Part shown: one piece after another, positions 1 to 38,839 of the stretch | Position numbering within the stretch: the stretch's first letter is position 1 | How the letters are laid out: each line of letters begins with the position of its first letter | Assembly: GCA_009379895.1 (NCBI GenBank) | Contig: WHSW01000012.1 | Span: 1 to 38,839 of the forward strand | Length of the DNA: 38,839 nt | Direction: 5' to 3' | DNA from: Solirubrobacterales bacterium | GTDB taxonomy: Bacteria > Actinomycetota > Thermoleophilia > Solirubrobacterales > 70-9 | The notes under the pieces: model-generated | Told to the model about the DNA's origin: nothing | Databases searched by the model: none | Seen by the model: the letters and a program-made list of their open reading frames with translations, nothing else | Program-made: the position numbers and the translations under genes

Positions 1-1
1 C

Positions 2-382
2 CTGGTGGCGATCTTCATCGCCCTCGGGGGCACCGCCTGGGCCGCCCAGCAGATCGGTCCCAACCAGATCAAGAAGAACGCGGTCCACTCCAAGCACATC
101 AAGAACAAGGAGGTGAAGGCGCCCGACCTCGACGACGGCGCGGACGCGGGACGCGGGCCGGCCGGCGACGAGGCCGCGATCGCCAATCTCGAGCGCCTGC
201 GCGAGCGCGGCGCCGACTACCTCGTGCTGCCGGCGACCGCGCTGTGGTGGCTCGACCAGCACGACGGCTTTCACCGCCACCTGGAGCGCTACCGGCGCCT
301 GAGCGACGACTCGGAGACCGCTCTCATCTACGAACTCTCTGAGACCGGCGAGCTCGGCGTCGAGGAGGAGCGGACCGCGTGA
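2..382 (+). CDS. Chimeric ORF: signal-anchor N-terminus joined to a fragment of the WWLDHY module (5' end outside window)
   Basis: The frame is open from the window edge, and the true start probably lies upstream. The first ~45 residues (ALGGTAWAA, then repeated Ile/Lys/His turns such as '[16 protein letters not shown]') look like the secreted 'ALGGTA(Y/W)A' proteins common in Solirubrobacterales-type genomes. From about position 158 the sequence changes to the second half of the module found in the next three proteins ([40 protein letters not shown]). The first half of that module, with its predicted ATVLV strand, is missing. The stop codon overlaps the next GTG by 4 bases, so the 3' half still sits in the operon. 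A deletion fusing two genes, or an assembly join, would explain it. I infer no function and it may be a pseudogene. Confidence 0.55.
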
Positions 383-1677
383 GCGTCGCCCAGTCCAACC
401 CGCCGCGTGGTAGGCGCCGGACGGTTCCGTTCCCCGAGGACCTGGTGTTGACGCCGGTCTCGCGGCGACCGACGCGGCTCGAGGACGCGACGCTCGACGG
501 CATCCTCGATCGCCCCGTGCCCGCCCTGACGGGGGCCTCCGCCGAGCGAGCCGAGGCGAGCGTGGTCGTCGTCACCCGCGACAACCTCGCCTTCCTCCGA
601 CTGTGTCTCGAGAGTGCGCTCGCCTGCACCGAGCCGCCTTGCGAGCTGATCGTCGTCGACAACGGCTCGCGCGACGGAACGCCCACCTACCTCGCCCGGC
701 TCGCCGAGAGCAACCCGAACGTGCGGGTGATCTCGAACGACTCCAATCGCGGGTTCGCGACGGGCTGCAACCAGGGCACGGCCCGGGCGGCGGGTGAGCT
801 GCTCGTGTTCCTCAACGACGACACCGCCGTGGGCCACGACTGGCTCCCACGCCTGGCGGCCCACCTGGAGGGCCCCCGGATCGGGATGGTCGGGCCCACC
901 ACGAACCGGACCGGAAACGAGGCCCAGGTCGACGCCGACTACCGGACCTGGGCCGAGCTCGTTCGCTTCGCCGACGCCCGCGCGAGTCGCCACGCCGGCG
1001 AGGCGTTCGAGATCCCGACCCTGACCATGTTCTGCGTCGCGATGCGCCGTTCGCTCTACCTGCAGGTCGGGCCGCTCGACGAGCGCTTCGAGACCGGGTT
1101 GCTGGAGGACGACGACTACGCGCGGCGGGTGCGCGAGGCGGGGTACCGCCTGCTGTGCGCGGACGACGCCTTCGTGCACCACTTCGGCGAGACCTCGTTC
1201 GGCAGGCTGGTCGCAAGCGGCGAGTACGCCCGCGTGCTGGCCGCCAACCGGGCCCGGTTCGAGGAAAAGTGGCGGGTGCCGTGGCAGCCCTACGAGCGCC
1301 GCCACAGCGATCGCTATCGGGCGCTGATCGAGCGCCTGCGGCGGGCAGTGATCGACGTGGTCCCCCCCGGCGCGACCGTGCTCGTCGTCAGCCGCGGCGA
1401 CGACCAGCTGCTGCGCATGGACAGGCGCCGGGCGCGGCACTTCCCGCGCGCCGACGACGGCTCCTATGCCGGCCACCACCCAGCCGACAGCCGCGAGGCG
1501 ATCGCCCTGCTCGAGGTGGAGCGGGCGAACGGCGCCGAGCACATCGTCTTCCCGGACACGGGGAGTTGGTGGCTCGAGCACTACGAGGGGCTGCGCCGGC
1601 ACCTCGACGGTTACGGCCGCAGCTTCTCCGATCCCGAGACCTGCGTAATCTTCGACCTCAGGGGGAGGGTGAGGTGA
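379..1677 (+). CDS. GT2 family glycosyltransferase with C-terminal WWLDHY module
   Basis: This is a 432-residue protein starting at a GTG that overlaps the preceding TGA. Residues ~60-280 are a GT-A fold family 2 glycosyltransferase: SVVVVTRDN opening strand, [11 protein letters not shown] nucleotide-binding loop, metal-binding LNDDTA at 145-150, and [16 protein letters not shown] (241-256) containing the usual ED-type catalytic region. These proteins transfer a sugar from a nucleotide-sugar donor on the cytoplasmic face. Residues ~312-427 (nt 1312-1659) are a complete copy of the shared module: [36 protein letters not shown] and CVIFDL. The last codons overlap the next gene by 4 bases, indicating translational coupling. 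The GT2 call is firm; donor and acceptor cannot be read from the sequence. Confidence 0.88.
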
Positions 1678-4235
1678 GCGAGCCGACGATCGTCTGCGTG
1701 CTGGGGATGCACCGCAGCGGAACGTCGCTGGTGTCAAGGGTGCTGAACGTGCTCGGCGTCGACCTCGGTCCCGAGGAGCACTTGATGCGGCCAGGCTTGT
1801 CGAACCCGGCCGGCTACTGGGAGAGCCGCCCGATCAAGGAGATCAACGACGAGATCCTTCGGCGCCTGGGGGGCAGCTGGGCGAAGCCGCCCGAGCTGGC
1901 GCCGGGCTGGGAGAGCCGGCGCGAGCTCAACGAGGTTCGGCGGCAGGCGCGCGCGTTGATCGAGTCCGATTTCTCGAGCGCCGACCTGTGGGGCTTCAAG
2001 GATCCCCGTGCCTCGCTCACGGCCCCCTTCTGGCAGCGGATGCTGGCTCCGATGCGCTACGTGGTCTGTGTTCGCAATCCGGTCGACGTCGCCGCCTCGC
2101 TCGAGGCTCGCGAGGAGGAGCGGGTGCCGTTCGACGAGGGCATGTGGCTGTGGCTCACCTACGTGCGCGCCGCCCTCGCCCACACGGCGGGACACCCGCG
2201 GCAGCTCGTCTTCTACGAGGACCTGATGGCCGACCCCGAGCCGGTGGTCGGCCGGCTGGCTCGCTTCATCGGCACCGATCGGTCGGACACCGCCGAGCTT
2301 GAAGGCCGCATGGCGATCCGCGTCGCGAGGAGCGAGGGGCTATGGCACCACAGGACGGCCGTCCCCAACGTCGTCGATGCCGGCCGGCTCCCGTTTCCGG
2401 TCAAGGCGCTCTATCTGGCGCTGCGTCTCTCCACTTCCGGCGGCGAGAGCATCGGTGGCGAGGTGCTCGACCTCCTCGCCGCGTATGCGGCCGGCGCCGG
2501 CCGCCACATTGCCGAGCTCGAGGCTCGACGGGGCGAGCTTGCGAAGGCCCGCGACCGGTCGCGGAGTCTCCAGACCGAGTTCGAGAAGGCCCGTGACCGG
2601 TCGCGCGGCCTCCAGGCCGAACTCGACGAAAGCCGCGCGCAGCTCCGAGGGCTCCGCGAGCAGTCGCGCAGCCTCAAGCGCGAACGGGCAGCGCTCGGGC
2701 GGCGTCTCGCCGAGCGCGAGGACGAGCTGGACGCAGACCGCGCGGAGCTCCGGAAACAACTGGACGCAGACCGCGCGGAGCTCGAGAGGCTCCGCGAGGA
2801 GTCGCCCAGCACCGAGGGCGGGGGTGGCACACCCTCCGCCGGCGGCCAGCGGGACGCCCCGGGCCCCGGGCCCGACAACGGCTACGGGCGCCTCGTCGCC
2901 GAGGTCCGAGCGCGAGCGCGAGAGGCGATCCCCTCCGGGGCGACCGTGCTGGTGGCCGGCAAGGGCGACGACGCGCTGCTGGAGCTCGATGGCTGCAGCG
3001 CCTGCCACTTCCCGGTCGCGGCGGACGGTAGCTACCTCGGGCATCACCCGGCGGGCGACACGGCTGTGATCGCGCAGCTCGAGGCGCTGCGTGCACGCGG
3101 CGCCGACCACCTTCTGCTGCCGGCGACGACGCTGTGGTGGCTCGACCACTACCACGGCCTCCGACGCCATCTCCAGGATCGCTACGTGACGCTGCTCGAG
3201 GACGACGACTGCGCCATCTACCGGCTTCGCGCCGGAGACCGAAGGCCAGCCGGGCCGATCGCCACGCTCAGGCGGGCCGTCGCCTGCGTGCGGATGCGCT
3301 CGGGTCGCGATCCCTCGATCCTGGACTGGCGCACCGAGCTGGGGATCGCCGACCAGCTCCCGGAGATGCCGGTCTTCGTCCCCCCGGGCGAGGAGCCCGT
3401 GCTCCCGTACCTCGACGGAACGGTCGACATCGTCGTCCTCGCCTCGGCGGACGTGGCGCAGATCGGGGAGGCACGCCGCGTCGCCGCGAGCGCCGTGATC
3501 AGGGTCGATCCGAGCTCCCCCGAAGAGGCCGAGCTCGAGTGGTCGGCAGGCGCTCCCAGCGGCTGGGGTGAGGACGTGAGCGTGACGCTCATTCCGGACG
3601 CCGACGCGCCCTGGGAACCGACCGTCAGCGCCTTTGCCGAGACACTGAACGACGGCTTCGCGGGAGAGCTGAGCGTGATCGGCGAGGCGGCAGAGCTCGG
3701 GCGCGCAAGCGAGCAGGCCGCCGCCGACGGTGTTGGCGTGCGGCTGATCGAGGCCCCCGCCGGAGCCAGCCTCGCGCGGCGCGCCCGCACGGCGGCGGAG
3801 GCGGGCGACCCGCGCGTACAGGTGCTCGTCACCGCCCCCGCGGTGCCGCTTCCGGACTGGCTGCCCCCGATCCTCGCCCTCTTCTCCGGTGACCGGGATG
3901 CGGGCGTGGTCGGGACGAGGACCCTATCCCGCGACGGAGCACTGGAGGAGGCGGGAGGCATCCTGGCCGCCGATGGGGCCCGCCGGCGGCGGGGCGAGGG
4001 GGAACACGATCCCGACCGGCCCGAGTACGGCTTCGTGCGGCGGGTGGACTTCTGCTCGCCGCCGCTGATCGCCACGAGACGGGACCTGTTCGAGCGGCTC
4101 GCGGGCCTCGACGAGCAGCGTGCGGCGCCAGCCGACGCCCTGGTCGACTTCTCGCTGCGCGCCGGGCGGAGCGGCGCGCCCGTCTACTACCAGCCGCAGG
4201 CGCGCGTGGTGGCGATCGGGGAGGAGAGTCGGTGA
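1674..4235 (+). CDS. Sulfotransferase / coiled coil / WWLDHY module / degenerate GT2 multidomain protein
   Basis: I chose the GTG at 1674 ([10 protein letters not shown]) because it overlaps the previous stop by 4 bases and begins right at the sulfotransferase fold. The longer upstream frame only shadows the GT2 gene. The protein has 853 residues. Residues 5-270 are a sulfotransferase-type domain: 5'-phosphosulfate loop [12 protein letters not shown] at 11-22 and 3'-phosphate motif [13 protein letters not shown] at 131-143. Residues ~280-375 are a heptad-like coiled coil with two near-identical LDADRAEL units. Residues ~404-518 (nt 2883-3227) are the shared module. Residues ~525-853 resemble the C-terminal GT-A part of large O-antigen-type GT2 proteins ([37 protein letters not shown]). 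However, the DxD position reads [11 protein letters not shown] and the ED base reads AD, so this domain is probably inactive. Confidence 0.8.
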
Positions 4236-6679
4236 ACGCCCGACGCGCCCTGATCATCGCCTCCCGGCTGCCCGAGTTCGACCGCGAGAGCGGACTGCTC
4301 CGGGTCTCAGACCTGATCGACATGCTCCTGCGCCGGGGCTGGGAGGTGACGTTCGGCTGCATGTACGAACCGACGGACGGAGAGCGCTACGCGCGCGAGC
4401 TCCAGCAGAGGGGGGTCGAGACCCACGCCCCGCTCGAGAGCCTCGACTCGATCCGCAACCCGGGTCGGTTCGACCTCGCGATCATCGCCTACTGGTACGT
4501 CGCGGAGCGGTTTCTTCCCGAGTTACGGCAAGCGTCGCCCTCGACGCGGGTGATCGTCGACTCGGTGGACCTGCATTTCCTACGCAACATGCGCGACAAC
4601 CTCCGCCCCGACGGCGGGGCGCCGGGGCAGCTCGAGACGAGCCAGGCGCGCAAGATGATCAGGGAGATCAACGCCTATGCCGCCGCGGACGCGGTGCTCA
4701 CGGTCTCCGAGAAGGAGGCGGCGATGATCAACGACGTCGCCGGACGCCCGGATCTAGCGCTTGCCCTCCCCGACGCCGAGGAGCTTCCTCGCTCCCGCGT
4801 GCCGCTGCGCAAGCGGGGCGGGATCCTATTCCTCGGCAACTTCCTGCACCCGCCAAACATCGACGCCGCGACCTTCCTTTGCGAGGAGATCGTCCCCCGC
4901 CTCGATCCCTCGCTGCTCGCCGAGCACGAGATCTCGATCGTCGGCACCGCGGCCGAGGAGCACGTGGGCGAACTGGCCGACGGGCTGCCTCACGTCAAGA
5001 CGGTGGGCTGGGTGCCGTCGGTGGTGCCCTATCTGAACGCCGCTCGCGCCTCCGTGGTCCCGCTACGTTACGGCGCCGGGACCAAGCGGAAGGTGATCCA
5101 GGCCCTGATGGCGGGCACCCCGACCGTGACCACCACCGTCGGCGCCGAGGGGCTCGGCGTCCGCGATCGGCGCCACGTCATGTTGGCCGACGATCCCGGG
5201 AGCTTCGCCGCCCGGATCGAGCACCTGCTGCGCCGGCCACTCGCCTGGCGCAGCCTGGCGCGCCGGGGTCGCACGCACGTGCTGCGGCTGCACGGACGCG
5301 CGACGGTCGCGGAGCGCTTCGACCGGGTGCTCGAGACGGTTCTCGCGCGCGCCGCCCAGCCGGCGGCGGTCCAGCCGGCGGGAGCCGATGGCGTCTTGAG
5401 GACGCCGGAGTACGCGCGGCTCGTCGCCCGGGTTCGCGAGGTCGTCGAGTCCAACACTCCAGCCAAGGCCCAGGTGCTGGTCGCCACGAAGGGCGACGCG
5501 GGCCTTCTCGCCTTCTCGGGGCGCCGCGGCTGGCACTTCCCGCGCGACAAGGACGCCGGATACGCGGGCTACCACCCGGCCGACAGCGAAGCGGCGATCG
5601 CCCACCTCGAGGAGCTGCGGGCGCAGGGGGCCACGCACCTGGTGTTGCCCCGAACCGCGTTCTGGTGGCTGGACCACTATCGGGGGTTGCGGGAGCACCT
5701 CGACTCCGCCTACCGGAGCGCCCGGCGAGACGAGGACGCGATCGTGTACGACCTGGCGGGGGAGGAGCGTGGGCCGGCCCCTTCCCCCCAGCCGCCCGTG
5801 CAAGCCCGCGAGAGGGCCGACGGTCATCGGGACCCCGACGCCGCCGGGCCCGGCAGGGATCCGGAGCCGGCCGCGACATCCTCGGCGGTCACCGCCGAGC
5901 TGATCCGCGGCCTGCGGCCGTCGGCGCTCGCGGCTGCATCGAGCTACCGCAACGGCGGGGCAGCGCGCCGGGCGCTTGTGCTGGGCGTCTATCTGGCCGG
6001 AAAACCGAACACGGCAGAGCACATCGCCGCCACGTTGGCTCGCTCCGTCGATCTCGAGGTGCGCCAGCGTTGGGTGGCGCTCGGCGGAGAGCCCGCCGAC
6101 GGTGAGCTTGGTGCCGTGACGGCCCTGACCGTGGCCGAGCCGACGCCCAAGTACGCGCTGCTCAACCGACTACTGGCGGATGAGGACCTCGCGAGCTACG
6201 ACTTCGTGGTCACGACCGATGACGACATCGTCGTCCCTGAAGGGTTCCTCGATCTCTTGCTCGGCATCCAGGCGGGCGTCGGGTTCGCTCTCGCCCAGCC
6301 CGCTCGCACTCAGAACTCACACGTCGATCATCCAATCGTGCTCCAGCAACACGGCGTGGTCGCCCGGCGAACCCTCTACGTCGAGATCGGGCCGGTCGCC
6401 AGCTTCGGGCGCGAGATCCACGAGCTCGTCTTCCCGTTCGACGAGACGAACGCGATGGGCTGGGGATTCGAGAACGTCTGGGCCCACCTACTGCGCGAGC
6501 GGGGCATATCGCAGGGCATCGTCGACGCCGTGCCCGTGGACCACAGCATGCGCAGCCCCGTCGCGCACTACAAGTGGGCGGATGCGAACGCTGACCGGGA
6601 TCGCTACTTCGCCAATCATCCGCATCTTCCCTACGAGGAATGCTTCCGGGTCCTCGACGTCGTCGGGGTGGAGCGATGA
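4232..6679 (+). CDS. Two-headed glycosyltransferase: GT4 (GT-B) / WWLDHY module / GT-A-like domain
   Basis: This is an 815-residue protein with a GTG start overlapping the upstream TGA by 4 bases. Residues 1-375 form a GT-B glycosyltransferase of the group 1/GT4 kind: a short N-terminal Rossmann half, then GGILFLGNFLHPPNIDA (196-212), VGWVPSVVPYLNAARASVVPLRYGAGTKRKVIQALMAG in pieces across 258-295, and the TVTTTVGAEGL loop at 297-308. Residues ~394-508 (nt 5411-5755) are the shared module (YAGYHPADS, WWLDHYRGLREHL, AIVYDL). A Pro/Ala/Arg-rich linker follows. Residues ~575-815 look like a GT-A domain with a metal-binding TTDDDIVVP at 661-669 and a GWGFENVW motif near 743-750, reminiscent of the GWGxED motif of galactosyltransferase-like GT-A enzymes. 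One chain could add two sugars in sequence. The GT4 call is firm; the C-terminal assignment is moderate. Confidence 0.82.
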   Translation: MNARRALIIASRLPEFDRESGLLRVSDLIDMLLRRGWEVTFGCMYEPTDGERYARELQQRGVETHAPLESLDSIRNPGRFDLAIIAYWYVAERFLPELRQASPSTRVIVDSVDLHFLRNMRDNLRPDGGAPGQLETSQARKMIREINAYAAADAVLTVSEKEAAMINDVAGRPDLALALPDAEELPRSRVPLRKRGGILFLGNFLHPPNIDAATFLCEEIVPRLDPSLLAEHEISIVGTAAEEHVGELADGLPHVKTVGWVPSVVPYLNAARASVVPLRYGAGTKRKVIQALMAGTPTVTTTVGAEGLGVRDRRHVMLADDPGSFAARIEHLLRRPLAWRSLARRGRTHVLRLHGRATVAERFDRVLETVLARAAQPAAVQPAGADGVLRTPEYARLVARVREVVESNTPAKAQVLVATKGDAGLLAFSGRRGWHFPRDKDAGYAGYHPADSEAAIAHLEELRAQGATHLVLPRTAFWWLDHYRGLREHLDSAYRSARRDEDAIVYDLAGEERGPAPSPQPPVQARERADGHRDPDAAGPGRDPEPAATSSAVTAELIRGLRPSALAAASSYRNGGAARRALVLGVYLAGKPNTAEHIAATLARSVDLEVRQRWVALGGEPADGELGAVTALTVAEPTPKYALLNRLLADEDLASYDFVVTTDDDIVVPEGFLDLLLGIQAGVGFALAQPARTQNSHVDHPIVLQQHGVVARRTLYVEIGPVASFGREIHELVFPFDETNAMGWGFENVWAHLLRERGISQGIVDAVPVDHSMRSPVAHYKWADANADRDRYFANHPHLPYEECFRVLDVVGVER

Positions 6680-7422
6680 CCGACCGCACGCACCGATACT
6701 TCTTCGTCCACATCATGAAGACGGCGGGAGGCTCGCTTCGCCGACGACTGAGAAATCACTTCGGCGAGGCCGCGGTCTACCCGACTACGGGATTGGACGG
6801 CACCGACCCCGTGAAGCTGAATCTCTCGATCGATCATCTTCGCGAGCGGCTGGCGGCACGGGGGGACCAGATCCGGGTCATAACCGGTCACCTCCCGCTG
6901 CGCACGACGGACCTGATCGACGGTAGGTTCACGACGCTGACGCTGCTCCGCGAACCGGTCGAGCGCACGCTCTCGTATCTGCGGGAACGGCAGGCTCGCC
7001 GGCCCGCTGCGGGCGGGTCTCGCGAGGAGATGTACGACGACCTCCATGGCCTGACGGCTAACGAGATGACGAAGGTGCTCGTGTTGACGCCGCAGGAGAT
7101 GCGGGCGTCGATGTTCACCCCTCCGAAGCTCACCCGCGACCACCGCGAGCGTGCCAAGGAAGCGCTCGCCGGCATTGACGCCGTGGGCCTTCAGGAGCAC
7201 TTCGAGGAGTTCTGCGACGAGCTCGCGGCTCGCTTCGGCTGGTCCCTCGGCCCGCCCGTGACGGTGAACGCCACCGCCCCGGTCGAGGTCTCCGAGAGCT
7301 TCCGCGCGCGGATCGCGGAGGACAACGCGTTCGATGTCGAGCTTTACGAGTTCGCGAAGTGGCTTCGGCACGACGACGGCTCGCCGCATGAGCGCCCGGG
7401 TATCGTCGGAGCGGACCGATGA
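6676..7422 (+). CDS. Sulfotransferase family protein (Sulfotransfer_2-like)
   Basis: I chose the ATG at 6676 because it overlaps the previous stop as ATGA and leaves a 248-residue protein beginning just before the phosphosulfate loop. FFVHIMKTAGGSLRRRL (9-25) matches the 5'-PSB loop of PAPS-dependent sulfotransferases that start 'FxHIxKTAGTS', and LTLLREPVERTLSYLR (88-103) is the 3'-phosphate-binding motif. Such enzymes move sulfate from PAPS to sugar hydroxyls or amines. A close paralogue is encoded at 22877-23632: both share AVYPT, RARIAEDNA and the ending ELYEFA. The tail of ~15 residues after WLRHDDGS is unrelated between them. The gene lies in the coupled run and ends overlapping the next ATG. 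The acceptor is unknown. Confidence 0.8.
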   Translation: MTDRTHRYFFVHIMKTAGGSLRRRLRNHFGEAAVYPTTGLDGTDPVKLNLSIDHLRERLAARGDQIRVITGHLPLRTTDLIDGRFTTLTLLREPVERTLSYLRERQARRPAAGGSREEMYDDLHGLTANEMTKVLVLTPQEMRASMFTPPKLTRDHRERAKEALAGIDAVGLQEHFEEFCDELAARFGWSLGPPVTVNATAPVEVSESFRARIAEDNAFDVELYEFAKWLRHDDGSPHERPGIVGADR

Positions 7423-9371
7423 CGGCCCTCTCATCAGACGACCGACCGCTGATCAGCGTCGTGCTTCCCACGTACCAGCGGGCGGCGCTGCTCGAGCGCT
7501 GCCTGGAGAGCCTGACGGCGCAGACACTGCCGCGCTCGCGGTTCGAGGTCGTGGTCGTCGACGACGGGTCGAGCGACTGGACGGCGAGCGTCTGCGCTCG
7601 GCTCGCCGATGAACTTCCGATGCGCAGCTTCCGGATCGAGAAGTCGGGTAACTCGGCGGCGAAGAACCTCGGGCTGTTCGCCTCGCAGGCGCCCCTGGTG
7701 CTGTTCTTCGACGACGACGACCTCGCCGACCCGGGCCTGCTCGAGGCGCACGTCGAGGCCCACCGCGAGCGTCCCGAGGAGAACGTCGCGGTGCTCGGCC
7801 ACACCACCTGGGCGCCCGAGCTCGAGATCACTCCGCTGATGGAGTACGTGACCGAGATCGGGCAGCTGCTGTTCTCGTACCGCAACCTCGAGGACGGCCA
7901 GCGGCTCGACTGGAGCTACTTCTGGGCGGGCCGGCTCTCGTGCAAGCGCTCCTTCGTGGCCCAGCACGGGATCTTCGCCCAGGGCTTCCCGGCGATCATC
8001 GAGGACATCGAGCTCGGCTTCCGCCTCGCCAAGCAGGGCCTCGACATCGTGCATGTTCGCTCGGCCCGGAGCTTCATGGCGCGCCCGGTCAGCTTCGACG
8101 AGTTCGCGCAGCGCTGTATGAGGAAGGGGCGTGGCCTCTGGGTGTTCCAGAGCCGCCACGACGATCCCGCCGTCAAGCGCTACTGCCGCGTCGCCGAGGC
8201 GCTCGAGAAGTGGCCCTCGCTGGCGCCGGCGCTGGACGAGAGAATGGAACGGGCGCGCGAGCTCGAGCGGCGCCACAGCGAGCGGGGCGAGCTGGCCGAG
8301 GGCGATCTCAGCGAGCTGCGAGAGCTCTACCGCTGGACGTTCGCCGCGCTCGAGGCGCGCGGCGTCGCCGAGGCCGCGGCGGAGGCCGGTGAGCCGAGGG
8401 ACGCGCCCGCGCACGCGGTGGCGACCGGCCCGGCTCGCGTGCCGGAGATCTGCCCCGACCCGGTGTTCATCATCGGCTCGCCGAGGTCGGGGACGAGCAT
8501 CCTCGCCTGGTCGCTCGCCCAGCACAGCGAGCTCTGCACCGATGCCGAGACCGACATCTTCTACTACATGCTCAAGGACGGTCATCTGCAGCGCGCGTTC
8601 GAAACTTCGGTCGGGAGGCCGGACGGCACGTGGCTCGCCAACCACGGGGTCGATTTCAGGCGGTTCCTCGGTCATCTCGGGCTCGGCCTGAACGCGCTCC
8701 TGACCGCCACCGCCAACGGTCGCCGGTGGGTCGATCAGACCCCCGCCAACACGCTCGTCGTCGACCGGCTCGCGGAGATGTTCCCGGGGGCACGCTTCCT
8801 CCACATCCTCAGGGACGGCCGCAGGGTCGTGCACTCGATGGTCAACTTCCACCGCGTCTTCGGCGACCCCGACACCGTCGAGCGGATGAAGGCCGCCGGC
8901 CGCCTGGCCCCGTGGACGACCGACTTCGGCGACGCGTGCCGCACTTGGGCGCGCTTTACCGGGATCGCCGCCGACTTCTGCGGCCGCCATCCGGACCACG
9001 CCTTTACGGTCACCAACGAGCGCCTGATCGCCGACCCCGACCAAGCCATGCGCGAGGTGCTCGAATTCCTCGGCGTGCCCGAGGAACCGGCGCCGGGGCG
9101 CTTCCTTCGCACGCAGAGGATCAACTCGAGCTTCGTGGACTCGGGCAGCTCCGCACAGGCGCCACCGGCGCTGACCGAGCCGTGGCGGGACTGGCTCCGC
9201 GAGCAGCGTGATGCCTTCTTCGAGGCGGCGGGCGAGACGATGGTCGCGTGTGGACTGGCCACCGAGGGCGAACTGCTCCGTGGGGGGGACTCGACCGATG
9301 GCGGCGGGACAGCAAACGGCGGCGCTCGGACGGCAAGCGGAATCCCAATCCCTGGTGATGGCCGACCGTAA
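7419..9371 (+). CDS. GT2 glycosyltransferase-sulfotransferase fusion
   Basis: This 650-residue protein has an ATG overlapping the previous TGA (ATGA). Residues 10-240 are a canonical family 2 glycosyltransferase: ISVVLPTYQRAALLERCLESL, VVVVDDGSSDWT (45-54) and FFDDDDLADPG (97-106) as the metal-binding region, then IIEDIELGFRLAKQG (193-207). A helical, charged stretch (~255-320) and an Ala/Pro-rich linker follow. Residues ~345-630 are a complete sulfotransferase: PDPVFIIGSPRSGTSIL (347-362) for the 5'-phosphosulfate and FLHILRDGRRVVHSMVNF (460-477) for the 3'-phosphate. The second half is homologous to the entire next gene, so it probably arose by tandem duplication or fusion. Both sets of key residues are intact, so one chain could add a sugar and then sulfate it, or do so on neighbouring acceptors. 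Confidence 0.87.
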   Translation: MTALSSDDRPLISVVLPTYQRAALLERCLESLTAQTLPRSRFEVVVVDDGSSDWTASVCARLADELPMRSFRIEKSGNSAAKNLGLFASQAPLVLFFDDDDLADPGLLEAHVEAHRERPEENVAVLGHTTWAPELEITPLMEYVTEIGQLLFSYRNLEDGQRLDWSYFWAGRLSCKRSFVAQHGIFAQGFPAIIEDIELGFRLAKQGLDIVHVRSARSFMARPVSFDEFAQRCMRKGRGLWVFQSRHDDPAVKRYCRVAEALEKWPSLAPALDERMERARELERRHSERGELAEGDLSELRELYRWTFAALEARGVAEAAAEAGEPRDAPAHAVATGPARVPEICPDPVFIIGSPRSGTSILAWSLAQHSELCTDAETDIFYYMLKDGHLQRAFETSVGRPDGTWLANHGVDFRRFLGHLGLGLNALLTATANGRRWVDQTPANTLVVDRLAEMFPGARFLHILRDGRRVVHSMVNFHRVFGDPDTVERMKAAGRLAPWTTDFGDACRTWARFTGIAADFCGRHPDHAFTVTNERLIADPDQAMREVLEFLGVPEEPAPGRFLRTQRINSSFVDSGSSAQAPPALTEPWRDWLREQRDAFFEAAGETMVACGLATEGELLRGGDSTDGGGTANGGARTASGIPIPGDGRP

Positions 9372-10275
9372 TCACCTTCCGGATGCCGGCCGGGCGGTCG
9401 CGGCCCCGGCGCAGGAGCCGGCGCGCCTGCCCCCGGTGTGCCCGAACCCGGTGTTCGTGATCGGCTCCCCGCGGTCGGGGACGACGGCGCTCGCGCGCGC
9501 GCTTGCGAAGCACAGCGACCTCTGGGCCTCGGGAGAGACACACGTGCTCTTCCACCTGTTCAGGGGCGGCTACGCCGAGGGCGCGTTCGATCGCGCCATC
9601 GATAGTCCAGGACCGCGCTGGCTTCGGGTCGAGGACGTCAGCCGAGAGGAGTTCCTCGCCCACCTCGGCATGGGCGTCAACGCGCTGTTCACCAGCCGCA
9701 GCGAGGGCCGCCGGTGGATCGACCACACGCCGCTCAACACCCTGATAGCGGACACGCTCGCCGCGGTCTTCCCTGGTGCGAGCTTCGTCCACATCCTCCG
9801 CGACGGTCGCGAAGTGATCAACTCGATGCTCAACTTCCTCGATTCCCGCCTCGACCCCGCGGTGGCGCGCTTCGTGGAGCAGGAGAGCGGCTGGGCGACG
9901 GACATGCGCCGGGCGTGCGCTGAGTGGCGTGAGCACGTCGACGCCGCGACGGGGTTCTGCGACGAGCACACCGACCGGGCGACGGTCGTGCGCTACGAGG
10001 AGCTGGTCGCGGCGCCTGCGGAAACATTCGGCAGAATTCATCGCTTCCTCGGCATCGCCAATGAGGAGCGCCCGGCCAGGTTCTTCTCCTCGAGGCGAAT
10101 CAACTCAAGCTTCGGTGAGCGTCCGCGGCTGTCGGCCAGTCAACTGTGGGAGACGTGGGACGACGAGTGGCGCGGTACCTTCGCAGAGGTCGCCGGCGCG
10201 ACGATGCTCGCCTGTGGATACTGGACGCCTAGTGAGGCAGGTGACCTTGCCGACGCAACTGGCCCTGGCGGCTGA
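9298..10275 (+). CDS. Sulfotransferase, paralogue of the upstream fusion's C-terminal half
   Basis: Two starts are plausible. ATG at 9298 has a G-run about 9 bases upstream that can pair with the 16S tail and overlaps the previous gene by 74 bases. ATG at 9358 overlaps by only 14 bases but has no visible ribosome-binding site. I list the former (325 residues); the latter gives 305. The core is a sulfotransferase: CPNPVFVIGSPRSGTTALAR for the 5'-phosphosulfate and FVHILRDGREVINSMLNF for the 3'-phosphate. It aligns along its length with the sulfotransferase half of the preceding protein (shared HLG-G-NALFT/LLT, GRRW-D-TP-NTL, RRINSSF). It is the last gene of the tightly coupled run. The acceptor is unknown. 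Confidence 0.82.
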   Translation: MAAGQQTAALGRQAESQSLVMADRNHLPDAGRAVAAPAQEPARLPPVCPNPVFVIGSPRSGTTALARALAKHSDLWASGETHVLFHLFRGGYAEGAFDRAIDSPGPRWLRVEDVSREEFLAHLGMGVNALFTSRSEGRRWIDHTPLNTLIADTLAAVFPGASFVHILRDGREVINSMLNFLDSRLDPAVARFVEQESGWATDMRRACAEWREHVDAATGFCDEHTDRATVVRYEELVAAPAETFGRIHRFLGIANEERPARFFSSRRINSSFGERPRLSASQLWETWDDEWRGTFAEVAGATMLACGYWTPSEAGDLADATGPGG

Positions 10276-10285
10276 CGTGCATAGC

Positions 10286-10320
10286 CTCGCCCCGGGCCCG
10301 GCCCGGCGGGGGAGGGCGAG
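10286..10320 (+). terminator. Possible terminator hairpin after the coupled glycan run
   Basis: CTCGCCC (10286-10292) pairs with GGGCGAG (10314-10320), and the loop between them is almost entirely G and C and can pair further. It lies 11 bases after the stop of the sulfotransferase gene and before a gene with its own leader. There is no U-tract, which is common for G+C-rich actinobacterial hairpins but weakens the call. Confidence 0.3.
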
Positions 10321-10363
10321 CACGAGCTCCAACACCGGCCGGGTCAGCGGCACCTGACGATTC

Positions 10364-11533
10364 GTGCCCCGTCCCCGACCACGGCACGCCGCTCCCGTGA
10401 GCGGGCGAAGGCCCTGGGCCCTGCTGGCGCTGGGAGGGCTGCTCTGGATTGGCGCCGTGGTGGTTGCGGCCGTATCGCTGGTCGGCGAGGACGTCGATCG
10501 AGGTGTGCTGCAAGCCCCACCCCTGCCCGAGACGGCATGCCCCGACCCGGCGATCGGCGTCCACTCCACCCCGACATTCGACGGGGACGCCGAGCGCCGT
10601 GCGGCAACCGTGGCCGCGATCCACGAGACCCTGGACGCCCAGGTGGTCCGCGTCAGCCTGCTCTGGCATCAGATCGAGCCGGTCGAGGGCGAGCGTGACT
10701 GGCGCCGTCTCGACAGCGTGGTGGAGGAGATCCGGGCGGCCGGGATGGAGCCGCTCTTGGTAGTCCTTGGCTCGCCGTCGTGGGCGAATGGGGTGGCCGA
10801 GTCGACTCCCGGTCACTATCTCCATGTCCCCGCGCGAGGAACGGCGCTCGACGCGTGGCTCGAGCGCTATTCGGATTTCCTGGCCGACGCGGTGGATCGT
10901 TACAAGGATTTCGTCAGGCGCTGGGAGATCTGGAACGAGCCCAACTTCGCAGGCTTCTGGCGTCCACGGCCCGATCCAGTCGCGTACCGCCAGGTGTACG
11001 AGACGCTCCGAGCGACGATCCTAGGTGCGGACCCAGAGGCCGAAGTCGCGGTCGGCGGCCTCGCGAGCCTCAGTGTCCCACCCGGCGCGGGCATTTCGGG
11101 CCTCGCGTTCCTCCGCCGCCTGATGCGCGCGCAGCCACCACTCGACAATGTCGCCATCCACGCCTACACGACGGACGATCATCCCCCGGATGTCCACGTC
11201 CCAGGCGAGAAGAACTTCGATGACATCGAGCGCGTCCACGACCAGCTCGCCGCCGAGGGAGAGCGAGCCTCGATCTGGGTGACCGAATGGGGGTGGTCGA
11301 GCGACACGGTAGGGGAGAGCCGCCAGGCGCGGTACGTCGACAGGTCACTGGCGATGCTCGAGAATCGCTATCCGTTCGTGAGCGTGGCGACGTACTTCGC
11401 CGATCATGACCGGCCGCCCGAGCTCCACTACGGTCTTCTCGATGCGCAGCTGGAGCCGAAGCCGGCTGCGGAGGCGTTTCGGGCGCACGCCGAGCGTCTC
11501 GCATCTCGATGCCATCCGCCCAGAGGCGGGTAA
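10364..11533 (+). CDS. Membrane-anchored clan GH-A glycoside hydrolase (GH39/GH5-like)
   Basis: This is a 389-residue protein with a GTG start; a second in-frame GTG at 10397 would remove 11 residues. A basic N-terminus and one hydrophobic segment (~18-41) suggest an inner-membrane anchor with the catalytic domain outside. Residues ~60-380 form a TIM-barrel glycosidase. The acid/base lies in WEIWNEPNF (Glu192) after strand 4, HAY (266-268) is near strand 6, and the nucleophile is Glu308 in WVTEWGWSS after strand 7. This NEP plus TE arrangement is the clan GH-A signature, and YLHVPARGTALDAWLERYSDF resembles xylosidase-like GH39 proteins. It could trim or remodel the glycan made by the surrounding genes, but the substrate cannot be told. 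An 88-base gap separates it from the sulfotransferase. Confidence 0.8.
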   Translation: MPRPRPRHAAPVSGRRPWALLALGGLLWIGAVVVAAVSLVGEDVDRGVLQAPPLPETACPDPAIGVHSTPTFDGDAERRAATVAAIHETLDAQVVRVSLLWHQIEPVEGERDWRRLDSVVEEIRAAGMEPLLVVLGSPSWANGVAESTPGHYLHVPARGTALDAWLERYSDFLADAVDRYKDFVRRWEIWNEPNFAGFWRPRPDPVAYRQVYETLRATILGADPEAEVAVGGLASLSVPPGAGISGLAFLRRLMRAQPPLDNVAIHAYTTDDHPPDVHVPGEKNFDDIERVHDQLAAEGERASIWVTEWGWSSDTVGESRQARYVDRSLAMLENRYPFVSVATYFADHDRPPELHYGLLDAQLEPKPAAEAFRAHAERLASRCHPPRGG

Positions 11534-11550
11534 GATGCCGCAACCTCGCG

Positions 11551-12525
11551 ATGAGGCTCTATCTGCACATCGGCCGGCACAAGACGGGCTCGACGGCGAT
11601 TCAGCACTTCTTCGCGGCCAATCGGGCAAAGCTCCGCGAGCAAGGTCTCCTGTATCCACAGGCGGGACGGCCACCCAAGAAGGGGATTTCGTATGGCCAC
11701 CATCTACTTGCTCGCGAGCTCACCGCTCCGAACCAGGACAGTGCGGGCTCATGGGACGATCTAGTGACCGAGATATCGAATGCCGATGAGAAGGCTTTCC
11801 TACTCAGCTCCGAGAACTTCGATCTCCTCACCGAGAAGGAGCAGTTCGCCGCACTCCACTCACGGCTGAGTGACTTCGATGTCAAGGTCATCGTCTACCT
11901 GAGGCGTCAGGATGAGTTCCTGCACGCCTACTACTGCACAGATGTCCTGCACCATGGCCAACGACGTGGGTTTCACGAATACCGGAAGCTTCCGAAGATC
12001 CAGGCCGATTACCTGGATTTCCTCTCGAGATGGGAAGCCACGTTCGGAAGGCAGGCGCTGATCGTTCGAGCCTACGAAGAGTCAGCCCTCGTGCAGGGCG
12101 ATGTCGTACCTGACATCTGCGGCCAGATCGCGGTCGACCAGAGCCCTGGGTTGATTCGACCGAAGAGGAGGCGGCCGCTGATGGCCAGCTACCCACGCAA
12201 CGTGATCAACTGCGTCAGGTCGGCTCGCGCTGCCGGGTTCACCAAGGACGAGGTCGCGGAGGTGCGGAACCTGTTGCTGGGCGTCTACCGTGACCGTTCC
12301 AGCGACGCCGACTACCTCGCGCCGGCCGATCGTGCCGCGCTTCTCGGCCAGTTCGAGGAGTCGAACGAGGCCGTCGCGAGGAGGTACCTGGGCAGAGGCG
12401 ACGGCGTGCTCTTCGAGGATCTCGATACGGGCGATGACGCCGCCTGGCACGAACGGTACGACGGTCCTCGCGCGGACCTGATGATCTCGATCAGGGACGG
12501 CCTCAGCATGTTCGACACGAGCTAG
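11551..12525 (+). CDS. Sulfotransferase-like protein, lower G+C
   Basis: I chose ATG 11551 (MRLYLHIGRHKTGSTAIQHF) because the phosphosulfate-type loop HIGRHKTGST begins at residue 6; the frame extends upstream into the previous gene without need. The protein has 324 residues. VKVIVYLRRQDEFLHAYY (111-128) sits where the 3'-phosphate-binding strand and helix belong. Between and after these it does not resemble the other sulfotransferases in the window. Base use is visibly richer in A and T than its neighbours: 11761-11820 is close to half G+C while flanking genes are far higher, suggesting separate acquisition. It ends 23 bases from a convergent gene. The fold-level sulfotransferase call is moderate, and the catalytic status is untested by eye. 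Confidence 0.65.
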   Translation: MRLYLHIGRHKTGSTAIQHFFAANRAKLREQGLLYPQAGRPPKKGISYGHHLLARELTAPNQDSAGSWDDLVTEISNADEKAFLLSSENFDLLTEKEQFAALHSRLSDFDVKVIVYLRRQDEFLHAYYCTDVLHHGQRRGFHEYRKLPKIQADYLDFLSRWEATFGRQALIVRAYEESALVQGDVVPDICGQIAVDQSPGLIRPKRRRPLMASYPRNVINCVRSARAAGFTKDEVAEVRNLLLGVYRDRSSDADYLAPADRAALLGQFEESNEAVARRYLGRGDGVLFEDLDTGDDAAWHERYDGPRADLMISIRDGLSMFDTS

Positions 12526-12548
12526 AGCCCACCTCTGCGGAGTAAAGG

Positions 12549-13373
12549 TCAGGATCCGCGACTTTGGCCGCTGCGGAGATCGGAGTCGGCAGGCGCGCGA
12601 CCGTAGATCGAACGCCAGTCGAAGATCGGGTCCGGGTCGAGGTCGCTGACGCCGTCGTCGTAGTGAAGGGCGTCAGCCGGAATCTGGAGCGATTCGAGCC
12701 GGTGGCGCATGTTCGCGTAGTGGAAGTTCAGGTTTCCGCGGCGGAGACCGGCGCGGTCGTGAAGCACCCTGGCTCGCATTTGCGAAGGGGAGCGCATGGG
12801 GTAGTGACGGAGGTCAAAGAGGCGGGGGGAGGGGCGCCCGTCGAGCGCGTTGTGGTTGAAGCGGCGGACGTTGGTTACCTTGGCGCGCCAAGAGCGAATG
12901 CGCGGCGGGCAGTCGGGCCGCAACGCGTAGTGGCGAACGCGGCGGGTGGTCTCCGAAACGGTGGGGTCATCCTCGTCCGTACACCAGTAGTTGAAGTTTC
13001 GGAACCGGATCCAGTCGATGCCCGCGTCATGCGCCTCGACGACGTACTCGTAGTAGGAGCGATCGCGGGCCGGGCCCTCGAGGAACTCGTCCTGATCGGG
13101 CCAGGAGACCCAGTCGTAGTCCGTCACATAGCTCTCGATCAGGTGACGCGACATGGCCTGGTAGAGCTGGTAGAAGTCGAACTCGCGCGGCACACGACGG
13201 ATCTCGCGGCAGTGGGGCCGGAAGCGCTCGAGGATGCTCGGCGTCTCGTCGGTCGAGCCGTGGTCCCACGCGATCAGGTCATGGTGCTGCTCGAGGAGGT
13301 AGGAGATCGACTCCTCGAGCAGATCGCCGTCGTTGTAGCAGAGGAGAACGCCGAGGCAGCGCAGGCCGCTCAT
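12549..13373 (-). CDS. GT2-type glycosyltransferase (Glyco_tranf_2_4-like)
   Basis: I chose the ATG at 13373 (MSGLRCLGVLLCYNDGD) because it overlaps the stop of the upstream gene as ATGA; the longer frame only shadows that gene. The protein has 274 residues. LGVLLCYNDGDLLEESISYLLEQ, DHGSTDETPSILERF and the acidic WPDQDEFLEGP match the short GT-A enzymes of the Glyco_tranf_2_4 group, in which DQDE takes the place of the usual DxD. The C-terminal half contains conserved-looking FNHNALDGRP and RHYPMRSPSQM, typical of that group. It is the last gene of a three-gene minus-strand operon. Donor and acceptor are unknown. Confidence 0.75.
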   Translation of the reverse strand: MSGLRCLGVLLCYNDGDLLEESISYLLEQHHDLIAWDHGSTDETPSILERFRPHCREIRRVPREFDFYQLYQAMSRHLIESYVTDYDWVSWPDQDEFLEGPARDRSYYEYVVEAHDAGIDWIRFRNFNYWCTDEDDPTVSETTRRVRHYALRPDCPPRIRSWRAKVTNVRRFNHNALDGRPSPRLFDLRHYPMRSPSQMRARVLHDRAGLRRGNLNFHYANMRHRLESLQIPADALHYDDGVSDLDPDPIFDWRSIYGRAPADSDLRSGQSRGS

Positions 13374-15010
13374 CGTTGCGGTGCCGGGCTCCCCGCCGGC
13401 GCTTCTGCGGCCGAGCGGCTGAAGACGAACGCCTTGTTTGCGAAGCCCGCCGCCTCCCGGTGCGGGCCGAGCCTCCACTCACGCGCCAGGGCGAACCCGA
13501 GGTCCCCCATGCGCGCCTGGAGGTCCGCATCGGTGATGCCCCACTGCCAGACATTGAGTGTGTCGCGAAACTGCCGCTGCTGGGCCTCGTGCCAGTCGTG
13601 CAAGCGGTCGAACAGCTCCCTGTGCGCATCCCACGGGGGCACGGCCTCGAGATAGCTGTCGCGCCCGAGGTCGATCAGGCGGACGGTGGCATCGCCGCGT
13701 TGCCACTGTGGGTTGGCGATCACGAACGATGCGGTGGCGGGGGCATAGAGCCTCAGGACCCGATCCCAGTCGGGGTCCACCATGCGAACGAGGACGTCGA
13801 AGAGGAGGATCGCGTCCACCTGCCCGATCTCGTCCACCGCGCGCGGATCCGAGAAGCTCGTGTCGAGCACGCGCATGCCCGGGCGCTCGGCGGCCTGCTC
13901 GAGCGCGCTCAGCAGGTGACTGCGGGGGCGGCTGGGGCGAACATCGACGAGCGCCCCGCGCCGAACCGTGGGCTTGTCGATCGCGTGGAAGGCGTACTGA
14001 CCGTACGCCTGGCCGAACTCCAGGCTCGCGAACGACTCGATCCCGAGCTCCTCGACGGCGTAGTCGACGGCGCCGAGCTTCGGCTGCCGCGACGCCGGCG
14101 AGCCTGACGCCCCGTCGGAGGCACTCGCCCCCCTGCGTGCCTTCGGCGCGCGCTCGCGCCCGGCGGGCTCGAGCCGGCGCCTGGTCTGGTCGAGCTCCCG
14201 CTCCACGCGCTCCAGCTGGCGCTTCGCCGCCTGTGCGCGCATCTGGAAGGAGACCATGATCGCCCGCGCGCACGCCGCCTCGGCCTCTGCGCGCACGGCC
14301 CGCCGGTGAGGGTCCGCGCCCGTGTCGGGAAGCTGGCCCTCCCATTTCTCAGCGAGCCTGATGTAGGTCTGGATCCAGTTCTCGGGGTCGCTGATCAGCT
14401 CCAGCGAGTGGTGGTGGATCGCCCGGAAGGGCGCCGTCGCCACCTTCTTGCCGGCGGCCCGGGCCTGCATGCAGATGTCGAAGTCGTAGCCGTGCAGCTT
14501 GCCCAGGGACTCGTCAAACCGCAGCTCGCGAACGGCCCACGGCGAGAGCACCATCACGAAGCCGTCGATCGAGTCCACCTCTCCCGGGCTGGCGTAGGAG
14601 GGGATCGTCTCCGGTCGCCACGAGATCGCGGGGAAGTCGCCCCCGCCGTACTCGGGATAGCGGTGGGTCAGGCCCGCCCACGTGACGGCGCCCTGCCACC
14701 AGGCGATGCTTCTGACCCCCACCGCGCCGGCACAGCCGACGATCGCGACATCGGGATCGCCGAGCGCCTCTCGCACCTTCGCCGCGAAGTCCTGATCGGC
14801 TAGCTCGACGTCCTGGTGGATGAGGACGAGCGCCTCGAGGTCATCGAAAGCCGCCGCCTTGTCGAGCAGCAGGTTGTAGTTGCGAAACACCGAGCCCGCC
14901 GTGTGGTGAGCCAGCGCCTCCGAGTCGGGCTCGGCAGCCCGGCGGATGCCCACCGCCGCGCAGCGCTCGTAGGTCTCCGAGTCGGTGACGGCCGTGCCGA
15001 AGACGATCAT
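13370..15010 (-). CDS. GT2 glycosyltransferase (Glyco_tranf_2_5-like) with C-terminal methyltransferase-like domain
   Basis: This 546-residue protein has an ATG overlapping the stop of the TylF-type gene upstream (ATGA). Residues 1-225 match the Glyco_tranf_2_5 type: MIVFGTAVTD, AGSVFRNYNLLLD, the acidic HQDVEL (65-70), VDSIDGFVMVLSPWAVREL and HGYDFDICMQARAAGKKV. A Lys/Arg/Gln-rich helical linker (~235-310) follows. Residues ~313-536 carry FASLEFGQAYGQYAFHAID, a central VDAILLFDVLVRM strand and NKAFVFSR at the end. This resembles a class I methyltransferase but lacks a clear GxGxG SAM motif, so it may be degenerate or another Rossmann-like domain. The gene ends overlapping the start of the next GT2 gene. 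Confidence 0.75.
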   Translation of the reverse strand: MIVFGTAVTDSETYERCAAVGIRRAAEPDSEALAHHTAGSVFRNYNLLLDKAAAFDDLEALVLIHQDVELADQDFAAKVREALGDPDVAIVGCAGAVGVRSIAWWQGAVTWAGLTHRYPEYGGGDFPAISWRPETIPSYASPGEVDSIDGFVMVLSPWAVRELRFDESLGKLHGYDFDICMQARAAGKKVATAPFRAIHHHSLELISDPENWIQTYIRLAEKWEGQLPDTGADPHRRAVRAEAEAACARAIMVSFQMRAQAAKRQLERVERELDQTRRRLEPAGRERAPKARRGASASDGASGSPASRQPKLGAVDYAVEELGIESFASLEFGQAYGQYAFHAIDKPTVRRGALVDVRPSRPRSHLLSALEQAAERPGMRVLDTSFSDPRAVDEIGQVDAILLFDVLVRMVDPDWDRVLRLYAPATASFVIANPQWQRGDATVRLIDLGRDSYLEAVPPWDAHRELFDRLHDWHEAQQRQFRDTLNVWQWGITDADLQARMGDLGFALAREWRLGPHREAAGFANKAFVFSRSAAEAPAGSPAPQR

Positions 15011-15960
15011 CCCGGTCCCTCGGCGCTCTTCAGCCGTTCACGCAGTTCGCTCAGCTCGCGCTCCAGCTCGAGCTCGCGTTCGGTGGGGATGCCGGCGCGC
15101 GCCGGGCGCTTCCGGGCGGGCTGGGAGCTTCGTGGGGACGGACGACGGGCACGGGCCGCGGGGCTCGCCGCGCGGGGCCCCGGCTCGCTCTCCCGCCGCC
15201 AGCGAATTCCGTTCCAGTCCACCTTCTCGATCGGCTCACCGATCCCCTGCTCGCGACGGTAGTCGTCGACCGCCGCCTTGCACTCCTTGATCAGCCCGTA
15301 GTCGTCGACGATCACGTATCCGCCCGCCGAGAGGCCCGGGTACAGCGACTCGAGCCCCACGCGGGTCGCCTCGTAGGTGTCGCCGTCGAGGCGGACGACC
15401 GACCAGCGGTGGCCGCGGAGCTTCGACAGCGTCTCGTCGAAGAAGCCCTCCACCAGCTCCACTCCCCGGTCGAGGCCGAAGCGGGCGAAGTGGCCCAGCA
15501 CCTCGTCGGCCGAGACGGCGAGGAACTCGACTCGGCTCAGATCGAGCTCGCGGTCCTGCGGGAACCTCCTCCGATCGGGCGGGGGCAGCCCACGGAATGA
15601 GTCGGCCACCCACACGGTGCGCTCGTCCGCCCCCAGCGAGTCGAGCGTCGCGCGGGCGAGGATCGCCGCTCCACCGCGCCAGGCTCCTGCCTCGATCACG
15701 TCGCCCTCCACCTGGTCCGCGACGACCGACTCCACGCACACCTGCAGGTCGTCGAGGCGCTTCAGGCCCACCATCGTCAGGCCGCTGAACGGCCAGTCCG
15801 ACCCCCTTGCTCGCAGCGCCAGCTCCTCGTCCGGGAGCTCACGGCAGAGCACCTGGCTGTCGCGCCTGCGGGTCTGGCCGCTCCTGCTCACCGACAACGT
15901 GCGCGCGCCCGCCAGGTCGCACAGCGAGAGCTTGAGCAGCTCGAGGTAGGCCGTCCGCAT
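15007..15960 (-). CDS. TylF/MycF-type O-methyltransferase
   Basis: This is a 317-residue protein of the macrocin O-methyltransferase (TylF) family, SAM-dependent enzymes that methylate sugar hydroxyls. Visible motifs in order: TMVGLKRLDDLQVCVESV, SAM site GDVIEAGAWRGGAAILAR, DSFRGLPPPD, the metal-site region VRLDGDTYEATRVGLESLYPGL and VIVDDYGLIKECKAAVDDYR. The last ~65 residues are a Pro/Arg-rich linker plus a short Glu/Leu coiled coil (ELELERELSELRERLK), outside the usual family length. I used the ATG at 15960; the frame stays open about 165 bases further upstream but contains no ATG, GTG or TTG. It is the first gene of the minus-strand operon and is divergent from the gene at 16163. Confidence 0.85.
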   Translation of the reverse strand: MRTAYLELLKLSLCDLAGARTLSVSRSGQTRRRDSQVLCRELPDEELALRARGSDWPFSGLTMVGLKRLDDLQVCVESVVADQVEGDVIEAGAWRGGAAILARATLDSLGADERTVWVADSFRGLPPPDRRRFPQDRELDLSRVEFLAVSADEVLGHFARFGLDRGVELVEGFFDETLSKLRGHRWSVVRLDGDTYEATRVGLESLYPGLSAGGYVIVDDYGLIKECKAAVDDYRREQGIGEPIEKVDWNGIRWRRESEPGPRAASPAARARRPSPRSSQPARKRPARAGIPTERELELERELSELRERLKSAEGPG

Positions 15961-16150
15961 CCGCTTCGGGCCGGGTCGCGGCCGGGCGGCGCGGATCTTG
16001 CGATCGGTCCCTTCCTCGAGGTGCTCGGAGCGCAGCGTCTCCTCGGTCGGCCGGTACTTTGGCGTGCCACTACGGGGCGCGGATCGCGCCGCTTGGCTAT
16101 CGGAATCACCGCTCAGAGCACGAGGAAGTTAGCGAGCCGGCGCAATCCCG

Positions 16151-16156
16151 TAGCTT
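16151..16156 (+). promoter_or_regulatory. Possible leaderless -10 box
   Basis: TAGCTT fits the TANNNT -10 consensus and ends exactly 6 bases before the GTG at 16163. That is the spacing expected if transcription starts on the first base of the start codon. There is no Shine-Dalgarno sequence between it and the GTG. No convincing -35 box is visible. Confidence 0.4.
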
Positions 16157-16162
16157 TCGGCC

Positions 16163-17743
16163 GTGACCGTCGCCCACAGACCACCGAACGCATCCCAGGC
16201 CACCGGCCTCGACCTGACGCTCGATCGGCCCCTGCCGCGATGCCTGCCGGTGGGACAGGCGACCGCGGTGTTCTGCGTCGGCAGCTGCTTCCATCCCCAC
16301 CTCGTCGTTGACGAGCTGGGGATCGTCGTCGACGGGGTGCGCCACCGCCCGCTGGCGCAGGCGATGCCGCGGCTCGATCGCTTCCGGTCGCTTCATCCGA
16401 CGCTTCGCCCCGGCGAGGAGGGGACCGTGGAGCACGATCCGCAATCGCCGCGGGACCCCGAGCTTCGCTCCTACCGCAGCGGCTTCTGGGCGACGGTTCC
16501 GATCGCGGCTCGAGGGAAACCGGGCGAGATCGAGCTGCGGGCGGAGGCGCGGCTCGCCGACGGGACGACGGCGAGCGCCGTCATGGGAGCGGTCGAAGTC
16601 GTCGGGCGGCCTCCGGGCGTCTCCCTCGATTGGCGGCCCGGCGAAGACAAGCCATTGATCGCGATCTGCATGGCCACGTTCAACCCCGACATGGAGCTGT
16701 TTCGCACCCAAGTCGAGTCGCTCCGCGCCCAGACCGACGGCGACTGGGTCTGCCTGATCAGCGATGACCGCTCGGGCCCGAAGCGCTTCGACGCGATCGC
16801 CGCGACCGTCGCCGGCGACCCCCGCTTCGTGCTCTCGCGCTCCGACGAGCGCCTGGGCTTCTACCGGAACTTCGAGCGCGCCCTTGGGATGGTTCCCGAG
16901 GAGGCCGAGCTCGTGGCCCTCTGCGATCACGACGATCGCTGGTACCCCGACAAGCTGGAGACCCTGAGGGCGGCGATCGGCTCGGCCGAGCTGGCCTACA
17001 GCGATCTGAGGCTGGTCGACGCCGACGGGCGCGTGCGCGGCGAGAGCCTGTGGCGGGGCCGGCGCAACAACAACACCAACCTCGCCTCGCTGTTGATCTC
17101 GAACACGATCGTCGGCGCGGCCTGCCTGTTTCGCAGGCGCGTGCTCGACCGCGCCTTGCCCTTCCCGCAGGGACCCGGCTGGGACTTCCACGACCACTGG
17201 CTCGCTCTCGTTGCGATGGCGCTCGGCGACGTCGCTTACGTCGATCGCCCGCTCTACGACTACGTCCAGCATCCCGGCGCCGTCCTGGGGCGCGTGGCAT
17301 CCGATCCAAGGCGATCCGCGCCGGCCGAGCGCTCGGGGCTGCGGGCCCGGCTCGCGCAACGGCGGCGCTACCTGGAACGCTGGCGGGCCGCCTACTTCAC
17401 CGTCTACCTGCAGCGCAAGCTCCAAGCCCACGTCCTGCTCGCCCGCTGCGGGGCGGCGATCACCGCGCGCAAGCGACGTGCGCTTCGGCTGCTCGTCGCC
17501 GCGGACCGCTCCTCGCTGGCCCTCGCATGGCTCGCCGTGCGGCCGGCGCGCGCCCTGGTCGGCCGCAACGAGACGCTTCGGCTCGAGGAGGTGATGGTCC
17601 GCGGGATCCTCTGGCGCCATGTGACCGGCCTTCGAGCTTGGAGACGCAAGCGACCCGGGGGATCGAGCGACGACGCCAGCATGCCGTCCTTCGATCCCAA
17701 GCCCCTCGGCCCGAGGCGCCGCCGGTGGCTGGCGCGCGGTTGA
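16163..17743 (+). CDS. GT2 family glycosyltransferase with N-terminal beta-rich domain
   Basis: This is a 526-residue protein with a GTG start. Residues ~15-150 form a separate, probably beta-sandwich domain (LDRPLPRCLPVGQATAVFCVG ... IELRAEARLADGTTASAV) of unknown role. Residues ~164-370 are the GT-A enzyme: LIAICMATFNPDMELFRTQVESLRAQT, VCLISDDRSG, LGFYRNFERAL, metal-binding CDHDDRWYPDKL (254-265), and WDFHDHWLALVAMA near the acceptor-side base. This resembles rhamnosyltransferase-like GT2 proteins. The C-terminal ~150 residues are basic and helical (RARLAQRRRYLERWRAAYFTVYLQRKLQA), possibly membrane-associating. The stop shares one base with the next start (TGATG), so translation is coupled to the sulfotransferase. 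Confidence 0.84.
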   Translation: MTVAHRPPNASQATGLDLTLDRPLPRCLPVGQATAVFCVGSCFHPHLVVDELGIVVDGVRHRPLAQAMPRLDRFRSLHPTLRPGEEGTVEHDPQSPRDPELRSYRSGFWATVPIAARGKPGEIELRAEARLADGTTASAVMGAVEVVGRPPGVSLDWRPGEDKPLIAICMATFNPDMELFRTQVESLRAQTDGDWVCLISDDRSGPKRFDAIAATVAGDPRFVLSRSDERLGFYRNFERALGMVPEEAELVALCDHDDRWYPDKLETLRAAIGSAELAYSDLRLVDADGRVRGESLWRGRRNNNTNLASLLISNTIVGAACLFRRRVLDRALPFPQGPGWDFHDHWLALVAMALGDVAYVDRPLYDYVQHPGAVLGRVASDPRRSAPAERSGLRARLAQRRRYLERWRAAYFTVYLQRKLQAHVLLARCGAAITARKRRALRLLVAADRSSLALAWLAVRPARALVGRNETLRLEEVMVRGILWRHVTGLRAWRRKRPGGSSDDASMPSFDPKPLGPRRRRWLARG

Positions 17744-18651
17744 TGTCGCCCCCCGTCGCAGACGATTCGGCAAACGTCGAATCGCGCGTGGTGTGGCTGT
17801 TCGGGTCTCCGCGCAGCGGCAGCACGTGGCTGGTCCGGATGGCGGCCGATCATCCCTCGATCGTGACCATGAACGAGCCCACGATCGGCTATCACCTGAG
17901 TCCCTTCCTCTGCAACGAGCCGGGCTATCGCACCGAGGATCTGGAGCTCAGCACATTCACGCTTCGCCGGGTGGTCGAGGATGACCCGCAGAGGTTCTTC
18001 TCCTCGCAATACGCCGATGTCTGGGTGCCGAGCCTGAGGCGGCTCCTCAACGATCGCCTCATGGCTCACCTGGAGCGCGAGCTGGGCGGGGCAGGCCCTG
18101 GCGACGCCCTCCTTCTGGTCAAGGAGCCGAATGGATCCCAGTCGGCGGACGTGATCATGCGCGCCCAGCCCACGGCGCGGCTTCTCTTCCTGCTTCGAGA
18201 CGGCCGCGATGTCGTCGACTCCGAGCTTGCCTCGTTCCTCGTCGGGGGCTGGCAGGAGCGGCACTTCCCCCATATGCACGGCATCGGCGAGGCGGAGCGA
18301 CTCGACTTCGTGACCCGCTCCGCCCATCAGTGGCTGTGGCGGACCGAGGTGGTCGAGGCCGCGTTCGCCGCGCATCGCGGGCCCAAGCACATGCTCCGCT
18401 ACGAGGATCTGCTGCGAGAGCCGCAGCGGGGCCTGGGCGAGCTCCTCCGGTGGCTCGGGGTCCCACGCAGCGAGGCCGAGGTGGCGGCCGCGGTCGAGCG
18501 ATTCTCCTTCCAGCGACTCGCGAAGCGCGGCGCGAATCAGTTCAACCGCTACGCGACGCCGGGCGCCTGGCGCGACAACCTTCGCCCCGATGAGCGTACC
18601 GCGGTGGAGGACATCCTCGCGGCCAAGCTGCGCGAGCTCGGCTATGCATAG
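17743..18651 (+). CDS. Sulfotransferase
   Basis: I chose ATG 17743 (MSPPVADDSANVESRVVWLF) from the TGATG overlap with the GT2 gene; the longer upstream frame is a shadow. The protein has 302 residues. VVWLFGSPRSGSTWLVRM (16-33) is the 5'-phosphosulfate loop and LLFLLRDGRDVVDSELASF (147-165) the 3'-phosphate motif. It ends with the PGAWRDNL, LRPDERTAVEDILAAKLRELGYA pattern shared with the protein at 24281-25252, its paralogue (LWRQNLSPEEQRIAEDIMGDRLAELGY). This C-terminal signature is common in actinobacterial sulfotransferases. The last 10 bases overlap the 3' end of the convergent methyltransferase gene. Confidence 0.84.
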   Translation: MSPPVADDSANVESRVVWLFGSPRSGSTWLVRMAADHPSIVTMNEPTIGYHLSPFLCNEPGYRTEDLELSTFTLRRVVEDDPQRFFSSQYADVWVPSLRRLLNDRLMAHLERELGGAGPGDALLLVKEPNGSQSADVIMRAQPTARLLFLLRDGRDVVDSELASFLVGGWQERHFPHMHGIGEAERLDFVTRSAHQWLWRTEVVEAAFAAHRGPKHMLRYEDLLREPQRGLGELLRWLGVPRSEAEVAAAVERFSFQRLAKRGANQFNRYATPGAWRDNLRPDERTAVEDILAAKLRELGYA

Positions 18652-19385
18652 CGGGCGCGGCTCGGTCGCAGCCAGTCCCTGACCGCCTCCCGCTCGTTTG
18701 CGATCAGCTCCGGCATCTCCTCCCGGTGGGCCGAGTAGTAGTCGAAATCCAGATCGCGATAGGTGGCGACGATCTCCGGCAGCTCGGCCTCGAGCTGTCG
18801 GTTGCGGCTATCGAGCCTACGCACCAGGCACAGGCCAGTCGGAGCCGTCGGGACGGCGACCATCTCGAGGTCCGGCCGCCGGCGGCGAAGTGCCAGCACC
18901 GCCTTCCAGACGTCACCGCAGTAGAAGTCCGTCGTCCGCTCTCGGCTCGCCGTCGCCGCGTCGAGCGGGATGCAATCGTGCAGGAGAATCACCGTGCCGG
19001 CAGCGGAATTCCTCTCCACGTTGACGAGGTCGCCCAGCACCTGCTCAAACAGATGGAGGCCGTCGATGAACGCCAGCTCCACCGGTCCGCCCAGAAGCTC
19101 GCGAAGGTCGTAACGCGCGAAGAACTCGTCGCTGGTGAGCTCGTAGATCTTCTTCTTCTCCGAGAGCTCGTGCTGGATGTGCGGGCTCGGATCCACCCCG
19201 ATGCACGGCGTGTCCGGTTGGGCCTGCTCGAACGAGACGCCCTTGTCAACCCCGATCTCGACGTAGTTGGCCGGATCGAGGATCCGGTGGATCCACCTCA
19301 GCACCTTGTAATAGGCGGGGCCCGGCATGACCCGCAGAGATTGGTTCAGGTGCTCGGCGAATGCCGGCCGATCCACGCTGGTCAT
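18642..19385 (-). CDS. Class I SAM methyltransferase (Methyltransf_24-like), second tandem copy
   Basis: I chose ATG 19385 (MTSVDRPAFAEHL) from its ATGA overlap with the upstream paralogue. The protein has 247 residues. NYVEIGVDKGVSF (40-52) is SAM motif I, CIGVDPSP (61-68) carries the motif II acidic residue, VELAFIDGLHLFEQVLGDL (102-120) and TVILLHDCIP (131-140) follow. The overall pattern is that of Methyltransf_24-type enzymes found in glycan clusters. It is strikingly similar to the protein encoded immediately upstream, down to the ending EIVATYRDLDFDYYSAHREEMP. The 3' end overlaps a convergent sulfotransferase by 10 bases. A glycan hydroxyl is the likely substrate; this is inferred from context only. 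Confidence 0.8.
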   Translation of the reverse strand: MTSVDRPAFAEHLNQSLRVMPGPAYYKVLRWIHRILDPANYVEIGVDKGVSFEQAQPDTPCIGVDPSPHIQHELSEKKKIYELTSDEFFARYDLRELLGGPVELAFIDGLHLFEQVLGDLVNVERNSAAGTVILLHDCIPLDAATASRERTTDFYCGDVWKAVLALRRRRPDLEMVAVPTAPTGLCLVRRLDSRNRQLEAELPEIVATYRDLDFDYYSAHREEMPELIANEREAVRDWLRPSRARYA

Positions 19386-20176
19386 GAGGCCGCTTCGGCG
19401 ATCCGGCTGTCCTGGCGACGCTCGCGCGACGCAACGGGCGAACGCCGCCGCAGCCAGTCTCCGACGGCCCGTCTGTCGCTGGGGATCTCCGGTGGCATCT
19501 CTGCCCGGTGGGCCGAGTAGTAGTCGAAATCCAGGTCGCGGTAGGCGGACACGATCTCGGGCAGCTCCTTCTCGAGCCGCCGGCTGCCGGCGTCCAGACC
19601 GCGCACCATGCAGAGGCCGGTGGGGGCGGTTCGCACCGTCATCATCTCCAGCTCGGGTCGCCGGCGCCGCAGCGCCAGCGCCGCCTTCCACACGTCGCCG
19701 CTGTAGAAGTCCATCGTTTGCTCGCGGCGGGAGGTTGGCTCGTCGAACGGCAGGCAGTCGTGCAGGAGGATCACCGTGGCGGGGTCGGAATGGCGCTCCA
19801 GGTGGACGAAGTCGCGCAGCACCTGCTCGAAGAGATGCAGGCCGTCGATGAACGCCAGCGCCACCTTCGCGCCGAGGAGATCGTCGAGGTCGTGGCGGGC
19901 GAAGAACTCGTCGCTGGGCAGCGCGAAGATCCGGGTGTCCGGATACTCCGTGTGGAGCATCGGGCTAGGGTCGACGCCGATGCGCCGGGTGCCCTCGAGC
20001 GCCATGCGCAGCGAGACGCCCTTGCGGACCCCGATCTCGACGTAGTTGGGTGGCCGCAGGATCTCGTGGATCCACCTCAGTACGAGGTAGTACCCCGGTC
20101 CGGGCAGGCGCCGGCGCGTCTCCGCCAGCTGCTCGTCGCGCTGCGCCTTGCGTTGTGCCTCGTCGACCGCGTCCAT
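19382..20176 (-). CDS. Class I SAM methyltransferase (Methyltransf_24-like), first tandem copy
   Basis: I chose ATG 20176 (MDAVDEAQRKAQRDEQLAE); the longer frame would run into the divergent promoter region. The protein has 264 residues. NYVEIGVRKGVSLRMAL (44-60), RIGVDPSP (65-72), ALAFIDGLHLFEQVLRDF and TVILLHDCLPFDEP mirror the downstream copy, with an extra charged helical N-terminus and an Arg-rich tail. The two are translationally coupled by ATGA, so a tandem duplication followed by divergence is the simplest history. They may methylate two positions or two sugars. It is divergent from the triple-domain gene at 20280 across ~103 bases. Confidence 0.8.
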   Translation of the reverse strand: MDAVDEAQRKAQRDEQLAETRRRLPGPGYYLVLRWIHEILRPPNYVEIGVRKGVSLRMALEGTRRIGVDPSPMLHTEYPDTRIFALPSDEFFARHDLDDLLGAKVALAFIDGLHLFEQVLRDFVHLERHSDPATVILLHDCLPFDEPTSRREQTMDFYSGDVWKAALALRRRRPELEMMTVRTAPTGLCMVRGLDAGSRRLEKELPEIVSAYRDLDFDYYSAHRAEMPPEIPSDRRAVGDWLRRRSPVASRERRQDSRIAEAAS

Positions 20177-20279
20177 CTCGCACTCACATGATGACCGTCC
20201 CGACCCGGGGCCGTAGCCTCGACGCTGGACGAGGGATCTAACGGCCGCACCGTGCTGCCAAGCTACGGCCCAAGCCACC

Positions 20280-22880
20280 ATGAGTCGCCCCCGATTCGAC
20301 AGAGCAGCGCCTGGGTGCGGCGCGGAAGGCCGAGCGGCGAAGGCGAGCCCGGATAGCCGGGGGCCGGCGGGCGAGGAATCGCCGGTCGAATCCTCCGAGG
20401 GGGCGCTCGAGGGCCACGCGGCGCGGGCCGCTCGCCGCTACCTCGACCTGCTCCGCGACGCCTTGCTCGACCAGCACTACCTGGAGAACGAGCTGCGCAT
20501 CCAGCACCTGCTGGAGTGCGTGGGCGCCGGCCGCGAGGCCGACCCCGACAAGCTGGCCAATCCGGCCCGCCACATGGTCGGCCCCCTGCGCCGGCTCAAG
20601 CAGGAGAGGCAGGCCGGCCAGCTCCCCGGCGGTGAGGCGGAGGCGGCGGCCAGCCTGGAGGCGCTCGCCTACGCGCAGGTCGGCCGCACCCGCCTCGATC
20701 ATCTGGAGTCCTGCCTGGCCGCGATCCGGGACGACGGAATCGCGGGGGACCTGGTCGAGTGCGGGCCCGGCCGCGGCGGCGCCGCGATCTTCATGCGCGG
20801 CTTTCTCGAGTCCCACGAGCTGGTGGGGCCCCACGTGTGGGTGGCCGATCGCTTCGAGATCCCCGGCGCTCGCGAAGCCGACGGGCACTGGAGGCTGCCG
20901 CTCGACGTGAACGCGATGCGCGAGGGGTTCGCGCGCTTCGGGCTGCTCGACGATCGCGTCTCGTTCCTGCAGGGCCCGCCGGCGCGCACGCTCGCCGAAG
21001 CCTCGCTCGGGGAGGTGGCGCTGCTGCGGGTGGACGGCCACGACCCCGACGAGGTCACCGCGATCCTCGACGCCGTCTACGACAGGGTCGCTGCCGGAGG
21101 CTTCGTGATCGTCGACGACTACGGAGCAATGGGCTGCGGACCGGCGGTTGATCGGTTTCGCTCCCAGCGTGGCGTGGTGGAAGCGCTCGATCGGGTCGAC
21201 TGGAGCGCCGCCGCTTGGCGCAAGGCCGCGCCGGCCGGGGCCGGGTCGCCCACGGCCGTGTCCGCGTCTGGGATCGACGGCGCCGGGACGAGCGCGCCCG
21301 CGACCGCGACCAAGGATCTGTCGGTGGTGGTCGTCGTCCACAACATGCGCCGCGAGGCGGCCCGGACCCTGCACTCGCTGTCGCGCGCCTATCAGCGCGG
21401 GGTCGAGGACCTCGACTACGAGGTGATCGTGGTCGAGAACGGCTCGGATCCCGAGCAGAGGCTCGGGGCCGAGCTCGTGCGGAGCTTCGGTGAAGGGTTC
21501 CGTTACATCGACCTCGGCGAAGAGGCGGCGCCGTCGCCCGCCCCGGCCGCCAATCGGGGGATCTCCACCTCGAGCGGTCGCGCCGTCGCCCTGATGATCG
21601 ACGGCGCCCACATGCTGACGCCCGGCGTCCTGCGCCTGGGCATGCTCGGCCTGTCCACCTACGCGCCCGCCATCGTCACCGCGCGGCAGTGGTACGTGGG
21701 GCCCGGCCAGCAGCCGCAGATGGTCGCCGGCGGCTACGGCCGCGAGCTCGAGGATCGTCTCCTCGCTCAGATCGATTGGCCCACCGACGGATACCGGCTG
21801 TTCGAGGTCGGGCACTTCATCGGTAACCGCGACTGGTTCGACGGAGAATGGGAGAGCAACTGCATCTTCGTCCCCGGGACTCTCCTCGAGCAGGTCGGCG
21901 GCATGGACGAGAGCTTCTCGATGCCCGGAGGCGGGTTCGTCAACCTCGACTTCTTCGAGCGGATGGTGGGCTCGCCGGGGGTGAACCTCGTGACGATCCT
22001 GGGTGAAGGCTCGTTCCATCAGGTCCATGGCGGGACGACCACCAACCTCGGCGCGGCGGACGAGCTCGACGGCCTTGTCAAGTCCTACGAGGACCACTTC
22101 GCCGAGCTGCGGGGACGCCGGTTTCAGGTGCCGCCCCAGCGGGCGCACTATGTCGGCAGCCTGCCGCCACCCGCCCGCCGAACCAGGGCGCGCCGCATGA
22201 GCAGCGCCGAGAGCTTCAGGGCCGCCCACGCCCCGGCGGCCGACCGGCGACCGGTCGATCCCATGCCCGTGCCGGAGGAGCTGGGGGCCGAGTTCAGCGA
22301 TGCCTTCTGGCGCAGCGGGGAGTGGCATCGGACGATGTGGTTGGGCAGGGCGACCCACAAGGCGCCGACCGATCTGCTCGCCTACCAAGAGCTCATCTTC
22401 CGCCTCCGCCCCGACTGGGTCGTGGAGACGCGAACGGGCGCGGGCGGGCGGGCCCTGTTCTTGGCCTCGATCTGCGACCTGATCGACAACGGTCGCGTGC
22501 TCTCGATCGACGATTATCCGCTCGCCGATCCCCCCGACCACCCGCGCATCGCCTACCTGCGCGGTGACCCCGCCGCCGAGCGCAGCGCCGCGCGGGCGAG
22601 CGAGATCGTCGGGGCGCGGGCGAGGGCCCTGGTCATCCTGGGAGCCGCCGTGGGCCCTCAGATGATCGCCGCCTTCCGCAACTACGCGCCCCTGGTGCCG
22701 GTGGGCTCCTACGTGGTGGTCGAGGAGACGATCCTGGCAACGGTGTGGCCCGGCTTCGGGTCGACTCCGGCGGCGGCGGTTCAGAGGATCGTCGACGAGG
22801 GTGATTTCGCCCGCGACCTGTCGCTCGAGCGCTTCGCGCTCAGCTTCAACGCCGGCGGGTTCCTGAGGCGGATCCGGTGA
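20280..22880 (+). CDS. Triple-domain protein: TylF-type O-methyltransferase / GT2 / CmcI-like methyltransferase
   Basis: This 866-residue protein has an ATG start. Residues ~50-315 are TylF-like: GDLVECGPGRGGAAIFMRGFL (156-176), ADRFEIPG, LLRVDGHDPDEVTAIL (248-263) and VIVDDYG (276-282). Residues ~345-610 are GT2-like: LSVVVVVHNMRREAARTLHSL, VIVVENGSD (382-390) and ALMIDGAHML (437-446) in the DxD position, then GGMDESFSMPGGGFVNLDFFERM. Residues ~660-866 follow the cephalosporin-hydroxylase/rhamnosyl O-methyltransferase (CmcI) pattern: TDLLAYQELIFRLRPDWVVET, GAGGRALFLASI, GRVLSIDDYP and PVGSYVVVEE. In the last domain the glycine before TGAGG is Arg (ETRTGAGG) and the usual LDSDH metal region reads LGAAVG, so it may be inactive. 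The stop overlaps the next GTG by 4 bases. Confidence 0.8.
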   Translation: MSRPRFDRAAPGCGAEGRAAKASPDSRGPAGEESPVESSEGALEGHAARAARRYLDLLRDALLDQHYLENELRIQHLLECVGAGREADPDKLANPARHMVGPLRRLKQERQAGQLPGGEAEAAASLEALAYAQVGRTRLDHLESCLAAIRDDGIAGDLVECGPGRGGAAIFMRGFLESHELVGPHVWVADRFEIPGAREADGHWRLPLDVNAMREGFARFGLLDDRVSFLQGPPARTLAEASLGEVALLRVDGHDPDEVTAILDAVYDRVAAGGFVIVDDYGAMGCGPAVDRFRSQRGVVEALDRVDWSAAAWRKAAPAGAGSPTAVSASGIDGAGTSAPATATKDLSVVVVVHNMRREAARTLHSLSRAYQRGVEDLDYEVIVVENGSDPEQRLGAELVRSFGEGFRYIDLGEEAAPSPAPAANRGISTSSGRAVALMIDGAHMLTPGVLRLGMLGLSTYAPAIVTARQWYVGPGQQPQMVAGGYGRELEDRLLAQIDWPTDGYRLFEVGHFIGNRDWFDGEWESNCIFVPGTLLEQVGGMDESFSMPGGGFVNLDFFERMVGSPGVNLVTILGEGSFHQVHGGTTTNLGAADELDGLVKSYEDHFAELRGRRFQVPPQRAHYVGSLPPPARRTRARRMSSAESFRAAHAPAADRRPVDPMPVPEELGAEFSDAFWRSGEWHRTMWLGRATHKAPTDLLAYQELIFRLRPDWVVETRTGAGGRALFLASICDLIDNGRVLSIDDYPLADPPDHPRIAYLRGDPAAERSAARASEIVGARARALVILGAAVGPQMIAAFRNYAPLVPVGSYVVVEETILATVWPGFGSTPAAAVQRIVDEGDFARDLSLERFALSFNAGGFLRRIR

Positions 22881-23632
22881 GCGTCGCGGGCCCCTCGCGG
22901 CGCTACTTCTTCGTCCACATGCAGAAGACGGCGGGGATCGAGCTTCGCCGACGGCTGATCCGTCACTTCGGCCGGGCGGCCGTCTACCCGACGCACAGGA
23001 TCGACGGAGGCCATCGGATCGAGGCCATCATCTCGATCGATTACCTGCGCGAGCGAATGGCGGCCAGCGGCGATCGGATCGAGGTCATCATCGGCCACTT
23101 CCCGCTCTGCACGACCGAGCTGCTGGAGGGGCAATTCGCGACCCTGACCGTGCTCAGGAACCCCGTCGAGCGGACTCTCTCCTACCTGCGGCACCACCGA
23201 AAGAACAACCGCCGCAACCGCGACAAGTCGCTCGAGGCGATCTACGCCCAGCCGTTGCACTTCCACAACTTCCTGCAAAACCACATGACGAAGATGCTCT
23301 CCCTGACCCCGGGGGAGCTGACCGCGGGCATGCTGACCCGCGTCGAGCTCAATGACGAGCACCTGGACCGTGCCAAGGAGGCACTGGCCAGGATGGAGGC
23401 GGTGGGGCTTCAGGAGCGCTTCGAGGAGTTCTGCGACGAGCTCGGCGCTCGGTTGGGCTGGCGGCTGGGTGAGCCGGGGAGGATGAACACCACCGCTCCG
23501 GTCGAGGTTCCCGACGGCTTCCGCGCCCGGATCGCCGAGGACAACGCGCTCGATATCGAGTTGTATGAGTTCGCAGAGGGCCTGGTCAGTCGGCGGCCGA
23601 CCGCGCCGGCATGCCGACCACCGTCGTGTTAG
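22877..23632 (+). CDS. Sulfotransferase family protein with altered phosphosulfate loop
   Basis: This is a 251-residue protein whose GTG overlaps the upstream TGA by 4 bases. It is a clear paralogue of the protein at 6676-7422: YFFVHMQKTAG, RHFGRAAVYPTH, IDYLRERMAASGD, TLTVLRNPVERTLSYLR (the 3'-phosphate site, 89-105) and the C-terminal FRARIAEDNALDIELYEFAEGL. The loop after KTAG reads IELRRRL where the paralogue has GSLRRRL, so the usual Ser/Thr of the 5'-phosphosulfate site is lost. This could weaken or abolish PAPS binding. The last 47 bases overlap the convergent acyltransferase gene. The fold call is good; the activity is doubtful. Confidence 0.74.
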   Translation: MSVAGPSRRYFFVHMQKTAGIELRRRLIRHFGRAAVYPTHRIDGGHRIEAIISIDYLRERMAASGDRIEVIIGHFPLCTTELLEGQFATLTVLRNPVERTLSYLRHHRKNNRRNRDKSLEAIYAQPLHFHNFLQNHMTKMLSLTPGELTAGMLTRVELNDEHLDRAKEALARMEAVGLQERFEEFCDELGARLGWRLGEPGRMNTTAPVEVPDGFRARIAEDNALDIELYEFAEGLVSRRPTAPACRPPSC

Positions 23633-24104
23633 GCGGCACGTCGTCGAGCACGACGGCATTGACCCCGACGCGCGCGTTGGCGCCGATCTCGATCTCCCCC
23701 ATGACCTTCGCCCCCGTCCCGATGCGGGCACCGGAGCCGATCTTCGGCCCGATCACGCTGCGACCGATCGGTCCCACCGTGATCCACGGGCTGAGCGTCA
23801 CGCCCGACTGAATCTCGACCAGGCCGAACACCACGACCTGCCCGTTGGGGATGAACACACCGGGATGGACCACGGCGGTGTCGGTGATCGAGACCTGGGC
23901 GGACACCATCGCAAGTCGGTGCGCGAGCCACGGGAGCACCGGGATGCCGCGCGCCTTGAGACTCGCCTTCATCCGGTACGCGGCGAGGGCCAGGAAGGCG
24001 TCGCTTTCCAGCATCAGCCGCAATACCTGCACGATGGAGTCGAGCCGAGAGCCAAACCGGTCGCGCTCGCCGCGGAAGGCGGTGGTGACGCGGGCATCCG
24101 CCAT
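23586..24104 (-). CDS. Left-handed beta-helix acyltransferase (serine acetyltransferase-like)
   Basis: This is a 172-residue protein. I chose the ATG at 24104 over the in-frame ATG at 24116 because GGAGG lies 5 bases before the former and nothing suitable precedes the latter. Residues ~15-65 are helical, as in CysE-type proteins. From ~70 there are hexapeptide repeats (ITDTAVVHPGVFIP, VIGPKIGSGARIGTGAKVMGEIEIGANARVGVNAVVL in pieces) and the ending DVPPNTTVVGMPAR, which is diagnostic of this fold. The DHxTG-type catalytic histidine stretch of serine acetyltransferases is not evident; the nearest His is VVHPG at 79-81. O- or N-acetylation of a sugar is plausible from context. The 3' end overlaps a convergent gene by 47 bases. 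Confidence 0.78.
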   Translation of the reverse strand: MADARVTTAFRGERDRFGSRLDSIVQVLRLMLESDAFLALAAYRMKASLKARGIPVLPWLAHRLAMVSAQVSITDTAVVHPGVFIPNGQVVVFGLVEIQSGVTLSPWITVGPIGRSVIGPKIGSGARIGTGAKVMGEIEIGANARVGVNAVVLDDVPPNTTVVGMPARSAAD

Positions 24105-24109
24105 CAACG

Positions 24110-24114
24110 CCTCC
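24110..24114 (-). promoter_or_regulatory. Ribosome-binding site deciding the acyltransferase start
   Basis: GGAGG on the minus strand is placed 5 bases before the ATG at 24104 and inside the alternative start context. It supports initiation at 24104. Confidence 0.6.
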
Positions 24115-24280
24115 ATGAACGAGGGGTTGCGGGAGTAGAGCTGCTGAACTTTCCCTTGCCGTCGGCGGCGGTCTGCGCAGGGCTCGAGTCGTTCAAGTGG
24201 GGGGATCCTAGCCCGGGGTCGGCTCGCGGGGCTCGCGGAGCTGGACGCCGGCGAGCGCGCCGTCAATCCAGTCGCCCCCG

Positions 24281-25252
24281 CTAGGCCGGGTAGCCGAGCT
24301 CGGCGAGCCTGTCGCCCATAATGTCCTCGGCGATCCGCTGCTCCTCCGGCGAGAGGTTCTGCCGCCACAGTCCCGGGCTGGCGGCCCTGGCGAACTCGCT
24401 TGGCCCGGTTGGCTCCTTGACACCGAAGGCATTTTCGCGGACGGCTGACTCCAGGGCGGCGACGTCGCGCTTCAGGCCGATCCATTCGCACAGCGATCCG
24501 AGCTCGCCAATCGGGTCCGCGAGCAGCTCCTCGTAGCGGACCATCCTGCGAAGCTCCGGTGGCTGAGCGCGCCACGCCCGCCGGCACGAATCGGTCCCGC
24601 AGGCCCACTCGATCGACTTCCCCCGCACGAAGTCCAGCCGATCGGCGTCGCCCGAGATCAGGGGCTTCGTGATGCGCGTGAACCAGGAGCCCGCCTTTGC
24701 GGCGTGGATCAGCGAGTCGATCACATCGCGGCCGTCGCGGACCATGAATACGAGACGCGAGCGCGGCAGGAGCGACATCGTGATCGGCGCTGCGTAGGAG
24801 GCGCCAACGTCCTTGATCACCACGGCGGGATCGCCGGCGACCGGGAATCGGGTCGCGGCGCGCTCGAGCACGGCGTGGAGGCGAACCAGCGCGAAGCGCC
24901 GCAGCTCCGGCCGCCACGCGTCCTCGAAGTGCCTCGACATCGCGTAGTGGGCGTCGGGGGTCCAGAAGGAGTTCACGGTCGCCGGGACGTACTGCCCGTC
25001 CTTGCGCTTGATCGGATCGCCGGTTCGCGGCGCGAGGTGGTGGCCGAGCAGGAACTCGTTCACCGGGAGCGCGTCGACAGGCGGGCCCCCCCGAGCCGCG
25101 GCCGGCAGGCTGAACCCGAGCCCGTCCTCGGGCTCGAGCGCCAGCGGATGGCACAGCAGCCGCAGCAGCCAGGTGCTCCCGCTGCGAGTTGAGCCGAAGA
25201 TCCACGCCAGGCGCGCCTCGAACGCATCGTCGTCGAAGGCAAGCTCGCCCAC
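24281..25252 (-). CDS. Sulfotransferase
   Basis: I chose GTG 25252 (MGELAFDDDAFEARLAWIFG), which begins 5 bases after the stop of the upstream glycosyltransferase; the ATG of the longer frame lies inside that gene. The protein has 323 residues. LAWIFGSTRSGSTWLLRLL (15-33) is the 5'-phosphosulfate loop and RLVFMVRDGRDVIDSLIHAAK (166-186) the 3'-phosphate motif. VVIKDVGASY (144-153) fits the conserved KD/KE substrate-side segment. The C-terminus LWRQNLSPEEQRIAEDIMGDRLAELGYP is shared with the 17743 protein. It forms one minus-strand operon with the three glycosyltransferases, suggesting that their product is sulfated. Confidence 0.83.
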   Translation of the reverse strand: MGELAFDDDAFEARLAWIFGSTRSGSTWLLRLLCHPLALEPEDGLGFSLPAAARGGPPVDALPVNEFLLGHHLAPRTGDPIKRKDGQYVPATVNSFWTPDAHYAMSRHFEDAWRPELRRFALVRLHAVLERAATRFPVAGDPAVVIKDVGASYAAPITMSLLPRSRLVFMVRDGRDVIDSLIHAAKAGSWFTRITKPLISGDADRLDFVRGKSIEWACGTDSCRRAWRAQPPELRRMVRYEELLADPIGELGSLCEWIGLKRDVAALESAVRENAFGVKEPTGPSEFARAASPGLWRQNLSPEEQRIAEDIMGDRLAELGYPA

Positions 25253-25257
25253 GGCCC

Positions 25258-26379
25258 TCAGCCTATGCCGGCCTGCTCGCAAAACCGGGCCAGCACGCGC
25301 CCGGCGTCGAAGTGCTCCTCGGCGATCCGGCGCGCGGCCCGGCAATGCTCGGCGTAGCGGTCGGCGATGTCGGCGGCCCCGGCGACCGCGTCCTCCAGCG
25401 TGCGGAACGCGACCAGGCCCTCCCCGACCGGCAGGGTGTCGCCGAACCCCGTGTCCTGGACGAGCGCGGGGCGACCCGAGGCGAGGTACCGGGTGGTGCG
25501 GTCGCTGAACCAGCCGCTGCGCGTGTCGACGTAGATGCCCTGGGCGACGGAGAACTCCGCCCCCGAGCCTTGCACGTAGGCGCGAAAGGCATCGAGGTCC
25601 CCGACCACAGACCGCGGGTCGACTATGCGCCAGCCGTTGGCGCCTAGCGCCTCCAGGTCACGGCCGTCGGCCGGATGGATGTCGAGCGCGATCTCGAAGC
25701 GCTCGCCCGAGCGCTGCGGCAGCTCGATCATCTTGCGGAACTCGTGGTGCTTGAGCCCGTAGGTCCGGCCGCCGTGCTCGATCGGCCCGAAGGGCCCGCG
25801 CCAGCTCGAGATGGTGGTGAAGCGATCCAGGCCCGCCGGGTCCATCGCCGGCCAGTCGTCGAGCACGACCGGTGGGCTCACCGGGTGCCAGTCGATGCCT
25901 TCGGTCGGGATCTGGCAGGCGGGCGTGCCGATCAGCGCCCCGACGGTGAAGTGCATGTCGTGGCCCTCCACGCCCGCCCCGGCCAGGCCCTGGGCGTGCC
26001 AAAACTGCGTGAAGCCGGGGTCGAGGTCGATGAAGATGCGCCGACGGAAACGCTCGCGCAGGGTCGAAGGGCCCAACTCTCCGCTGACGTTGACGAGCGT
26101 CGCCTCGGGCGCCAGGGCCGCGAGGTCCTCGGCCGCCGGCCCCGCGATCGCCTCATCGCCGAGAAGAAGGGTCGCCCGCTCGCCGATCCCGAAGCGCCCC
26201 GTCACCGCCTCGAACCAGGCGACCGCCTCGGGGTCGGCATCCGGGCCCGCGAGCCGCTCGACGAAGCGCACGTCGAGGCCGAGCCGCTCGAGGCCTCGCA
26301 CCCAGCTCATCCGCACCCACGCCTCGCCGCTGGAGCCCGGCTTGTTGGCGAGCGTCCCGCCGACCACGACCGTGGTCAT
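25258..26379 (-). CDS. GT-B-like glycosyltransferase, paralogue 3 of 3
   Basis: I chose ATG 26379 (MTTVVVGGTLANKPGSSGEAW), overlapping the upstream stop as ATGA. The protein has 373 residues. It shares with the next two genes a GGxLAxxPGxxGxxW N-terminus, RRIFIDLDPGFTQFWHAQGL (113-132), WRGPFGPIEHGGRTYGLKHHEFRK (193-216, here in pieces) and the C-terminal GWFSDRTTRYLASGRPALVQDTGFGDTLPVGEGL region (from 289). The last segment matches the nucleotide-sugar side of GT-B enzymes annotated as Glyco_trans_1_2. The N-terminal half is less typical. It is probably a glycosyltransferase acting on the same product as its paralogues, with donor unknown. Confidence 0.72.
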   Translation of the reverse strand: MTTVVVGGTLANKPGSSGEAWVRMSWVRGLERLGLDVRFVERLAGPDADPEAVAWFEAVTGRFGIGERATLLLGDEAIAGPAAEDLAALAPEATLVNVSGELGPSTLRERFRRRIFIDLDPGFTQFWHAQGLAGAGVEGHDMHFTVGALIGTPACQIPTEGIDWHPVSPPVVLDDWPAMDPAGLDRFTTISSWRGPFGPIEHGGRTYGLKHHEFRKMIELPQRSGERFEIALDIHPADGRDLEALGANGWRIVDPRSVVGDLDAFRAYVQGSGAEFSVAQGIYVDTRSGWFSDRTTRYLASGRPALVQDTGFGDTLPVGEGLVAFRTLEDAVAGAADIADRYAEHCRAARRIAEEHFDAGRVLARFCEQAGIG

Positions 26380-27533
26380 GCGATGCCCAGCGCGGCGAGC
26401 ACGCGCGGCAGCACGCGATCGGCGGCGAGGTGCTCGCGGGCCAGCTCCCGAGCAGCGCGGCCGTGGCGGCGCGGGTCGGCGAGGATGCCTTCGGCGCCGG
26501 CCGCCGCCTCGTCCAGCGTGCTGAAGCAGAGCAGTCCCTCGCCGCAGGGGAGCAGTTCCGAGAAGCCCGTGTCCTGGGCGAGGACGGGACGGCCGCTCGC
26601 CAGATAGCAGGCGCTGCGATCGCTGAACCAGCCGCTGCGGGTATCGACGTAGAGGTTCTTGGCGATCATCAGCTCGGCGGACGAGCGCTGGACGTAGTCG
26701 TGGTATCGCCACGGGTCGGCGGCCGCGGCACGCGGATCCACCAGCATCCAGCCGTGGTCCTCGAGCCGGCGCCGGTCGACCGCATCCGCCTCGTCGATGT
26801 CGAGCGCGATCTCGAAGCTCGCCCGGGTCCGAGCCGGGAGCTCCAGAAAGCGTCGGAACTCGTGGACTCGCAGCCCGTAGGTGCGGCCCTCGTACTCGAG
26901 CGGCCCGAACGGCCCGCGCCAGCTCACGACGCTCGTGAAACGGCTGCCACGTACGGGACTCTGGGGCCACTGCGAGAGCTCCACCGGCGCCAGCGTCGGC
27001 AGCCACTCGATGCCGCCGGTGGGTATGGCGCAGTCTGGGGCGCCCACTCGCGCGCCGACCGTCAGATACCGGTCGTGACCCGCGAAGGGATGATCGAGGT
27101 CCAGCGCCTGCCAGATCTGGCCGAACCCGGGGTCGATGTCGAGGAAGACTCGAAGCGGCGTCGCGGCGAGGATCTCCTCGTCGTCGAGGAAGCCCATCAC
27201 GTTGAGGAGCAGGACCGAGCGCCTCGCAAGCTCGATCGCCTCCGTGCGGTCGCGCCCGGCGACCTCGCGACCCCCGTCGTAGAGCAGCGTCCAGCGGTCC
27301 GCGAGCCCGAAGCGCTCCATCACGCGGGCGAGGTATTCGAGGTTGGCCGAGGCGCGAAACGACGACGGCGAACCGGCCGCGTCGACGCACATTCCCGGCT
27401 CCAGCCGATCGACGAAGTGGACGTCGAAGCCCAGGTGGCGAAAGCCGAGCAGGTACTGCAGGAAGACCCAGGTGTGCCCGCCGTGCCCGGGCCGCTGGGC
27501 CAGCGAGCCGGCGACGATTATCGTCTCGCCCAT
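26376..27533 (-). CDS. GT-B-like glycosyltransferase, paralogue 2 of 3
   Basis: This is a 385-residue protein with ATG 27533. It opens MGETIIVAGSLAQRPGHGGHTW and contains RVFLDIDPGFGQIWQALDL, SWRGPFGPLEYEGRTYGLRVHEFRRFLELP (in pieces) and GWFSDRSACYLASGRPVLAQDTGF. These are the same blocks in the same order as in the flanking paralogues, with family-typical length. The stop overlaps the next start as ATGA. Upstream lies an 81-base gap holding a reversed fragment of a fourth copy, so the original operon was probably rearranged at this point. Donor and acceptor are unknown. Confidence 0.72.
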   Translation of the reverse strand: MGETIIVAGSLAQRPGHGGHTWVFLQYLLGFRHLGFDVHFVDRLEPGMCVDAAGSPSSFRASANLEYLARVMERFGLADRWTLLYDGGREVAGRDRTEAIELARRSVLLLNVMGFLDDEEILAATPLRVFLDIDPGFGQIWQALDLDHPFAGHDRYLTVGARVGAPDCAIPTGGIEWLPTLAPVELSQWPQSPVRGSRFTSVVSWRGPFGPLEYEGRTYGLRVHEFRRFLELPARTRASFEIALDIDEADAVDRRRLEDHGWMLVDPRAAAADPWRYHDYVQRSSAELMIAKNLYVDTRSGWFSDRSACYLASGRPVLAQDTGFSELLPCGEGLLCFSTLDEAAAGAEGILADPRRHGRAARELAREHLAADRVLPRVLAALGIA

Positions 27534-27548
27534 GGCCGCCCTCAGGTT

Positions 27549-27614
27549 CTGAGCGCTCCGACGGTCATCGTCGGCGGCATGATCGCAGCGATGCCGAGGC
27601 AGGGAGGGGCGACG
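27549..27614 (+). pseudogene. Remnant 5' end of a fourth GT-B-like paralogue, reverse orientation
   Basis: Reading plus-strand codons from 27549 gives an N-terminus containing TVIVGGMIAAMPRQGGAT (about 27561-27614). It aligns with TILLSGMLAGNPHQGGAT of the neighbouring minus-strand protein at 10 of 18 positions and with TIIVAGSLAQRPGHGG of the other. The similarity stops abruptly at the stop codon of the 27615-28766 gene. Its orientation is opposite to its three relatives. I interpret it as the leftover start of a deleted or inverted copy. At ~20 residues, chance is not fully excluded. Confidence 0.5.
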
Positions 27615-28766
27615 TCAGGCCGCCACCTGCTCGAGGACACGGGTCAGCACCTTGTCCGAATCGAAGTACTCCTCCGCAAGGGCCCGGGCGGCGCGCGCAT
27701 GCCCCTGATAGTCGCGGTTCAGCTCCTCGATCGCAGCCAGCGCGTCTTCCTCGGTCTCGAACGCGAACACGCCTTCGCCGGTCGGAAGCCAGCGGCCAAA
27801 TCCTGTGTCCTGGGAGAGGACCGGTCGCCCAGAGGCCATGTAACAGGCGCTGCGGTCGCTGAACCAGCCGCAGGGGGCCACGACGCAACCCTGCTGGACG
27901 AGCCCGAACTCCGCCTTCGACCCCTGAACGAAGCTCCGGTAGGACGTCGGAGTCGAGGAGACCTCCGCCGGATCGATGAGATCCCAGCCATTGCGGCCGA
28001 GGGCTTCGAGGTCCTTCGTCTCGTCGGGGTGAATCGCCAGCGCGAGGAGGAAACGCTCGCTCGTCCTGGTGGGCAGGGTGATCAGCTGCCGCAGCGAATG
28101 CACCTTTTGGCCGATGAGTAGACCCTCGTGCTCGAATCGGCCCGAGGAGCGCCAGTTGCCGACCGTGGTCAGGGCGTCGTAGAAAATGGATTGGGCGACC
28201 GGCCAATGCTCGAGCACCACCGGCTGGACGCTCTTCAGCCATTCGACTCCACAGGTGGGGATGGGCGACCAAGGCTCACCGATTCCCTGGCCGATCGTGA
28301 CGTGGCAAGTGTGGCCGTCGAAGCGCCGGTCGAAGCCCGCCGAGTGCCAGAGCTGGTTGAAACCGGCGTCGATATCCATGTAGACACGAACCGGAGCAGC
28401 CTCGAGAAGCTCCTCCGCGGCGAGGAGCCCGTTGATGTTGACCAGCAGGTCACTGCGCCTCGCCGCCGACCGCACGTCTTCGTACGAGAGGCCGACCGCT
28501 TCTCTCGTCCCCTCGAGCATGAGCGCGGATTGGTGCTCGAAGCCGAAACCACGCATCACTTCGAGGAAGTACCTCGCGTTCACGGATGCGGGAAGCGGCG
28601 CCCCTCGCGGCCGGAGCGCGTCGGCGGCGACCGGCTCGACGATATGGACCAGGTGGCCGAGCCGCCTCAGCCCGAGCGCATACTGCAGCACCGCCCACGT
28701 TGCTCCGCCCTGATGCGGGTTGCCGGCGAGCATGCCGCTGAGAAGGATCGTCAGGTTTTTTGGCAC
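27615..28766 (-). CDS. GT-B-like glycosyltransferase, paralogue 1 of 3
   Basis: I chose GTG 28766 (MPKNLTILLSGMLAGNPHQGGATW) because the family N-terminus starts here; the longer frame would run across the divergent deacetylase gene. The protein has 383 residues. Family blocks: VRVYMDIDAGFNQLWHSAGF, EHEGLLIGQKVHSLRQLITLP and CGWFSDRSACYMASGRPVLSQDTGF. It differs from the others in having VVAPCGW where they have VDTRSGW. Only 12 bases separate its start from the divergent deacetylase start, and it appears to be leaderless. It ends abutting the remnant of a fourth copy. Confidence 0.72.
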   Translation of the reverse strand: MPKNLTILLSGMLAGNPHQGGATWAVLQYALGLRRLGHLVHIVEPVAADALRPRGAPLPASVNARYFLEVMRGFGFEHQSALMLEGTREAVGLSYEDVRSAARRSDLLVNINGLLAAEELLEAAPVRVYMDIDAGFNQLWHSAGFDRRFDGHTCHVTIGQGIGEPWSPIPTCGVEWLKSVQPVVLEHWPVAQSIFYDALTTVGNWRSSGRFEHEGLLIGQKVHSLRQLITLPTRTSERFLLALAIHPDETKDLEALGRNGWDLIDPAEVSSTPTSYRSFVQGSKAEFGLVQQGCVVAPCGWFSDRSACYMASGRPVLSQDTGFGRWLPTGEGVFAFETEEDALAAIEELNRDYQGHARAARALAEEYFDSDKVLTRVLEQVAA

Positions 28767-28772
28767 TACGAT
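28767..28772 (+). promoter_or_regulatory. Possible leaderless -10 box for the deacetylase gene
   Basis: TACGAT fits TANNNT and ends 6 bases before the ATG at 28779. It sits inside the 12-base gap between two divergent start codons. The local sequence is unusually A/T-rich for this window. There is no ribosome-binding site. Confidence 0.45.
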
Positions 28773-28773
28773 G

Positions 28774-28779
28774 AATTTA
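28774..28779 (-). promoter_or_regulatory. Possible leaderless -10 box for the divergent GT gene
   Basis: On the minus strand TAAATT (28779 down to 28774) fits TANNNT and ends 7 bases before the GTG at 28766. It overlaps the first base of the opposite gene's ATG, so transcription of the two genes would compete. Confidence 0.45.
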
Positions 28780-29561
28780 TGGCAGAGCTGCGCGCGCCTG
28801 AGCGCCGGCTGGCGATCCTGAGCTACCACAAGGTCGGGGATCCGCCCCGGGCGGCCTGGGAGCCATGGAACTACGTGCCCGAGGCGATGCTGGCGGAGCA
28901 GCTCTCCGCGGTTCACGAGGACGGCTGGCAGTTCGTCGAGCTCGCGGATGCGCTACGCGGGGTCTACGACCCTGACTCACTCCCGGCGCGGAGCGCGCTC
29001 GTCACCTTCGACGACGGTTATCGATCGGTGCTCGAGCGGGGGCTCCCGGTGCTTCGCGATCTCGGTTGCCCGGCTGTCGTGTTCATGCCGGCGGCGTTCA
29101 TCGGAGGCGTCAGCACCTTCGACCGGGGCGTCTCCGAGCCGCTCGAGCCGCTCTGTGGCTGGGACGAGTTGCGCGAGCTGCAGGGCGCGGGAATCTCGGT
29201 CCAGTCGCACGGCTTCAAGCATCTGCATTTCTCGAAATGCGATCCTGAGCTGCTTGAGGCGGAGCTGAAACGGTCGAAGCGCATGCTTGAGGAAGGGCTC
29301 GAGAGAACCGTTGAGCTGTTTGCCTTTCCCTACGGGGACGGGGGGGCGAATCCGGCGGCTGTCACCCGCGCCCTCGAGCACTTCGGCTACCGCGCGGCCT
29401 GCCTTTACGGTGGCGGAGCAGTCGCACTTCCAACGGCGGATCGCTACCGCCTGAGCCGCCTTGCCATCGGCTTTGGCAGTGATGTTGTCGCCGAGCTGGC
29501 AGTTGGCGATGGCGTTCGGGGATCACCAGCGGAGAGCAGCGCCTCGACAAAGCGCTCATAG
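28779..29561 (+). CDS. Polysaccharide deacetylase (NodB/CE4) with IS-derived C-terminal end
   Basis: I chose ATG 28779 (MAELRAPERRLAILSYHKVG); an out-of-frame ATG lies at 28771. The protein has 260 residues. The NodB domain shows motif 1 LVTFDDGYRSV with Asp78/Asp79, motif 2 SHGFKHLHF with metal ligands His144/His148, and motif 3 FAFPYGDGG around Pro184. These enzymes remove N- or O-acetyl groups from glycans. No signal peptide is visible, so it may act in the cytoplasm on a glycan intermediate. The last ~14 residues (from about 29519) are read from the antisense of an istB remnant, so the natural C-terminus has been replaced. It is divergent from the GT-B operon. Confidence 0.8.
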   Translation: MAELRAPERRLAILSYHKVGDPPRAAWEPWNYVPEAMLAEQLSAVHEDGWQFVELADALRGVYDPDSLPARSALVTFDDGYRSVLERGLPVLRDLGCPAVVFMPAAFIGGVSTFDRGVSEPLEPLCGWDELRELQGAGISVQSHGFKHLHFSKCDPELLEAELKRSKRMLEEGLERTVELFAFPYGDGGANPAAVTRALEHFGYRAACLYGGGAVALPTADRYRLSRLAIGFGSDVVAELAVGDGVRGSPAESSASTKRS

Positions 29562-29644
29562 TCCCACGACTCCGAGCGAGCCCGCTCCGCGAGCTTCGGC
29601 AGCGCGATCGCGGCCGGCGAGGCCTGCAGCGCGCGAACGAGCCC
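29519..29644 (-). pseudogene. istB: IS21-family istB remnant
   Basis: A minus-strand frame encodes LVRALQASPAAIALPKLAERARSESWDYERFVEALLSA (in pieces). This follows the N-terminal helix pattern of IS21 helper ATPases (LRALKLPAMAxxLxxLAxxAxxExWSYExFLxALLxAE). It breaks off at about 29519 and no Walker A ATPase core follows. It overlaps the 3' end of the deacetylase gene in antisense. No intact IS, inverted repeats or target duplication were found. Confidence 0.6.
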
Positions 29645-29783
29645 GAGTTCCGCAGTAGGTAGGCACGCGCAGGGTGCGCAACCCGGCATCCAGAGGGGGA
29701 TTGAGCCCCTCCGTGGGCCGGGTGCCGCGTGTCCACGCGTCAGGAGGGCTCGAGCCAGGTCAGCGGCGGCGGCTCGACGTCCA

Positions 29784-29811
29784 AGTAGGCGAGAATCTAC
29801 TCGCCTCGAGT
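29784..29811. repeat. Overlapping inverted repeats with two alternative stems
   Basis: AGGCGAG (29784-29790) pairs with CTCGCCT (29797-29803) across a 6-base loop. TCTACTCG (29793-29800) pairs with CGAGTAGA (29804-29811) across a 3-base loop. The two hairpins share bases and are mutually exclusive. They lie 38 bases before the ATG of the next gene. They could be an operator, an attenuator or an old IS end. The remaining sequence from 29645 to 29783 shows nothing I recognise. Confidence 0.5.
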
Positions 29812-29849
29812 AGAAATCATTGATCTAGGAAGGGGCGAGGCGACCGCAG

Positions 29850-30863
29850 ATGGAGCCGCAAGGGACGGGGACGAGGCGGGCGATTCCGGACCGCGAGCTG
29901 CTCGCCGAGCTGGGCCACCAGCTCGATGGGCGCCGGATCGTGGGCCTGCGCCGGCGGCCGTACCGGTATGCGACCAGCGCACCGCTCGAGGAGGTGACGG
30001 TCGCGGTCGAGGGCGGCGAGGAGGTGGCTCTCATCCTCAAGGACCTCTCCCGCGATCGGCTGATCGGCGACGCCCGCACCGCGAAGCCGAAGTTCCTCCA
30101 CGAGCCGCGCCGCGAGCTGGAGACGTATCGCCGCATCCTCGCCCCGGCGGCGATCGGGCCGCGGTGCCATGCCGCGGTGGCGCGACCGGGCGCCGCGGGC
30201 TGCTGGCTGCTGCTCGAGAAGGTCCCCGGGGTCGAGCTCTGGCAAATGGGCGAGCTCGCCGTCTGGGAGCGCGTCGCGAGGTGGCTCGGCGAGTTCCACG
30301 GTGGCTTTGCCGGTCGGCTCGACGAGCTGCGAGCCGCCAACCCGCACCTGCTCGAGCACACGGCCGACTGGTTTCGCTCCTGGGGCGAGCGGGCGATCGC
30401 CGCGCTCGCGGGGTCCGCCGACCAGCGCGGCAGGGCGCTCGCCGCCGCCCTGAGGCGCTACGGCGAGGTCGTCGATCCCCTGGCCGGCCTGCTGCGGACG
30501 TTCGTGCATGGCGAGCTTTATCCGTCGAACGTGCTCGTGCGCCGCGAGCGGCGGCCCGGGGTCTATCCGGTGGACTGGGAGATGGCGGCGGTGGGGCCCG
30601 GGGCGATCGATCTCGCCGCGCTCGTGGGGGGTTGGGGCCCCGATCAGCGCCAGTCGCTGGCGCTCGCCTACCTGGAGGGGCTCGGCGCGGCCGGCGGTCG
30701 CGCCCCGGAGCTCGAGGAGCTGATGACGGACCTCTCGCGCTGTCGGCTAGCCCTGGCGCTCCAGTGGCTGGGCTGGTCGAGCGACTGGCTGCCGCCACGC
30801 GAGCATGCCCACGACTGGCTGGGCGAGGCCCTGGCCCTCGTCGGCGAACTGGGCCTGGCGTGA
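29850..30863 (+). CDS. APH/choline-kinase-fold phosphotransferase-like protein
   Basis: This is a 337-residue protein with ATG 29850; GAGG about 9 bases upstream can serve as ribosome-binding site. The aminoglycoside phosphotransferase/kinase-like fold is shown by the hinge region CWLLLEKVPGVELWQMGEL, FVHGELYPSNVLV (~219-231) and VYPVDWEMAAVGPGAIDLAALVGG (~237-260). In active members the first motif is HGDxxxxN; here Asp is replaced by Glu (HGEL). The second motif, DWE, keeps the metal-binding Asp. Activity is therefore uncertain. The substrate may be a sugar or small metabolite, and antibiotic resistance should not be assumed. It is the last gene before the ribosomal pair. Confidence 0.72.
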   Translation: MEPQGTGTRRAIPDRELLAELGHQLDGRRIVGLRRRPYRYATSAPLEEVTVAVEGGEEVALILKDLSRDRLIGDARTAKPKFLHEPRRELETYRRILAPAAIGPRCHAAVARPGAAGCWLLLEKVPGVELWQMGELAVWERVARWLGEFHGGFAGRLDELRAANPHLLEHTADWFRSWGERAIAALAGSADQRGRALAAALRRYGEVVDPLAGLLRTFVHGELYPSNVLVRRERRPGVYPVDWEMAAVGPGAIDLAALVGGWGPDQRQSLALAYLEGLGAAGGRAPELEELMTDLSRCRLALALQWLGWSSDWLPPREHAHDWLGEALALVGELGLA

Positions 30864-30947
30864 AGATCGCGTCGCCGCCACTGGGTCGACGCCGCGCGAG
30901 GTCGGCAAGGGTACCGTCCGCTGCCTGATCGGCTGCAGCCGTCCCTG

Positions 30948-30953
30948 TATCCT
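30948..30953 (+). promoter_or_regulatory. Possible -10 box for rplK
   Basis: TATCCT fits TANNNT and lies 12 bases before the ATG of rplK, implying a leader of a few bases at most. No Shine-Dalgarno sequence is seen in those 12 bases. The -35 region is not convincing. Confidence 0.35.
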
Positions 30954-30965
30954 CCGCCGTCGCTC

Positions 30966-31400
30966 ATGGCCAAGAAGGTCCTCACGATGATCAAGCTCCA
31001 GATCCCGGCTGCAGCCGCGAACCCGGCGCCCCCCGTCGGTCCCGCGCTCGGCCAGCACGGGGTCAACATCATGGAGTTCTGCAAGGCGTTCAACGCCCGC
31101 ACCCAGGCCGACGCCGGGACGATCATCCCGGTTGAGATCACGGTCTTCGAGGATCGCTCGTTCGACTTCATCACCAAGACGCCACCCGCGGCGGTGCTGA
31201 TCCGCGAGGCGCTCGGGATCGAGAAGGGCTCCGGCGAGCCCAACCGTGAGAAGGTCGGCCGCCTGACCAAGGCCCAGGTGCGCCAGATCGCCGAGCGCAA
31301 GATGCCCGACCTGAACGCCAACGATCTCGACGCCGCCTCGAACATCATCGCCGGCACCGCGCGCTCGATGGGGGTCACGGTCGAGGGGATCGACGGCTGA
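30966..31400 (+). CDS. rplK: 50S ribosomal protein L11
   Basis: This 144-residue protein has the usual L11 length. L11 binds 23S rRNA in the GTPase-associated centre and contacts elongation factors. The N-terminal domain shows [26 protein letters not shown] and [10 protein letters not shown]; the RNA-binding C-terminal domain shows IKKxx-like [38 protein letters not shown] (in pieces). It is followed by rplA with a 52-base gap, the standard order. The usual upstream partners secE and nusG are not in this window; an APH-like gene and a glycan locus precede it instead. Confidence 0.97.
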
Positions 31401-31401
31401 T

Positions 31402-31444
31402 GGCCGGTCGCTCGCGAGCAGCGATCGTGCCGGCCGACGGGAGG
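31402..31444 (+). promoter_or_regulatory. Stem-loop and ribosome-binding site before rplA
   Basis: GGCCGG (31402-31407) pairs with CCGGCC (31430-31435), enclosing a perfect palindrome GCTCGCGAGC (31410-31419). GGGAGG (31439-31444) follows and is correctly spaced for the ATG at 31453. L1 is known to regulate its own operon in other bacteria, but I see no specific L1-site match here. Confidence 0.35.
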
Positions 31445-31452
31445 CGGCGCTG

Positions 31453-32223
31453 ATGGCCGGCCGGCGCGGCAAGCGCTACCGGGAGGCGATCGAGGGCGTC
31501 GACCGCACCCATGCCTACCCGCCCGCCGAGGCGATCGGGCTGGTCAAGCGCACCGCCTCGACCAAGTTCGACGAGACGATCGAGGTGCACCTGCGCCTCG
31601 GCGTCAACGTCCGCCACGCCGAGGAGCAGCTGCGCGGCACGCTCGCGCTCCCGCACGGCCTCGGCAAGTCGATCACCGTGGCGGCCTTCGCCGAGGGCGA
31701 CGCCGCCCGCGCCGCCCAGGAGGCCGGCGCCGAGTTCGTCGGCGGCCAGGACCTCGCCGAGCGCATCGAGGAGGGCTGGACCGACTTCGACATCGCGATC
31801 GCGACCCCGGCGCTGATGGGCCCGGTGGTCTCGAAGCTGGGCCGGATCCTGGGCCCGCAGGGCAAGATGCCGAATCCCAAGGTCGGGACCGTCACCGATG
31901 ATGTCGGGCGCGCGGTGAGCGAGGCCAAGGCCGGCAAGGTCGAGTACCGCACCGACCGCCAGGGCAACGTGCACCTGACCCTCGGCAAGGCGAGCTTCGA
32001 CGAGCGGGCGCTGCTCGAGAACTACGCCGCGGTGATCGACGAGATCGTGCGCGCCAAGCCGGCGGCGGCCAAGGGCCGCTACCTGATCTCGATCACGCTC
32101 GCGTCGGCGATGGGCCCCGGCGTCCGCGTCGACGCATCGCGCACCCGCGAGGGGGAGATCCTCGCCGCCGGGCCGATGGGCGACGGCGACTCCGCCGCCG
32201 CGCCCGAGCCCGCCGCCGCCTGA
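31453..32223 (+). CDS. rplA: 50S ribosomal protein L1
   Basis: This 256-residue protein is slightly longer than the usual ~230. L1 forms the mobile stalk at the ribosomal E site and often represses its own mRNA. Diagnostic blocks: KFDETIEVHLRLGVNVRHAEEQLRGTLALPHG (in pieces), TPALMGPVVSKLGRILGPQG, KMPNPKVGTVTDDV and YRTDRQGNVHLTLGKASF. The extra C-terminal ~25 residues (EGEILAAGPMGDGDSAAAPEPAAA) are Ala/Pro-rich. Their coding end is duplicated just after the stop. An SD (GGGAGG) is correctly spaced before the ATG. Confidence 0.97.
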   Translation: MAGRRGKRYREAIEGVDRTHAYPPAEAIGLVKRTASTKFDETIEVHLRLGVNVRHAEEQLRGTLALPHGLGKSITVAAFAEGDAARAAQEAGAEFVGGQDLAERIEEGWTDFDIAIATPALMGPVVSKLGRILGPQGKMPNPKVGTVTDDVGRAVSEAKAGKVEYRTDRQGNVHLTLGKASFDERALLENYAAVIDEIVRAKPAAAKGRYLISITLASAMGPGVRVDASRTREGEILAAGPMGDGDSAAAPEPAAA

Positions 32224-32298
32224 GCGAGCCCGCCGCCGCCTGACCCGGGCCTCGAAGCCCTCCCGAACGTGGCCGGCACCGGGCCTCGAAGCCCTCCC
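32206..32298. repeat. Two short tandem direct repeats at and after the rplA stop
   Basis: GAGCCCGCCGCCGCCTGA occurs at 32206-32223, including the rplA stop, and again at 32226-32243. CCGGGCCTCGAAGCCCTCCC occurs at 32245-32264 and 32279-32298, each followed by a near-identical GAACG/AGAACG. Each unit of the second pair contains GGGC-CTCGAA-GCCC, a small hairpin. The first pair looks like a slippage duplication of the gene end; the second could be a dispersed intergenic repeat. Confidence 0.7.
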
Positions 32299-32390
32299 AG
32301 AACGCCGCCGCCACGGGCCCACGGAGCCAACCGATCGGAGGGGTCGGCGCCGACCGGTTGGGCCGGTCCGCGCGGGCCGATCGCGGCTGA

Positions 32391-32396
32391 TACGTT
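32391..32396 (+). promoter_or_regulatory. Possible -10 box for the VWA gene
   Basis: TACGTT fits TANNNT and lies 29 bases before the ATG at 32426. A G-run follows at 32404-32409. No clear -35 box is seen. Confidence 0.3.
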
Positions 32397-32425
32397 CCCG
32401 CGCGGGGGGACTCCGGATCACTCCG

Positions 32426-35400
32426 ATGTCCCGTCGTCTCGTCCCCATCCTCCTCGGTTTCCTGTCGGCGCTGGCGCTCGTCGCGGTTGTCCCTGGGCGC
32501 GCCGTGGCCGCCCCGGCGCCGCCGATGGCCGGCGGGGCCGACTGCGTGCCGCCCAACAAGCTCGGGGTCGCGTTCGTGATGGACGACTCGGGCTCGAACC
32601 TGACCACCGACTTCGACGAGCTGCGCCGCGACGGGGCGCTGGCGGGCGTTGCGAGCCTTCCCGACGGCAGCGCGATGTCGGTCTCGACCTTCTCCGACGA
32701 GGCGGAGACTCGGGTCGGCACCACCGACCTGACCGCCGCCAACCGCGCCGCGCTGCTGGCCGGCGTCCGCGACATGCCGCTGAGCGCGCTCGGCGGGACC
32801 AACTACGAGGCCGCCTTCGTCGACGCGATCGCAAAGCTCGGGCAGATGTCGAGCGCCGACAAGCGGATCGTCATCTTCCTCACCGACGGGCAGCCCACCG
32901 AGTCCTTCTCCTCCGACGCTCAAATCGGCGCCATGGGGGTGCCGATCTTCTCGCTGGGCTACGGCAGCTCCGACCAGTCGATCCTCCAAGGGATCAGCGC
33001 GAAGACGGGTGGGAAGGCATACTCGCTGCAGAGCTCGGCCGACGCGCGCACGGCCTTCTCGGACATCCTCGACACCCTCACCTGCCGCTCGGTCTTCGAT
33101 CCCACCGATCCCACCCTGCCGCCCGGCGAGACCTACGAGCGGCCCTTCTCGGTCGGCACGATGACCACCTACTTCCGGGCCACGGTCGCCTGGGACACGG
33201 GCACCCAACCGCAGTCGATCGAGTTCGTGCGCCCGGACGGCACCCGCTTTCCGATCTCCGGGCCGGCGCGGCCCAACGAGTCGCTGGTCGAGGGGGAGGG
33301 GAGCGTCCAGCTGGCCGTCGACGATCCCACGGTCGGCAAATGGAAGGTGCGGGTCAAGGGCGACCCCTCGCAGCCGGTCGAGCTGACGGTCGACGCGGCG
33401 ACGGCCTCCGACGTCGACGTCGGCACCTGTCCGTCCGGGGTGAGCGGCACGCAGAAGGTCCAGATCGGCGAGGCGACGGCGTTCGGCTGCTTCACCGACG
33501 AGGGCGGCGGCCGCTATACGACCGCCTACCCGGCGCGGATCGGCGGCTTCGACGCCGACCCCGACAACGACAACATCGCCCCCGGCAACGGACCGAGCCT
33601 GCTGATCCTGAACACCGCCGAGCGCAAGATCGAGACCCAGGGCCACGTCTCGCTCGGCCTCGGCGGGGCGCTGCTGCCCGGCAGCCCGAAGCTGCTCCCG
33701 ATCCGCGAGAAGTCGTTCGAGCTGACCCTCGACAAGGCGATCAAGTGCGCACCCAACAAGCCCGACTGCGTGCTCGGCCGCTCGCCGGTCTCCGACCTCG
33801 AGGCCGCCGACGTCGACCTCTGGGGCTTCGACGTGGCCGGCAAGGTGAAGGCATCCTGGATCGGCGACGGCAACGGCGGCGCCCAGCTCCAGCTCTCACC
33901 GTCGATCGACAAGATCCTCGGGCCGCTGGCGAGCAAGATCTTCAGCGGCAAGGAGCCGGTGCTCGCGAGCCCGGGGGGTGCGCCGCTGGTCAACGCGACG
34001 CTCAAGGTCACGGCCACCAACGACAAGGGCTTCGACCTCGGGGTCTCCGAGCTCAAGATCAGCCCGTTCGAGCTCGTCGACAAGGCGAGCGGCAGCGGCA
34101 CCGCGACGACCCGTCTCAATTGGCCGGTCGGGCTCTCGGCGACGGGGGACCGCGCCAGCTTCGGCGACACCGAGGGCTACCTGTGGCGGTTCGAGGTCGC
34201 GGTCGGCTTCCCGCAGTCGGCCGGGCTGAAGATCTCGCGGCGGGTCACCGCGGAGGGCTCGCCCGAGCTCGGGGTCGCCGGCCGCGTCTTCGTCTTCGAC
34301 GGCAGCGTCGCCGGCGGCGGCGCCGAGGCGAGCGGGCTCAACATCCCGCTCGGAACCTCACCGGTGTTCCTGCAGCGGGCGTCGCTCGACCTGCTGTTCG
34401 CGCCCGGCTTCGGGCTTGACGCGCAGGTCGGGCTCTCGGGCGGGCCGAAGTTCGCCGGCGCCTCGGTGATCGAGGGGGACCCGATCGCGGTCCGGGTCGG
34501 GACGCTCGCCAAGTGTCAGACCAGCGCCTCGCCCGACAACCTCCCGTTCCAGGTCGCGGGCACCCTGAAGATCCCGGCGGCCGAGGCGGCCGGGGCCACG
34601 ACGGAGCTGACCGCGGACCTCTGCTACATCGCCGGCGACAACGCGATCGAGGGCAAGGCCGGGGTCAAGGTGCTGTTCCTCGGCGACACGGCCGGGATCA
34701 CCGGTGAGATCACGGGCTGGATCGACGACTCGAAGTTCAACCTCGACGGCAACGGCGCGATCAAGATCCCCGGCCTGCCCGACCCGGAGGGCTCGGTCGT
34801 CCTCTCGAGCGTCGGGGTGGCGGGCTGCGGCGGGGTCGCCTTCTTCAAGGGCGGCGTCGGCTACAAGTGGGGCGAGAGCGTCGATGTGTTCAGCGGCTGC
34901 GACCTGTCCCCGTGGCAGCAGCCGCGGCCCAGCAGGCTCGTGCCCAACGCCCGGATCGCCCGCGTCGGCGGCGATCCGAACACCTTCAAGGTCCGCAAGG
35001 GGATGAAGTTCGTCGGCTTCCGAGTCAACGCCGCCGGCGGGGCGCCCGTGGTCCGGGTCACCGGTCCCGACGGGACGGTCTACGACTCTCCCTTCGGAGC
35101 GCAGGGGACGATGACCGAGACGCTGGTCACGACGCGCGTCGACCAGCTCGGCCAGGCCTTCGTCTTCATCAACAAGCCGAAGCCGGGCAAGTACACCGTG
35201 AGCCAGCTCGGCGGCCCCGCGATCACCTCGATCCAGGCGACCCGCCCGCTGGCGGCGCCGAAGGTGCGCGGGAGCGTCAAGCGTGGGGGCAAGGGCAAGC
35301 GCACGCTGCGCTACCGGGTCCGCCCGATCGATGGCCAGCGGGTGATCTTCTACGAGCGCGGGCGCGGCAGCGCGAAGCGGCTCGGGACCGCCAAGCACCG

Positions 35401-35845
35401 GCACGGCAAGATCCGCTACCGCCCGGCGCGCGGCGGCAGCGGCAAGCGCCGCATCGTCGCCGAGGTGGTCCAGGGCGGGCTGCCCCGCACGTCGCGGAGG
35501 CTCGACCGCTACAAGGTGCAACCGCTCGGCCGCGCGCCCGGGAAGGTGCGCCGGATCTCGCTGCGCGGCTCGGGCAAGCGCGGCTACACGCTGACCTGGT
35601 CGAAGGCGCGGGGCGCGAAGCGCTACTACGTGCGCGTGCGCTACCGGGGGCGCACCCTGAGCCGCGGGGTGTCGAAGCGCAGGCTCCGCCTCGGCAACGT
35701 GAGCCGCAAGGCGCTGCGCGCCGAGGTCCAGCCGGCGCGCGGCTCGCGGGTCGGCAAGCCGACCAAGCGCGGGTTCAAGAAGCGCGGCGGTCATCGCGGC
35801 GGCGGGCACGGTGGGCATGGCGGCGGCGGGCACGGTGGCGGCTGA
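32426..35845 (+). CDS. Large secreted von Willebrand factor A domain protein
   Basis: This is a 1139-residue protein. Residues 1-29 form a signal peptide (RR, hydrophobic core, AVAAP cleavage region). Residues ~45-220 are a VWA domain with a complete MIDAS: DDSGS at 53-57, Thr125 in GGTNYEAAF and Asp154 in FLTDGQPT, so divalent-metal-dependent ligand binding is expected. The domain closes at Cys220 (DTLTC). The middle ~600 residues have repeated beta-rich features (Gly/Asp-rich strands) I cannot name. Residues ~950-1110 look like basic Ig/FN3-like units (TLRYRVRPIDGQRVIFYERGRG, YTLTWSKARGAKRYYVRVRY). The tail is a His/Gly repeat (HRGGGHGGHGGGGHGGG). It is probably cell-surface or secreted; no LPXTG motif or membrane anchor is seen. 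Confidence 0.8.
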   Translation: MSRRLVPILLGFLSALALVAVVPGRAVAAPAPPMAGGADCVPPNKLGVAFVMDDSGSNLTTDFDELRRDGALAGVASLPDGSAMSVSTFSDEAETRVGTTDLTAANRAALLAGVRDMPLSALGGTNYEAAFVDAIAKLGQMSSADKRIVIFLTDGQPTESFSSDAQIGAMGVPIFSLGYGSSDQSILQGISAKTGGKAYSLQSSADARTAFSDILDTLTCRSVFDPTDPTLPPGETYERPFSVGTMTTYFRATVAWDTGTQPQSIEFVRPDGTRFPISGPARPNESLVEGEGSVQLAVDDPTVGKWKVRVKGDPSQPVELTVDAATASDVDVGTCPSGVSGTQKVQIGEATAFGCFTDEGGGRYTTAYPARIGGFDADPDNDNIAPGNGPSLLILNTAERKIETQGHVSLGLGGALLPGSPKLLPIREKSFELTLDKAIKCAPNKPDCVLGRSPVSDLEAADVDLWGFDVAGKVKASWIGDGNGGAQLQLSPSIDKILGPLASKIFSGKEPVLASPGGAPLVNATLKVTATNDKGFDLGVSELKISPFELVDKASGSGTATTRLNWPVGLSATGDRASFGDTEGYLWRFEVAVGFPQSAGLKISRRVTAEGSPELGVAGRVFVFDGSVAGGGAEASGLNIPLGTSPVFLQRASLDLLFAPGFGLDAQVGLSGGPKFAGASVIEGDPIAVRVGTLAKCQTSASPDNLPFQVAGTLKIPAAEAAGATTELTADLCYIAGDNAIEGKAGVKVLFLGDTAGITGEITGWIDDSKFNLDGNGAIKIPGLPDPEGSVVLSSVGVAGCGGVAFFKGGVGYKWGESVDVFSGCDLSPWQQPRPSRLVPNARIARVGGDPNTFKVRKGMKFVGFRVNAAGGAPVVRVTGPDGTVYDSPFGAQGTMTETLVTTRVDQLGQAFVFINKPKPGKYTVSQLGGPAITSIQATRPLAAPKVRGSVKRGGKGKRTLRYRVRPIDGQRVIFYERGRGSAKRLGTAKHRHGKIRYRPARGGSGKRRIVAEVVQGGLPRTSRRLDRYKVQPLGRAPGKVRRISLRGSGKRGYTLTWSKARGAKRYYVRVRYRGRTLSRGVSKRRLRLGNVSRKALRAEVQPARGSRVGKPTKRGFKKRGGHRGGGHGGHGGGGHGGG

Positions 35846-35883
35846 GCTGGGCCCCGCCCCGCCGCGTGCCTAGACTGCGCCCG

Positions 35884-38391
35884 GTGGCGGGTGCGGTGAC
35901 TCGAGCCCGGTTGCCGGGGGTCGCGCTCTGCCTGCTGCTGAGCGCCGCCTGCGCGCCGGCCCCGGCGGCGGCCAAGCAGCGGGTCGGCCTCGAGGTCGCG
36001 CCGCGCAGCGGGCGGATCGAGCTGCGTGGCCCGGGCGGCGTGTCCCTCGTGGAGTCGGATCGCGCCACCGACGGCCCGGGCGGGCGGGTCGGCTTTCGGA
36101 CCGCCGCCGGCTGGCATCACGCCACCCGCCTGATCGAGCGCTCCGGCGGGGCGCGCCGGCCGCGCCTCGTGCTCGCCACCGACGACCCCGCCGGGCGCCG
36201 GATCCGGCTCTCCGCCCGGGTCGGGGGCTCGGTCGTCGATCTGCGGGCCCGGGTCATCGGCGGCCCGACCGGCGACGTGGAGGCGACCGGGATCGGCTTC
36301 GCCGCCGGCCCGGGCGAGCGTTACCTGGGATTCGGCGAGCGCTCGAACGCCGTCGACCAGCGCGGCCGCGTGGTCGAGAGTTACGTCGGCGAGGGCCCCT
36401 ACCAGCCCGGCGAGTACGCGGTCCCCGCGGCGACCCTTCCCCCCTGGGCCTTTCACGAGCGCGAGGACGCGACCTACTTCCCGATGCCGTGGCTGGTCTC
36501 GACCCGCGGCTACGGAGCGCTGGTCAAGAACTACGAGACGAGCTACTTCCGGCTCGCCAGCGAGGCCGCCGACGAGTGGAGCGCCGAGGCCGAGTCGCCG
36601 CGCCTCGGGCTCGCCTTCTTCGGCGGCCCGGACCCCGCCGACGTGGTCGCGCGGCTGACCCGTCGCACCGGCCGTCAGCCCGAGCCGGCGGCCCCTTGGC
36701 AGCTCGGGCCCTGGTTTCAGAGCGGGCACGACAACTTCGAGCCCGACGAGATGAGCTACGTCGAGATCCTGCGCGCCGCTGACGCCCCGATCTCGGCGAT
36801 GGAGACCCACAGGCACTACATGCCCTGCGGCGTCGATCAGGGCCACGAGGCGCAGGAGCGGGCGCGCGCGGAGGCGATCCACGCCGCCGGCCTGGCGGCG
36901 GTCACCTACACGCGCGAGGCGCTCTGCTCGTCCTACGCATCCGCCTTCGACCGCGCGCTGGCCGCCGGCGCCTTCCTCGAGCACCCCGACGGCCGTCCCT
37001 ACCTCTTCCGCGCCTTCGCCGGGGGCGGGGTGACCGAGATCGGGATGCTCGACTTCTCAAGTCCCGCGGCCCAACCGGTCTACACCTCGATCCTCGACCG
37101 CCCCTACGGCAACGGCTTCGACGGCTGGATGGAGGACTACGGCGAGTACGTGCCGCCCGACTCGGTCGCCGCCAACGGGATGATCGGCGCGCAGATGCCC
37201 AACTACTACCCCGTCGTCTATCACCGCGCGGGAACGCGATACGCGAACTCGAAGAAGCGTCCCCTGGTGCGCTTCGTGCGCTCGGGGTGGACCGGCGTCC
37301 ATCCCTACGCGCCGATCGTCTGGGGCGGCGATCCGACCACCGGCTGGGGCTTCGACGGCCTGCGCTCGGCGCTCACCGAGGCGCTCACCATGGGTCTCTC
37401 GGGGATCTCGAGCTGGGGCTCGGACATCGGCGGCTTCTTCACCTTCTCCGAGCAGCGGCTCGACGAGGAGCTGCTCGCCCGCTGGATCGAGCTCGGCTCC
37501 GTCTCCGGCGTGATGCGGACCAAGGCCGAGGGGATCGGCGTGGTGAGCAAGGCGGATCGGCCGCAGATCTGGGAGCAGCCGACGCTCGAGGTCTGGCGCC
37601 GCTACGCGAAGCTGCGCACGCAGCTGTACCCGTTCCTGGTCGCCGCCGACCGCGCCTACCGGCGCACCGGGATGCCGCTCATGCGCCACCTGGCGCTCGC
37701 CTACCCCCGCGATCCGCGGGCGACGGCGCGCGAGGACGAGCTCCTGCTCGCCGGCCGCCTGCTCGTCGCCCCGGTGCTCGAGCCCGGCGCGACCGAGCGC
37801 GAGCTCTATCTGCCGCGCGGGCGCTGGGTCGACTTCTGGCGCGCGCTCGAGTACCGCGAGGGCAGCGGCGCCCTGCGCCTCGACCGGGCCCGGGTGCTGC
37901 GGGGCGGGCGCGACCTCACCCTCCCCGCGCCGCTCGCCGAGCTGCCGATGCTCGCCAAGGCCGGCACCCTGCTGGCGCTGCTGCCCGCCGACGTCGACAC
38001 GCTCGCGCGCTACGGCAGGCGCGCGCCGGGGGTGGTGCGCCTGCGCGACCGCCGCCACCGCCTGCACCTGATCGCGCTGCCGCGCGGCGACTCGCACGCG
38101 CGGTTCTACGAGCGCGGGCGGCTGCGCTCGCGGGAGGGCGCGGGCTTCGGTCCGGCCGAGCGCGGGCACCGCGCAGGCGGCCGCGCCTGGCGGCTGCGGA
38201 TCGACTCTCCGCGCGACTTGCGAGTCACTCTCGAGGCCTCGATGCGCACCCTCAGGCACCCCTTCGGGCCGCGGTCGGTGACCCTCGACGGCCGCGAGCT
38301 CGAGTCGTGGAGGTACGACCGCGGCACGGGCGTGCTGCACGCCGAGCTGCGCGCTCGGCGCGGCGAGAGCGAGCTCGTCGTCCGGGCCTAG
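35884..38391 (+). CDS. Secreted GH31 family glycoside hydrolase
   Basis: This is an 835-residue protein from GTG 35884; GTGs at 35866 and 35896 are also possible. The N-terminus is a signal peptide (ARLPGVALCLLLSAACAPAPAAA), perhaps a lipoprotein at Cys23 although the lipobox is not perfect. GH31 enzymes cleave alpha-linked sugars with retention. Visible landmarks: YLGFGERSNAVDQRG, WFQSGHDNFEPDEM, the nucleophile Asp418 in GWMEDYGEY, RSGWTG, WGGDPTTGWG with probable acid/base Asp483 and SDIGGFF. EDYGEY plus SGWTG is close to the alpha-glucosidase/sulfoquinovosidase branch, but I cannot identify the sulfonate-binding residues. The 39 bases after the VWA gene contain no clear promoter, so the two may be co-transcribed. 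Confidence 0.87.
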   Translation: MAGAVTRARLPGVALCLLLSAACAPAPAAAKQRVGLEVAPRSGRIELRGPGGVSLVESDRATDGPGGRVGFRTAAGWHHATRLIERSGGARRPRLVLATDDPAGRRIRLSARVGGSVVDLRARVIGGPTGDVEATGIGFAAGPGERYLGFGERSNAVDQRGRVVESYVGEGPYQPGEYAVPAATLPPWAFHEREDATYFPMPWLVSTRGYGALVKNYETSYFRLASEAADEWSAEAESPRLGLAFFGGPDPADVVARLTRRTGRQPEPAAPWQLGPWFQSGHDNFEPDEMSYVEILRAADAPISAMETHRHYMPCGVDQGHEAQERARAEAIHAAGLAAVTYTREALCSSYASAFDRALAAGAFLEHPDGRPYLFRAFAGGGVTEIGMLDFSSPAAQPVYTSILDRPYGNGFDGWMEDYGEYVPPDSVAANGMIGAQMPNYYPVVYHRAGTRYANSKKRPLVRFVRSGWTGVHPYAPIVWGGDPTTGWGFDGLRSALTEALTMGLSGISSWGSDIGGFFTFSEQRLDEELLARWIELGSVSGVMRTKAEGIGVVSKADRPQIWEQPTLEVWRRYAKLRTQLYPFLVAADRAYRRTGMPLMRHLALAYPRDPRATAREDELLLAGRLLVAPVLEPGATERELYLPRGRWVDFWRALEYREGSGALRLDRARVLRGGRDLTLPAPLAELPMLAKAGTLLALLPADVDTLARYGRRAPGVVRLRDRRHRLHLIALPRGDSHARFYERGRLRSREGAGFGPAERGHRAGGRAWRLRIDSPRDLRVTLEASMRTLRHPFGPRSVTLDGRELESWRYDRGTGVLHAELRARRGESELVVRA

Positions 38392-38402
38392 ATGAGTAAT
38401 TC

Positions 38403-38454
38403 CACGACGCCCGTGCGTGCGTGGTGGTTCCGCGGAACCGCGTCAGGCGTCGTG
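38403..38454. repeat. Nested inverted repeat after the GH31 gene (terminator or IS end)
   Basis: CACGACGCC (38403-38411) pairs with GGCGTCGTG (38446-38454). Between them sits the perfect 14-base palindrome GGTTCCGCGGAACC (38426-38439). It begins 12 bases after the GH31 stop and ends 68 bases before the transposase ATG. It could be a bidirectional terminator or part of the IS end. Confidence 0.6.
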
Positions 38455-38522
38455 ATCGAGGGATTTGAAGAGGAGAGGCCGAAGTCGGCGGTGATCAAGT
38501 CACCGTCGACCAGGAGGCCACG

Positions 38523-38839
38523 ATGCACGCCGACCTCGACACGCTCCTCATCACCGTTTATTGCATGGCGGACGATCTCCTGCCTTGCAAGCCGGATAAC
38601 GCCCGTCGCCGAGTCACCGACGCCGAGGTGGTCGCCCTCTGCGTCGCCCAGGCGATCATGGGCGTCCCCGAGGACGAGCGCTTCCTCGACACGGCCCCGA
38701 AGCAGATCGGTCACCTGTTCCCCGAGCTCCCTCGCCAGTCCGGCTACTGGAAGCGTCGCGGCAAGCTCACGCCGGAGATCGAGCGCCTCATCGGCGTCTT
38801 CGCCGCCGAGTGCCCCGGGGCCCACGACGACCTCGTCCT
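38523..38839 (+). CDS. IS982-like transposase, cut by window end
   Basis: From ATG 38523 the frame reads LDTLLITVYCMADDLLP, VTDAEVVALCVAQAIMG, DERFLDTAPKQIGHLFPELPRQSGYWKR (in pieces) and HDDLV before the window ends, 105 codons in all. This matches the N-terminal pattern of IS982 transposases (LDxLLxxxYxxIDDLLP, LSDAELVxLAVAQ, HLFPxLPxQxGYNKR, HDD). AGGAGG lies about 5-10 bases before the ATG. The catalytic DDE core is beyond the edge, so intactness is unknown. A long minus-strand frame overlapping it is only a shadow. Confidence 0.75.
   Translation, partial: MHADLDTLLITVYCMADDLLPCKPDNARRRVTDAEVVALCVAQAIMGVPEDERFLDTAPKQIGHLFPELPRQSGYWKRRGKLTPEIERLIGVFAAECPGAHDDLV

Follow-up and report, generated by a model that had tools for sequence, protein, structure and literature searches.

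The contig analysed here (the window, 38,839 nucleotides) opens with a run of glycan enzymes that raises a simple question: why should one domain of about 115 residues be attached to consecutive, otherwise unrelated enzymes, and what does it do there? The initial annotation, made from the sequence alone, had placed such a module at four positions, described a fixed motif pattern for it and listed unrelated glycan enzymes as its hosts. Three full modules and one truncated module indeed match a single profile. The full copies are 48-51% identical to each other, identities that set their relationship far beyond chance; for the four copies taken together the figure is 42-50%. The E-values of this profile, given below together with the Pfam matches of the host proteins, measure mutual agreement, the profile having been built from the same copies that it scores.

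Positions 110/122-343, + strand: truncated module, C-terminal two thirds (profile positions 40-117 of 121, E 2e-34), in an open reading frame at 5-382.
Positions 379..1677, + strand: protein 1, a GT2 glycosyltransferase (PF00535, E 1e-28, aa 61-226) with a C-terminal module.
Positions 1315-1674 (also delimited as 1315..1668), + strand: module copy 1, C-terminal to the GT2 domain (profile E 8e-63).
Positions 1674..4235, + strand: protein 2, with a sulfotransferase (PF13469, E 9e-12), a coiled coil (coiled-coil matches), the module and a degenerate GT2-like domain (PF13641, E 0.007).
Positions 2883-3242 (also delimited as 2883..3236), + strand: module copy 2, inside protein 2 (profile E 4e-62).
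Positions 4232..6679, + strand: protein 3, with a GT4 glycosyltransferase (PF13692, E 1e-20, aa 198-334), the module and a GT2-like domain with TTDDD (PF13506, E 0.08, aa 648-716).
Positions 5411-5770 (also delimited as 5411..5764), + strand: module copy 3, the reference for the AlphaFold model (profile E 1e-62).

The copies carry GD, HFP, G-Y-x-G-(H/Y)HPA, LE-x-x-R-x-x-GA, WWL-(D/E)-HY, HL and (I/V)-(Y/F)-x-L, much as first described, and the Pfam matches support a GT2 enzyme, a sulfotransferase with coiled coil and a GT4 enzyme as hosts. The region that follows copy 2 had been read as a dead GT2; its match to PF13641 is very weak, and the reading is reasonable because TAPAVP takes the place of the acidic motif that would bind the metal. 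Copy 3 had been said to separate two glycosyltransferases, of which the GT4 enzyme before it is borne out, the sequence after it being a weak GT2-like domain that has the TTDDD motif. All four profile matches lie on this one contig, a profile search of the window's genome giving none elsewhere. The half module at the start of the window probably reflects a chimeric contig end and not a true half module: the ~150 nt in front of it belong to a repeated family of secreted proteins, which has short matches elsewhere in the genome (35-62 nt at 79-97%), and nucleotides 1-61 of the window resemble other contigs.

No family in Pfam or NCBIfam corresponded to the module, and no family covers it among PDB sequences, where matches at E 0.003, to designed TIM-barrel repeats on one helix, are due to chance. 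A Pfam search of 143 members gave neither a methyltransferase family nor a catalogued carbohydrate-binding module (CBM) family, and neither the domain nor the cluster turned up in the literature that was searched. The earlier remark that no named domain came to mind for it agrees with the searches of Pfam, NCBIfam and PDB sequences, and the family searches produced no strong match to a characterised domain. By the criteria of sequence, the module is a genuine, uncatalogued domain family.

An AlphaFold model of copy 3, computed with 143 sequences, shows an α/β fold with high confidence (pLDDT 94, pTM 0.88), in the order helix, strand, short helix, strand, helix, strand, two helices and a strand hairpin. 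The model agrees with the alternation of strands and helices that had been proposed for the module. The invariant pair of Trp residues is likewise borne out: WW is 96% conserved in 82 copies not chosen by the WWL pattern, which rules out an artefact of retrieval. Also highly conserved are G28, D29, H42, F43, P44, G53, P56, G73, P80, L87, Y90 and L97, along with W85 and W86 themselves. In the model, the polar and aromatic motifs among them (GD, HFP, Y-x-G-x-x-P and WWL-x-x-Y) occupy the ends of strands or the positions directly behind them and, judging from its secondary structure, may line a ligand pocket. Foldseek searches of PDB and BFVD gave no significant match (best E 0.04); the weak fold matches were to SAM methyltransferases, the C-terminal domain of AglB and ArnT, with the methyltransferase folds ranking as high as GT-C tails. 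Two identities were rejected on these grounds: a SAM-dependent methyltransferase, given fold matches at E >= 0.04 and no Pfam methyltransferase in the 143 members, and a catalogued carbohydrate-binding module, given the predicted α/β fold and the lack of any CBM family match.

The module is found well outside this locus. When 84,980 species genomes were scanned for WWL-(D/E/S)-(H/Y/F)-Y, a requirement that undercounts members without this pattern, 76 loci were returned, and an iterated profile search of these loci gave 181 domain matches. Their distribution over Actinomycetota, Verrucomicrobia, Chloroflexi, Gemmatimonadota, Planctomycetes, Acidobacteria and Proteobacteria is patchy: the module is present in 7 of 61 relatives (counting the window's genome), in 9 of 299 genomes of the class, in 3 of 396 of the phylum and in 8 of 188 genomes of one Verrucomicrobial class. 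Nearly all of these genomes are metagenome-assembled, so that contamination or breaks are possible in any single one. A search of viruses and phages found no relatives of the module, ruling out an origin there. In 123 of 131 cases a module is closer to modules that other genomes carry on this type of host than to the copies in its own genome; the nearest module belongs to the same host class in 40 of 58, as compared with 21% when shuffled. Recent duplication within the genome is thereby rejected, the nearest relatives being mostly in other genomes, and the same comparison shows no sign of co-evolution of modules within a genome.

Across genomes, 108 of 150 host open reading frames have the module as their C-terminal end. 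Among 98 module proteins the families found were GT2 (49), GT4 (14), sulfotransferase (12) and PMT_2 (7), others being single or few; further hosts are TylF methyltransferase, PIG-L, GT8 and WbsX. Where the hosts are soluble, 2-11 copies per genome are frequent; where they are PMT_2 proteins, a single copy is the usual number. A twin-module protein, which has one intact and one degenerate module and no recognisable enzyme domain, stands last in several operons of Actinomycetota, Chloroflexi, Planctomycetes and Gemmatimonadota. In a single-chain AlphaFold model of such a protein, computed with 12 sequences only, each module forms a well-folded bead (pLDDT mostly >90) and a disordered linker joins the two (pTM 0.50), so that a fixed packing of one module on the other is unsupported.

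The genes follow a recurring order: a synthase formed by a GH-like and a GT2 domain, an ABC exporter, a protein with GT4-like domain, GT2 and module, more module enzymes and, often, the terminal twin-module protein. One ABC-exporter subfamily is present in about 31 of the 76 loci, its gene often overlapping the next by a few bases, and was not found in the retrieved DNA of more than half of them; the GH-like+GT2 synthase lies upstream of the exporter in about eleven loci, and the GT4-like domain, here called gt1, occurs in about 55 and is commonly fused to GT2 and module. The PDB relatives of the exporter are B-family exporters, including MsbA, and PglK-type flipping of lipid-linked glycans (PMC5395944) is offered as an analogy. 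Judged by gene content and order, the module marks a recurring glycan operon, patchily spread across phyla.

A clue to the origin of the module came from plasmids, where tblastn of window copy 3 gave weak matches (E 4e-3 to 9e-3) to Rhizobium genes annotated as glycosyltransferases of family 39; the matches lie at the C-termini of the proteins, one of which is PMT_2 by Pfam. With a profile built without GT-C rows, three Rhizobium GT39 proteins scored 31-34 bits (E ~1e-6 to 1e-5 at Z=1e6). The same profile gave no match in 34 other GT-C open frames, and profile-profile comparison with two groups of other GT-C tails showed no relation; the general GT-C tails of the window's relatives were thus rejected as homologues, only a subset of GT39 tails being related. 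The homology extends over ~100 residues (WP_094088744.1, Rhizobium plasmid), with GD, R-x-G-W-x-F-P, AI-x-x-L-x-x-L-R-x-x-GA and a final I/V-Y-x-L in common, but the Rhizobium tails lack WWL-x-x-Y, and the window modules, unlike those tails, are borne by soluble GT2, GT4 and sulfotransferase enzymes. Verrucomicrobial PMT_2 proteins carry the module C-terminally, directly after the last transmembrane helix, and keep G28, D29, H42, F43, G53, P56, WW and Y90; only in these relatives does this arrangement occur, the hosts in the window having no multi-spanning PMT_2 domain. Counts of hydropathy and charge gave no clear topology for the GT-C relatives. Sequence comparison thus places the module as a remote homologue of the domain that ends one group of GT39/PMT_2 membrane glycosyltransferases (GT-C fold); we infer the direction of transfer between the two. 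What is new is a known kind of domain, that of GT39 tails, put to a new use, in a family previously uncatalogued. GT39 tail domains have a poorly defined role.

Other known systems are more distant. The CC unit of oligosaccharyltransferases (OST; AglB, PglB, STT3; 3vu0) has a mixed alpha/beta fold, to which the module gives a weak match (prob 0.63, TM 0.49, E 0.12); both contain a pair of Trp residues and can follow, on the C-terminal side, an enzyme of glycan transfer. No sequence link was found, and the module has WWL-(D/E)-(H/Y)-Y (here WWLDHY) in place of the OST motif WWDYG, a likeness that may be coincidence. The C-terminal unit of OST binds the acceptor sequon (PMC3703281). ArnT (5ezm, 5f15; C-terminal domain) is also matched weakly (prob 0.47-0.60, E not significant, the aligned portion of ArnT being unspecified), but is a membrane enzyme. 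Dockerins, PKS docking domains and carbohydrate-binding modules resemble the module in being repeated on different enzymes of a pathway, and differ from it in fold and by the absence of a family match.

Since the hosts all act on glycans and differ in reaction, the shared domain most likely reads the acceptor glycan, its carrier or a partner protein. Donors and chemistries vary (sugar nucleotides, PAPS, SAM, deacetylation) and only the acceptor is common, which makes binding of a common acceptor the most economical explanation. We give a probability of roughly 0.42 to the reading in which a reused GT39-tail domain recognises the acceptor glycan or carrier common to the host enzymes. In that case, a small α/β domain, kin to the soluble C-terminal domain of GT39 enzymes, would serve as the recognition domain of an operon that assembles and exports a glycan; a putative pocket of D29, H42, Y51, W85, W86 and Y90 would bind the growing glycan or its carrier, and successive enzymes would be held on one substrate before the ABC exporter moves it. 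The holding of consecutive enzymes on one glycan, as had been proposed, fits the operon context. Acceptor binding is favoured by the conserved pocket-like residues, kept in the GT-C relatives, by the lack of within-genome co-evolution and by the acceptor role of the OST C-terminal unit (PMC3703281), and the likeness of modules by host type across genomes fits a constant ligand. Against this reading count the weakness of all fold matches, with SAM methyltransferases level with GT-C tails, the loci, more than half, whose retrieved DNA has no such exporter, and the degenerate second modules that lack the pocket. The repetition along the operon and the twin-module proteins allow docking equally well: the module could bind a protein that the enzymes have as their shared partner, be it the twin-module protein, the GH-like+GT2 synthase or the ABC exporter, and so build a membrane-proximal complex. 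Its usual C-terminal position on consecutive enzymes, the conserved exporter that accompanies it and the twin-module proteins, possible scaffolds at operon ends, speak for this arrangement, a strong rival that we nevertheless rate somewhat below acceptor recognition: the G, D, H, Y and W residues are strongly conserved across phyla, as a pocket would be, within-genome co-evolution is not seen, and the GT-C loci have no such exporter within the retrieved DNA. Moreover, the C-terminal domain of GT-C enzymes is expected, from knowledge of the family, on the opposite side of the membrane, and the same residues are kept there.

Clustering of the enzymes by modules that bind each other would suit the many copies per operon and the tandem pairs, but is improbable in view of the independent beads of the twin-module model. 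A small catalytic domain working on the glycan or carrier, suggested by conserved D29, H42, Y51, H55 and Y90 and by the enzyme-free module proteins, is a little less probable still, as no enzyme family matches and the same catalysis on each consecutive enzyme would be odd; nor, to our knowledge, do GT39 tails act as independent enzymes. Least probable is an appendage with no specific role besides stability. The second modules of twin proteins, which have lost the pocket residues, do retain the fold, so that the fold also has some use independent of the pocket, but WW, GD, HF and P are near-invariant in first copies across phyla. Returning to acceptor recognition, we tentatively suggest, by analogy with assembly lines that use docking or carrier domains, a hitherto undescribed, horizontally spread glycan assembly-and-export system in which all enzymes would bear one recognition domain, held in common with a family of membrane glycosyltransferases, and twin-module proteins may be adaptors. 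Glycan pathways are usually thought to get order and processivity mainly from enzyme specificity; if the glycosyltransferases, sulfotransferases and methyltransferases of one operon do have a recognition domain in common, this would be a physical basis for substrate channelling. The WWL module would also be a tag for finding such clusters in environmental genomes and, as a soluble, easily expressed relative of GT39 tails, an object for binding studies.

Parts of the recurring operon are also present in the window's genome. The end of another contig (C167) carries the GH-like+GT2 synthase and, cut off after 146 codons, the start of the exporter gene. The window begins within a module, and its contig and C167 may lie next to each other in the genome. 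The only gt1 domains of the genome lie further along the window:

Positions 25258..28748, - strand: three tandem gt1 copies (E 5e-54, 2e-61 and 9e-51).

Elsewhere in the genome from which the window derives, a second contig (C167, locus L195) carries two genes of the kind that, in other genomes, share an operon with the enzymes bearing the ~115-residue WWL module:

1337-3809 of C167, GH-like+GT2 synthase, then the N-terminus of an ABC exporter

The two genes overlap by 4-bp, and the exporter, of which the contig end leaves only the N-terminus, belongs to the ABC subfamily of the operon. Synthase and exporter are possibly the upstream part missing from the window's cluster.

The contig start and the glycosyltransferase genes of the window include:

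1-150, piece of a secreted protein from the repeated 'ALGGTAWA...' family
25258-28748, (-), three GT4-like 'gt1' genes in tandem

The fragment is joined in frame to the half module, a fusion that is likely to stem from an assembly chimera. Pfam barely detects the tandem gt1 genes, matching them to PF13524 at E-values no better than 5e-5. Other enzyme or putative enzyme genes include:

6640-7422, (+), 260-aa ORF beginning 'FFVHIMKTAGGSLRRRL', sulfotransferase-like by reading (no Pfam match at 1e-5)
7419-9371, (+), GT2 (N-terminal) and sulfotransferase (C-terminal) in a single protein
20280-22880, (+), TylF methyltransferase, GT2 and CmcI/rhamnosyl O-methyltransferase domain fused in a single protein

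In a Chloroflexi genome (L033, 2766-8902), the module terminates each of five genes in a row, whose products are sulfotransferase-type by local profile search, with Pfam confirming one. Twin-module proteins without an enzyme domain are found at ten loci (L058, 7025-7813; also L065, L056, L044, L043, L054, L062, L030, L060 and L071), and the residues of the putative pocket are mostly gone from their second copy.
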